Shown: one piece after another, positions 1 through 41,287 of the stretch | Position numbering within the stretch: the first letter of the stretch is position 1 | Layout: every line of letters starts with the position of its first letter | Assembly: GCA_017458675.1 (NCBI GenBank) | Contig: JAFTAM010000080.1 | Span: 1-41,287, forward strand | Length of the DNA stretch: 41,287 nucleotides | Direction: 5' to 3' | From: a bacterium | Lineage (GTDB): Bacteria > Vulcanimicrobiota > Xenobia > Xenobiales > Xenobiaceae | The notes under the pieces: generated by a model | What the model was told of the DNA's origin: nothing | Seen by the model: the letters and a program-made list of their open reading frames with translations, nothing else | The model's database searches: none | Translations under genes and position numbers: made by a program

Positions 1-78
1 TAAATACTGGCAAAAATCCTTGCTTGGCATTAAAATATGGTTGTGTTAGGTTTTTCATTTTAAATTATTTCTAACACA

Positions 79-115
79 AAAAGGGGTCACCTGGATTATC
101 CAGATGACCTCTTTT
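79..115 (-). terminator. Rho-independent terminator of the HU gene
   Basis: A long, nearly perfect inverted repeat read on the minus strand: arms AAAAGAGGTCATCTGGA and TCCAGGTGACCCCTTTT around a TAA loop, followed by further T residues. It lies about 35 bp beyond the HU stop codon. The A-rich left arm could let it work in both directions. Positions 1-78 hold no other feature that I can support. Confidence 0.85.
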
Positions 116-149
116 ATTAAGACTGTTTTTTCACAGCCCCGCTTCAGCT

Positions 150-449
150 TTATTTCTTAGCTTTGCGGGTTTTCTTCTCGTTGACGAGTTCCTTGAAAGC
201 GGCGCTGGCTTTGAAGACCGGAATCTTGGCGGCGGGAATCTTAATCTCTTTGCCGTCCTGCGGGTTGCGCCCCATGCGGGCTTTGCGCTGCGAAACCTTG
301 AAGGAGCCGAACTGGAGGAATGTCACTGAATCGCCGCCCTTCAGAGCTTCACGGATGGTGTCGAGAGCTGCCGCGACGACCGCGTCAGCGACTTTCTGTG
401 TAGCGCCGGATTTTTCGGCCACTGCCTTGATGAATTCTGCTTTTTTCAA
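150..449 (-). CDS. hup: HU-family nucleoid DNA-binding protein
   Basis: This 99-residue protein has the normal length and full architecture of bacterial HU/IHF proteins. The N-terminal helices start KKAEFIKAVAEKSG, and the beta-arm region carries GSFKVSQRKARMGRNPQDG and KEIKIPAAKIPVFKAS. It is expected to bind and bend DNA as a homodimer in the nucleoid. The start codon is TTG at 447-449, preceded by the ribosome binding site AGGGACC; no ATG is available at that place. It ends in a lysine-rich tail (KKTRKAKK). It is transcribed away from the repeat-protein cluster and has its own terminator, so it is probably the conserved chromosomal border of the accessory region. The family assignment is certain; the HU versus IHF subtype is inferred. 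Confidence 0.96.
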   Translation of the reverse strand: MKKAEFIKAVAEKSGATQKVADAVVAAALDTIREALKGGDSVTFLQFGSFKVSQRKARMGRNPQDGKEIKIPAAKIPVFKASAAFKELVNEKKTRKAKK

Positions 450-497
450 AATAGGTCCCTCTTTCGTTATTGCGAGAATATTAACGATTGGGTGATA

Positions 498-503
498 TTA
501 TAG
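498..503 (-). promoter_or_regulatory. Putative -10 box of the HU gene
   Basis: TATAAT on the minus strand, about 50 bp before the TTG start. No convincing -35 hexamer is visible 16-18 bp upstream, so only the -10 is proposed. Confidence 0.5.
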
Positions 504-697
504 CATATAAATACGCGATGTTAATATGGGGGAAGGCTGTTTTATGCGATAATCTTAAAAAAAAATGTATTTTTTTGTGTATTCTTTGCCGCCGGAAGCT
601 TCGTCCGGCTTGCCGCTTTATGACCTGTCGTCCGCCTATATGTAAGAATGAGCGTGTTAATCTGCTCCGGTTAGCTTGTCTGGGCGGCGAACGTCTA
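504..697. other. Intergenic stretch between the HU gene and the first LRR gene
   Basis: No gene is supported here. The part around 590-690 is G+C-richer and looks like worn repeat or coding debris. The functional parts are the HU promoter on the left and the class A promoter on the right. Confidence 0.5.
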
Positions 698-700
698 ATT

Positions 701-780
701 GTAAAAATACTGTAAATTCCTGACTTATACAGATTCCAGACATTTTTAGTGTTGGTAAAAAAGGCGCTTTGCGGTACAAT
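701..780 (+). promoter_or_regulatory. Class A promoter, copy 1 (LRR gene 1)
   Basis: An upstream box GTAAAAATACTGTAAATT (701-718) lies 33 bp before a -35 TTGGTA (752-757). A 17-bp spacer leads to a -10 TACAAT (775-780). The -35 is preceded by TTTTTAGTG, as in the other copies at 9355, 24621 and 29086. All four have the same 33-bp and 17-bp spacings. The upstream box could be an UP element or an activator site; which one is inference. Confidence 0.75.
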
Positions 781-826
781 ATATTTGTAAATATGCAAAA
801 TACAGTTATTATTGAGGTGCTTCAAT

Positions 827-2110
827 ATGACAGATTCTAACGGCGGCAAAACGTCGGAGAGTATTTTTACCGCCGATAACGCGGCTCAGCCGTCCTGCTG
901 TGAAGGGCGCGGGGATATAGTTAATGCTGTGATCCCCGAGGGTACTGAGGAAATAGGCGAAAATGCCTTTAAGGAGTGCGCCCGCTTGGAGAGCGCGGTC
1001 ATTCCGGAGGGCGTGCGTCTTATAGGCCCCTACGCCTTTTTTAACTGTGCGGCGCTGAAGAGCGCAGCTTTGCCTGAAGGCTTGGAGGAAATCGGACAGG
1101 CGGCCTTTGCCGGCTGCAAAAGTCTGACTGATATTGCCGTACCCCGAAGCGCGGCCGTGATCGGCTGCGGCGCTTTTATGAACAGCGGCCTGAAGCGTGC
1201 CGTTTTGGCCGAAGGCCTTAAAAGCATTGAGACGATGGCTTTCGGAGGCTGCGGCGATTTAGCCGCCATTGAGCTTCCAGGCAGTCTTTCCGAGCTTGGC
1301 GATTGGGCTTTCAGAACCTGCCGTTCCCTGAAAAATGTGGAAATCCCAGCCGGCGTCAAGGTTCTTGCGGAAGGCGTCTTTGAAGAATGTACCGGCTTGG
1401 AAAGCGTTCTTTTGCCGGAGGGCTTGCAGAGAATCGGCGAAGACGCTTTTGCTGGCTGCATAAATCTCAAACGCATCAATATTCCTGCCGGGGTGAAGAG
1501 AATAGGGAAGAAAGCCTTTAAAGGCTGCGTCGGCTTGGATAGCATAACCGTTCCCGACGGCCTTGAGAGCATAGGCGCCGAAGTCTTTTGCGGCTGTTCG
1601 GCTTTAAATAGCATAGTCTGGAGAGACAGGGGCTATGCTTCTGCCGATGAGTTTGCCGACGCTGCCGCCGGCTTAAATCTGAACGTCTGCGCGGTTCTTG
1701 CCGCCGAAGATATGGCTTACGCCGACAGCGATATTATCAGCGCGGCAATTCCTGACGGCATTGAACGTATAGGCGAATCCGCCTTTTCAGACTGCGGCGG
1801 CTTAGAGAGTATAACGGTTCCCGACAGCGTAAAAACTGTCGGCAATTCCGCCTTTTCCGGCTGCAGAGCTTTAAAGAGCATATCAATTCCGGACAGCGTC
1901 GCTTCTATCGGTCTGTTCGCTTTTAAAGACTGCGGCAGCTTAAAGAGCGTAACCTTGCCCGACAGCGTGACCTCTGTCGGCCAATACGCTTTTGCGGGCT
2001 GTTCCGGACTGGAGAGCATAACTTTCCGCGGACAGCGCTATACGGATAAAGACGCTTTAAATAAGGCTGTTAAGGAAAGCGGCGTAAGTAAAGCCTATAT
2101 ATGGTTTTAG
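827..2110 (+). CDS. LRR_5 (BspA-like) leucine-rich repeat protein 1
   Basis: A 427-residue protein made of about 23-residue LRR_5 units of the form IP.G...IG..AF.GC..LKS. The leader is MTDSNGGKTSESIFTADNAA, followed by RGDIVNAVIPEG. One internal tail-plus-leader junction (about 1610-1755, IVWRDRGYAS...AAEDMAYADSDIISAAIPDG) makes it a two-module protein. It ends with the family tail FRGQRYTDKDALNKAVKESG. The ATG at 827 is chosen because GAGGTG lies 7 bases upstream; an in-frame TTG at 812 precedes that site. There is no signal peptide, so the product is predicted cytosolic unless exported by another route. BspA-type LRRs are binding scaffolds; the partner is unknown. It is driven by the class A promoter, and gene 2 follows after 43 bp. 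Confidence 0.92.
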   Translation: MTDSNGGKTSESIFTADNAAQPSCCEGRGDIVNAVIPEGTEEIGENAFKECARLESAVIPEGVRLIGPYAFFNCAALKSAALPEGLEEIGQAAFAGCKSLTDIAVPRSAAVIGCGAFMNSGLKRAVLAEGLKSIETMAFGGCGDLAAIELPGSLSELGDWAFRTCRSLKNVEIPAGVKVLAEGVFEECTGLESVLLPEGLQRIGEDAFAGCINLKRINIPAGVKRIGKKAFKGCVGLDSITVPDGLESIGAEVFCGCSALNSIVWRDRGYASADEFADAAAGLNLNVCAVLAAEDMAYADSDIISAAIPDGIERIGESAFSDCGGLESITVPDSVKTVGNSAFSGCRALKSISIPDSVASIGLFAFKDCGSLKSVTLPDSVTSVGQYAFAGCSGLESITFRGQRYTDKDALNKAVKESGVSKAYIWF

Positions 2111-2121
2111 CCTGCCGGCGG
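2045..2121 (+). repeat. 77-bp duplicated 3' end, copy 1
   Basis: This block covers the last 22 codons of LRR gene 1, its stop codon and 11 bases beyond. It is identical to 6639-6715 at the end of LRR gene 3. The similarity runs about 25 bp further with few differences, up to the next start codon. It points to recent recombination or gene conversion between the two genes. Confidence 0.85.
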
Positions 2122-2153
2122 AGGATGCGCGATAAAAAGAGCTGATTTACATT

Positions 2154-3782
2154 ATGAAGGATTCAGACGACGACAAAAACGCTGAGAATATTATTACCGA
2201 GGGCAATGCCGATTGCCGTTCCTGCCTTAAAGGGCGCAGGATTGCCGTCAAAGCGGTTGTCCCCGACGGCGCGGCTGCAGTCGGCCGTTCAGTTTTCGGA
2301 AACTGCGTCCGTTTAAAAAGCGAGGTTATTCTCGGCAGCGGCGCTGCTGACGGTGGAGAAGCCTCTGAGAGCTGCGGCGGCTTGAAGCATATTGATATTC
2401 CCGCCCACGTCAGACATGTTGACAAATGGACTTTCAGCGCGTCCGGCACGGAGAGCGCGGTTATTCCCGACAATGCCTTCGCCGTTCGCATCGAAGCCTG
2501 TTCGGAGTGCGTGAATCTGAAGAGTATAACCTGGAGAGGCGCGGTCTATGACAGTCTTGAGGCGTTTAATAAGGCGTTTTATGAATCTGCAGCTGAATAT
2601 GTCGCTGACAGGGCCGACAAGGAACATGCTTATCAGGGCAGGGGTTTAATAAAAGCAATAATTCCGGACAGCGTTTCATTTATTGCTGCAGACGCTTTTG
2701 CCGAGTGCGACAGCTTGGAGAGCGCAGTTATTTCTGACGGCGTTACGTCTGTCGGCGACGGAGCTTTTTGCGGCTGCAGCAGTTTAAAGAGCATAACTGT
2801 TCCCGACAGCGTCGTATCTATAGGCAAAAGCGCCTTTTGCCGCTGCAGCAGCCTGAAGAGCATAACAATTCCCTATGGCGTAACGTCTGTCGGCGACGGC
2901 GCCTTTTGCCGCTGCAGCGGTTTAGAGAGCATATTTATTCCCGCCAGCATAATAGCTATCGGTGATTCTGCCTTTGTGGGCTGCAGCAGCTTAGAGCGCA
3001 TAGTTATTCCCGACAGTGTAAAAACTATTGGCGATCGCGCTTTTTTGAGTTGCAGCAGCTTGAAAGACGCAGTTATTCCCAATAGCATAACAGATATCGG
3101 CAATTCCGTTTTTTACTATTGCAGCAGTTTAGAGAGCATAGTTATTCCAGACAGCTTAACAACTATCGGCAGATGCGCCTTTTGCGACTGCAGCAGTTTA
3201 GAAAGCATATTTATTCCCGACAGTGTAGAAACTATTGGCGATCTCGCTTTTTTGGGTTGCAGCAGCTTGAAAGACGCAGTTATTCCCAATAGCGTAACAA
3301 CTGTCGGTGATAGGGTCTTTTGCGGCTGCAGCAGTTTAGAGGGCATAGTTATTCCAGACAGTGTAACATCTATCGGTGATCGGGCCTTTTGCGGCTGCAG
3401 CAGTTTAGAGAGCATAGTTATTCCAGACAGCGTAACAACTGTCGGTGATAGGGTCTTTTACGGATGCAGCAGCTTAAAGAGCATAAATATTCCCAATAAC
3501 GTAACCTCTATCGGTGAATTCGCCTTTGGCGATTGCAGCAGCTTAGAGCACATAATTATTCCCGACAGTGTAAAAACTATTGGCTCTCTCGCTTTTTTCC
3601 GTTGCAGCAGCTTAGAAAGCATAACTATTCCCTACAGTGTTATTTCTATAGGCGCGAGCGCTTTTGCCCGCTGCGGCCGGATAAAGAGCATAACCTTTCA
3701 GGGCCGGCGCTATACAGATAAAGACGCTTTTAATCAGGCCGTTAAGGAAAGCGGCGTAAGTGAATTTGCGGTTTGGGTATAG
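2154..3782 (+). CDS. LRR_5 (BspA-like) leucine-rich repeat protein 2
   Basis: A 542-residue member of the family. Its leader is degenerate (MKDSDDDKNAENIITEGNAD, then LKGRRIAVKAVVPDG), and the first LRR units are poor. An internal tail-plus-leader junction lies at about 2524-2674 (ITWRGAVYDS...FVADRADKEHAY). After it come about 13 very regular 23-residue units (about 2735-3690) of the form SSLESIVIPDSVTTVGDRVF. The tail is FQGRRYTDKDAFNQAVKESG, ending in VWV. No good ribosome binding site precedes the ATG; it lies 43 bp after gene 1 and may depend on read-through or reinitiation. Codon third positions are more A+T-rich in the regular block than in the neighbouring genes. Confidence 0.9.
   Translation: MKDSDDDKNAENIITEGNADCRSCLKGRRIAVKAVVPDGAAAVGRSVFGNCVRLKSEVILGSGAADGGEASESCGGLKHIDIPAHVRHVDKWTFSASGTESAVIPDNAFAVRIEACSECVNLKSITWRGAVYDSLEAFNKAFYESAAEYVADRADKEHAYQGRGLIKAIIPDSVSFIAADAFAECDSLESAVISDGVTSVGDGAFCGCSSLKSITVPDSVVSIGKSAFCRCSSLKSITIPYGVTSVGDGAFCRCSGLESIFIPASIIAIGDSAFVGCSSLERIVIPDSVKTIGDRAFLSCSSLKDAVIPNSITDIGNSVFYYCSSLESIVIPDSLTTIGRCAFCDCSSLESIFIPDSVETIGDLAFLGCSSLKDAVIPNSVTTVGDRVFCGCSSLEGIVIPDSVTSIGDRAFCGCSSLESIVIPDSVTTVGDRVFYGCSSLKSINIPNNVTSIGEFAFGDCSSLEHIIIPDSVKTIGSLAFFRCSSLESITIPYSVISIGASAFARCGRIKSITFQGRRYTDKDAFNQAVKESGVSEFAVWV
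2735..3690 (+). repeat. 69-bp coding tandem repeats with a 207-bp higher-order unit
   Basis: About 13 tandem 69-bp units each encode one 23-residue LRR. Several are nearly identical at DNA level. The unit around 3009-3090 recurs at about 3216-3297, three units (207 bp) downstream, and partly again near 3565. The units around 3290 and 3430 share long identical stretches. This indicates recent unequal crossing-over or slippage within the gene. Confidence 0.85.
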
Positions 3783-4045
3783 AGTTTTATTGGCTGGCCG
3801 GCGGGCGGGACAGGCGGCTTTGCGGCAGGAATGCGGACCGGCTTCAGGCAGGTCGAAATTATTTCACACTCTCATTTCACTAGGGGAAAATCTCACAAAC
3901 AGACCTTCACCGCCGCTTTCCACCGCTGCAGACAGGAGCGTAAGGATGAGCCGGTCTGATTGGACGGCAGCGTGCGTCTGCATATTCATGTACTAAGTTA
4001 CTTTATGGCGGTGTAAATGCTGACCGTACTGCAAGGTATCTGTGA
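3783..4045. other. Intergenic region after LRR gene 2
   Basis: The first 60 bp are G+C-rich and could fold, but no clear terminator with a T tract is seen. The rest contains no supported gene or repeat. It probably belongs to the flank of the Fic relic that follows on the minus strand. Confidence 0.4.
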
Positions 4046-4300
4046 TTATGTATCCTTGCGCAGTATATTTAGATATTCCTCATATGCAAACACTCTGTTG
4101 CGCGCAGCATTCGTTATTTCCTTGATTACGCCAACTTTAACCAGCTTTCCAACGGTAGATGATACTGTATTATAGCTAAGTTCTAAGTCAACTGCGGTTT
4201 TTTTGATATCGATAATGGGATATTGCTCTATATAATCAAATACTCTTCTCACATTATCATTTTTCCTTGCAGTAACAGCAATCTTAAAAGTCTGTTGCAC
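4046..4300 (-). pseudogene. C-terminal winged-helix remnant of a Fic-family protein
   Basis: The 84-residue product resembles the C-terminal winged helix of Fic/DOC AMP-transferase-type proteins: a helix pair, a recognition region (AVDLELSYNTVSSTVGKLVKVG), and the characteristic end VIKEI...RNRVFAYEEYLNIL. The catalytic Fic motif HPFxxGNGR is absent. The frame stays open upstream to a TAA at about 4361-4363, but that stretch has no Fic-like sequence. The GTG at 4298-4300 has no ribosome binding site. I read it as a truncated relic whose N-terminal catalytic domain was lost, probably when the LRR gene 3 control region was placed here. A small free-standing winged-helix regulator is the alternative. 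Confidence 0.6.
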
Positions 4301-4632
4301 AATGGGAGCGTGTTCAGTTTTTTCTATTGCATAAGTACATGCCTTACATAAAACAACGCATTATACAAATCTTATTTCAGAAAGTATATGACATGTTGAA
4401 ATAAAAGTGAATTAGTTAGCTATTTATTTCAAATACTAAAAGCCTTGTATCGGTTCCAGTCCGTTTTGTGATTTTTGACTATTTTTTTCTGCTGCATATA
4501 TAACTTTGCGGAGTTTCCCCGCTAACATTTATATGTCTATTTTTAGATAGATAGATTTTAAGTAAGTGTTAAAATAATAGCCGCTTTAATCGCCAATATA
4601 GTGAATAAATTGACAAATAAATATACTCATGT
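4301..4632. other. A+T-rich intergenic region before the class B site
   Basis: No gene seen. The region is strongly A+T-rich and includes short direct repeats (GATAGATAGATT near 4550). It joins the Fic relic to the control region of LRR gene 3. Confidence 0.4.
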
Positions 4633-4689
4633 CCCAATATTTGGGCAGGATATTTCGGCTTGATGCAGAAGCTAAAGAGAGAATACAAT
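4633..4689 (+). promoter_or_regulatory. Class B control region, copy 1 (LRR gene 3)
   Basis: The dyad CCCAATATTTGGG (4633-4645) sits in the wider motif CATGTCCC...GGGCAGGA, which recurs at 11727, 13595, 18318 and 37465. Downstream are a possible -35 TTGATG (4660-4665) and a -10 TACAAT (4684-4689) with an 18-bp spacer. The dyad centre would lie near -57, suiting an activator; that role is inference. The start codon follows about 195 bp after the dyad. Confidence 0.65.
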
Positions 4690-4839
4690 AATTATAATTA
4701 TTGTTCCGCGTCTTTTTTTCATTCTGTTAATTTGTTTCTCATAATTCAGCCTGCGTTTTTCATTGCAGATATTGCAATTAACCAAATTCTCCGCCGCAGC
4801 AGAAAGCTTAAGATTGCTTCCGTGCAAACTGAGGTTAAT

Positions 4840-6704
4840 ATGGAAACTCAAGAATCATCCGAAAGCGTTTTTATCGCCGATAAAGCCGATCAAAACTATG
4901 GCTATAACTGTCGTAATGATATAGTCAGTGCAATTATTCCCGACGGCGTGACCTCTGTGGGCGAAGCAGCCTTCATGTACTGTTCTGGCTTAAAGAGCAT
5001 CACGCTGCCTGACAGCGTGACGTCTTTAGGCAGAGCTGCTTTTTCCGAGTGCAGAAGCTTGAAGAGCGTCTCCATTCCCGGCAGCGCTGCCTGTATCGGC
5101 AGAGAGGCCTTTGCGTTCTGCGGCAGTCTGAAGAGCGTCGCGCTTCCTGACAGCGTCGTTCGTATATGTGTATACGCCTTTGCATTCTGCGGCAGCCTGA
5201 GGCATATCGAGCTTCCTGCCGGAATCAGGTTTATAGATGCGGAGGCTTTCCGTGAGAGCGGTTTGGAATGCGCAGATATTCCCGACGGTATTATCGCTGT
5301 TCACAGTGAAGCCTTCTGCGGGTGTGAAGACTTAAAGAGCATAACCTGGCGGGGCAAGGTATATGATAGTATCAAAGCCTTCAACAGGGCTGTTTCTGAG
5401 GCTTCGGCGATTTTATCGCCGATAGGGCCGATGAGACGGAGGCTTACAGCTGGAGCGGTCTGAGAAGGGTAATCATCCCTGAGGGGATAACAAAAATCGC
5501 GGCTTTTGCTTTCTGGGGCAGCGAGCTGGAAAGCGTTGTTATCTCCGGCAGCGTCGCTCATATTGATAACAAAGCTTTTGCGGGCTGCGGCGGCTTAAAA
5601 GAGGTTGTTCTGCCCGACGGTATTGCCGCCGTCCACCGTGATGCTTTTGGAGTATGCCGGGATTTAAAGATAATCTGGCGGGGCAAGGTTTATGAGGGCG
5701 CTGAAGCCTTTAACGAGGCCTTTTCCGAAACTTCTGCCGCTTTTGCGGCTGACAGGGCCGGCGAGGCAGGGGCTTACCGTGGCTGCGGTTTCCGTAAGGC
5801 GGTAATTCCCGAAGGAATAACCGAAATTGCCGATTTCGCTTTTGCGGAAAGCAGCCTGGAGAGCATAGTTATTCCCGACAGCGTGCGGACTGTGGGCCGC
5901 GGCGCATTCAGCGGGTGCACTTCTCTGAGCAGCGCGGTTCTGCCTGATGGTTTAGAGGAAATAGGGGAAAAGCTGTTTGAGGGCTGCTGGAGCTTAAAAA
6001 GCCTGACGGTTCCCAATAGCGTAAAATCTGTCGGCATCTGCGCCTTCCAATACAGCGGCATAAAGAGCATCACGCTTCCCGACAGCGTGAAGTCCGTAGG
6101 CAGAGGCGCCTTTTACGAGTGCAGTCTGGAGAGCATAACCGTTCCCGGCAGCGTTGAATCTATCGGTGACGGCGCCTTTGAGGAATGCAGCTTATTAAAG
6201 AGCGTTTCGCTTGCCGACGGCCTGAGGTCAATAGGCGAATGCGCTTTCAGGTACTGTACAGGTCTGGAGAGCATTACGCTTCCCGACACCATAAAATATC
6301 TGGGCAGCGGTGCTTTTTCCAGCTGCAGCTTAAAGGAGGCGGCAATCCCCGCCGGCGTGACGTCCGTCGAAGATTACTTATTTGCCGATTGCTATTTGAA
6401 ACGCATTGCTATTCCCGACGGCGTGACTTCAATCGGCGAAAGCGCTTTTCCCGGCTGCAAAAACTTAGAGAGCGTATCCATTCCCGACAGTGTAACTTCA
6501 ATCGGAGAAGACGCCTTTTTCGGCTGCGACAGCCTGGATAGCATAACGCTTCCCGCCGGCGTGACCTCTGTCGGCGACGACGCCTTTTATGCCTGCGACC
6601 TCCTGAAGAGCATAACCTTCCGGGGCCGGCGCTATACAGATAAAGACGCTTTAAATAAGGCTGTTAAGGAAAGCGGCGTAAGTAAAGCCTATATATGGTT
6701 TTAG
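4840..6704 (+). pseudogene. LRR_5 protein 3, broken by a one-base frameshift
   Basis: The ATG at 4840 follows GAGGT, and the leader is METQESSESVFIADKADQ. The frame ends early at 5463. The same protein continues without a break one frame away from about 5409 (DFIADRADETEAYSWSGLRR...) to 6704. The total of 1865 nt is one short of a multiple of three, so one base appears lost near 5408, where sister genes read GCC GAT and this one reads GCGAT. Restored, it would be 621 residues with tail-plus-leader junctions at about 5338-5486 and 5670-5815, that is three modules, and the tail FRGRRYTDKDALNKAVKESG. The break lies inside the first junction. Either the gene is inactivated, or this is a sequencing error. 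The site is not a homopolymer typical of phase variation. An ATG-less downstream fragment is unlikely to be made alone. Confidence 0.85.
6557..6652 (+). repeat. 96-bp coding block shared with the antitoxin-LRR chimera
   Basis: This stretch near the end of LRR gene 3 is identical to 8539-8634 in the antitoxin/LRR-tail fusion. It encodes GVTSVGDDAFYACDLLKSI and the start of the tail. Confidence 0.85.
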
Positions 6705-6715
6705 CCTGCCGGCGG
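6639..6715 (+). repeat. 77-bp duplicated 3' end, copy 2
   Basis: Identical to 2045-2121. Here the bases after the shared block lead to ATGAGCGATTTTGGCTGA, a five-codon dead end, instead of the next LRR gene. Confidence 0.85.
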
Positions 6716-6879
6716 CGGAGACGCGATAAAAAGAGCTGATTTAAGGTATGAGCGATTTTGGCTGAATAATACTGAGATGTTTTTATCCCGAAGCTTGGCA
6801 GGTTTGTCGGATACTGCTGTTTGGATGCGCACATTGCAAGTGATGGAGCAGAGAGTTATAAGTTTGTTAAGAACGCGGT

Positions 6880-6951
6880 GTCCTGGAAAACAAAGCGATG
6901 TCCTGGAAAAACATGGCTGCCCTTGATGTTACTTCGGTCAACCGTTATAAT
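6880..6951 (+). promoter_or_regulatory. Promoter and 20-bp direct repeats before the HTH/nucleotidyltransferase pair
   Basis: A good sigma-70-type promoter: -35 TTGATG (6923-6928), 17-bp spacer, -10 TATAAT (6946-6951). Just upstream, GTCCTGGAAAA occurs twice with a 20-bp period (6880-6890 and 6900-6910), a plausible operator for the HTH protein encoded downstream. Autoregulation is inferred from the usual behaviour of toxin-antitoxin operons. Confidence 0.6.
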
Positions 6952-6979
6952 AAAGAAAACGAGACGGGAGGGTCTGACC

Positions 6980-7552
6980 ATGTTGATTAACGAGCAGCTT
7001 GAAAAACAAAACATGACTAAAGATCGTCTCAGCAGGGAAAGCGGCGTTCCGCAGGCCACGATCAATGATATTTGCAGCGGCAAAGCTGACTTGGAGAAAT
7101 GCGCGGCAGGAACGCTGTATCGTTTGGCGAGGGTCTTGGGCGTGACGGTCGAAGCGATCCTTGAATCCGCAAAAATTGAATACAGAAGCGCCTTTGAAAC
7201 CTTCAAGAGCAATACATGCCACCATGTGAAGGACATGGGCGATTTGGATTTCATCGTTGATACGCTGGAGAAAGATGAGATCCGAAAGCTGTATGAAAAA
7301 AAATGGTATCCGGAGGCGCTCTATCTCCTTGCAATGCTGGATTATTTATCCCGTGTAAACGATGTGCCGCTTTGCACAAAGTACAATGATATTCGGGCGC
7401 ATAGGCTCAGCAAGCCCCTCTTCCCGGTCGGCGTGCTCTTGTCCAGCGAAGTGCTGAAATCAGACGAGCCTATACAAAGAGCAAAAAAAGAGGCGATTCC
7501 TGAATTCCTCAGATTCAACATCATTGAGAGCGGGGTGAGGAATGTTGTCTGA
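6980..7552 (+). CDS. XRE-type helix-turn-helix protein, partner of a nucleotidyltransferase
   Basis: A 190-residue protein. Residues 12-48 form an XRE/Cro helix-turn-helix (MTKDRLSRESGVPQATINDI, then LYRLARVLGVTVEAIL). The longer C-terminal part is typical of regulators placed beside DUF6036 nucleotidyltransferases. The ATG at 6980 is chosen because GGGAGGG lies upstream and the promoter TATAAT is at 6946; the frame upstream is open but lies across the promoter. It overlaps the next gene by 11 bp, so the two are translationally coupled. The likely role is antitoxin or operon repressor of a type IV-like (AbiE/MNT-type) pair; this is inferred from family context, not proven. Confidence 0.8.
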   Translation: MLINEQLEKQNMTKDRLSRESGVPQATINDICSGKADLEKCAAGTLYRLARVLGVTVEAILESAKIEYRSAFETFKSNTCHHVKDMGDLDFIVDTLEKDEIRKLYEKKWYPEALYLLAMLDYLSRVNDVPLCTKYNDIRAHRLSKPLFPVGVLLSSEVLKSDEPIQRAKKEAIPEFLRFNIIESGVRNVV

Positions 7553-8259
7553 AGTGCCTTTTACCAGGGAGAATCTTGACCGGTATTTGAAAGAACTGGC
7601 AAAGGAATTCAGAAAATGCAGCGGCAAATCCGTGCCTGCGGAAATCATCCTGATCGGCGGTGCGGCTGTGGTCATTAACTATGGATTCAGAGAAATGACC
7701 TACGACATGGATGCGATCATAAACGCCGCCTCAACCATGAAGGACGCTATCAACAGCGTGGGCGACAGGTTTGGACTGCCCAACGGCTGGATTAATGCGG
7801 ATTTCATGAACACCGCGTCATACACACCGAGAATCAGTCAGTTTTCCGAATACTACAGAACCTTTTCAAATGTAGTCACCTTCCGAACAGTAACCGGGCA
7901 AATACCTGGTGGCCATGAAACTTATGTCCGGCAGGCAATATAAATATGACCTCTCAGATGTGATCGGCATTTTGTGGGAACAGGAAAAGAAAGGCCAGCC
8001 CCTCACCCTGGAGCGGATCGAAAAGGCCGTCGTGGACCTGTACGATGCTTATGATCGGCTTCCGCTCGATTCAAGGCGTTTCATCGAAAGCGCTCTGGCG
8101 GAGGGTGATTATGAAGCGATGTATGCGCGGATAAGAAAAATAGAAGCTGAGAATAAAGACATTTTGATCGAGTATCAGGAGGAAAAGCCCGGCGTTCTCA
8201 ATACCGACAACGTCAGCAGCATCATTGCCGCCATACGAAAGAGGAAGGGCGAACAATAA
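7542..8259 (+). pseudogene. DUF6036-type nucleotidyltransferase, frameshifted
   Basis: The N-terminal half begins MLSEVPFTRENLDRYLKELA and contains the nucleotidyltransferase signature IILIGGAAVVINYG followed by YDMDAII, with the paired acidic residues. The frame stops at 7943. The family sequence continues in another frame from about 7903 (YLVAMKLMSGRQYKYDLSDVIGILW...) to 8259. The total of 718 nt is one more than a multiple of three. At 7897-7905 the sequence GGGCAAATAC replaces an expected GGGGAATAC (TGEY), so one extra base explains the break. Restored length is 238 residues, normal for the family. It may be inactive, or the base may be an assembly error. The role would be the toxin or nucleotidyltransferase half of the pair. 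Confidence 0.8.
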
Positions 8260-8293
8260 ATCTGTTCGATGCGAGAGAGGACGGGGCTTGAAT

Positions 8294-8686
8294 ATGAGCG
8301 AGAAAGCAGAAATCATTATGCGGATGGAGCCGGAGAAGAAACGTCGGATGGAGGAGTTCTTTGAGGGTCTTGGTTTATCGCTTCCCTATGGCGTGAGCAT
8401 CTTTTTCGAACATTGTATTTTCAGGCAGGGCTACCGTTTGAGGCGGAGTTGTCCGAGCGCAAAAAACGTCTTTACTGAGAATGAGGGTGACTTCGTATTT
8501 TACGGATGCAGCAGCTTAAAGAGCCTAACTATACCCGTCGGCGTGACCTCTGTCGGCGACGACGCCTTTTATGCCTGCGACCTCCTGAAGAGCATAACCT
8601 TCCGGGGCCGGCGCTATACAGATAAAGACGCTTTCAATCAGGCCGTCAGGGAGAGCGGCGTGAGCGGCGGAACGGTCTGGTCTTAA
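8294..8686 (+). CDS. Chimera: RelB/DinJ-like antitoxin N-terminus fused to an LRR tail
   Basis: A 130-residue protein. Residues 1 to about 52 (MSEKAEIIMRMEPEKKRRME, then EEFFEGLGLSLPYGVSIFFE) follow the ribbon-helix-helix pattern of RelB/DinJ antitoxins. After about residue 60 the sequence changes to one LRR_5 unit plus the family tail FRGRRYTDKDAFNQAVRESG, ending VWS. The LRR part is a mosaic: 8500-8530 matches LRR gene 2 near 3457, and 8539-8634 is identical to LRR gene 3. No toxin gene follows. Either a true fusion is expressed, or this is a scar where a recombining LRR 3' end cut an antitoxin gene. The ATG at 8294 has only a weak ribosome binding site. It lies 35 bp after the nucleotidyltransferase. 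Confidence 0.75.
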   Translation: MSEKAEIIMRMEPEKKRRMEEFFEGLGLSLPYGVSIFFEHCIFRQGYRLRRSCPSAKNVFTENEGDFVFYGCSSLKSLTIPVGVTSVGDDAFYACDLLKSITFRGRRYTDKDAFNQAVRESGVSGGTVWS

Positions 8687-8807
8687 CTTTTTATATGCAA
8701 TTATAAAAGGCGAGGGCGGCCAAACCGATTCAGCCTGCCGGCTTTGCCGTTCAGAGCGGTCCGCAGCGCCGGCGTTTTGAACAAAGTTTATATATAAAAC
8801 TGCAGAG

Positions 8808-8826
8808 AGCGCCTGATTAAGGCGCT
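8808..8826 (+). promoter_or_regulatory. Leader hairpin before the HMHV protein
   Basis: Perfect 7-bp arms AGCGCCT and AGGCGCT around GATTA. It lies 20 bp before the start codon and just ahead of the ribosome binding site AGGAG. It may affect translation or be a small operator; no T tract follows. Confidence 0.4.
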
Positions 8827-8846
8827 GAACAGATAGGAGAAAAGAA

Positions 8847-9206
8847 ATGTCTGCTGTCAATTATAGTGAACGTCCTGATGAGAGAATGCCGCTCAATGAG
8901 ACGGCGGTTATAATAAAAGAGGAAGACGGGTTCGGAATAATTATAGAAATAAATTCTGAAGACCGTCTGCCGGCGCATATGCATGTGTTTGACGCTTCGG
9001 ACAGGAGACTGATAGCCAAGGTAATTATCCCGTCCGTCAAACCTGACAGCATAAACAGCATTCATCCTTACCAAGGATATACGCTGACCGACGCTCAGAA
9101 AAAAGTTATTCTCGACGTTATGCTTTCCAAAAGAGAACTCGGCGTCCATGTGTGGAAAGTGGCAATACTTGCATGGAATGCGGAGCATCCTGACTCCTCA
9201 GTGTGA
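8847..9206 (+). CDS. Small HMHV-motif protein (DUF4160-like)
   Basis: A 119-residue protein with a good ribosome binding site (AGGAGAAAAGAA before ATG). The centre reads GFGIIIEINSEDRLPAHMHVF and the end ILDVMLSKRELGVHVWKVAILAWNAEHP. The order (short beta strands, a P.H.HV motif, then a helix) recalls DUF4160 proteins, which are often found next to toxin-antitoxin genes, but the match is partial. I cannot assign a function. It stands alone, between the antitoxin chimera and the class A promoter of LRR gene 4. Confidence 0.65.
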   Translation: MSAVNYSERPDERMPLNETAVIIKEEDGFGIIIEINSEDRLPAHMHVFDASDRRLIAKVIIPSVKPDSINSIHPYQGYTLTDAQKKVILDVMLSKRELGVHVWKVAILAWNAEHPDSSV

Positions 9207-9354
9207 TTTATAAAAGTTTGGATTGTGATATGCGGGTAAAGATGAGCCGCATGCCGGATATGCTGCAGAGTAACAGACGGCGTTTCGCGAGCCGCGTTCA
9301 TAAACTGACCGGAACGAAGCGCCGGGCAGGCAGTCTGCGGCGGGCAGCTTAAAT

Positions 9355-9434
9355 GTTAAAATACTGTAAAATCCGTATATAAACGGTATCGGTGCGTTTT
9401 TAGTGTTGGTGAAATACAGGATCAGCAGTACAAT
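9355..9434 (+). promoter_or_regulatory. Class A promoter, copy 2 (LRR gene 4)
   Basis: Upstream box GTTAAAATACTGTAAAAT (9355-9372), 33 bp, -35 TTGGTG (9406-9411) preceded by TTTTTAGTG, 17 bp, -10 TACAAT (9429-9434). The start codon is 54 bp further. Confidence 0.8.
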
Positions 9435-9487
9435 ATTCCTGTCAGTATAAAGATGATTATTATATCCGGGAGTGATGATATTGCGGT

Positions 9488-11173
9488 ATGACTGAAACCG
9501 ATAACTGCAGCGCCGCTGAAAAAGTGTTTGTCGCCGACAATGCGGACAGTCCGTATTGCTGTCAGCATCGCGAGGATATAGTCCGCGCAGTGATTCCCGA
9601 CGGCGTGACTTCTATCGGCGAGTTCGCTTTTTTTGGCTGCGTTAACGTAGAGAGCATAACGATTCCCGACAGCGTAAAGTCGGTCGGCTGCGCCGCTTTT
9701 GTCGGATGCGTAATGAAGAGTATAACAATTCCTGACAGCGTATCTTCGATTGGCGATTACGTTTTCAGCGTCTGCAGGGGTTTAGAAAGCATAGTCATCC
9801 CGGACGGTGTCGCATCCGTAGGCTGCGGGGTTTTTCAGCGCTGCGAGAGTTTAAAAAGCGTCAGACTTCCCGACAGCGTGATCTCCGTCGGTTCCGAAGC
9901 CTTTGATGAGTGCGGCAGCCTGAAGCATATCGAGCTTCCGGCCGGAATCAGATTTATCAATAAGCATGCTTTCCACGCCTCCGGCTTGGAGAGTATTGTC
10001 ATTCCCGCCGGTATCGCCGCTATTCACAGTGAAGCTTTTGCGGAATGCCAGGCTTTAAAGAATATAGTCTGGCGGGGCAAGGTCTATGACAGCCCTGAAA
10101 CCTTAATCAAAGATGTCGCCGAGGCATCGCTCGGTTTTGCAGCCGATAGGGCCGACGAGGCGGAGGCTTACCGTTACAGCGGCCTGAGAAAGGTTATAAT
10201 TCCCGAGGGCATAAAGAAAATTGCCGCTTCCGCTTTTGAAAAAAGCGAGCTGGAAAACATAATACTACCTGACAGCGTAGTCCATATTGAAAATTCCGCT
10301 TTTGCCGACTGCGACAGTTTGAGGCATATTGAGCTCCCCGCCGGTATCGCCGCTGTTCACGACGACGCTTTTGCAAGGTGTGTGGATTTAAAGATAACCT
10401 GGCGCGGCGAGGTTTATGAGAGCGACAAGGCTTTTTACAAGGCCTTTTGGGAAACAACTGCCGTGTTTGCGGCAGAGAAGGCCGGCGAAGAGGGGGCTTA
10501 CCGCGGCGGCGGTTTCAGGAAGATGACAATTCCCGAAGGGATAACGCAAATAGCCGCCTTTGCATTTGCCCAGAGCAGTCTAGAAAGCATAACCATTCCC
10601 GACAGCGTGACTTCTATAGGAGAATCGGCCTTTTCCGAGTGCGGCGGCTTAAAGAATTTAACTGTTCCCGCCGGCTTGACGTCTGTCGGAAAAAATGCCT
10701 TTTGGCGATGCTTGAGCTTAAAGAGCATAACTCTTCCCGAAAGCGTAACGTCTATAGGCGAAAGCGCCTTTGCGCTTTGCTTGAGTTTAAAGAACATAAT
10801 AATTCCTGACAGCGTAACGTCTATAAGCGAACATGTCTTTGATGAGTGCTGGCAATTAGAGAGCGTGACCGTTCCCGCCGGCGTGACGTCTATCGGTAAA
10901 TATGCGTTTCACAATTGCAGTGATTTAAAGGACATAACTGTTCCCGACAGCGTAACGTCAATAGGCGAATACGCCTTTTACGGCTGCCGCCGTTTGAAGA
11001 GCATGACCGTTCCCGACAGCGTGATTTCCATAGGCGGAGACGCTTTTGCAAACTGCTGCTTTAAGTACATTCTCTTCAGAGGCCGGCGCTATACTGAGAT
11101 AGACGCCTTCAATCGAGCCGTTATGGACAGCGGCGTAAGTACGTGCGAGGTCTGGGAAATAGTAGATGAGTGA
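9488..11173 (+). CDS. LRR_5 (BspA-like) leucine-rich repeat protein 4
   Basis: A 561-residue, three-module protein. The leader is MTETDNCSAAEKVFVADNAD then REDIVRAVIPDG. Tail-plus-leader junctions lie at about 10064-10206 and 10388-10540 (ITWRGEVYESDKAF...AEKAGEEGAY). The tail FRGRRYTEIDAFNRAVMDSG is followed by an extra EVWEIVDE. The start codon has GGGAG 15 bases upstream, too far for normal use. A short out-of-frame frame (ATG ATA TTG CGG TAT GAC TGA) overlaps the start and may couple translation. No signal peptide. Function unknown beyond a predicted protein-binding LRR surface. Confidence 0.92.
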   Translation: MTETDNCSAAEKVFVADNADSPYCCQHREDIVRAVIPDGVTSIGEFAFFGCVNVESITIPDSVKSVGCAAFVGCVMKSITIPDSVSSIGDYVFSVCRGLESIVIPDGVASVGCGVFQRCESLKSVRLPDSVISVGSEAFDECGSLKHIELPAGIRFINKHAFHASGLESIVIPAGIAAIHSEAFAECQALKNIVWRGKVYDSPETLIKDVAEASLGFAADRADEAEAYRYSGLRKVIIPEGIKKIAASAFEKSELENIILPDSVVHIENSAFADCDSLRHIELPAGIAAVHDDAFARCVDLKITWRGEVYESDKAFYKAFWETTAVFAAEKAGEEGAYRGGGFRKMTIPEGITQIAAFAFAQSSLESITIPDSVTSIGESAFSECGGLKNLTVPAGLTSVGKNAFWRCLSLKSITLPESVTSIGESAFALCLSLKNIIIPDSVTSISEHVFDECWQLESVTVPAGVTSIGKYAFHNCSDLKDITVPDSVTSIGEYAFYGCRRLKSMTVPDSVISIGGDAFANCCFKYILFRGRRYTEIDAFNRAVMDSGVSTCEVWEIVDE

Positions 11174-11183
11174 GTCATTGAGC

Positions 11184-11195
11184 GGCCGGCCGCTG
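11184..11195. other. G+C-rich palindrome after LRR gene 4
   Basis: GCGGCCGGCCGC is a perfect 12-bp palindrome just after the stop codon. It may be part of a worn version of the family terminator (TTGTCCGCCGTTTGG follows). Confidence 0.35.
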
Positions 11196-11347
11196 TTTGT
11201 CCGCCGTTTGGTGCGCAGCGAAGCATCTGTGCCTTGGGTTAAGCGGGCGGACCGGGCGTCGGTCGAAGAATTGAATAAATGGCCGATATAAAGTAAGTCT
11301 CCTTTTTAAACGGGCTTATTATGATAATTGGAACCTCGTTTGATATC

Positions 11348-11423
11348 CTTCCGAACAATATCAAATCAGATAGATAAACTTCCGAACAATATCAAATCAA
11401 ATTGACATACTTCCGAACAATAT
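11348..11423. repeat. Three 31-bp iterons (CTTCCGAACAATAT)
   Basis: CTTCCGAACAATAT begins at 11348, 11379 and 11410. The first two are followed by CAAATCA and a variable stretch, giving an exact 31-bp period, about three helical turns. Such iterons usually bind a protein on one face of DNA. No intact gene follows on either strand. The core TTCCGAACAAT recurs once at 13563, 32 bp before the class B dyad of LRR gene 6. Confidence 0.8.
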
Positions 11424-11426
11424 GCT

Positions 11427-11660
11427 TTGGATATCAAGAATTTGCGCAGGTCAGGCCGTCGGCAATTGCCTGCGTCAGAAATATGCGGCAAATCATTTAT
11501 ATTATGTTTTACAAAAAAAGTGCTGCATGCTCTTGAAAATGCATATATATATAATGACATTATTAACGAACTTTTCGAAAGTACGGTCAGACAGGAGCTT
11601 GCTGTAAATGAGAATAAAGCGTTGGCAGAATCTGGGCGGTTTTTCAGGCCCAGGAATTAA
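11427..11660 (+). pseudogene. Possible gene remnant after the iterons
   Basis: An open frame of 77 codons starting TTG, with a protein-like stretch (VLHALENAYIYNDIINELFE, then STVRQELAVNENKALAESG). There is no ribosome binding site and I recognise no family. Its place directly after the iterons suggests the remains of the gene they once controlled. It may equally be chance. Confidence 0.25.
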
Positions 11661-11726
11661 TAGCCATATTTATCGCCAAGTTTTTAGCCAATGCTTCCGG
11701 ATATTCGCATAATCTATTTTACATAT

Positions 11727-11793
11727 CCCAATGTTTGTGCAGGAATTTTAGTCTCGACAGAGAATAAACAGGCAGCAAGACAATAAATACAAT
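11727..11793 (+). promoter_or_regulatory. Class B control region, copy 2 (LRR gene 5)
   Basis: The dyad is imperfect here: CCCAATGTTTGTG (11727-11739) within ACATATCCC...GCAGGAATTTT. A TACAAT (11788-11793) could be the -10; no clear -35. The start codon is about 217 bp after the dyad. The leader holds a small hairpin, TCTGCA with TGCAGA, near 11850-11868. Confidence 0.55.
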
Positions 11794-11955
11794 AATTCAT
11801 TTTTCTGCCGTTTCTCTCAAATCAAGACCTTAGTCCTTCGTTTATTAGCTCTGCATTTTTCTTGCAGAACAATCCCATTCGTGTTTATCAACCTGAATTT
11901 CACTGTTTTTTTTGACAGCATGATCGCTGTTGTCATTTTAAAGAAGAGGTGCAAT

Positions 11956-13227
11956 ATGGAAAACAACAAGCCCGCTGAGAACGTCTTTATCGCTGATAAA
12001 GCAAATATTGATGAAGCTTATAAAGGCCGCGGGGATATCGTTGAAGCTGTCATTCCCGAGGGTACGGAAATAATAGGTATGAGCGTCTTTGAAGGCTGCG
12101 GCAGTTTAAAGAGTATTGTCATTCCTGAGGGTACGAAATCAATAGGTTTAAAAGCCTTCAGCGGCTGCGGCAGTTTAAAGAATATAGTGATTCCCGGCAG
12201 CGTCATTGAAATCGGCGATTACGCTTTTATGGACTGCCGCAGTTTAGAAAACATAGTATTTCCCAAAGGCGTCCGTAAAATAGGCGTCAGAGCTTTTTAT
12301 GGCTGCAGCGGTTTAAAGAGCGTTGCTGCTCCTGAAGGCATCGGCAAAATCAGCTGCGACGCTTTCAGGGATTGCTGCAGTTTGGAAGAGATCGACCTTT
12401 CCAAAATATGGGAAATCGGCGAAGACGCCTTTTATGGCTGCAGCAGCTTAAAGAATAAATTAAAGAGTTTAGTCATACCTGAGGGTACAGTAGTAATAGG
12501 TGAGAGAGCTTTTAAAGGCTTCAGCAATTTAAAGAATTTAGTCATTCCTAACAGCGTAGAGAAAATCGAAGAGGGGGCTTTTGAGGGCTGCTCCGGTTTA
12601 GAGAGCATAGTTATTCCCGACAGCGTCCTTGAAATCGGATGCCGCGCCTTTGAAGGCTGCACCGGTTTAAAGAGCGCTGTTATATCCAACAGCGTCAGCG
12701 AAATCTGGCATGAAGTTTTTAAGAACTGCAGCAGTTTAGAAAACATAGTAATTCCCGACGGCGTCAGTGATATCGGCAGCGGCTCTTTTGAAGGCTGCAG
12801 CAGTTTAAAGAATGTTGTTATTCCCGGCAGCGTAAGTGAAATTAGGCAATACACTTTTAAGGGCTGCAGCAGTTTGGAAAATATAGTAATCCCCGAGAGT
12901 GTCCGTGAAATCGGCATTCAGGCCTTTAAAGGCTGCAGCAGTTTAAAGAGCGTTGTTATTCCCGACAGCGTCGAAAGAATAGAAGCGGATGCTTTCAGCG
13001 GCTGCAGCAGTTTGGAAAACATAGTAATTCCCGAAAGTGTCCGTGAAATCGGCCTTCTGGCCTTTGAAGGCTGCAGCAGCCTGGAGAGCGTCACCTTCCG
13101 CGGTCAGCGCTATACAGACAAGGCCGCCTTTAATAAGGCCGTCATGGAGAGCGGCTGCAGCGTCGACGTCGATACCGTCTACGTCGACGACGCCGACGTC
13201 GGGTCCGAGTATATAGGGTGGCTGTAG
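11956..13227 (+). CDS. LRR_5 (BspA-like) leucine-rich repeat protein 5, single module
   Basis: A 423-residue protein with the leader MENNKPAENVFIADKANIDE then GRGDIVEAVIPEG. It has about 15 LRR units and no internal tail-plus-leader junction. It is the only complete one-module member, so it is the best model for the ancestral unit. The tail FRGQRYTDKAAFNKAVMESG is extended by about 23 acidic residues (VDVDTVYVDDADVGSEY). The ATG at 11956 is preceded by AGAGGTG at 6 bases; an upstream in-frame GTG at 11881 lies in the untranslated leader and is rejected. No signal peptide. Expression is presumed from the class B region. Confidence 0.92.
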   Translation: MENNKPAENVFIADKANIDEAYKGRGDIVEAVIPEGTEIIGMSVFEGCGSLKSIVIPEGTKSIGLKAFSGCGSLKNIVIPGSVIEIGDYAFMDCRSLENIVFPKGVRKIGVRAFYGCSGLKSVAAPEGIGKISCDAFRDCCSLEEIDLSKIWEIGEDAFYGCSSLKNKLKSLVIPEGTVVIGERAFKGFSNLKNLVIPNSVEKIEEGAFEGCSGLESIVIPDSVLEIGCRAFEGCTGLKSAVISNSVSEIWHEVFKNCSSLENIVIPDGVSDIGSGSFEGCSSLKNVVIPGSVSEIRQYTFKGCSSLENIVIPESVREIGIQAFKGCSSLKSVVIPDSVERIEADAFSGCSSLENIVIPESVREIGLLAFEGCSSLESVTFRGQRYTDKAAFNKAVMESGCSVDVDTVYVDDADVGSEYIGWL

Positions 13228-13292
13228 GCTTCTCGGATTTATGCGTCAGTAAGGTCTGAGAATAACATGTTTAAGGCTGTATAAGCAATCAT

Positions 13293-13336
13293 TAACGGCG
13301 GAGCGGACTGTCCATGTCTGCCCGCCGTTTTATTTT
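13293..13336 (+). terminator. Terminator of LRR gene 5
   Basis: Arms AACGGCGG and CCGCCGTT with a GCGGAC/GTCTGC inner stem, followed by TTATTTT. It is preceded by TTTAAGGCTGTATAAGC, a flank also found before the terminator at 17846. Confidence 0.8.
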
Positions 13337-13594
13337 GCACTTCTTAGCCCAGAAAGAGTGCGTTTTGCGTTAAGCAAAGATCCTTCGCCTGAGGTCCTTC
13401 GCAAGCTCAGGACGGCTTCGCCGGCTCTATGTAACAAGGGCAATACAGCCTTTGTCGTTATAAGTTCCGCAGAGAAAAAGCTGACGCCTTGCGCCGGTTT
13501 ACAGGGGAATAAATTAACAGCAGCTTCTCACGTCGAATTTTTAACTAATTTTTTATCCAATGTTCCGAACAATCACTTAATCTGCTTCACATAT
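13337..13594. other. Intergenic region with worn repeat copies
   Basis: Around 13375-13425 there is a degraded copy of the 75-bp palindromic repeat (AGATCCTTCGCCTGAGG, then GCAAGCTCAGGA). One copy of the iteron core TTCCGAACAAT lies at 13563. No gene is supported. Confidence 0.5.
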
Positions 13595-13607
13595 ACCAAT
13601 GTTTGGG
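13595..13607 (+). promoter_or_regulatory. Class B dyad, copy 3 (LRR gene 6)
   Basis: ACCAATGTTTGGG within CACATAT...GGGCAGGAATT. The start codon lies about 206 bp further. The -10 is uncertain (TACAAA at 13649 is one candidate). Confidence 0.55.
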
Positions 13608-13812
13608 CAGGAATTATCGGTGTGATATAGAATTATACATATCATAAATACAAAAATTATTAAGACATAATTTTTTTCTGCTGTTTCTGTCATATTAAAG
13701 TTTTACTGACATTATTATATTTAATTCTGCTTCTTATCAGCGTTTATAAATCTGATTTAAACTGGATGTTTGGCAGCATTAAAGCTGCTTTTATTAAAAA
13801 TTGAGGTGCAAT

Positions 13813-15915
13813 ATGGAAGTCAATAAGATGGCTGAAGAAATATTTATTGCAGATAAAGCAGATCAAAAGTCTTTTTATGAAAAACGCAATGACATAGTCA
13901 ATGTGTTGATTCCGGACGGTATCGCTGAAATAGCTCCTTTGACTTTTTGTCGCTGCGAAGGTCTAAAGAGCGCTGTTATTTCTGACAGCGTCAGCAAAAT
14001 CGGTTGGGGATCTTTTTACGGCAGCAATCTGGAGAGCATCGTCATACCGAATAGCGTTCAGTTTATCGGAGAAGACGCTTTTATGTACTGCTCTGCGTTA
14101 AAGCACGCAGTCCTGCCTGAGGGAATTAAGCAAATAAATTCAGGCTTGTTCAGTCATTGCGTTAACCTCAGCGATATAGTTATTCCTGAAAGTATCGCCG
14201 TTATCGGCAGGTCTGCCTTTAATGAATGCAGCTCATTGAAATGTATTACTCTGCCTGAGGGCATTATGAGGATTGAAGCGCATGCTTTTGATAGCTGTGA
14301 AAGTCTGACGGAAATTAGGCTTCCAGGCAGTATTGCTGAAATCGGCGCCAGAGCTTTCAGCGGATGCAGAGCTCTTAATAATGTTGAAATTCCCGGCGGC
14401 GTTAAAGTCGCTGCGGATAGCGTCTTTTCAAGCTGCAGATCTCTGCAAAGAGCGCTTTTGCCTGAAAGTTTAGTTAAAATAAGCAGCTATGCTTTTTGGG
14501 GATGTACAAATTTGAAGCATATCGATATACCTGCCGGGGTCAGATTTATAGATTCATGGGCTTTCAGCGCTTCCGGTTTAGAGAGTATAGTTATTCCCGA
14601 TAACGCTGTCGCTGTTCACCGTGATGCTTTTGAAGAATGTGAGAATTTGAAGATTATAACCTGGAAGGGAAAAGCGTATGACAGCGTTGAGGCTTTTAAT
14701 AAAGCCTTTTGCGAATCCGCGGCTGATTTTCTCGCTGAGAAGGCAGGAGATAGATGTATATACAGCGGCAGCGGGTTAATAAAGGTCGTTATTCCCGACG
14801 GTATCGCGGAGATCGGTGATAAAGCTTTCATATGGAGCTGCTTGGAAAGCGCGGTTATTCCTGAAAGCGTGCAGCTTATTGGTGAAGAAGCTTTTTGCGG
14901 ATGCTCTGCATTAAATAATATCATTCTGCCTAAAAATTTAAAGAGGATAGAGTGTAAAGCCTTTTATAACTGCAGCAGTTTGAGCGGAATTGTCATTCCT
15001 GAGAGCGTATCGGTTATCGGCAGCGGAGCTTTCGAATGCTGCAGTTCTCTGATGAAAGTGGAGTTGTCGGAGGGTATTAAAGTAATCGGGCCGGGCGCTT
15101 TCAGCAGCTGCACAGAACTTACAGAAATTACGCTTCCCTGCGGCATAGCTGAAATCGGCTCATGTGCTTTTCACTGCTGCAGCAGTTTAAAGAGAGCGGC
15201 TATTCCCGACGGTATAAAGGTTCTTGAATCTTGCGTGTTTGAAGACTGCTTCAGCTTAGAGGAGGCGCGCTTGCCTGAAGACTTAGAAGAAATTAACAGT
15301 TACGTCTTTAGCGGCTGCGTCAGTTTAAAGCAAATCAATATTCCTGCCGGAGTTGTTAAAAGAATCAGAAGCAATGCTTTTTTGGGATGCCGCAGTCTGG
15401 AAAGCGTAACTGTTCCCGACGGTATTGAGGTTATGGGCATTGACGTCTTTTCCGGATGTTCTGCTTTGAAGAGTATAGCCTGGAAAGGCAAGAGCTATTC
15501 TTCTCCCGAAGAGTTTGCTGAAGCCGCAGCTTGCCTGAATATAAATGCTGCGGCAATTCATGCGGCAGAAGAAAGAGCTTATGCGGAAAGCAGTCTGATA
15601 AGCGCTGTAATTCCCGACGGGATTGATCGTATAGGCGAATCCGCTTTTTGTGGCTGCAGCAGCTTAGAGAGCATAAAGATTCCTGACAGCGTTACGTCCG
15701 TCGGTTCGGCTGCTTTTTCCCGCTGCAGCAGCTTAAAAGACATAACTATCCCCGACAGCGTTGCTGAAATAGGTCTGCATGCTTTTGCAAACTGTCACAG
15801 TCTCGAAAGCATTGTCTTCCGCGGTCAGCGCTATACCGATAAAGACGCTTTCAATAAGGCGGCTGCAGAAAGCGGCGTAAGCTCTGATGATATCTGGTAT
15901 GAATGGTATTTTTAA
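13813..15915 (+). CDS. LRR_5 (BspA-like) leucine-rich repeat protein 6
   Basis: A 700-residue, three-module protein. The leader is MEVNKMAEEIFIADKADQKS then KRNDIVNVLIPDG. Junctions lie at about 14655-14800 (ITWKGKAYDSVEAFNKAF...AEKAGDRCIY) and 15474-15620 (IAWKGKSYSSPEEFAEAAA...AAEERAYAESSLISAVIPDG). The second junction is of the same divergent type as those in genes 1 and 11. The tail is FRGQRYTDKDAFNKAAAESG. GAGGTG precedes the ATG by 4 bases; an in-frame TTG at 13801 lies before it and is rejected. No signal peptide. Class B control region upstream and terminator at 15918. Confidence 0.92.
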   Translation: MEVNKMAEEIFIADKADQKSFYEKRNDIVNVLIPDGIAEIAPLTFCRCEGLKSAVISDSVSKIGWGSFYGSNLESIVIPNSVQFIGEDAFMYCSALKHAVLPEGIKQINSGLFSHCVNLSDIVIPESIAVIGRSAFNECSSLKCITLPEGIMRIEAHAFDSCESLTEIRLPGSIAEIGARAFSGCRALNNVEIPGGVKVAADSVFSSCRSLQRALLPESLVKISSYAFWGCTNLKHIDIPAGVRFIDSWAFSASGLESIVIPDNAVAVHRDAFEECENLKIITWKGKAYDSVEAFNKAFCESAADFLAEKAGDRCIYSGSGLIKVVIPDGIAEIGDKAFIWSCLESAVIPESVQLIGEEAFCGCSALNNIILPKNLKRIECKAFYNCSSLSGIVIPESVSVIGSGAFECCSSLMKVELSEGIKVIGPGAFSSCTELTEITLPCGIAEIGSCAFHCCSSLKRAAIPDGIKVLESCVFEDCFSLEEARLPEDLEEINSYVFSGCVSLKQINIPAGVVKRIRSNAFLGCRSLESVTVPDGIEVMGIDVFSGCSALKSIAWKGKSYSSPEEFAEAAACLNINAAAIHAAEERAYAESSLISAVIPDGIDRIGESAFCGCSSLESIKIPDSVTSVGSAAFSRCSSLKDITIPDSVAEIGLHAFANCHSLESIVFRGQRYTDKDAFNKAAAESGVSSDDIWYEWYF

Positions 15916-15917
15916 AT

Positions 15918-15966
15918 AACGGTAGGCGGAGCGGACTGTTCATGTCTGCCCGCCGTTATATTTTTG
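15918..15966 (+). terminator. Terminator of LRR gene 6
   Basis: The family hairpin again (GGCGGAGCGGAC...GTCTGCCCGCC), followed by GTTATATTTTTG. It starts 2 bases after the stop codon and runs straight into a palindromic repeat. Confidence 0.7.
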
Positions 15967-16037
15967 TCCTTCTGAGCGCAGCGAAGAATTTATGTCTGGC
16001 GCTAACCAAAGATCCTTCGCTTTTGGCTCAGGATGAC
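15966..16037 (+). repeat. 75-bp-type palindromic repeat
   Basis: Starts GTCCTTCTGAGCGCAGCGAA and ends GATCCTTCGCTTTTGGCTCAGGATGAC, an imperfect inverted repeat. Same orientation as all other copies in the window. Beyond it to 16305 no other feature is supported apart from worn repeat pieces. Confidence 0.8.
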
Positions 16038-16305
16038 AGTCATTTTGTCCGCACCCTACACCCCACACGCCACGCTGCGAAGAATCTGACGCCTTGCGCC
16101 GCGTCGGCTGCTCTGTCGGCGAAAGGCGGCGCCTCTTATAAGCTGTCGGTTCAGCCGGCCCTTGTAATTGAAATTAAAGAGGAATATTTTTTGCGGAGTG
16201 AACAATCACCCGCCAGCGAGCGTGTAGCCTCGCATAGATATTATATTGACTGCCTACGCCCTCGACAGCTCGTTCAATCTGCGGGGCGCTTTAAGGAACA
16301 CATAT

Positions 16306-17703
16306 ATGAAGCTTGAATTTACTAAACTCGTTACCGCCATTTCCCGCGCCACCGATTTTGTGGAAGCGGAGATCCTCCATATACCGCTCTATCATGAAAA
16401 GCGCGTCGGCATTCTCGCCAACGCCATGGGAAAGGCCATGGGCATGGATGAGGAGACAGTCAACGCCCTGACGCTGGCCGGCGCCCTGCACGACTGCGCT
16501 CTTTCGGAGTATCTTAAGGACGAATATCCGGATGGCGGATATCAGCACAGCGAGATAAATTTTGCCAGCCACTGCGTTACCGGCGAGCGAATGCTGAATC
16601 ACTTTCCTTTTTATAAGCTTGTGGAAGGCTCGGTGCTGCATCACCATGACCGTGCGGACGGCACGGGCGCGCTTGGGGCGACGGCTGAAAATACCTGCGT
16701 TTACGGACAGATCCTCCATATCACCGATTTGGCGGATGCGGTATTCCTGCTGGACGCTATGGATGAAGAAAAGTATCATAAGATGATGCAGTGGATGGAT
16801 GAGCACAGAGGCACGGCCTTTACCGATGAGATGGTCGATGTCTTCAAGAAATCCGTAACCTATGAGCTTCTTGAGAGCATCACCGGCGAGCGCTGCATCG
16901 CTGTCCTGGACAGTTTGGTTCCTTCTGTCAGCGTGGAGGTTCCTATGTCCGTCATGCGTACGCTTTCCATCTTCTTTGCCCAAATAACTGACTATAAATC
17001 TCAATTTACCTGGAGGCACTCTCTCGGCATAGCCGAAAAAGCGGAACTGATGGGCAAGTTCTACGGCTACGACAGAGAGATGCGGGATAAACTCTACATT
17101 GCCGGAGCGCTGCACGATATAGGCAAGCTGCTCATCAGCAACGATATTCTGGAAAAACCCAGCAAGCTGACTGACGAAGAATATAAAGTTATTCAGAATC
17201 ACGCGATGGGAACCTGGGAGCTGTTGAAAGGTATCGGAGGCCTGGAGGATATCTGCCGCTGGGCCTCGCTGCATCACGAAAAACTGGACGGCAGCGGTTA
17301 TCCTTTCGGATACAAGGCGGATAAAATCGGCAGGCATGAGAGGCTGATCGCCTGTCTGGATATCTACCAGGCCCTGGTCGAGGAGCGTCCTTATAAGAAA
17401 GGCATGACCCACGAAGCCGCCATGGAGATTCTGCGCAAGTTAGTAAATGAAGGCCATCTGGACGGGGAAATCATTGACGATATTGACCGCTGCCACAGTA
17501 AATATCGGAAAGCCATGGAGAAAACTTCCAAAAAGAAGAAGCTATACGCCGGCTTGGAAGTTCCCCAGGCAGAACACAGAACTGCCGGCGGAGAAGCCTG
17601 GAAATGCCAGGTATGCGGCTATGTTTACGAAGGCAAACTGCCCGGCGACTTCATCTGTCCGTACTGCGAACAGCCCAGCAGCGAATTTGAAAAGATCGGA
17701 TAG
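16306..17703 (+). CDS. HD-GYP domain phosphodiesterase with C-terminal rubredoxin-like domain
   Basis: A 465-residue protein with two HD-type halves. The first (residues about 30-150) keeps H62-D63 but is degenerate. The second carries the complete HD-GYP signature: HDIGK at 270-274 and HHEKLDGSGYP at 323-333. Such domains hydrolyse cyclic di-GMP or related dinucleotides. Residues 433-463 form a rubredoxin-like iron site (CQVCGYVYEG...CPYC; C434, C437, C451, C454), suggesting redox or iron sensing or a diiron partner. No membrane segment or signal peptide, so cytosolic. The ATG at 16306 follows AAGGA; an in-frame start at 16246 is possible but has no such site. It stands alone between LRR genes. 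Its substrate is inferred from the family. Confidence 0.93.
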   Translation: MKLEFTKLVTAISRATDFVEAEILHIPLYHEKRVGILANAMGKAMGMDEETVNALTLAGALHDCALSEYLKDEYPDGGYQHSEINFASHCVTGERMLNHFPFYKLVEGSVLHHHDRADGTGALGATAENTCVYGQILHITDLADAVFLLDAMDEEKYHKMMQWMDEHRGTAFTDEMVDVFKKSVTYELLESITGERCIAVLDSLVPSVSVEVPMSVMRTLSIFFAQITDYKSQFTWRHSLGIAEKAELMGKFYGYDREMRDKLYIAGALHDIGKLLISNDILEKPSKLTDEEYKVIQNHAMGTWELLKGIGGLEDICRWASLHHEKLDGSGYPFGYKADKIGRHERLIACLDIYQALVEERPYKKGMTHEAAMEILRKLVNEGHLDGEIIDDIDRCHSKYRKAMEKTSKKKKLYAGLEVPQAEHRTAGGEAWKCQVCGYVYEGKLPGDFICPYCEQPSSEFEKIG

Positions 17704-17845
17704 CAGCCGGCAAGCCGCCTGAACAGGCTCAAGCGTCACGGCTTCGCTTGCAAGGGCAAGAGGACGTTTTAATGAGGCCGCGCAGGCGAAGCAAAAGGCT
17801 GCGAGGTTTGGGGGTATCAGTATATTTAAGGCTGTATAAGCGTTT

Positions 17846-17889
17846 TAACGGCGGATCGGACAATACATGTCTGGCCGCCGTTTTATTTT
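17846..17889 (+). terminator. Terminator of the family type after the HD-GYP gene
   Basis: Arms AACGGCGG and CCGCCGTT followed by TTATTTT, with the flank TTTAAGGCTGTATAAGC upstream. It is nearly the same as the terminator of LRR gene 5. It lies about 140 bp after the stop codon, so it may be a relic of a lost LRR gene end. Confidence 0.75.
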
Positions 17890-18236
17890 GCTATTGTGAG
17901 CGCAGCGAAGAATTTGAAGCTTATATAGATCCTTCGCCTGTCGGCTCAGGATGACAATGCAGGTCCTGTCATCCCGAGCGCAGCGAAGAATTTGAAGCTT
18001 GTATAGATCCTTCGCCTGTCGGCTCAGGATGACAAGACAGGCCCTGTCATCCCGAACACGGCGAAGAACCTGAAGCTTAATATAGATCCTTCGCCTGTCG
18101 GCTCAGGATGACAATGCAGGTCCTGTCATCCCGAACACGGCGAAGAACCTGAAGCTTATATAGATCCTTCGCCTGTCGGCTCAGGATGACAATGCAATTT
18201 CTGTCATTCTGAGCGCAGCGAAGAATCTTTGTTCTG
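17890..18236 (+). repeat. Tandem array of the palindromic repeat, 78-79 bp period
   Basis: Units start at about 17890 (worn left end), 17968, 18046, 18125 and 18203 (left half only). Each full unit is about 66 bp, from GTCATCCCGAG to GGCTCAGGATGAC, plus a 12-bp linker such as AATGCAGGTCCT. Two forms alternate: GAGCGCAGCGAAGAATTT (17890, 17968) and GAACACGGCGAAGAACCT (18046, 18125). The internal part is 9 bp shorter than in the scattered 75-bp copies. Confidence 0.9.
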
Positions 18237-18317
18237 CAGGCAGTCAGCGTTCTTGTGAATTATTAGCCGCATTTATAACCAATAAGCTTTAAAATTACAT
18301 AAATATAAATTACATGT

Positions 18318-18361
18318 CCCGATATTAGGGCAGGATTTTCTGAGTCGGAAAAGAATATAAG
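18318..18361 (+). promoter_or_regulatory. Class B control region, copy 4 (LRR gene 7)
   Basis: Dyad CCCGATATTAGGG (18318-18330) within TACATGT...GGGCAGGATTTT. TATAAG at 18356-18361 may be a -10. The start codon follows about 197 bp after the dyad. Between 18362 and 18526 nothing else is recognised. Confidence 0.55.
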
Positions 18362-18526
18362 CCGCATATTGAAATCATTAAACTGTGCATCAACTTAGTC
18401 GGAACCATAACGTTAACTAAGCGGTTTCAAGGCGTTATAATCAACTGGTTCGCCGTTCGCTGACTTATAAGGCGCGAGCCTGGCAGGCGATTAGCTCATA
18501 TTTATTGTTTAAAACGGGATGCGGAT

Positions 18527-20479
18527 ATGAATAGCTCAGAAAACAGCCAAAACACTGAAAGCGTATTTATCGCCGAAAGCGCCGATCTCGAACGCGTTTA
18601 TGAAAACCGCAAGGATATTATCCGCGCTTCAATTCCTGAGGGAATAACGAAAATAGGCGAAAAGGCCTTTGATGGCTGCGACAGCTTGGAAAGCATAACA
18701 ATTCCTGACAGCGTACAATCCGTTGGCAGTTTCGCCTTACGTGACTGCTGCCTCTTGACTGAAGCGATATTGCCGGAAGGTCTCAAGAAAATTGAAGACC
18801 ATGCATTTTATTATTGCGGTTTAAAGGAAATTAAACTTCCTGTCAGCGTTTCCGAAATAGGCTATTCGGCCTTCTGGCTCTGTATCGGCTTAAAAAAAGC
18901 GGAAATATTGTCCGGTATAAAAACGCTTGAATCGTCGGTGTTTTCAGAATGCGGCAGTTTAGAAAGCGTAAAGCTTCCTGAAAGCTTATTGAGAATTGAG
19001 CCCGGAGCCTTTGAATACTGCGGCAGCTTAAAGCATATCGAACTGCCCGCCGGAGTCAGATTTATCGAGTGGGACGCTTTTAGCGCTTCCGGTTTGGAGA
19101 GCATAGTCATTCCCGACGGTATAATCGCTGTTCATCGCGACGCTTTTGCAGAATGCAAAGCTTTAAAGAAGATAACCTGGCGGAATAAGGTCTATGAGAG
19201 CGTCGAAGCCTTTAATGAGGCCTTTTCCGAAGGTTCTGCCGATTTTATAGCTGACAGGGCCGGGGAAAAGTATGCTTATCGCGGCAGCGGCATCAGGAAG
19301 GCAATAATCCCGGACGGAATAACGGAGATTGCCTATGGCGCTTTTCAATACAGCAGTCTGGAAAGCGTAATTATTCCTGACAGCGTGGATTCAATCGGAT
19401 ATGGCGCCTTCAGCTGCTGCAAATTCCTGAAAAAGGCGGTATTGCCCGAAGGCGTAAAAAGAATAAGTGAAGATGCTTTTTCCATCTGCACCGGTCTGAC
19501 GGAACTAAAGCTCCCCGGCAGCGTCGCTGAAATTGGCGTCAGAGCCTTCTCCGGCTGCAGCGCTTTAAAGCGCGTGGAAATTCCTGCCGGCGCTGCAGTT
19601 CTTGAAGAAGGTTTATTCGAAAACTGCAGCAGCTTGGAAAGCGCGGTTTTGCCTGAGGGCTTGACAGAAATGCGGCGTGGCGTCTTCTGCGGCTGCAGCA
19701 GTTTGAAAAACGTGGTTTTGCCTGAGGGCTTGACGGAACTGCGCAGGAACGTTTTCTGCGGCTGCGTCAGCCTGAAGCAAATCGAGCTTCCTTCCGGAAT
19801 ACGTTTTATCGACGAATATGCTTTTAGTGATTCAGGTCTGGAGAGTATAGCCATTCCCGACGGTATCGCCGCCGTTCACAGTAACGCCTTTGCCGGCTGC
19901 AAAGCTTTAAAGAATATAACCTGGCGGGGCAAGGTCTATAAAAGCGTCAAAGCCTTTAATAAGGCTTTTTCCAAAGGCTCTGCCGAATTTATCGCCGATC
20001 GGGCAGGAGAAGCGGACGCTTATTGCTGCAGGGGGATCAGGAGGGCGATAATTCCTGAAGGCGTCACGGAAATAGCCTCAGGCGCTTTTGCCGGCTGCAG
20101 TTTGGAAAGCGCAGTTATTCCCGACAGCGTAACGGCTTTAGGCGACCATGCCTTTGCCGGCTGCTGCTTTAATAGTATAACGGTTCCCGGCAGCGTGATG
20201 ACAGTCGGTCATTTCGCCTTTTGCGGCTCCGACAGCTTAAAGAACATAACATTTTCTGACGGAACTGTATCGATAGGGCGCAGTGTTTTTTACAGATGCC
20301 GCCGCCTGAAGCAGGTAGTTCTGCCCGAGAGTATAGAGAAAATAGGAGAGGACGCCTTTAAAGACTGCCCCTGCCTGGAGAGCATAACCTTCCGCGGCCG
20401 GCGCTATACAGATAAGGACGCCTTCAACAAGGCGGTTATGGCGAGCGGGGTAAGCGCTGGCGAGGTCTGGGGTAACTGA
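18527..20479 (+). CDS. LRR_5 (BspA-like) leucine-rich repeat protein 7
   Basis: A 650-residue, three-module protein. The leader is MNSSENSQNTESVFIAESAD then NRKDIIRASIPEG. Junctions lie at about 19170-19315 (ITWRNKVYESVEAFNEAFSE...ADRAGEKYAY) and 19914-20060 (ITWRGKVYKSVKAFNKAFSK...ADRAGEADAY). The two junctions are close relatives and probably arose by internal duplication. The tail is FRGRRYTDKDAFNKAVMASG, ending VWGN. The ribosome binding site is weak (GGGAT). No signal peptide. Confidence 0.92.
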   Translation: MNSSENSQNTESVFIAESADLERVYENRKDIIRASIPEGITKIGEKAFDGCDSLESITIPDSVQSVGSFALRDCCLLTEAILPEGLKKIEDHAFYYCGLKEIKLPVSVSEIGYSAFWLCIGLKKAEILSGIKTLESSVFSECGSLESVKLPESLLRIEPGAFEYCGSLKHIELPAGVRFIEWDAFSASGLESIVIPDGIIAVHRDAFAECKALKKITWRNKVYESVEAFNEAFSEGSADFIADRAGEKYAYRGSGIRKAIIPDGITEIAYGAFQYSSLESVIIPDSVDSIGYGAFSCCKFLKKAVLPEGVKRISEDAFSICTGLTELKLPGSVAEIGVRAFSGCSALKRVEIPAGAAVLEEGLFENCSSLESAVLPEGLTEMRRGVFCGCSSLKNVVLPEGLTELRRNVFCGCVSLKQIELPSGIRFIDEYAFSDSGLESIAIPDGIAAVHSNAFAGCKALKNITWRGKVYKSVKAFNKAFSKGSAEFIADRAGEADAYCCRGIRRAIIPEGVTEIASGAFAGCSLESAVIPDSVTALGDHAFAGCCFNSITVPGSVMTVGHFAFCGSDSLKNITFSDGTVSIGRSVFYRCRRLKQVVLPESIEKIGEDAFKDCPCLESITFRGRRYTDKDAFNKAVMASGVSAGEVWGN

Positions 20480-20527
20480 GCGGCGCTTCCAGTCTTCGGC
20501 GCGGGCCGCGTCTTGTCCGCCGGCTTT

Positions 20528-20601
20528 GTCATTCTGAGCGCAGGGGGGAATCTGTGGCTTTCCGCTTTGTATAGATCCTTCGCCTGACGGCTCAGGATGA
20601 C
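20528..20601 (+). repeat. 75-bp-type palindromic repeat after LRR gene 7
   Basis: GTCATTCTGAGCGCAGGGGG at the left and GATCCTTCGCCTGACGGCTC at the right, ending AGGATGAC. It directly follows a worn family terminator (TTGTCCGCCGGC). Confidence 0.85.
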
Positions 20602-20625
20602 AATATGTGTTTTACCATTCCGGGC

Positions 20626-20656
20626 TTGTCTGGCGGCAGCGAGTTATCTGTATACA
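20626..20656 (+). promoter_or_regulatory. Possible promoter of LRR gene 8 (class C)
   Basis: TTGTCT (20626-20631), a 19-bp spacer and TATACA (20651-20656). The preceding GGGC is shared with the similar arrangement before LRR gene 9 (22262-22291). The fit is modest. Confidence 0.35.
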
Positions 20657-20694
20657 AACATTACTAAATTATCCGAGGAGGCCGATATCGCATT

Positions 20695-22116
20695 ATGACT
20701 GAGTCTGATAACCGCAGACTGTCTGAAAGCGCCTTTGTCGCTGATAAGGCAGAACAGACTGACGGCTATAGGGACCGCGGGGACATAGTCTGCGCGGTAA
20801 TTCCCGACGGCGTGAGGTCTATTGGTGAACGCGCCTTTTTCGGCTGCAGCGGTTTAGAGTGCGTAACGCTTCCCGACAGCGTAACCTCGATAGGCAAAGG
20901 CGCTTTTATGTACTGCAGCAGCTTGAAGAATATCAGAATCCCCGACAGCGTTACATCAATTGGCGAATGCGCCTTTTCAGGCTGCAGTAGTTTAGAGAGC
21001 CTGGCAATTCCAGACAGCGCTGCATATATTGGTGGCTGCGTCTTTTACGGCTGCAAAAGCTTAAAGAACATAACGCTTCCCGACGGCCTGGAGGCTGTCG
21101 GATACTGCGCCTTTAATGAATGCGGCTGCTTAAAGCATATAGATATTCCTTCCGGAGTAAGATTTATAAACAGGTGCGCTTTCCGTGCTTCCGGTCTGGA
21201 AAGTGTGACGGTGCCCGATAATGCCGCCGCTGTTCACAGCGAAGCTTTTGCGGAGTGCAAAGCCCTGAAGAGCATAATCTGGAGAGGCAAGGTCTATGAC
21301 AGCATTGAGGTTTTTAATAAAGCCTTTTCCGAATCCGTGACAGATTTTGTCGCTGACAGGGCCGGGGAGAACGGCGGAGTTTACAGAGGCGTCAGTCTGA
21401 AAAGGGTGATAATCCCCGACGGCGTGACGTCTGTCGGCAAATGCGCCTTTACCGATTGCAGCTGTTTGGAGAGCATAACCGTTCCCGACAGCGTGACTTC
21501 TGTCGGCGACAGCGCCTTTTTCCGGTGCAGCGGCTTAAAGAGTATAACAATACCCGACAGCGTCGTTTCTTTAGGTAAATACGCCTTTTCCGAGTGCAGC
21601 AGCTTGGAAAGCGCAGCGCTTTCCGACAGCTTGACATCGATAAGCGACTTCGCCTTTGCCAACTGCAGCAGTCTGAACATCATAATTATTCCCGGCAGCG
21701 TGCATTCGATCGGCAAATTAGCCTTTTCGGGCTGCGAAAGCTTAAAGAGCGTTACTGTTCCCGAAAGCGTTGTTTCTTTGGGCGAGCATGCCTTCAGCAG
21801 CAGCGGCTTAGAGAGCTTAATGGTTCCCGGCAGCGTCAGGTCTGTAAGTGAATTTGCCTTTGCAAATTGCAGCCGCTTAAAGAACATAACTATTTCTGAC
21901 GGCGCAGCATCGATAGGACGCTTTGCCTTTTGGGACTGCAGCGGCTTAGAGAGCGTAACGCTTCCCGACAGTGTAAAAACTATCGGCGTATATGCATTTT
22001 CCGGCTGCCCCAGTCTGGAGAGCATTATCTTCCGCGGCAAGCGCTATACCGACAGGGCCGCTTTCAATGCTGCTGTAAAGGCGGCTGGGGTTAGTGTTGA
22101 CGAGGTGTGGAATTAG
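20695..22116 (+). CDS. LRR_5 (BspA-like) leucine-rich repeat protein 8
   Basis: A 473-residue, two-module protein. The leader is MTESDNRRLSESAFVADKAE then DRGDIVCAVIPDG. The junction lies at about 21274-21420 (IIWRGKVYDSIEVFNKAFSE...ADRAGENGGVY). The tail is FRGKRYTDRAAFNAAVKAAG, ending VWN. GAGGAGG lies 13 bases before the ATG, longer than usual, as for other members whose proteins start MTE or MTD. No signal peptide. It shares neither the class A nor the class B control region. Confidence 0.92.
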   Translation: MTESDNRRLSESAFVADKAEQTDGYRDRGDIVCAVIPDGVRSIGERAFFGCSGLECVTLPDSVTSIGKGAFMYCSSLKNIRIPDSVTSIGECAFSGCSSLESLAIPDSAAYIGGCVFYGCKSLKNITLPDGLEAVGYCAFNECGCLKHIDIPSGVRFINRCAFRASGLESVTVPDNAAAVHSEAFAECKALKSIIWRGKVYDSIEVFNKAFSESVTDFVADRAGENGGVYRGVSLKRVIIPDGVTSVGKCAFTDCSCLESITVPDSVTSVGDSAFFRCSGLKSITIPDSVVSLGKYAFSECSSLESAALSDSLTSISDFAFANCSSLNIIIIPGSVHSIGKLAFSGCESLKSVTVPESVVSLGEHAFSSSGLESLMVPGSVRSVSEFAFANCSRLKNITISDGAASIGRFAFWDCSGLESVTLPDSVKTIGVYAFSGCPSLESIIFRGKRYTDRAAFNAAVKAAGVSVDEVWN

Positions 22117-22117
22117 T

Positions 22118-22164
22118 CCGGCGGCGCTCTTTGGCGTGGACCGAATTTTGTCCGCCGGCTTTGT
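22118..22164 (+). terminator. Family-type hairpin after LRR gene 8
   Basis: Arms CCGGCGG and CCGCCGG, with a weak T stretch (CTTTGT). It is a divergent version of the family terminator and is directly followed by a palindromic repeat. Confidence 0.5.
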
Positions 22165-22237
22165 CATTCTGAGCGAAGCGAGGAATCTGTGTCTTAATCG
22201 CTTCGTATAGATCCTTCGCCTGTCGGCTCAGGATGAC
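22163..22237 (+). repeat. 75-bp palindromic repeat after LRR gene 8
   Basis: Exactly 75 bp from GTCATTCTGAGCGAAGCGAG to CTCAGGATGAC. The arms pair over about 26-29 bases. Confidence 0.88.
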
Positions 22238-22261
22238 AATACGGGTTTTGTACTTCTGGGC

Positions 22262-22291
22262 TTGTCTGTCGACAATAGGCTCTTGTAATAA
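22262..22291 (+). promoter_or_regulatory. Possible promoter of LRR gene 9 (class C)
   Basis: TTGTCT (22262-22267), an 18-bp spacer and TAATAA (22286-22291), preceded by GGGC as before gene 8. Weak -10. Confidence 0.3.
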
Positions 22292-22327
22292 CAACATACA
22301 GATTATTGTTTTGTCTGGGAGGCAGAT

Positions 22328-24484
22328 ATGAAGAACTCAAAAAACGCCGAAAATGCGGAAAACGTGTTTATCGCCGACCGTGCGGATTCAGAGGGCTTTT
22401 ATAAAGATCGCGAGGATATTGTCGAGGCGATCATTCCTGAAGGCGTCGTCAGTATCGGCAAATATGCTTTTTGCGGATGCGGCCGTTTAGAGAGCATTGC
22501 CGTTCCCGGCAGCGTGCGGTGTATCGGCGACAGCGCTTTCTGTGGCTGCCGCAGTCTGAAGCATATCGAACTTCCAGAAGGCCTCCGTTTTATCGGCGAG
22601 GACGCCTTTTATGATTCCGGTTTGGAGAGCATAGTCATTCCCGACGCTGTCGCCGCCGTTCACAGCAGAGCCTTTTGCAAATACAAATATGCGGCTTTAA
22701 AGAGGATAGTCTGGCGGGGCGGGGTCTATGACGGCATTGAGGCTTTTAATGAAGCCTTTTCCGAATATTCTGCCGTTTTTGCCGCCGAAATGGCCGATGA
22801 TGAAGGCGTCTACAGTCACAGCGGGCTGAGGAAGGTGATAATTCCCGACGGCATAACGGAAATTGCGGATTCTGCTTTTGAATACAGCGATCTCGTGAGT
22901 GCGGTACTTCCTGAAAGCATAACCCGTATCGGAGCGTCCGCCTTTAATGAATGCAGAAGTTTAAAGCATATCGATCTTCCCGCCGGAGTCAGAATTATTG
23001 ACGGGCATGCTTTTCGCAGGTGCGCTTTGGAAAGCGCAGTCATTCCCGACGGCGCCGCGGCTGTTCACGGCGACGCCTTTGCGGAATGCAGAGCCTTAAA
23101 GAGCATAGTGTGGAAAGGCAGGGCGTATAACGGCGCCGAAGCCTTTAACGAGGCTTTTTCCGAAGCCGCCGCCGAATTTATCGCCGACAGGGCGGAAGAA
23201 GAAGCCGCTTACCGCCGCAGGGGCATGAGAAGAGCGGTAATTCACGAGGGCGCAGCAAAAATCGCCGCCAATGCTTTTGAGGAAAGCGGCCTTGAGAACA
23301 TAACCGTTCCTGAAGGCGTAAAATCTATAGAAAAATTTGCCTTCAGCTGCTGCAGCTTTTTAAGAAAGGCGCTATTGCCTGATGGACTGCGGGAAATAGG
23401 CGAAGGCGCTTTTCACCTCTGCAGCGGATTGACGGAAATCCGGCTGCCCGACAGCGTCTCCGAAATAGGCGAAAATGCCTTCATTGGATGCCCCGCGCTT
23501 AAAAGCGTGAAGCTTCCAGCCGGTTTAAAGGTTCTTAAAAGCGGAGTATTATCCGGCTGCTGCAGTCTGGAACGCGCCGTTCTGCCTGAGGGCTTAATGA
23601 GGATAGAAAACGGAGCCTTCAGCTATTGCTCCGGCCTGAAGCATATCGAGCTTCCGGCCGGCCTGCGATGTGTCGACAGATTTGCCTTCTTTGAATCCGG
23701 ACTGGAAAGCATAGTTATTTCCGACTCTGTTGAAGCTGTTCACGGCGAAGCCTTTGAGAATTGCCGGGCTTTAAAGAGGATCGTCTGGAGGGGCAAGGTT
23801 TATGACTGCGCTGAATCGTTTAATCGGGCCTTTTACGAGGATTCAGCCGATTTTATCGCCGACAGGGCCGATGAATGCGGCGCTTATCGCTGCGGCGGCA
23901 TGAGAAAGGCGATAATTCCCGCCGGCATCAGGGAAGTTGCCGCCAACGCTTTTCAGGAAAGCGGTGTGGAAAGCGTGCTTATCCCTGACGGCGTGCGGGC
24001 TGTCGGAAACTTTGCTTTCAGTGAGTGCAGCTTTTTAAAAAAGGCGGTCTTGCCCGAAGGACTCAGAAAAATAGGCATGTTTGCCTTTGAGATGTGCGAA
24101 AGCCTGGCAGAAATCGAGCTTCCGGACAGTATCGACAAAATCGGCGAGTCGGCTTTCTTTTTCTGCAGGACTTTAAAGAACGTAAAAATTCCCGCCGGCG
24201 TCAAAGCGCTTGAGGAAAAATTCTTTTACGGCTGCAGCAGTCTGGAAAACGCAGTCCTGCCCGACGGCTTGGCGAGGATAAAAACCGAGGCCTTCGCCGG
24301 CTGCGCAGACTTAAAGCGGATAATTCTGCCGGACAGCGTTGAGGAAATAGGCGAGAAGGCTTTTGCCGGCTGTCCGCGCCTGAAAAGCATTACCTTCCGC
24401 GGCCGGCGCTATACCGACATGGCCGCCTTCAATGAGGCGGTCATAGGCAGCGGGATATGCGTCCACCGCGACGTCTGGTTTTAG
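22328..24484 (+). CDS. LRR_5 (BspA-like) leucine-rich repeat protein 9, four modules
   Basis: At 718 residues this is the longest family member. The leader is MKNSKNAENAENVFIADRAD then DREDIVEAIIPEG. Junctions lie at about 22704-22850, 23100-23245 and 23770-23920 (for example IVWRGKVYDCAESFNRAF...ADRADECGAY), giving four modules. The tail FRGRRYTDMAAFNEAVIGSG ends DVWF. GGGAGG lies 6 bases before the ATG, a strong ribosome binding site. Cys recurs in most LRR units, as throughout the family. No signal peptide or membrane segment. Terminator at 24513. Confidence 0.93.
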   Translation: MKNSKNAENAENVFIADRADSEGFYKDREDIVEAIIPEGVVSIGKYAFCGCGRLESIAVPGSVRCIGDSAFCGCRSLKHIELPEGLRFIGEDAFYDSGLESIVIPDAVAAVHSRAFCKYKYAALKRIVWRGGVYDGIEAFNEAFSEYSAVFAAEMADDEGVYSHSGLRKVIIPDGITEIADSAFEYSDLVSAVLPESITRIGASAFNECRSLKHIDLPAGVRIIDGHAFRRCALESAVIPDGAAAVHGDAFAECRALKSIVWKGRAYNGAEAFNEAFSEAAAEFIADRAEEEAAYRRRGMRRAVIHEGAAKIAANAFEESGLENITVPEGVKSIEKFAFSCCSFLRKALLPDGLREIGEGAFHLCSGLTEIRLPDSVSEIGENAFIGCPALKSVKLPAGLKVLKSGVLSGCCSLERAVLPEGLMRIENGAFSYCSGLKHIELPAGLRCVDRFAFFESGLESIVISDSVEAVHGEAFENCRALKRIVWRGKVYDCAESFNRAFYEDSADFIADRADECGAYRCGGMRKAIIPAGIREVAANAFQESGVESVLIPDGVRAVGNFAFSECSFLKKAVLPEGLRKIGMFAFEMCESLAEIELPDSIDKIGESAFFFCRTLKNVKIPAGVKALEEKFFYGCSSLENAVLPDGLARIKTEAFAGCADLKRIILPDSVEEIGEKAFAGCPRLKSITFRGRRYTDMAAFNEAVIGSGICVHRDVWF

Positions 24485-24512
24485 TTTGCTGAATATTGTG
24501 TAAGCAAATGCC

Positions 24513-24549
24513 GGCGGCGCGGTCATGCCGTGTCTGTCCGCCGTTTTAT
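24513..24549 (+). terminator. Terminator of LRR gene 9
   Basis: GGCGGCGCGG...TGTCTGTCCGCC followed by GTTTTATT, the family hairpin. Confidence 0.65.
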
Positions 24550-24553
24550 TCCG

Positions 24554-24580
24554 GCATTCCGAGCGCAGCTAAGAATCTTT
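24554..24580 (+). repeat. Left half of the palindromic repeat
   Basis: GCATTCCGAGCGCAGCTAAG followed by AATCTTT. Only the left arm is present; the right arm is missing. Confidence 0.65.
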
Positions 24581-24620
24581 CGGCCGCAGCCTGTATTTGC
24601 CGGCAGCGGACATTATAAAT

Positions 24621-24700
24621 GTTAAAATACTGTAAAATGCAGATATAAATAGTATTAGTGCGTATTTAGTATTTGTAAAATTTGAATATAAATATATAAT
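24621..24700 (+). promoter_or_regulatory. Class A promoter, copy 3 (LRR gene 10)
   Basis: Upstream box GTTAAAATACTGTAAAAT (24621-24638), 33 bp, -35 TTTGTA (24672-24677) preceded by TTTAGTA, 17 bp, -10 TATAAT (24695-24700). The start codon follows after 43 bases. Confidence 0.8.
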
Positions 24701-24743
24701 ACGTACATAAATATATCATTAGTCAAGGAGCTATTGTTACTGT

Positions 24744-26816
24744 ATGACCGAAACTGAAAACTGCAAACCCTCTGTAAATATTTTTGCCGCTGATAAAGCC
24801 GACTGCGAGGACTGTTACCGGGGCCGCGATGATATTGTCAATGCGGTAATTCCCGAGGGAATAACAAAAATTGCAGCCGAAGCTTTTTATGACGCCGGTC
24901 TGGAAAGCGTTGTTATACCCGACAGCGTGCAGTCTATAGAACCTATGGCTTTTGGAGCCAGCCATTTAAAGAGCGTGAAAATTCCCGCCGGCGTTAAGGT
25001 CATTGAAGATTTTGTGTTTACAGGCTGCGGCAGCCTGGAGCAAGTCATCCTGCCTGAAGGATTAGCGGCAATAAGGCGCTGCGCGTTTCTCGACTGCGGC
25101 AGTTTAAAGCAAATCGAGCTGCCCGCCGGATTAAAGTTTATCGACCAAGACGCCTTCTGGGGCTGCGGTTTGGAGAGCGTCGTCATTCCTGACGCCGTTA
25201 TCGCCGTTCATCATGAGGCATTTTCAGGGTGTGAGGCCTTAAAAAGCATATCTTGGCGCGGCAGGGCGTATGACAGCGCCGAAGCCTTCAACAGGGCTTT
25301 TTCCGAGGCTTCCGCTGATTTTATCGCCGAAAAAGCCGGAGAAGAAGACGCATACAGTTACAGCGGGCTGAGAAAAGTGATTATTGCCGACGGAGTGACG
25401 GAAATAGCCGCCTCCGCTTTTGAGGACAGCAGCCTGGAGAGCGCGCTCATTCCTGACAGCGTCGCCGGCATCAGCATCTTTGCCTTCGGGAATTGCAGCC
25501 GTTTAAAGCATATCGAGCTTCCCGACGGTATCGCCGCCGTCCACTGCGACGCTTTCGCGGAGTGCGGAGATTTAAAGATAACCTGGCGAGGCAGAGATTA
25601 TGACGGCGTGGAAGCCTTTAATAAGGCTTTTTCTGAAGTCTCTGCAGAGTTTGTTGCCGACAGAGCCGGCGAGTCAAGAGCTTACCGGTGCGGGGCCATG
25701 AGACGGGCCGTAATTCCCGACGGCACGGAAAAGATTGCGCACAGCGCTTTTGCATGCAGCAGTCTGGAAAGCGTAATTATTCCCGGCAGCGTCGCTGAAA
25801 TTGGCGGCAGCGCCTTCGCCGGCTGCAGCTCTTTAAAGAGCGTGGAAATTCCCGCCGGCGTTGAAGTTCTTGAAGAAAGCATATTCGCCGCCTGCAGCAG
25901 CTTGGAAAGGGCGGTTTTGCCCGAAGGGCTTAAAATGATAGGATATTCTGCTTTCTGCGGCTGTAAGAGTTTGAAAAAAATCAAGCTTCCTGACAGCGTC
26001 AGAGCAATAGGCGGCGCGGCATTCTATGGCTGCGGCAGTCTGGAAAGCGCAGCCTTGGCTGAGAGTTTAATAAGGATAGGTGCTTACGCCTTTTCCGGCT
26101 GCGGGAGTTTAAAGCATGCCAACCTGCCCGCCGGACTTAGAATTATCGACGGTTTTGCCTTTGCTGAATGCGGTCTGGAGAGCATAGTTATTCCCGACGG
26201 TATTGACGCTGTTCACAGCACGGCCTTTGCCGGGTGCGAAGCCTTAAAGAGCATAACCTGGAGGGGCGAGGTTTATGAAAGCGCCGAGGCCTTCAACGAG
26301 GCGTTTTCCGAATTATCCGCTGATTTTACCGCCGACAGGGCCGACGAAGAAAGGGCTTACATCCTGACCGGTTTGAGAAAGGTGATAATTCCCGACGGCA
26401 TAACTGAAATTGCATCTGCAGCTTTTTTGGAGAGCGAAGCGGTGAGCGTAATTATCCCTGACAGCGTCTCACATATCGGCGCGGACGCCTTTGTCAACTG
26501 CTGCGGCTTAAAGAGCATAACCGTACCCGGCAGCGTCGAAAGCATCGGTTCGGACGCCTTTAACGGCTGCTGCGGCTTAACAGACGCGGTCCTCTGCGAA
26601 GGCCTAAAGTCCGTAGGGAAGCGCGCCTTCATGAACTGCAGCGCCTTAAAGAACATAATTCTGCCCGACAGTGTTAAGGAAATCGGCGAAGAAGCTTTCT
26701 TTAACTATGACTGCCTGGAGAGCATAACCTTTCGCGGCAAGCGCTATACCGACAAGGCCGCCTTCAACGAGGCTGTAATCGCAGCCGGCATAAGCGCGGG
26801 CGCAGTCTGGGATTAG
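24744..26816 (+). CDS. LRR_5 (BspA-like) leucine-rich repeat protein 10, four modules
   Basis: A 690-residue protein with the leader MTETENCKPSVNIFAADKAD then GRDDIVNAVIPEG. Junctions lie at about 25240-25390, 25577-25720 and 26260-26400 (for example ITWRGEVYESAEAFNEAF...ADRADEERAY). The tail FRGKRYTDKAAFNEAVIAAG ends AVWD. AAGGAG lies 13 bases before the ATG, and a short out-of-frame frame (from TTG) spans the gap, as in gene 4 and the FtsK gene. No signal peptide. It is preceded by a class A promoter and followed by a family terminator at 26847. Confidence 0.92.
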   Translation: MTETENCKPSVNIFAADKADCEDCYRGRDDIVNAVIPEGITKIAAEAFYDAGLESVVIPDSVQSIEPMAFGASHLKSVKIPAGVKVIEDFVFTGCGSLEQVILPEGLAAIRRCAFLDCGSLKQIELPAGLKFIDQDAFWGCGLESVVIPDAVIAVHHEAFSGCEALKSISWRGRAYDSAEAFNRAFSEASADFIAEKAGEEDAYSYSGLRKVIIADGVTEIAASAFEDSSLESALIPDSVAGISIFAFGNCSRLKHIELPDGIAAVHCDAFAECGDLKITWRGRDYDGVEAFNKAFSEVSAEFVADRAGESRAYRCGAMRRAVIPDGTEKIAHSAFACSSLESVIIPGSVAEIGGSAFAGCSSLKSVEIPAGVEVLEESIFAACSSLERAVLPEGLKMIGYSAFCGCKSLKKIKLPDSVRAIGGAAFYGCGSLESAALAESLIRIGAYAFSGCGSLKHANLPAGLRIIDGFAFAECGLESIVIPDGIDAVHSTAFAGCEALKSITWRGEVYESAEAFNEAFSELSADFTADRADEERAYILTGLRKVIIPDGITEIASAAFLESEAVSVIIPDSVSHIGADAFVNCCGLKSITVPGSVESIGSDAFNGCCGLTDAVLCEGLKSVGKRAFMNCSALKNIILPDSVKEIGEEAFFNYDCLESITFRGKRYTDKAAFNEAVIAAGISAGAVWD

Positions 26817-26846
26817 ACCGGCGCTGGGGGATAAAGATAAGTGTCA

Positions 26847-26884
26847 GCGGCGGAGCGGATCGGAGGATCTGCCCGCCGTTTTTG
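26847..26884 (+). terminator. Terminator of LRR gene 10
   Basis: CGGCGGAGCGGAT...GATCTGCCCGCCG followed by TTTTTG. It is almost the same as the hairpin at 31077 after the FtsK gene. Confidence 0.8.
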
Positions 26885-26954
26885 TCATTCTGAGCGAAGA
26901 ATCCGAGTTTTTTATCGTTTTATATAGATCCTTCGCCTGTCGGCTCAGGATGAT
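26884..26954 (+). repeat. Palindromic repeat with a following half copy (to 26994)
   Basis: GTCATTCTGAGCGAAGAATC on the left and AGATCCTTCGCCTGTCGGCT on the right. A second left arm, GTCATTCTGAGCGCAGCGAA, begins at 26967 and has no right arm, as in the last unit of the tandem array. Confidence 0.8.
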
Positions 26955-27065
26955 GCGAAAGTCCTTGTCATTCTGAGCGCAGCGAAGAATCTTTATTTCT
27001 CTGATGATTCCTGGGCATTTTTCAATTTTTTCTGAAAGGCTCTTACATTAAATTTATATTCAGCG

Positions 27066-27111
27066 TATAATGTATTGAAAAATAATGGTAATGTTACCAC
27101 GGATTTTCAAT
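27066..27111 (+). promoter_or_regulatory. -10 box and concentric double dyad before the AAA_14 ATPase
   Basis: TATAAT (27066-27071) is followed by two inverted repeats with the same centre. The outer arms are ATTGAAAA (27074-27081) and TTTTCAAT (27104-27111). The inner arms are GGTAA and TTACC (27087-27098). The structure lies in the leader, ahead of the ribosome binding site AAGGGGGAG. It could be an operator or an RNA hairpin controlling the ATPase. The -35 is weak (TTACAT at 27043). Confidence 0.6.
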
Positions 27112-27128
27112 GAGAAGGGGGAGCTTAT

Positions 27129-28382
27129 ATGGTTATAAAGAGAGAAAGCTATCTGAACGCTCTGAAAATACGGATGCACAACGGTATGATCAAAGTTGTA
27201 ACCGGTATCCGCAGAAGCGGAAAATCATATTTGATTTTCAATATTTTCAAAAATTATCTTTTGGAAAACGGCACTGACAAGGCGCATATTATAGAGGTTC
27301 AGCTCGATCTTAGACAAAACAGGAAATACAGAAACCCCGATGTTATACTTGAATATATAGAATCTCTTATTATCGATAACCAGCAGTATTATATATTGCT
27401 CGATGAAGTTCAGATGCTTGACGAATTTGAGGAAGTGCTGAACTCACTGCTTCATATCCAAAATGCTGATATATATGTGACAGGCAGCAATTCAAAGTTT
27501 CTGTCCAAAGATATAATTACTGAATTTCGGGGGCGCGGGGATGAAATTCATATCTATCCTCTGTCATTTGGGGAGTTTATGAGCGCTTATGACGGCGACA
27601 GGTATCAAGGCTGGTCAGAATATGTCGTCTACGGAGGTTTGCCGCTGATACTCAGTATGAAGACGGAAGAACAGAAGGTACAGTATCTGACTACGCTTTT
27701 TACTGAAACGTATATCAAAGATATCGTTGAACGAAACCGTATTGAAAAAATACAGGAGTTAAACGACCTTATCAATGTTCTTGCCTCGAGTATAGGATCG
27801 CTGTCGAATCCTTCAAAAATTGAAGCAACCTTTAAAAGTGTGATAAAATCCGATATAAGCCTTAATACTATCCGGCAGTATATCGAATATTTGAAGAACG
27901 CATTTGTTATAAGCGAAGCTGTAAGATATGATGTCAAAGGCCGCAAATATATCGGCACTCCTGTTAAGTATTATTTTGAGGATGTCGGTCTGCGCAACGC
28001 AAGATTAGGATTCAGGCAGATCGAAGAAACGCACTTGATGGAGAACATCATTTACAATGAGCTGAAAATGAGAGGTTTTTCCGTAGATGTCGGCGTTGTT
28101 CAAAAGAGGGTCAGATCAGCGGACGGTACTGTCCCGAATAAGCAGCTTGAGATTGATTTTGTGGCTAACAGAGGAAGCAGACGCTGCTACGTTCAGTCAG
28201 CGCTCAGCCTGCCTGACGCCGAGAAAACAGAACAGGAAAAGAAACCGCTGAAAAGCGTTAAAGACTCGTTTAAAAAGATAATTGTCGTTAAAGATGTGAT
28301 CAATGTGCGTCATGACGAAAACGGAATAACTATTATGAGTATTTATGATTTTTTGTTAAATTCCAACAGTTTGGAACTATAA
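27129..28382 (+). CDS. AAA_14/DUF4143-family ATPase
   Basis: A 417-residue protein of the common bacterial ATPase family with an N-terminal AAA_14 domain and a C-terminal DUF4143 domain. Walker A is GIRRSGKS (residues 26-33) and Walker B YILLDEVQ (about 88-95). A TGSNSKFLS sensor segment and RGRGDEIHIYPLSFGEF follow. The C-terminal part contains ENIIYNELKMRGF and LEIDFVA, a PD-(D/E)XK-like nuclease fold core. These proteins are cytosolic and often found in accessory regions with toxin-like or defence genes; the precise role is unknown. Length and motifs look intact. AAGGGGGAG before the ATG is a strong ribosome binding site. Its DNA is more A+T-rich than the LRR genes, suggesting separate arrival. 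Confidence 0.93.
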   Translation: MVIKRESYLNALKIRMHNGMIKVVTGIRRSGKSYLIFNIFKNYLLENGTDKAHIIEVQLDLRQNRKYRNPDVILEYIESLIIDNQQYYILLDEVQMLDEFEEVLNSLLHIQNADIYVTGSNSKFLSKDIITEFRGRGDEIHIYPLSFGEFMSAYDGDRYQGWSEYVVYGGLPLILSMKTEEQKVQYLTTLFTETYIKDIVERNRIEKIQELNDLINVLASSIGSLSNPSKIEATFKSVIKSDISLNTIRQYIEYLKNAFVISEAVRYDVKGRKYIGTPVKYYFEDVGLRNARLGFRQIEETHLMENIIYNELKMRGFSVDVGVVQKRVRSADGTVPNKQLEIDFVANRGSRRCYVQSALSLPDAEKTEQEKKPLKSVKDSFKKIIVVKDVINVRHDENGITIMSIYDFLLNSNSLEL

Positions 28383-28440
28383 AGGCCGCATATATGCCGG
28401 CGCTCCTGTTAAGTATTATTTTACGCCTGCCGGTCTATAC
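28381..28440 (+). pseudogene. Relic of a second AAA_14/DUF4143 ATPase
   Basis: About 60 bp encode KGRIYAGAPVKYYFTPAGLY. This aligns without gaps to KGRKYIGTPVKYYFEDVGLR inside the intact ATPase (DNA 27936-27995). The relic begins exactly at the ATPase stop codon and is cut off by the YhcG remnant. It must derive from another ATPase gene, or from a diverged internal copy. Confidence 0.75.
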
Positions 28441-28828
28441 CGAGGCTGATCCTGTTCTGAATATCCTCGACGCTCGGCAGCTGATTGCGCAGTTCATCCG
28501 GCAAAACGCCGGTCACGCGATACTCGCTGACACCGATCGGTTTGGACACGTCTTTGAGAGAGTATTCTGCGACTAAGTTGTTTTTTGTTTTGCAGAGCAA
28601 GAGCCCTATGGTCGGATTATCGGTTTCTGACTTAAGAATTGCGTCTGCCGCGGAGAGATAGAAATTGAGCTTTCCGACGTAATCCGGTTTGAATTCGCCG
28701 GTTTTGAGTTCTATAACCACATAGCAGCGCAGCTTGAGGTGATATAACAGAAGATCGATGTAAAAATCATCGCCGCCGACGTTGAGATGATACTGATTGC
28801 CCAGGAAGGCAAAACCGGTTCCTTTCTG
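28421..28828 (-). pseudogene. C-terminal remnant of a YhcG/DUF1016 PD-(D/E)XK nuclease
   Basis: The frame reads GFAFLGNQYHLNVGGDDFYI, then DLLLYHLKLRCYVVIELKTG, EFKPDYVGKLNFYLSAADAI and NPTIGLLLCKTKNNLVAEYSL, ending in GVSEYRVTGVLPDELRNQLP. This is the C-terminal nuclease domain of the YhcG family, including the D...E.K-type catalytic core. A stop codon (28829-28831) and loss of similarity remove the N-terminal half, which in the family carries the DUF1016_N domain. The last residues are altered where the gene meets the ATPase relic. A start at 28720 (GTG) has no ribosome binding site, so this is probably not expressed. Confidence 0.85.
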
Positions 28829-28940
28829 TCAGCTGTATTCTTTTCCCGCAATAAGTCAATAATTCATTCTTCTGGGAATAAAACGCCGCGGTCGGCATAA
28901 TTAAGCTGTCCGCCGCCGGGCTCAGTACGGCGCATTCCTT

Positions 28941-29015
28941 GTTATTTTGAGCGCTGCGAAGAATCCGGCGCTTTATCGCTTTGTACGAACCCTTCGCCTG
29001 TCGGCTCAGGATGAC
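28941..29015 (+). repeat. 75-bp palindromic repeat plus half copy (29028-29055)
   Basis: Exactly 75 bp from GTTATTTTGAGCGCTGCGAA to GGCTCAGGATGAC, followed by a lone left arm GTCATTCTGAGCGCAGCGAA. The stretch 28829-28940 holds no recognisable gene. Confidence 0.85.
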
Positions 29016-29085
29016 ACGACAACTCTTGTCATTCTGAGCGCAGCGAAGAATCTTTGTCTGTCTGTAGGCAATAGCTTGCTGAAAT

Positions 29086-29165
29086 GTTAATATATTGTAA
29101 AATGAAGATACAAATATCCCTGGTTTACATTTAGTATTGGTATAATGTAATTATGCATGTATTAT
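29086..29165 (+). promoter_or_regulatory. Class A promoter, copy 4 (FtsK-like gene)
   Basis: Upstream box GTTAATATATTGTAAAAT (29086-29103), 33 bp, -35 TTGGTA (29137-29142) preceded by TTTAGTA, 17 bp, -10 TATTAT (29160-29165). Same geometry as the LRR gene promoters, although the gene is not an LRR gene. Confidence 0.78.
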
Positions 29166-29217
29166 AACTGTATCAATGTAAATAATATAGTTTTCTCTGG
29201 GAGGATGATATTGCATT

Positions 29218-31047
29218 ATGACTGATAGTGAAACCGGAAAATTGTCTGACAATGCCTTTGCCGCCGATAATGCTGACCGTAACTGCGATGCTGCTCCTGA
29301 GGATACGCAGGCGCCGGAGGCTGCGGCGGGAATGTATCATTTGCCGTCTTTAGATCTGCTCAGCGAATCTCCGGATAATGGCTGGAAGCGCGATTTTGCC
29401 GATAAATCGGAAATTCTGAGCCAAGCGCTGCAGAGATTCGGCGTCAAAGCTGCGGTTACAAATGTCGTGCACGGACCGGCCGTCACCCGTTATGAACTGG
29501 AGCCCGCTCCGGGAGTAAAAGTCAATAAATTTACCAACCTGAGCAGCGAGATCGCTTTAGCCCTGGATGCCGCTTCTGTACGCATGGAAGCGCCGACCCC
29601 CGGCAAGTCGGCCGTAGGCATTGAGGTTCCCAACGATGTCGCCGAAACAGTTGTTTTGAAAGATGTTTTGGATTCTGACGCTTTTCGCAGCGGCAAAGGG
29701 CTGTGCTGCGGTTTGGGCAAGGACCTTTACGGTCAGGTCAGAGTGTTTGATCTAGCCAAGACGCCTCATCTGCTTATTGCCGGCGCTCCCGGAACCGGCA
29801 AATCGGCCTGTATCAGTACGTTAATTTTAAGTCTGCTTTACCGCTTTGATCCCGAGCGTCTGCAGCTTCTTATAATCGGCGCCGGGCAGACGGGACTTTC
29901 AGTCTTTGAGGGTCTGCCGCATTTAATGAATCTCAGCGGCGAGGAACCCGGCAGAATCGTCGCCGATCCCAAAACCGCTGCGGCGGCTTTGAATCAGACG
30001 GTTAAGCTCATGGAGGAGCGCTATGCTCTGTTTGCCAAAAACAAGGTCAGAAACCTCAGCGAATATAACAAAAAGCATCCGGATAAAGCCATGCCCTGGG
30101 TGGTGTTGATCATCGACGAGCTGGCCGATTTAATGACGGCCGCCTCTAAGGATGTGGAGCGCTCTGTCTGCCGGCTGGCCCAGAAGGCGCGCGCCGCCGG
30201 AATTCATATGGCAGCGGCTGCTCAGAGGCCCTCAACCGACGTCATTACCGGTCTGATAAAAGTGAACATTCCTTCACGAATTGCCTTCGCGGTATCTTCG
30301 GGCGTCGATTCCCGGGTAATTCTGGACACTCAGGGCGCCGAGCATCTGTTGGGCAAGGGCGATATGCTCTATAAGCCCATCGGCGCCGATGAGACGACGC
30401 GCATTCAGGGCGCTTTTGTTAATAATGACGAAATTCGGAAAGTCGTGGAATTCTGGTCTGCGCAGGCTGTCCCTGACAATCTGATAACGCTGGATATTCA
30501 GGAAAAGGCGTCCGAAGAGAGCGGCGGTAAGGGCGGCGGCTCCGATTCCGAAGCCCCTCTGCTTCTTTAAGAAGTCCTGGACGTCATTCTGAATCTGAAC
30601 CGCGAGCAGATTATATCCGCGATGCGGCAGAAAGACCGGCAGGTCGGCTATGACAGAGCCCGCAGTTTGCTGAGAAGTTTGGTTGAGCGCGGCTATATAG
30701 GATTGGCTGATTTGATAAGTCTTGATATCCAGGATGAGACAAAGGGTACAACTGATAAGAGGGCCTGCTTTGAAGCGGAAGATCCTTTGCTTGAAGACGC
30801 TTTGGATTTAATCATCAGGTGAGGTAAGGCTTCAGTTGAGGACCTGCAGCGTTATCTGCGGATTGGCTATGCCAGAGCCAGACGCCTGCTGGATCTTTTG
30901 ATGAGGCGCGGCGATATAAGGCTGACTGAGGAGAGCAAGCGACGCCGGATTTTGGAAGAAAGAAAGCGTCGGTCAAGCGTTATAAGAAGAAAAACGATTA
31001 GTGGCGAGCCCAGCTGGTGGAGCTATTCCGGCAGGATTCGCGATTAG
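29218..31047 (+). pseudogene. FtsK/SpoIIIE-type DNA translocase with an LRR-family leader and two in-frame stops
   Basis: The first open part (29218-30570) encodes 450 residues. The leader is MTDSETGKLSDNAFAADNAD, as in the LRR proteins. The FtsK alpha/beta motor follows: GPAVTRYELEPAPGVKV, Walker A GAPGTGKS (189-196), Walker B VVLIIDELADLM (295-306) and AAAAQRPSTDVITGLIKVN. The usual DPK after LLII is replaced by GAG. After TAA (30568-30570) the same frame continues with a gamma-like winged helix (QVGYDRARSLLRSLVERGYIG). After DPLLEDALDLIIR and TGA (30820-30822) comes a second, canonical gamma domain (LQRYLRIGYARARRLLDLLMRRG), to TAG at 31045. There are no N-terminal membrane segments, unlike chromosomal FtsK. 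It looks like a captured motor module, now losing its DNA-orienting domains. A truncated soluble motor may still be made from 29218-30570. GGAGG lies 13 bases before the ATG. Confidence 0.85.
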
Positions 31048-31076
31048 TTCGGCGCGGGAGGATATAGACAATAATA

Positions 31077-31117
31077 AACGGCGAAGCGGATCGGAGGATC
31101 TGCCCGCCGTTTTTGTT
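31077..31117 (+). terminator. Terminator after the FtsK-like gene
   Basis: AACGGCGAAGCGGATCGGAG...GATCTGCCCGCCGTT followed by TTTG. It is nearly the same as the LRR gene 10 terminator (26847), so gene end and promoter both come from the LRR family. Confidence 0.75.
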
Positions 31118-31189
31118 ATTTTGAAAGCAGCGAAGAATCCTGCGCTTTATCGCTTTGTATAGATCCTTCACCTTGCGGCTCAGGATGAC
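31115..31189 (+). repeat. 75-bp palindromic repeat
   Basis: 75 bp from GTTATTTTGAAAGCAGCGAA to GGCTCAGGATGAC, joined directly to the terminator. Confidence 0.85.
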
Positions 31190-31250
31190 ACCGGCAGTCC
31201 TTGATACTTCCGGCGCAGCAAAAAATTATCTGCAATTTGCTCAGATACGA

Positions 31251-31274
31251 TTTACTAAAACATACTTTACTAAA
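31251..31274 (+). promoter_or_regulatory. Direct repeats TTTACTAAA before the DUF234-type ATPase
   Basis: TTTACTAAA occurs at 31251-31259 and 31266-31274, 15 bp apart, about 40 bp before the start codon. A possible operator or promoter element; no clear -10/-35 pair is seen around it. Confidence 0.4.
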
Positions 31275-31313
31275 TTGCAGTCTTATGGTAATATCGGTAT
31301 CGGCGGTGATTCT

Positions 31314-32702
31314 ATGTTTATTGGCAGAGAAAAAGAGCTCGCAGCTTTGCAGAAAAAGTATGAGAGCGGCAGATTTGAGTTCATTATTATCTACGGACGA
31401 AGGAGAATCGGAAAAACTGCGCTGATAAATCATTTCCTTTCCGATAAAAAGGCAATATACTTCATTGGCGTTGAGAGCAATGCGCAGCAGAATCTGAATA
31501 ATCTCAGCCGCAGGATAATCGAGTATTCCAGCGGCATAAGTGCAGAGACTTCCTTTTCTTCTTATCAGTCGGCATTGGAATTTGTGTTCGATATTTCACG
31601 CAGGGAACGGACAATACTTGTTATTGACGAGTACCCATATGTGGCAAGAGCCGAAAAGAGTCTGTCTTCAACTTTGCAGATGCTTATAGACAAGCATAAG
31701 GATGATTCCAAGCTGATGCTTATACTCTGCGGTTCGTCCATATCATATATGGTTGATAATGTTCTTGCTTACAAAGCCCCTTTGTATGGCCGACGCACCG
31801 CTCAGATGAAGATAGAACCGTTTGACTTTTTTGAGGTCTGCGGCTATCTGAAAAATATGTCTCCGGCAGATAAAGCGCTCGCATACGGAATAGTCGGCGG
31901 CACGCCCCAATATCTTCTTCAGATAGATGATAAACAAAGTATCGAGGACAACATTAAAAGATGCTTTCTTGATACAATGTCATTTTTATATGAAGAACCT
32001 GCGAATCTGTTAAAACAGGAGATCAGGGAGCCTGCTGTATATACGGCGGTAATATCCGCAGTCGCGGGGGGCGCGACAAAAGTTTCCGAAATTTCCGACA
32101 GGATAAGGGAAGATACAAATGTATGTGCGGCATATCTCAAAAATCTGATCAATTTAGGATTAGTTGAAAAAGAAACGCCCTATGGGGAGAACAGCTCCAG
32201 GAAGACGATATATAAAGTCTCGGATAATATGTTCAGATTCTGGTATCGCTTTGTGGTTGATAATTCGTCGTATATAGCCCGCGGAGCGGCTGATATTGCC
32301 TACAGCAGAATCGAACCGCATCTGTCTGAATATATGGGGAGCATATTTGAAGATATATGCAGACAGTATCTGTGGAAACTTTTGCTGGCTGGAAAAACCC
32401 CAGTCGTATTCAAATCTCTCGGAAGATGGTGGGGGAATAACCCCAAAACCAGATCGCAGGCAGAAATAGATATAATGGGCGAGCAGGATAAAGATACTGC
32501 TTTATTTGGAGAGTGCAAGTGGACTAATGATAAGGTCGATATCGGAGTGCTTGAACTGCTTATACAAAGAAGCGGTCTGTTCCGTTATAAAAATATGCAT
32601 TACTGTTTGTTTTCGCGTTCGGGCTTTACAAAAGGATGTGCTGATAAGGCGGAGCAAATGGGCAATGTCTCGCTTGTGTCTTACAGTGACATTGTCAGCT
32701 GA
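31314..32702 (+). CDS. Archaeal-type ATPase with DUF234-like C-terminus
   Basis: A 462-residue protein that begins MFIGREKELAALQKKYESGR, the usual start of this family. Walker A is GRRRIGKT (28-35) and Walker B TILVIDEYPYV (100-110). CGSSISYM is the sensor, and YGRRTAQMKIEPFDFFE follows. The middle holds a winged helix (TKVSEISDRI...AAYLKNLINLGLVEKE). The C-terminal part has KVSDNMFRFWYRFV and a PD-(D/E)XK-like core (AEIDIMG...FGECKW). Such ATPases are cytosolic and of unknown role, common in mobile or accessory regions. The ATG at 31314 is chosen because family homology starts there; the longer upstream frame runs through repeat DNA. Ribosome binding site moderate (GGCGGTG). A+T-richer than the LRR genes. 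Confidence 0.92.
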   Translation: MFIGREKELAALQKKYESGRFEFIIIYGRRRIGKTALINHFLSDKKAIYFIGVESNAQQNLNNLSRRIIEYSSGISAETSFSSYQSALEFVFDISRRERTILVIDEYPYVARAEKSLSSTLQMLIDKHKDDSKLMLILCGSSISYMVDNVLAYKAPLYGRRTAQMKIEPFDFFEVCGYLKNMSPADKALAYGIVGGTPQYLLQIDDKQSIEDNIKRCFLDTMSFLYEEPANLLKQEIREPAVYTAVISAVAGGATKVSEISDRIREDTNVCAAYLKNLINLGLVEKETPYGENSSRKTIYKVSDNMFRFWYRFVVDNSSYIARGAADIAYSRIEPHLSEYMGSIFEDICRQYLWKLLLAGKTPVVFKSLGRWWGNNPKTRSQAEIDIMGEQDKDTALFGECKWTNDKVDIGVLELLIQRSGLFRYKNMHYCLFSRSGFTKGCADKAEQMGNVSLVSYSDIVS

Positions 32703-32745
32703 GCCAATTTGAGGCGCTGCGTTTGACGCAATGCCTTATTGTTTT

Positions 32746-32820
32746 GTCACACCGAGTGCGGTCGAGAATACTGCGCTCTATCGCTTTGTACAGATCCTTC
32801 GCCTGTCGGCTCAGGATGAC
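32746..32820 (+). repeat. 75-bp palindromic repeat plus half copy (32832-32862)
   Basis: 75 bp from GTCACACCGAGTGCGGTCGA to GGCTCAGGATGAC. A left arm with GTCGTTTCGAGCGCGGCGAA follows without a right arm. Confidence 0.8.
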
Positions 32821-33033
32821 ATGACAGGCCTTGTCGTTTCGAGCGCGGCGAATAATTCTGAAGTATTGCGTCCGGAGCAGGCGGGATCGTTTCGGCGAAT
32901 CAGGCAGCGCCGCTGGCTTGATATCTGCTGCCGGGTTCTCGATACGCTATTGCCCCAAGTCTTATGCGCAATGAGAACCTGCCCGAGCCGCCGGTGGGGC
33001 ATAATCGGATCAATCGCTTTTTCTGTGCCTATT

Positions 33034-33147
33034 ATTGAAATGTGCGATTTTCTATGTATAATATATATTGAAATGTGCGAATTTTATGGCGCTGAATATA
33101 TTGAATTATGTATTTTTTTGACTGCCGATTCTGTTGAAAAGTGCGGA
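33034..33147 (+). repeat. Four 33-bp iterons with an embedded promoter
   Basis: ATTGAAATGTGCGA begins at 33034 and 33067, ATTGAATTATGTA at 33100 and GTTGAAAAGTGCGGA at 33133, an exact 33-bp period. TTGAAA of the first copy (33035-33040) and TATAAT at 33057-33062 form a -35/-10 pair with a 16-bp spacer, so a binding protein would cover the promoter. No gene follows on the plus strand; a palindromic repeat and then the end of the metallopeptidase gene come next. It looks like the control region of a lost gene. The rest of 32863-33302 has no supported gene. Confidence 0.8.
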
Positions 33148-33183
33148 GACGCGTTATGTTATACCGGAGCTGCCGCTGTCCTT

Positions 33184-33258
33184 GTCATTCTGAGCGCAGC
33201 GAAGAATCTGAGGCTTAATAGTCTTATGCAGATCCTTCGCCTGCCGGCTCAGGATGAC
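33184..33258 (+). repeat. 75-bp palindromic repeat
   Basis: 75 bp from GTCATTCTGAGCGCAGCGAA to GGCTCAGGATGAC, between the orphan iterons and the 3' end of the metallopeptidase gene. Confidence 0.88.
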
Positions 33259-33302
33259 ATTGCCGGCTCTGCCTTGCATGCTGCCTGACGTTCGCCGGCG
33301 TC

Positions 33303-36293
33303 TTATTCGGACCACCTGTAATAATAATGGTAGTGCATGCCCAGCGACGAAACGCGAATCTCCATTTCTTCACCGTCTCTTCTTCCGTTTCGGATTACGC
33401 ATTCGAACTTTCGGGAAGCCGTGGGCTCGTCCCATGAGGTGTAGAGCGTGTCGCCTTTTTCGCCGAATTTGAAGAACGCGTAATCGCCGGCTTTGTAGCT
33501 GGCGACTATAGACATACTGCCGCCGTCCGCGAAATCGGATGGATAGTCCCGGGAACCGTGCGAGCGCTTTTCGTAGCAGCCCGCCAGGGTGGCGGCAATA
33601 GACACCGTGTCGCCTCCCTTAATCTTTGCCGGCGGGGCCGAGTTGGTGCAGGTGACAGTGGTGGTATCTCCTTTTCTGTACATAAAGTCTCCGCTGGCGG
33701 AGTAATAGTCTGTGCTGCAGGTCCACTTCCGCTCATACTTTCCGGGAGAAGACTTTAAAGTAATCGTAATTGCATTGCCCCAGCCGTCTTTACCCGTGCT
33801 GTCTCCTTCGGTCATTACGTGGTATTGTATCCACTTTCCGTGAGACTTGCCGCCGGTGTTTTTATCAGAATCCCGGTCGAAGCCGTCCTTCTTTTGGTCC
33901 TTTTCCTCGCCGCTTATCCGGCCTCTTACGGAAGTGTCCGACTCGGGACCGAAGCATTTTTCACTGCCTTTGCCTTCTATATACTCGCAGATGCTGACGG
34001 AAAGTTTTACCGAGGCTTTCTTTCCGCCCTCGGGCATTTTATTGACCAGGTCGCTGAGCGAAAGCGACTTCTTTTTGCCGGCGTCGCCGATGGGATAGAG
34101 GAACTCGCTGAGCTTGCCGTCTTCGGACTTAAAGCTCAGGCGATAGCCGTCGATATAGCCCGCCTCGGCGGCGCCGCTCTTTTTGGGAAGGCGGAACTTG
34201 ACCGCATTTTTATCGACCTTCAGCTCCGGGGCAGGCGGAGCGTCCAGGCGATAGATGGAATAACCGGACTTTTTGCCGATGGTTCCGAGGCCGCCGTCGA
34301 TCTCCATCATATAGCAGTTCAGGAATTCGCCGCAGCCAGTTTCCATGGGCTCATAGAATAAGCCGCAGCGGGCCTGTTTGTTGTGCCGATTGCCTACCGG
34401 GAGCAGCTTGGTGTCGGACAGGTTCTTGGCGAAGTCGGAATCGCAGACGACCAGCATGGAAACTTCGCCTTCAGCATCTTCGGCGGCGTAGGGAACCAGC
34501 TGGCGCACGCGGATCGTATAGTTGTGATTGTCCAGGGGGATGTGGGCGGAGAAAGCGCCGCGGGCGACGGACGATATGGGATAGGACCAGTTTCCGAAGT
34601 TCTGCGAGGCGCTTTCATAGAATTTCGCCTGATTGGTTCTGGCGAACAGATAATAATAGTTGGTGAAGCTCTCGTCGCTCAGGGAGAAGCAGTCTTTCAG
34701 GAAGTCCGTCACGGACGGGGCTCCCATGTATTTACTGTAGGTGGACAGGATATTGTGCCACTCGCTTCCGTCTTGGGTCGCTCTCGGCATCTTTTTCATC
34801 AGATACATGATCAAATGACAGAGCGGATAGCCTGTATCGGACTTGTCTGAACCGGAAAATTTCTTGGATGTGCCGTCGGCATAGCGTACCTTATAGTCGT
34901 TGAGCGGCAGGCCGTACATTTCGATTTTTGACGCATTGGTCAGACTCGGTTCAGCATCCGTATATCCGTTGGCTTTCAGCCACTTAACGGCGTCGAACTC
35001 GATTGTCTGGGCAGTCGCCTCATTGATCTTCAGATTGGCAAGATTCTGGCACTTGTAGCAGTTGGTGCAGGCGTGGAAGTACTCATGAGCCGCCGTCAGC
35101 GCCAGATCGTTGAATTGGGCGGGGTTGTCCAGGAGATACTGCGTCTGCAGCACCAGATAATTGGAAAGGAATATAAGGGGCGAAACCGAGAGACCTGAGG
35201 CGGGCGCGCCGGTGATTTTCGGAACAAGCTCGACCGTCATGCAGGTTTTCGGGAGTTTGATCCCCAGCGATTTGCAATAAGCTCTGCCGCCTCTGAGGCA
35301 ATTGGCTATTTTCCGCACCATATCCGGGGTATATAAGCTTTTCACTGAATCCGACATTTCCAGAGTATTGCAGATTTCGCGGTATTCGGCGGGGAGGGCG
35401 TCGGTTCCGGACTCCAGCTGTCTGATTGCATATTGCTCCTTAAAGGCCATGAGCTCGTCCGCGGCTTTCGGCTCGCGGCCTTTCTCGTCGGTGAAGCGCT
35501 GACGGATTCTGGCTATATCCAGCGACTGGCGGGTTTTCTCGATAATTTTATTTTTGCGGTTCAGGTAGACCTCGTCGCCGGCGGAATACGTCCACTTCAG
35601 CTTAAAAATCTTTTTTGAGTTCAGCTGATCGGTTTCGGTGACGTAGATGACGCTGCTGCGCGAAAACCATTCGACTCCCGAACCCACCGCCGGGAGGAAT
35701 ACGTCGGCCGAAAGATAGATGACCGCTGTGCTCACCGCCCAGAAAATGGCGCCGTTCTGCTGACTCTCAAAGGTCAGCACGGAACCGTCAATCCATGAAG
35801 CGTACTCGTAGTACATGCCGTTGTCGTCGCGCCGGAAAACGGTGACGTCCTTCCAGAGTTCTTCCGGGATGCCGCGGGCCGCCAGGTCGACCTGTACCGT
35901 ATAGCCCTCCGGCAGCAGCTCGTCGGGCTTCAGTCTCGCGCTGATGTGCATACCTCCGAGGGGGCGGATATCTTCCTTCAGTTCCCGGCTGTAAACCGCG
36001 GCAGCTTCTTCCAGCTCGTCTTCGCTCAGCTCAGAAATGTCAAAGCTGCGGTCTTTGTCCATGGCGTTCTCCGCCGCGGAGACGGTAATGCCTGCAATTG
36101 GCGTTATGGAGAAAGCCTTGGAGCTGCCTTTCCAGACGGCGCGTTCAGGCACGGCGGTCTGCTTTACCGTCAGTTTTTCCGGCGGGCCGTCCTTGCGGAA
36201 ACGTTCCAGCAGAAAGCCCGGCCAGCCGAAACAGGCGAAAACGGCCGCGAGTATCAGTATTATCGCAGTTAGCAATATTGTTAGCTTTTTCAT
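33303..36293 (-). CDS. Membrane-anchored HExxH metallopeptidase, 996 residues
   Basis: An N-terminal hydrophobic segment (residues 4-28, LTILLTAIILILAAVFACFG) acts as signal anchor or signal peptide; the rest is probably outside the membrane. A zinc-peptidase motif HEYFH lies at 403-407 with a likely third ligand in NEATA (E425), the gluzincin pattern. Upstream (about 120-190) is a beta-rich domain; residues about 710-790 look like a fibronectin-type segment (APELKVDKNAVKFRLPKK...IDGYRLSF). The C-terminal 150 residues are Lys/Asp-rich and then beta-rich. No close family is recognised. The ATG overlaps the stop codon of the zinc-ribbon gene (ATGA), so the two are translationally coupled and likely work together at the cell surface. 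Catalysis is inferred from the motif only. Confidence 0.85.
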   Translation of the reverse strand: MKKLTILLTAIILILAAVFACFGWPGFLLERFRKDGPPEKLTVKQTAVPERAVWKGSSKAFSITPIAGITVSAAENAMDKDRSFDISELSEDELEEAAAVYSRELKEDIRPLGGMHISARLKPDELLPEGYTVQVDLAARGIPEELWKDVTVFRRDDNGMYYEYASWIDGSVLTFESQQNGAIFWAVSTAVIYLSADVFLPAVGSGVEWFSRSSVIYVTETDQLNSKKIFKLKWTYSAGDEVYLNRKNKIIEKTRQSLDIARIRQRFTDEKGREPKAADELMAFKEQYAIRQLESGTDALPAEYREICNTLEMSDSVKSLYTPDMVRKIANCLRGGRAYCKSLGIKLPKTCMTVELVPKITGAPASGLSVSPLIFLSNYLVLQTQYLLDNPAQFNDLALTAAHEYFHACTNCYKCQNLANLKINEATAQTIEFDAVKWLKANGYTDAEPSLTNASKIEMYGLPLNDYKVRYADGTSKKFSGSDKSDTGYPLCHLIMYLMKKMPRATQDGSEWHNILSTYSKYMGAPSVTDFLKDCFSLSDESFTNYYYLFARTNQAKFYESASQNFGNWSYPISSVARGAFSAHIPLDNHNYTIRVRQLVPYAAEDAEGEVSMLVVCDSDFAKNLSDTKLLPVGNRHNKQARCGLFYEPMETGCGEFLNCYMMEIDGGLGTIGKKSGYSIYRLDAPPAPELKVDKNAVKFRLPKKSGAAEAGYIDGYRLSFKSEDGKLSEFLYPIGDAGKKKSLSLSDLVNKMPEGGKKASVKLSVSICEYIEGKGSEKCFGPESDTSVRGRISGEEKDQKKDGFDRDSDKNTGGKSHGKWIQYHVMTEGDSTGKDGWGNAITITLKSSPGKYERKWTCSTDYYSASGDFMYRKGDTTTVTCTNSAPPAKIKGGDTVSIAATLAGCYEKRSHGSRDYPSDFADGGSMSIVASYKAGDYAFFKFGEKGDTLYTSWDEPTASRKFECVIRNGRRDGEEMEIRVSSLGMHYHYYYRWSE

Positions 36294-37009
36294 TTTTCGC
36301 CGTCCCCGTCCTTGTCTTTGTCTGTTATCCCGGAATAGTCGTTGCGGTGTATGCGTTCGCTTTCGGATTCGTCTTTCCCAAGCAGGGAGCCGCCGGAGGA
36401 CAGTATGTCGTATTCCGCCTGAATCTCGTCGGTTACGACGTTTTCTTCAATGGGAGAAGCTGAGGAGGAGGCGGAGGCTTCTTTGATCTTTTCCGGCACA
36501 ACGCGGATGTTCAGGAACAGCAGCCCCAGCGCCGTCAGGAACAGCAGAGCGTTTACCAGTATGAGCCAGAGATTGCTTTTCCTTTGGGGCGCTTCCGGCT
36601 TCGGCTCGGCTTTGGGCTGCGCTTTGGCCTCCGGAGGCGGGGCGGGGACCTGAACAGGCGGCTGACTTTGAGGCAGGGGAGCTGTAGGCGGCTGTTCCAG
36701 CGGCGCCGTGCGCAGAACCGCTTTGCCGCACTTGGGGCAGAATTTTGAGGTCGGGTAGAGCTGAGCGCCGCAGTGGGCGCAACCGGACGCCGGCGGCGTC
36801 TGCTCCTGTGTCTGATTCTGCCGCTGAGCATTGCCTGCTTTTTTGCCGCACTTCGGACAGAATTTTGAAGTAGGATAGAGCTCGGCGCCGCAGTATGCGC
36901 ACTTCAGCATGGGCGGTTCTGACTGAGCCGCCGCGGCTTTTCCGCAGCCGGGGCAGAACTTTGCGGCGTCCTCTAACTGATATCCGCAGTACATACACTG
37001 TTTGACCAT
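36290..37009 (-). CDS. Triple zinc-ribbon single-pass membrane protein
   Basis: A 239-residue protein. Three zinc ribbons of the CxxCG...FCPxCGK type occupy residues 5-24, 37-56 and 77-96; the second and third share TSKFCPKCGK. A Pro/Gln/Ala-rich linker (about 100-142) leads to a membrane segment at 146-168 (LWLILVNALLFLTALGLLFL), followed by an acidic tail ending DKDKDGDGEK. The topology suggests cytosolic ribbons and an outside tail. The acidic DKDKDGDG end might bind calcium, which is speculative. GGAGGAA precedes the ATG. It overlaps the metallopeptidase gene by four bases and is probably its partner, regulator or scaffold. Confidence 0.9.
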   Translation of the reverse strand: MVKQCMYCGYQLEDAAKFCPGCGKAAAAQSEPPMLKCAYCGAELYPTSKFCPKCGKKAGNAQRQNQTQEQTPPASGCAHCGAQLYPTSKFCPKCGKAVLRTAPLEQPPTAPLPQSQPPVQVPAPPPEAKAQPKAEPKPEAPQRKSNLWLILVNALLFLTALGLLFLNIRVVPEKIKEASASSSASPIEENVVTDEIQAEYDILSSGGSLLGKDESESERIHRNDYSGITDKDKDGDGEK

Positions 37010-37313
37010 GCGTCTTCCTCCGTTGCCCCGTGTTAGTGTTCAGGCGATCGCTGATTATAAACTCTTTTTCCTCGTTATCGGGGAATTATTATACTGCTGC
37101 GTTCAATTTTCTGCGGATGATAAAGCCGAGAACGTAAACCGTTACAATTTCAATGTTTTTGGGAAAATCCATTTTCAGACTGATCGTGCGGCTCTGTCGC
37201 TTACGGCTCAGGATGAGGCCGCCGTCCTTGTTATTCTGCGCCCAGCTGCGAAGAATATCCCGCCTTGCGAGCTGACATACCTTTAGCCAGGCTCAGGGCG
37301 CGCTTCGGCCTTG
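37010..37313. other. Intergenic region between divergent transcription units
   Basis: It must contain the promoter of the minus-strand zinc-ribbon operon, but no clear -35/-10 is assigned. From 37195 on there are worn pieces of the palindromic repeat (TTACGGCTCAGGATGAGG and GTTATTCTGCGCCCAGC). No gene is supported. Confidence 0.45.
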
Positions 37314-37315
37314 CC

Positions 37316-37386
37316 GTTCCGAGCGCAGCGAATAATACTGCGGCTGAAGCCAGACACAGATCCTTCGCCTGTAGGCTCAGGATGAC
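37316..37386 (+). repeat. Palindromic repeat plus half copy (37420-37445)
   Basis: A worn left arm (GTTCCGAGCGCAGCGAATAA) with the right arm ATCCTTCGCCTGTAGGCTC ending AGGATGAC. A lone, well-kept left arm GTCATTCTGAGCGCAGCGAA begins at 37420, just before the class B dyad. Confidence 0.8.
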
Positions 37387-37464
37387 GCCCGGGATCTGTC
37401 ATTCCGAGTTATAAGCCATGTCATTCTGAGCGCAGCGAAGAATCTGAAGCTTTATACTACATAT

Positions 37465-37529
37465 CCCAATTATTGGGCAGGAATTTTCGCCTTAATGCAG
37501 AAGTGTTCAGGCACAAGAGAGAATACAAT
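37465..37529 (+). promoter_or_regulatory. Class B control region, copy 5 (LRR gene 11)
   Basis: Dyad CCCAATTATTGGG (37465-37477) within CTACATAT...GGGCAGGAATTTTCG. AGAGAGAATACAATAATT follows, with TACAAT at 37524-37529, as in copy 1. The start codon is about 225 bp after the dyad. Confidence 0.62.
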
Positions 37530-37701
37530 AATTCAAAAGCTTTAATTCTGTAAACTGTTTTTTCAAATCTGGACCTGAGCCGCGGCTCTTTAAATCTGCG
37601 TTTTTATCTGCGGATTGCTTCTTTTAAGTGTTTTTCTACCTTTATTTTCCGGTGTTTCTGACAGTTTTAAGGCTGTATGTGTTTAAAAGCTGAGGTGCGA
37701 T

Positions 37702-38973
37702 ATGAAAAACAACAAATTCGCAGGGAATGTCTTTATCGCCGACAGGGCCGAAGAATACGGGGCTTACCGCCGCAGCGCTCTGAAAAAGGCGATCATTCCC
37801 GACGGCATCGTAAAAATCGGTTTCTATGCCTTTGCGGGCAGCGGCCTGGAAAGCGTAATTATTCCCGACAGCGTGCGGTCGGTCGGAACCGGCGCTTTTG
37901 AGGACTGTTCTGCCTTAAAGAGCGCGATTCTGCCCGATGGCTTAAATACGGTCGCGTCCGGCTTGTTTGCCGGCTGCGGAGCTCTGGCCGGGGCTGTCGT
38001 TCCTGAGGGCGTCTCCGTAATCGGCGGCTGGGCTTTCAGCGGCTGTACGGCTCTGAAGAGCGTCGTTCTGCCTGGGAGCACAAAAATAATAGGGCAGAGC
38101 GCCTTTGAGAACTGCGCCGCTTTAAGGGAAATTGAGCTTCCGGACAGCGTTGCCGAAATCTGCGCGTCGGCCTTCAGAGGCTGCTCCTCTCTGAAGAGAG
38201 CGGCTGTTCCTTCCGGCGTCGCGGTTCTTGAGGAGAGCGTCTTTGCGGACTGCACCGGTCTGGAAAGCGCCGCTCTGCCCGAGGGCTTGACAGGGATAAA
38301 GGCAGAGGCCTTCTGCGGCTGCGTCAGCTTAAAGCATATTGTGCTTCACGCCAGCGTCAGGACGCTTGAGGACAGGGCTTTTGCGGGCTGCTGCAGCTTG
38401 GAGAGCATAACCGTTCCCGACGGCGCAGAGCTTTTCGGCAGCGATATTTTTGCCGATTGCGCCGCTTTAAAGGAGATAATCTGGAGGGGCGTAAGCTATG
38501 CTTCCGCCGCTGAGTTTGGCGAAGCCGTCTCTGCCTGCAGAGTTAATTTTATCGCCGACGACGCCGCCGAAGATGAAGCTTATGTCGGCAGCGGCCTGAT
38601 AAGCGCGGCGGTCCCCGAAGGCGTCGGTCGCATCGGCAGATACGCCTTTGCGGGCTGCAGAAGCCTGGAAAGCGTTATTCTTCCCGGCAGCGCCGCTTCT
38701 ATAGGCGAAGGCGCTTTTGAAGACTGCGAAAGCTTAACCGGGATAACCCTTCCCGAAGGCGTAAAGCGCATCGGCGGCGACGCCTTCAGAGGCTGCGCCG
38801 GCCTGAATCGGATAACTCTGCCCGATAGCATAGAGGAAATTGAACTCAACGCTTTCGCGGGCTGCGTCAGCCTGGAGAGCATAACCTTCAGAGGCCGGCG
38901 CTATACGGACAAGGCTGCCTTCAATAAAGCGGCGGCGGAATGCGGAGTGAGCGTCCGCGAGCTCTGGATTTAG
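37702..38973 (+). CDS. LRR_5 (BspA-like) leucine-rich repeat protein 11
   Basis: A 423-residue, two-module protein. The leader is MKNNKFAGNVFIADRAEEYG then RRSALKKAIIPDG. The junction lies at about 38475-38620 (IIWRGVSYASAAEFGEAVSA...ADDAAEDEAYVGSGLISAAVPEG). It is of the divergent type seen in genes 1 and 6. The tail FRGRRYTDKAAFNKAAAECG ends LWI. GAGGTG lies 5 bases before the ATG. It is separated from the other ten LRR genes by the ATPase/FtsK/peptidase block and directly abuts the phage tail genes. No signal peptide. No family terminator follows. Confidence 0.92.
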   Translation: MKNNKFAGNVFIADRAEEYGAYRRSALKKAIIPDGIVKIGFYAFAGSGLESVIIPDSVRSVGTGAFEDCSALKSAILPDGLNTVASGLFAGCGALAGAVVPEGVSVIGGWAFSGCTALKSVVLPGSTKIIGQSAFENCAALREIELPDSVAEICASAFRGCSSLKRAAVPSGVAVLEESVFADCTGLESAALPEGLTGIKAEAFCGCVSLKHIVLHASVRTLEDRAFAGCCSLESITVPDGAELFGSDIFADCAALKEIIWRGVSYASAAEFGEAVSACRVNFIADDAAEDEAYVGSGLISAAVPEGVGRIGRYAFAGCRSLESVILPGSAASIGEGAFEDCESLTGITLPEGVKRIGGDAFRGCAGLNRITLPDSIEEIELNAFAGCVSLESITFRGRRYTDKAAFNKAAAECGVSVRELWI

Positions 38974-38998
38974 CTCATTGCCGGCTGGACTGGCAATT

Positions 38999-39457
38999 AT
39001 GAACGCTGCGGAGCGGACGGCGGTCTTAAACTTGCGCTGCGAGACCACCGAGCTGACCTTTACCTCTTCCGACTGGGTCGGACAGGGTGTAACCATTACC
39101 GCCATCCGAGACGAAAACAACTCGACCGCTCCTCTGGGCTATATCCGCGTTCATCACGGCAGCCAGAACAACGGCGGCCAGAACAACCAGAACGCCGGCG
39201 AGCCCGAGGGCATAGCCGTCAACGACGAGACCGTGACCTACAGCGTATCCGATTCGGCCTTCGTTTTGACTCACGCTCCCATCGTGGCCGGTTCCGTTGT
39301 GCTTAAATCGGCCGACGGCAATACCACTTATACCTTCAATACCGATTACACGGTAAACTATTCCACCGGTAAGATTACTTCTATTGAAGGCACGACCATG
39401 AGCTTCGCCGAGAACAGCACGATCAAGGCGAGCTACCGCTATACGCAGAGCGCGTAA
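38999..39457 (+). CDS. Phage virion-type protein, possibly 5'-truncated
   Basis: The C-terminal part (SAFVLTHAPIVAGSVVLKSA, then DGNTTYTFNTDYTVNYSTGK and ITSIEGTTMSFAENSTIKAS) has the beta-rich pattern common in phage tail and capsid proteins (GTDYTVDY.TGKI). The first 70 residues have no clear relative. The ATG at 38999 has no ribosome binding site and lies 25 bp after LRR gene 11. The frame may thus be the 3' part of a larger gene, such as a tail tube protein, cut when the LRR gene arrived. Its position before the tail-assembly chaperones fits a major tail protein. A strong terminator follows, so it ends its own transcript, as major tail proteins often do. Confidence 0.65.
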   Translation: MNAAERTAVLNLRCETTELTFTSSDWVGQGVTITAIRDENNSTAPLGYIRVHHGSQNNGGQNNQNAGEPEGIAVNDETVTYSVSDSAFVLTHAPIVAGSVVLKSADGNTTYTFNTDYTVNYSTGKITSIEGTTMSFAENSTIKASYRYTQSA

Positions 39458-39477
39458 GGCCTCTGCCTTTGTTCTCA

Positions 39478-39513
39478 AGGAGCCGAAGCCGCCGAGGCCG
39501 AGGCTCCTTTTTC
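39478..39513 (+). terminator. Rho-independent terminator after the virion gene
   Basis: AGGAGCC...GGCTCCT with an inner GCC/GGC stem, followed by TTTTTC. A strong hairpin 20 bp after the stop codon. Confidence 0.88.
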
Positions 39514-39532
39514 ATAAAAAGGGGAAAGATAA

Positions 39533-39841
39533 ATGGACAGCTTCTTCAGCAGGCCCTTAGCGGAGCCGCCGCGCCGGATATGGACTCACGAGGAAAAGCT
39601 GGAGCTTTTCCGCCTCAAGAGCAGCGGTTTCAGCCTTTACCAACTGGCTGCAAGGTACGGCGTTCCGCCATATGAGATCCGCGAGGCTCTGCAGGAGATA
39701 GGGCAGGAAATGACTGCGCTTCAGCCGACGCGGGGCGTTTACAAACATTTTGAAGGCTACCACCGCCTTCCCGGCAGCGCCATGCCTAAAGCGCCGCGCC
39801 GCCGCCCCTTAGAGGATTATTTCAATGACGTTTTACAGTAA
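39533..39841 (+). CDS. Small helix-turn-helix-like phage protein
   Basis: A 102-residue protein with GGGGAAAG before the ATG. Residues about 18-55 (WTHEEKLELFRLKSSGFSLY, then QLAARYGVPPYEIREAL) have the pattern of a Myb- or homeodomain-like helix-turn-helix. The rest is basic and Pro-rich. It sits between the virion protein and the tail chaperones; a role in the tail module or as a small DNA-binding protein is possible. No family is recognised with confidence. Confidence 0.7.
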   Translation: MDSFFSRPLAEPPRRIWTHEEKLELFRLKSSGFSLYQLAARYGVPPYEIREALQEIGQEMTALQPTRGVYKHFEGYHRLPGSAMPKAPRRRPLEDYFNDVLQ

Positions 39842-39856
39842 AAGGAGTTTAATATA

Positions 39857-40225
39857 ATGGAATCTTTCATTCTTGAGAAAAGCACCCAGACCGTGGAAAT
39901 CGAAGGCCTGCCTTTCACGCTGCAGGAGATGAGCGCCAAAGAGCTGCGCGACTACACCAATCTGCAGCTGGCTCTGAACAAAGCCGTCAGAGAACTGCTG
40001 AGCAATCCCGAGAGCGCTTCCGCCGCCGCTCTGGAAGAAATCGAGCTCAAGCTGCTGCAGGCGGTGCTGCGCGACAAGGACGGCATCGTCGATAAAGACT
40101 TCCTGGAAGTTCTCAGCCCCAACCAGAAGAAGAGGCTCTTTGAGATTCAGGATTCCTTAAACGGCGTGGCCGACGTTCTAAAAAAAATTCAGAATACAAT
40201 AGCCGAGCAGGCGGCAGAGAAGTAA
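39857..40225 (+). CDS. Phage tail assembly chaperone, G-like (short product)
   Basis: A 122-residue, largely helical, acidic protein with AAAGGAG before the ATG. It fits the G-type chaperone that coats the tape-measure protein during tail assembly in siphophages (lambda gpG). Near its 3' end lies the slippery heptamer A AAA AAA (40180-40186). A -1 slip there joins it to the following frame and would give a 230-residue fusion. Most ribosomes should stop at TAA (40223-40225) and make the short form. The size, composition and position are typical; the exact family match was not checked. Confidence 0.82.
   Translation: MESFILEKSTQTVEIEGLPFTLQEMSAKELRDYTNLQLALNKAVRELLSNPESASAAALEEIELKLLQAVLRDKDGIVDKDFLEVLSPNQKKRLFEIQDSLNGVADVLKKIQNTIAEQAAEK
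40180..40186 (+). other. Programmed -1 ribosomal frameshift site (A AAA AAA)
   Basis: In the zero frame the codons are CTA AAA AAA ATT, so A AAA AAA fits the X XXY YYZ rule exactly; eight A residues run from 40180 to 40187. After a -1 slip the frame reads NSEYNSRAGGREVKARPNEG and onward without a stop to 40548. Frameshifting between the two tail-chaperone frames is conserved among long-tailed phages. Confidence 0.8.
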
Positions 40226-40548
40226 AGGCGCGTCCCAACGAAGGCCAGGGGCTCTATTGGCTCGGCATGGTCGAGCCCATCGCCGCCCGTTACGCCTTGA
40301 GCCCTCGGCAGATTTGGGAAACTCTGAGCTTCCGGCAGATAGTAATAATATCGAACTATATCGCCAGGGAAAAATATCGCGAGCAGGCCTTCGCCGCCGC
40401 TCTCCACGGCTGCAGTCAGGAGAAAAAGGACGAGCCAGTCTGGTGGTTAGGCGGCGACGAGGCTCCTTCCGATATCAAAGCCCGCTGTCTGGCCGAAATA
40501 GAAGAATACAAGCGCAGAAAGGCGTTGAGAAACCATGGAAAACAGTGA
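40186..40548 (+). CDS. T-like extension of the tail chaperone (made by -1 frameshift)
   Basis: The frame is open from the slip site to 40548 and adds 120 residues to the first 110 of the G-like protein. It contains GLYWLGMVEPIAARYALSPR, then QIWETLSFRQIVIISNYIAR. This aromatic, helical type of sequence is usual in the T part of gpGT. An internal ATG at 40267 exists but has no ribosome binding site, so independent translation is unlikely. The T part should recruit the tail tube protein to the tape measure. It overlaps the start of the next gene by 14 bp. Confidence 0.78.
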   Translation, partial: NSEYNSRAGGREVKARPNEGQGLYWLGMVEPIAARYALSPRQIWETLSFRQIVIISNYIAREKYREQAFAAALHGCSQEKKDEPVWWLGGDEAPSDIKARCLAEIEEYKRRKALRNHGKQ

Positions 40549-40930
40549 ACGCAAAGAGGACTGCCAACGAGCGGCCGCAGCAATATTCTATCAAATGATT
40601 GGAGACCGTATAAAAGAAGTAATTTCCGCTTCTTTTTACGGTGAGGGGCTAGATCAAGAAATTGAACCGGGGAAATATCGTTTGTACAGCACAGTACTTA
40701 AAACGTTCTGCCGCGATCTTTATATGACGGCTGAATGCGATTTTGATAAATTTTCGGACTTTTTAGCGGAAGCGCTGCTTAAGGATAAATGGCCCAAAGA
40801 GGAATTCGACAGATATGTCAACGAGTTTGCTCAACAGGTGTGCTACCACGAAATGCGGGCAAAATTAAAGAAGCGCAGATCTGAAGAAATAGACAATCTG
40901 ATTCTGCGGGACAACTACGCAGGGCGATGA
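40535..40930 (+). CDS. Unknown protein, paralogue of the next gene
   Basis: A 131-residue helical protein starting MENSERKEDCQRAAAAIFYQ, with a conserved core DFDKFSDFLAEALLKDKWPK and a charged end (RAKLKKRRSEEID). It overlaps the T-like frame and has no strong ribosome binding site, suggesting coupling. The core recurs in the next gene. No family is recognised. In a standard tail operon the tape measure gene would stand near here, so these two genes may be accessory insertions. Confidence 0.75.
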   Translation: MENSERKEDCQRAAAAIFYQMIGDRIKEVISASFYGEGLDQEIEPGKYRLYSTVLKTFCRDLYMTAECDFDKFSDFLAEALLKDKWPKEEFDRYVNEFAQQVCYHEMRAKLKKRRSEEIDNLILRDNYAGR

Positions 40931-40953
40931 GCGATAAGAAAGCGGAGGATAAT

Positions 40954-41287
40954 ATGGGGAAAAATAAACGCAAGGATTCTGAAGAACAGGTGGAGATTGC
41001 CGCTCTAATTTACAGCGCAGTGGCTGAACGCATACAAGAAGCCGCTGCAGCTTCTGTTTACGGCAGAGGCCGAAATCCTAGAATTAAGAGTATTGAAAAT
41101 GAATTTTTAGGCTATTTGATTAAGGGCGCCTGCGCAAAACTTTTCTCCAAGGCGGAAGGTAGTTTTGACAAGTTTTCGGACCTTTTAACGGAAGCGCTGC
41201 TTGAAGATAAATGGTCCGGAAAGAGCTTCAAGGACTTTGCAAGACGTTTTATCAACGCCGTGAGCTATTACCACGACCTGCGGAGAA
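40954..41287 (+). CDS. Unknown protein, paralogue of the preceding gene (partial)
   Basis: The ATG at 40954 follows GCGGAGG, and the frame is open to the window end (111 codons). It begins MGKNKRKDSEEQVEIAALIY and contains SVYGRGRNP and FDKFSDLLTEALLEDKWSG, matching FDKFSDFLAEALLKDKW in the gene before. The shared block plus tandem position show a local gene duplication. The 3' end is outside the window. Function unknown. Confidence 0.75.
   Translation, partial: MGKNKRKDSEEQVEIAALIYSAVAERIQEAAAASVYGRGRNPRIKSIENEFLGYLIKGACAKLFSKAEGSFDKFSDLLTEALLEDKWSGKSFKDFARRFINAVSYYHDLRR

Follow-up and report, generated by a model that had tools for sequence, protein, structure and literature searches.

A probable −1 frameshift in a tail assembly chaperone pair within a truncated prophage tail fragment

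Does a run of A near the right end of contig JAFTAM010000080.1, from a bacterium of the Xenobiaceae, mark a −1 frameshift that joins two tail assembly chaperone products, and does such a pair mean that a phage tail module lies beside it? The window considered here is the whole stretch of DNA that was analysed, 41,287 nucleotides in length. The kind of system at issue is already known: the tail frameshift is described as widely conserved among long-tailed phages (PMC5009743), and PRFect illustrates that annotations of such frameshifts are routine (PMC10274946). What the locus adds is a switch of slippery heptamer among relatives and a broken local tail module. The window very probably encodes a lambda G/GT-type chaperone pair that is expressed by −1 ribosomal frameshifting and that lies within a truncated, siphovirus-like prophage fragment. 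If so, the conserved tail-chaperone frameshift also reaches phages from a bacterial group that has been little studied.

The zero-frame product is a putative gpG-like tail assembly chaperone of 122 amino acids (39857..40225, + strand), assigned from its ORF, its homologues and its predicted fold; the ORF starts with ATG at 39857, 3' of a Shine-Dalgarno-like AAAGGAG, and stops with TAA at 40225. The sequence-only reading of this region had placed the slippery heptamer A AAA AAA at 40180..40186 (+ strand) in the correct phase, and this was confirmed, the heptamer being part of eight consecutive A (40180-40187; codons GTT CTA AAA AAA ATT) at a codon pair shared by homologues. Equally sound was its proposal that the −1 frame stays open as far as 40548 and joins the 122-residue G-like protein to a 120-residue extension. 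This frame (40144..40548, + strand) is assigned as a gpT-like extension from its openness, a conserved pattern and the lack of a start of its own; it overlaps the zero frame by 82 nt, and the part read after the slip (40186-40548, 120 residues, ending in TGA at 40548) would complete a fusion of 230 amino acids. We infer that −1 slippage takes place at this heptamer at some rate. Shuffling the codons of the chaperone gene placed an X XXY YYZ heptamer within the overlap in 4.8% of trials; in 0.6% of trials the heptamer was A AAA AAA. Scanning both strands of the window for in-phase X XXY YYZ sites whose second triplet is A or T, with a −1 frame running at least 200 nt past the zero-frame stop, returned 5 sites in 4 stop-to-stop frames, among which the chaperone site is the sole one on the + strand. 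By these figures the slip signal is by itself suggestive, and it is the homologues that decide.

Homologues of the chaperone protein were found in 4 of 98 genomes (the source genome and those designated G002, G003 and G006), and of 149 genomes from the phylum, 5, again including the source genome, matched a profile of the extension. Viral contigs contributed further chaperone homologues, namely L027, L028 and one G002-like contig; this last (L030/L029, a single contig nearly identical to G002 whose extension carries indels) was excluded from all counts. Loss of the slip phase in related prophages had been named as one observation that would refute the frameshift, and the opposite was found: an in-phase X XXY YYZ heptamer followed by a −1 extension is present in all seven scored loci, that is, in the window and in 6/6 loci outside it. 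The heptamer itself is not constant, being A AAA AAA in the window, G003, L027 and L028, G GGA AAC in G002 and G006, and C CCA AAC in G101. In the six loci that were aligned (the window and five others; G101 was left out of alignment-based counts), the slip site falls on one codon pair, with KK set against GN. A single family thus carries three heptamers, the first two of them at one aligned codon pair, and this switch, with place and phase kept, is the strongest evidence that the sequences offer for a probable frameshift. G_GGA_AAC is listed as a natural slip site, and in E. coli A AAA AAA is reported to shift less than A AAA AAG (PMC5009743).

The same comparison bears on a route in which RNA polymerase, rather than the ribosome, slips: an A would be added to the transcript in the eight-A run and the ribosome would read on unslipped. 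All eight A are kept in the window, G003, L027 and L028, one more than the heptamer needs, and the peptides expected from transcriptional and ribosomal slippage are identical (V-L-K-K-N), so that finding the junction peptide by mass spectrometry would not tell the two routes apart. However, no long single-base run stands at the corresponding place in G002 and G006 (G GGA AAC) or in G101 (C CCA AAC), which makes tRNA slippage the more likely shared mechanism, and we consider transcriptional slippage very unlikely. Still less credence is given to an arrangement of two overlapping, separate genes, the second of them started internally and free of any frameshift, which we judge extremely improbable. 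An ATG at 40267 in the −1 frame would indeed yield a product of 93 aa; however, this methionine is not conserved, and the codon lies 3' of the conserved GLxW block that opens the extension pattern GLxW...RQIV...AF...HG...EPxW found in the six loci. Moreover, ATG, GTG and TTG are all absent from the −1 frame 5' of that block in 5/6 loci, including the window; the sixth, G006, has one TTG, far upstream of the block.

The window is so far diverged from the other loci that synonymous rates are near saturation, and selection was for this reason read from the closer trio G003, L027 and L028 and from G002 and G006. In the first group the dN/dS of the extension frame is 0.06-0.13; in G002 and G006 the ratio is 0.55, calculated from few changes. 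The latter two loci show 0 differences over the 73 nt from the slip site to the zero-frame stop, against 32 in the 347 nt before the slip, and the identical stretch is 168 nt in all, with P about 5e-5 under an even spread of differences; recombination could be an alternative source of this identity. No consistent RNA structure was found 3' of the slip site in the six loci, the z-scores being -0.07, -0.32, -3.10, -1.34, -0.67 and -0.67. A tblastn search of INPHARED with the G002 chaperone and extension as queries gave no match, and when the window proteins were used as single sequences to scan viral contigs, no match was confirmed.

What family does the chaperone belong to? Neither window product has a convincing Pfam match; against PHROG the window products reach a chaperone family, phrog_1932, at 0.13, and phrog_344 is absent from the matches of the window chaperone. 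The G002 chaperone, in turn, matches phrog_344, a tail assembly chaperone family, at E 3.8e-05. Most family models miss the chaperones of phages in this bacterial group. An AlphaFold2 model built on the six-sequence chaperone alignment (pLDDT 69) predicts a hairpin followed by helices. With this model, Foldseek ranked the HK97 tail assembly chaperone (2ob9) first among PDB chains, at E 0.12, and VIA-align gave the same structure a Z of 5.8 and an rmsd of 4.0 over 92 residues, followed by a Vibrio cholerae PICI-like protein (5ir0, 5.5), YqbN (3klu, 5.1) and, in fourth place, a spider-silk domain (3.9). The predicted hairpin and helices are shared with 2ob9, whereas identity is only 15-16% and the scores are weak. 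Many tail assembly chaperone names appear among the 50 matches listed from a viral structure library, none with E < 0.001. The fold matches of the predicted model are thus weak in absolute terms; taken with the PHROG matches, they point to tail assembly chaperones.

Gene order in the relatives points the same way. A tail tube gene precedes the pair there, replaced in G101 by a long ORF, and a tape-measure-sized ORF lies directly 3' of the pair in all six. The L028 ORF resembles tape measures by Pfam (TMP_3, 4.1e-07, below the curated cut-off of that family), by PHROG tape measure models and by annotated phage tape measures, and the G003 and G002 proteins are similar to each other (E 1e-74); the label for G101, G006 and L027 is given by place and size, with similarity also listed for G006 and L027. 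The pair of the relatives is accordingly located between tube and tape measure genes, whereas the window has the tube side only, and that truncated. The earlier view that the two frames have the organisation of tail assembly chaperones thus gains support from the kept slip phase and extension, from the neighbourhood in relatives, and from the fold and PHROG matches.

As PMC5009743 describes for lambda, coating of the tape measure protein falls to the short product and recruitment of tube protein to the extended one, the two being present at a ratio of ~30:1. The likeness to lambda gpG/gpGT lies in a short chaperone with a −1 extension, an X XXY YYZ slip site and, in relatives, a place between tube and tape measure genes; the window proteins match no lambda-type chaperone family. 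The window is unlike lambda in its heptamer, in its truncated tube gene and in having no adjacent tape measure gene. By analogy, most ribosomes would stop at 40225 and release the 122-aa chaperone, and a minority would slip one base back, both tRNAs together, on A AAA AAA to make the 230-aa protein. The short form would then coat a tape measure protein and the extension would recruit tail tube subunits; we infer these roles from the lambda case.

Is there, then, a tail module at the right end of the window, as had been claimed? Tail genes do occur there, but as a fragment only. Upstream of the pair, a tail tube gene with an Ig-like domain is represented by its 3' part (39041..39457, + strand), the 5' part being missing; what is present matches the G003 tube protein at residues 129-284 and phrog_807 (8.7e-09). 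Between this fragment and the chaperone is a 102-aa ORF (39533..39841, + strand) with a weak helix-turn-helix-like match, for which no counterpart was found in the tube-chaperone interval of the relatives. The tape measure gene that had been sought further downstream is absent from the 739 bases left after the extension. Its place is taken by ORF A (131 aa; 40535..40930, + strand), which starts within the end of the extension and has no family match, and by its paralogue ORF B (36% identity; 40927..41287, + strand), which runs off the contig end at 41287. The window locus thus has no complete tube gene with an adjacent tape measure gene. In the source assembly as a whole (90% complete, 196 contigs), queries with the G003 and G002 proteins found no tape measure gene, the G002 query giving zero matches. 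One candidate was set aside: on contig C124 a match to the G003 tape measure was weak (E 0.001), and the surrounding genes look ordinary chromosomal. The lack of a tape measure gene and the broken locus suggest that the prophage is fragmentary here or that the assembly breaks within it, and a chaperone frameshift pair alone is no proof of an intact tail module.

This state of the neighbourhood leaves appreciable room, somewhat short of an even chance, for a decayed or mis-assembled copy, that is, for a pseudogene pair or for a leucine-rich-repeat region wrongly joined to the tail module of the prophage on contig C113; such a reading concerns the neighbourhood and is compatible with ribosomal frameshifting in the pair itself. 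The tube gene is truncated at 39040, the point at which homology to C113 begins, shortly past the end (38973) of a long BspA-type leucine-rich-repeat gene (37702-38973). C113 carries the head genes (terminase, portal and capsid) and ends inside its own tube gene, its last 119 bases being identical to window 39270-39388. Contig C16 holds a broken second copy of the pair from which the start and the slip region are missing, and the terminal 141 bases of C16 are identical to those of the window; this exact 141-base identity of C16 and C25 resembles assembly-graph ends. Against decay of the pair itself, the window copy has two intact frames, and start, ribosome site, slip site and extension are all kept. 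We give only a very slim chance to a retained orphan, in which a chaperone with a working frameshift, kept beside leucine-rich-repeat genes and lacking a tape measure of its own, would upset the ratio of chaperone forms in infecting phages or serve a phage satellite.

Contig C81 carries distal tail genes, which resemble those that relatives have 3' of their tape measure gene. Its start (L032 1-395), which lies 5' of these genes, has no long + strand ORF and hence no tape measure gene. ORF A has a short stretch in common with a small ORF (L022 14420-14806) from the early region of the prophage on C113 (31% over 32 residues, E 0.002). On C16 (L010 17766-18650), another gene body, presumably MazG-like, is bounded at its start and end by the same short sequences as the body of ORF A in the window, as if bodies had been swapped between fixed flanks. 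Several BspA-type leucine-rich-repeat genes, judged from translations, also occur on C16 (L010 3-11290), and genes of this type adjoin both copies of the tail fragment, in the window and on C16. Finally, a dispersed repeat of ~70-90 bases is common to the contigs, occurring in the window at 17893-18230 and other places, at L022 2390-2536 and 4430-4533, and at L010 5458-5567.
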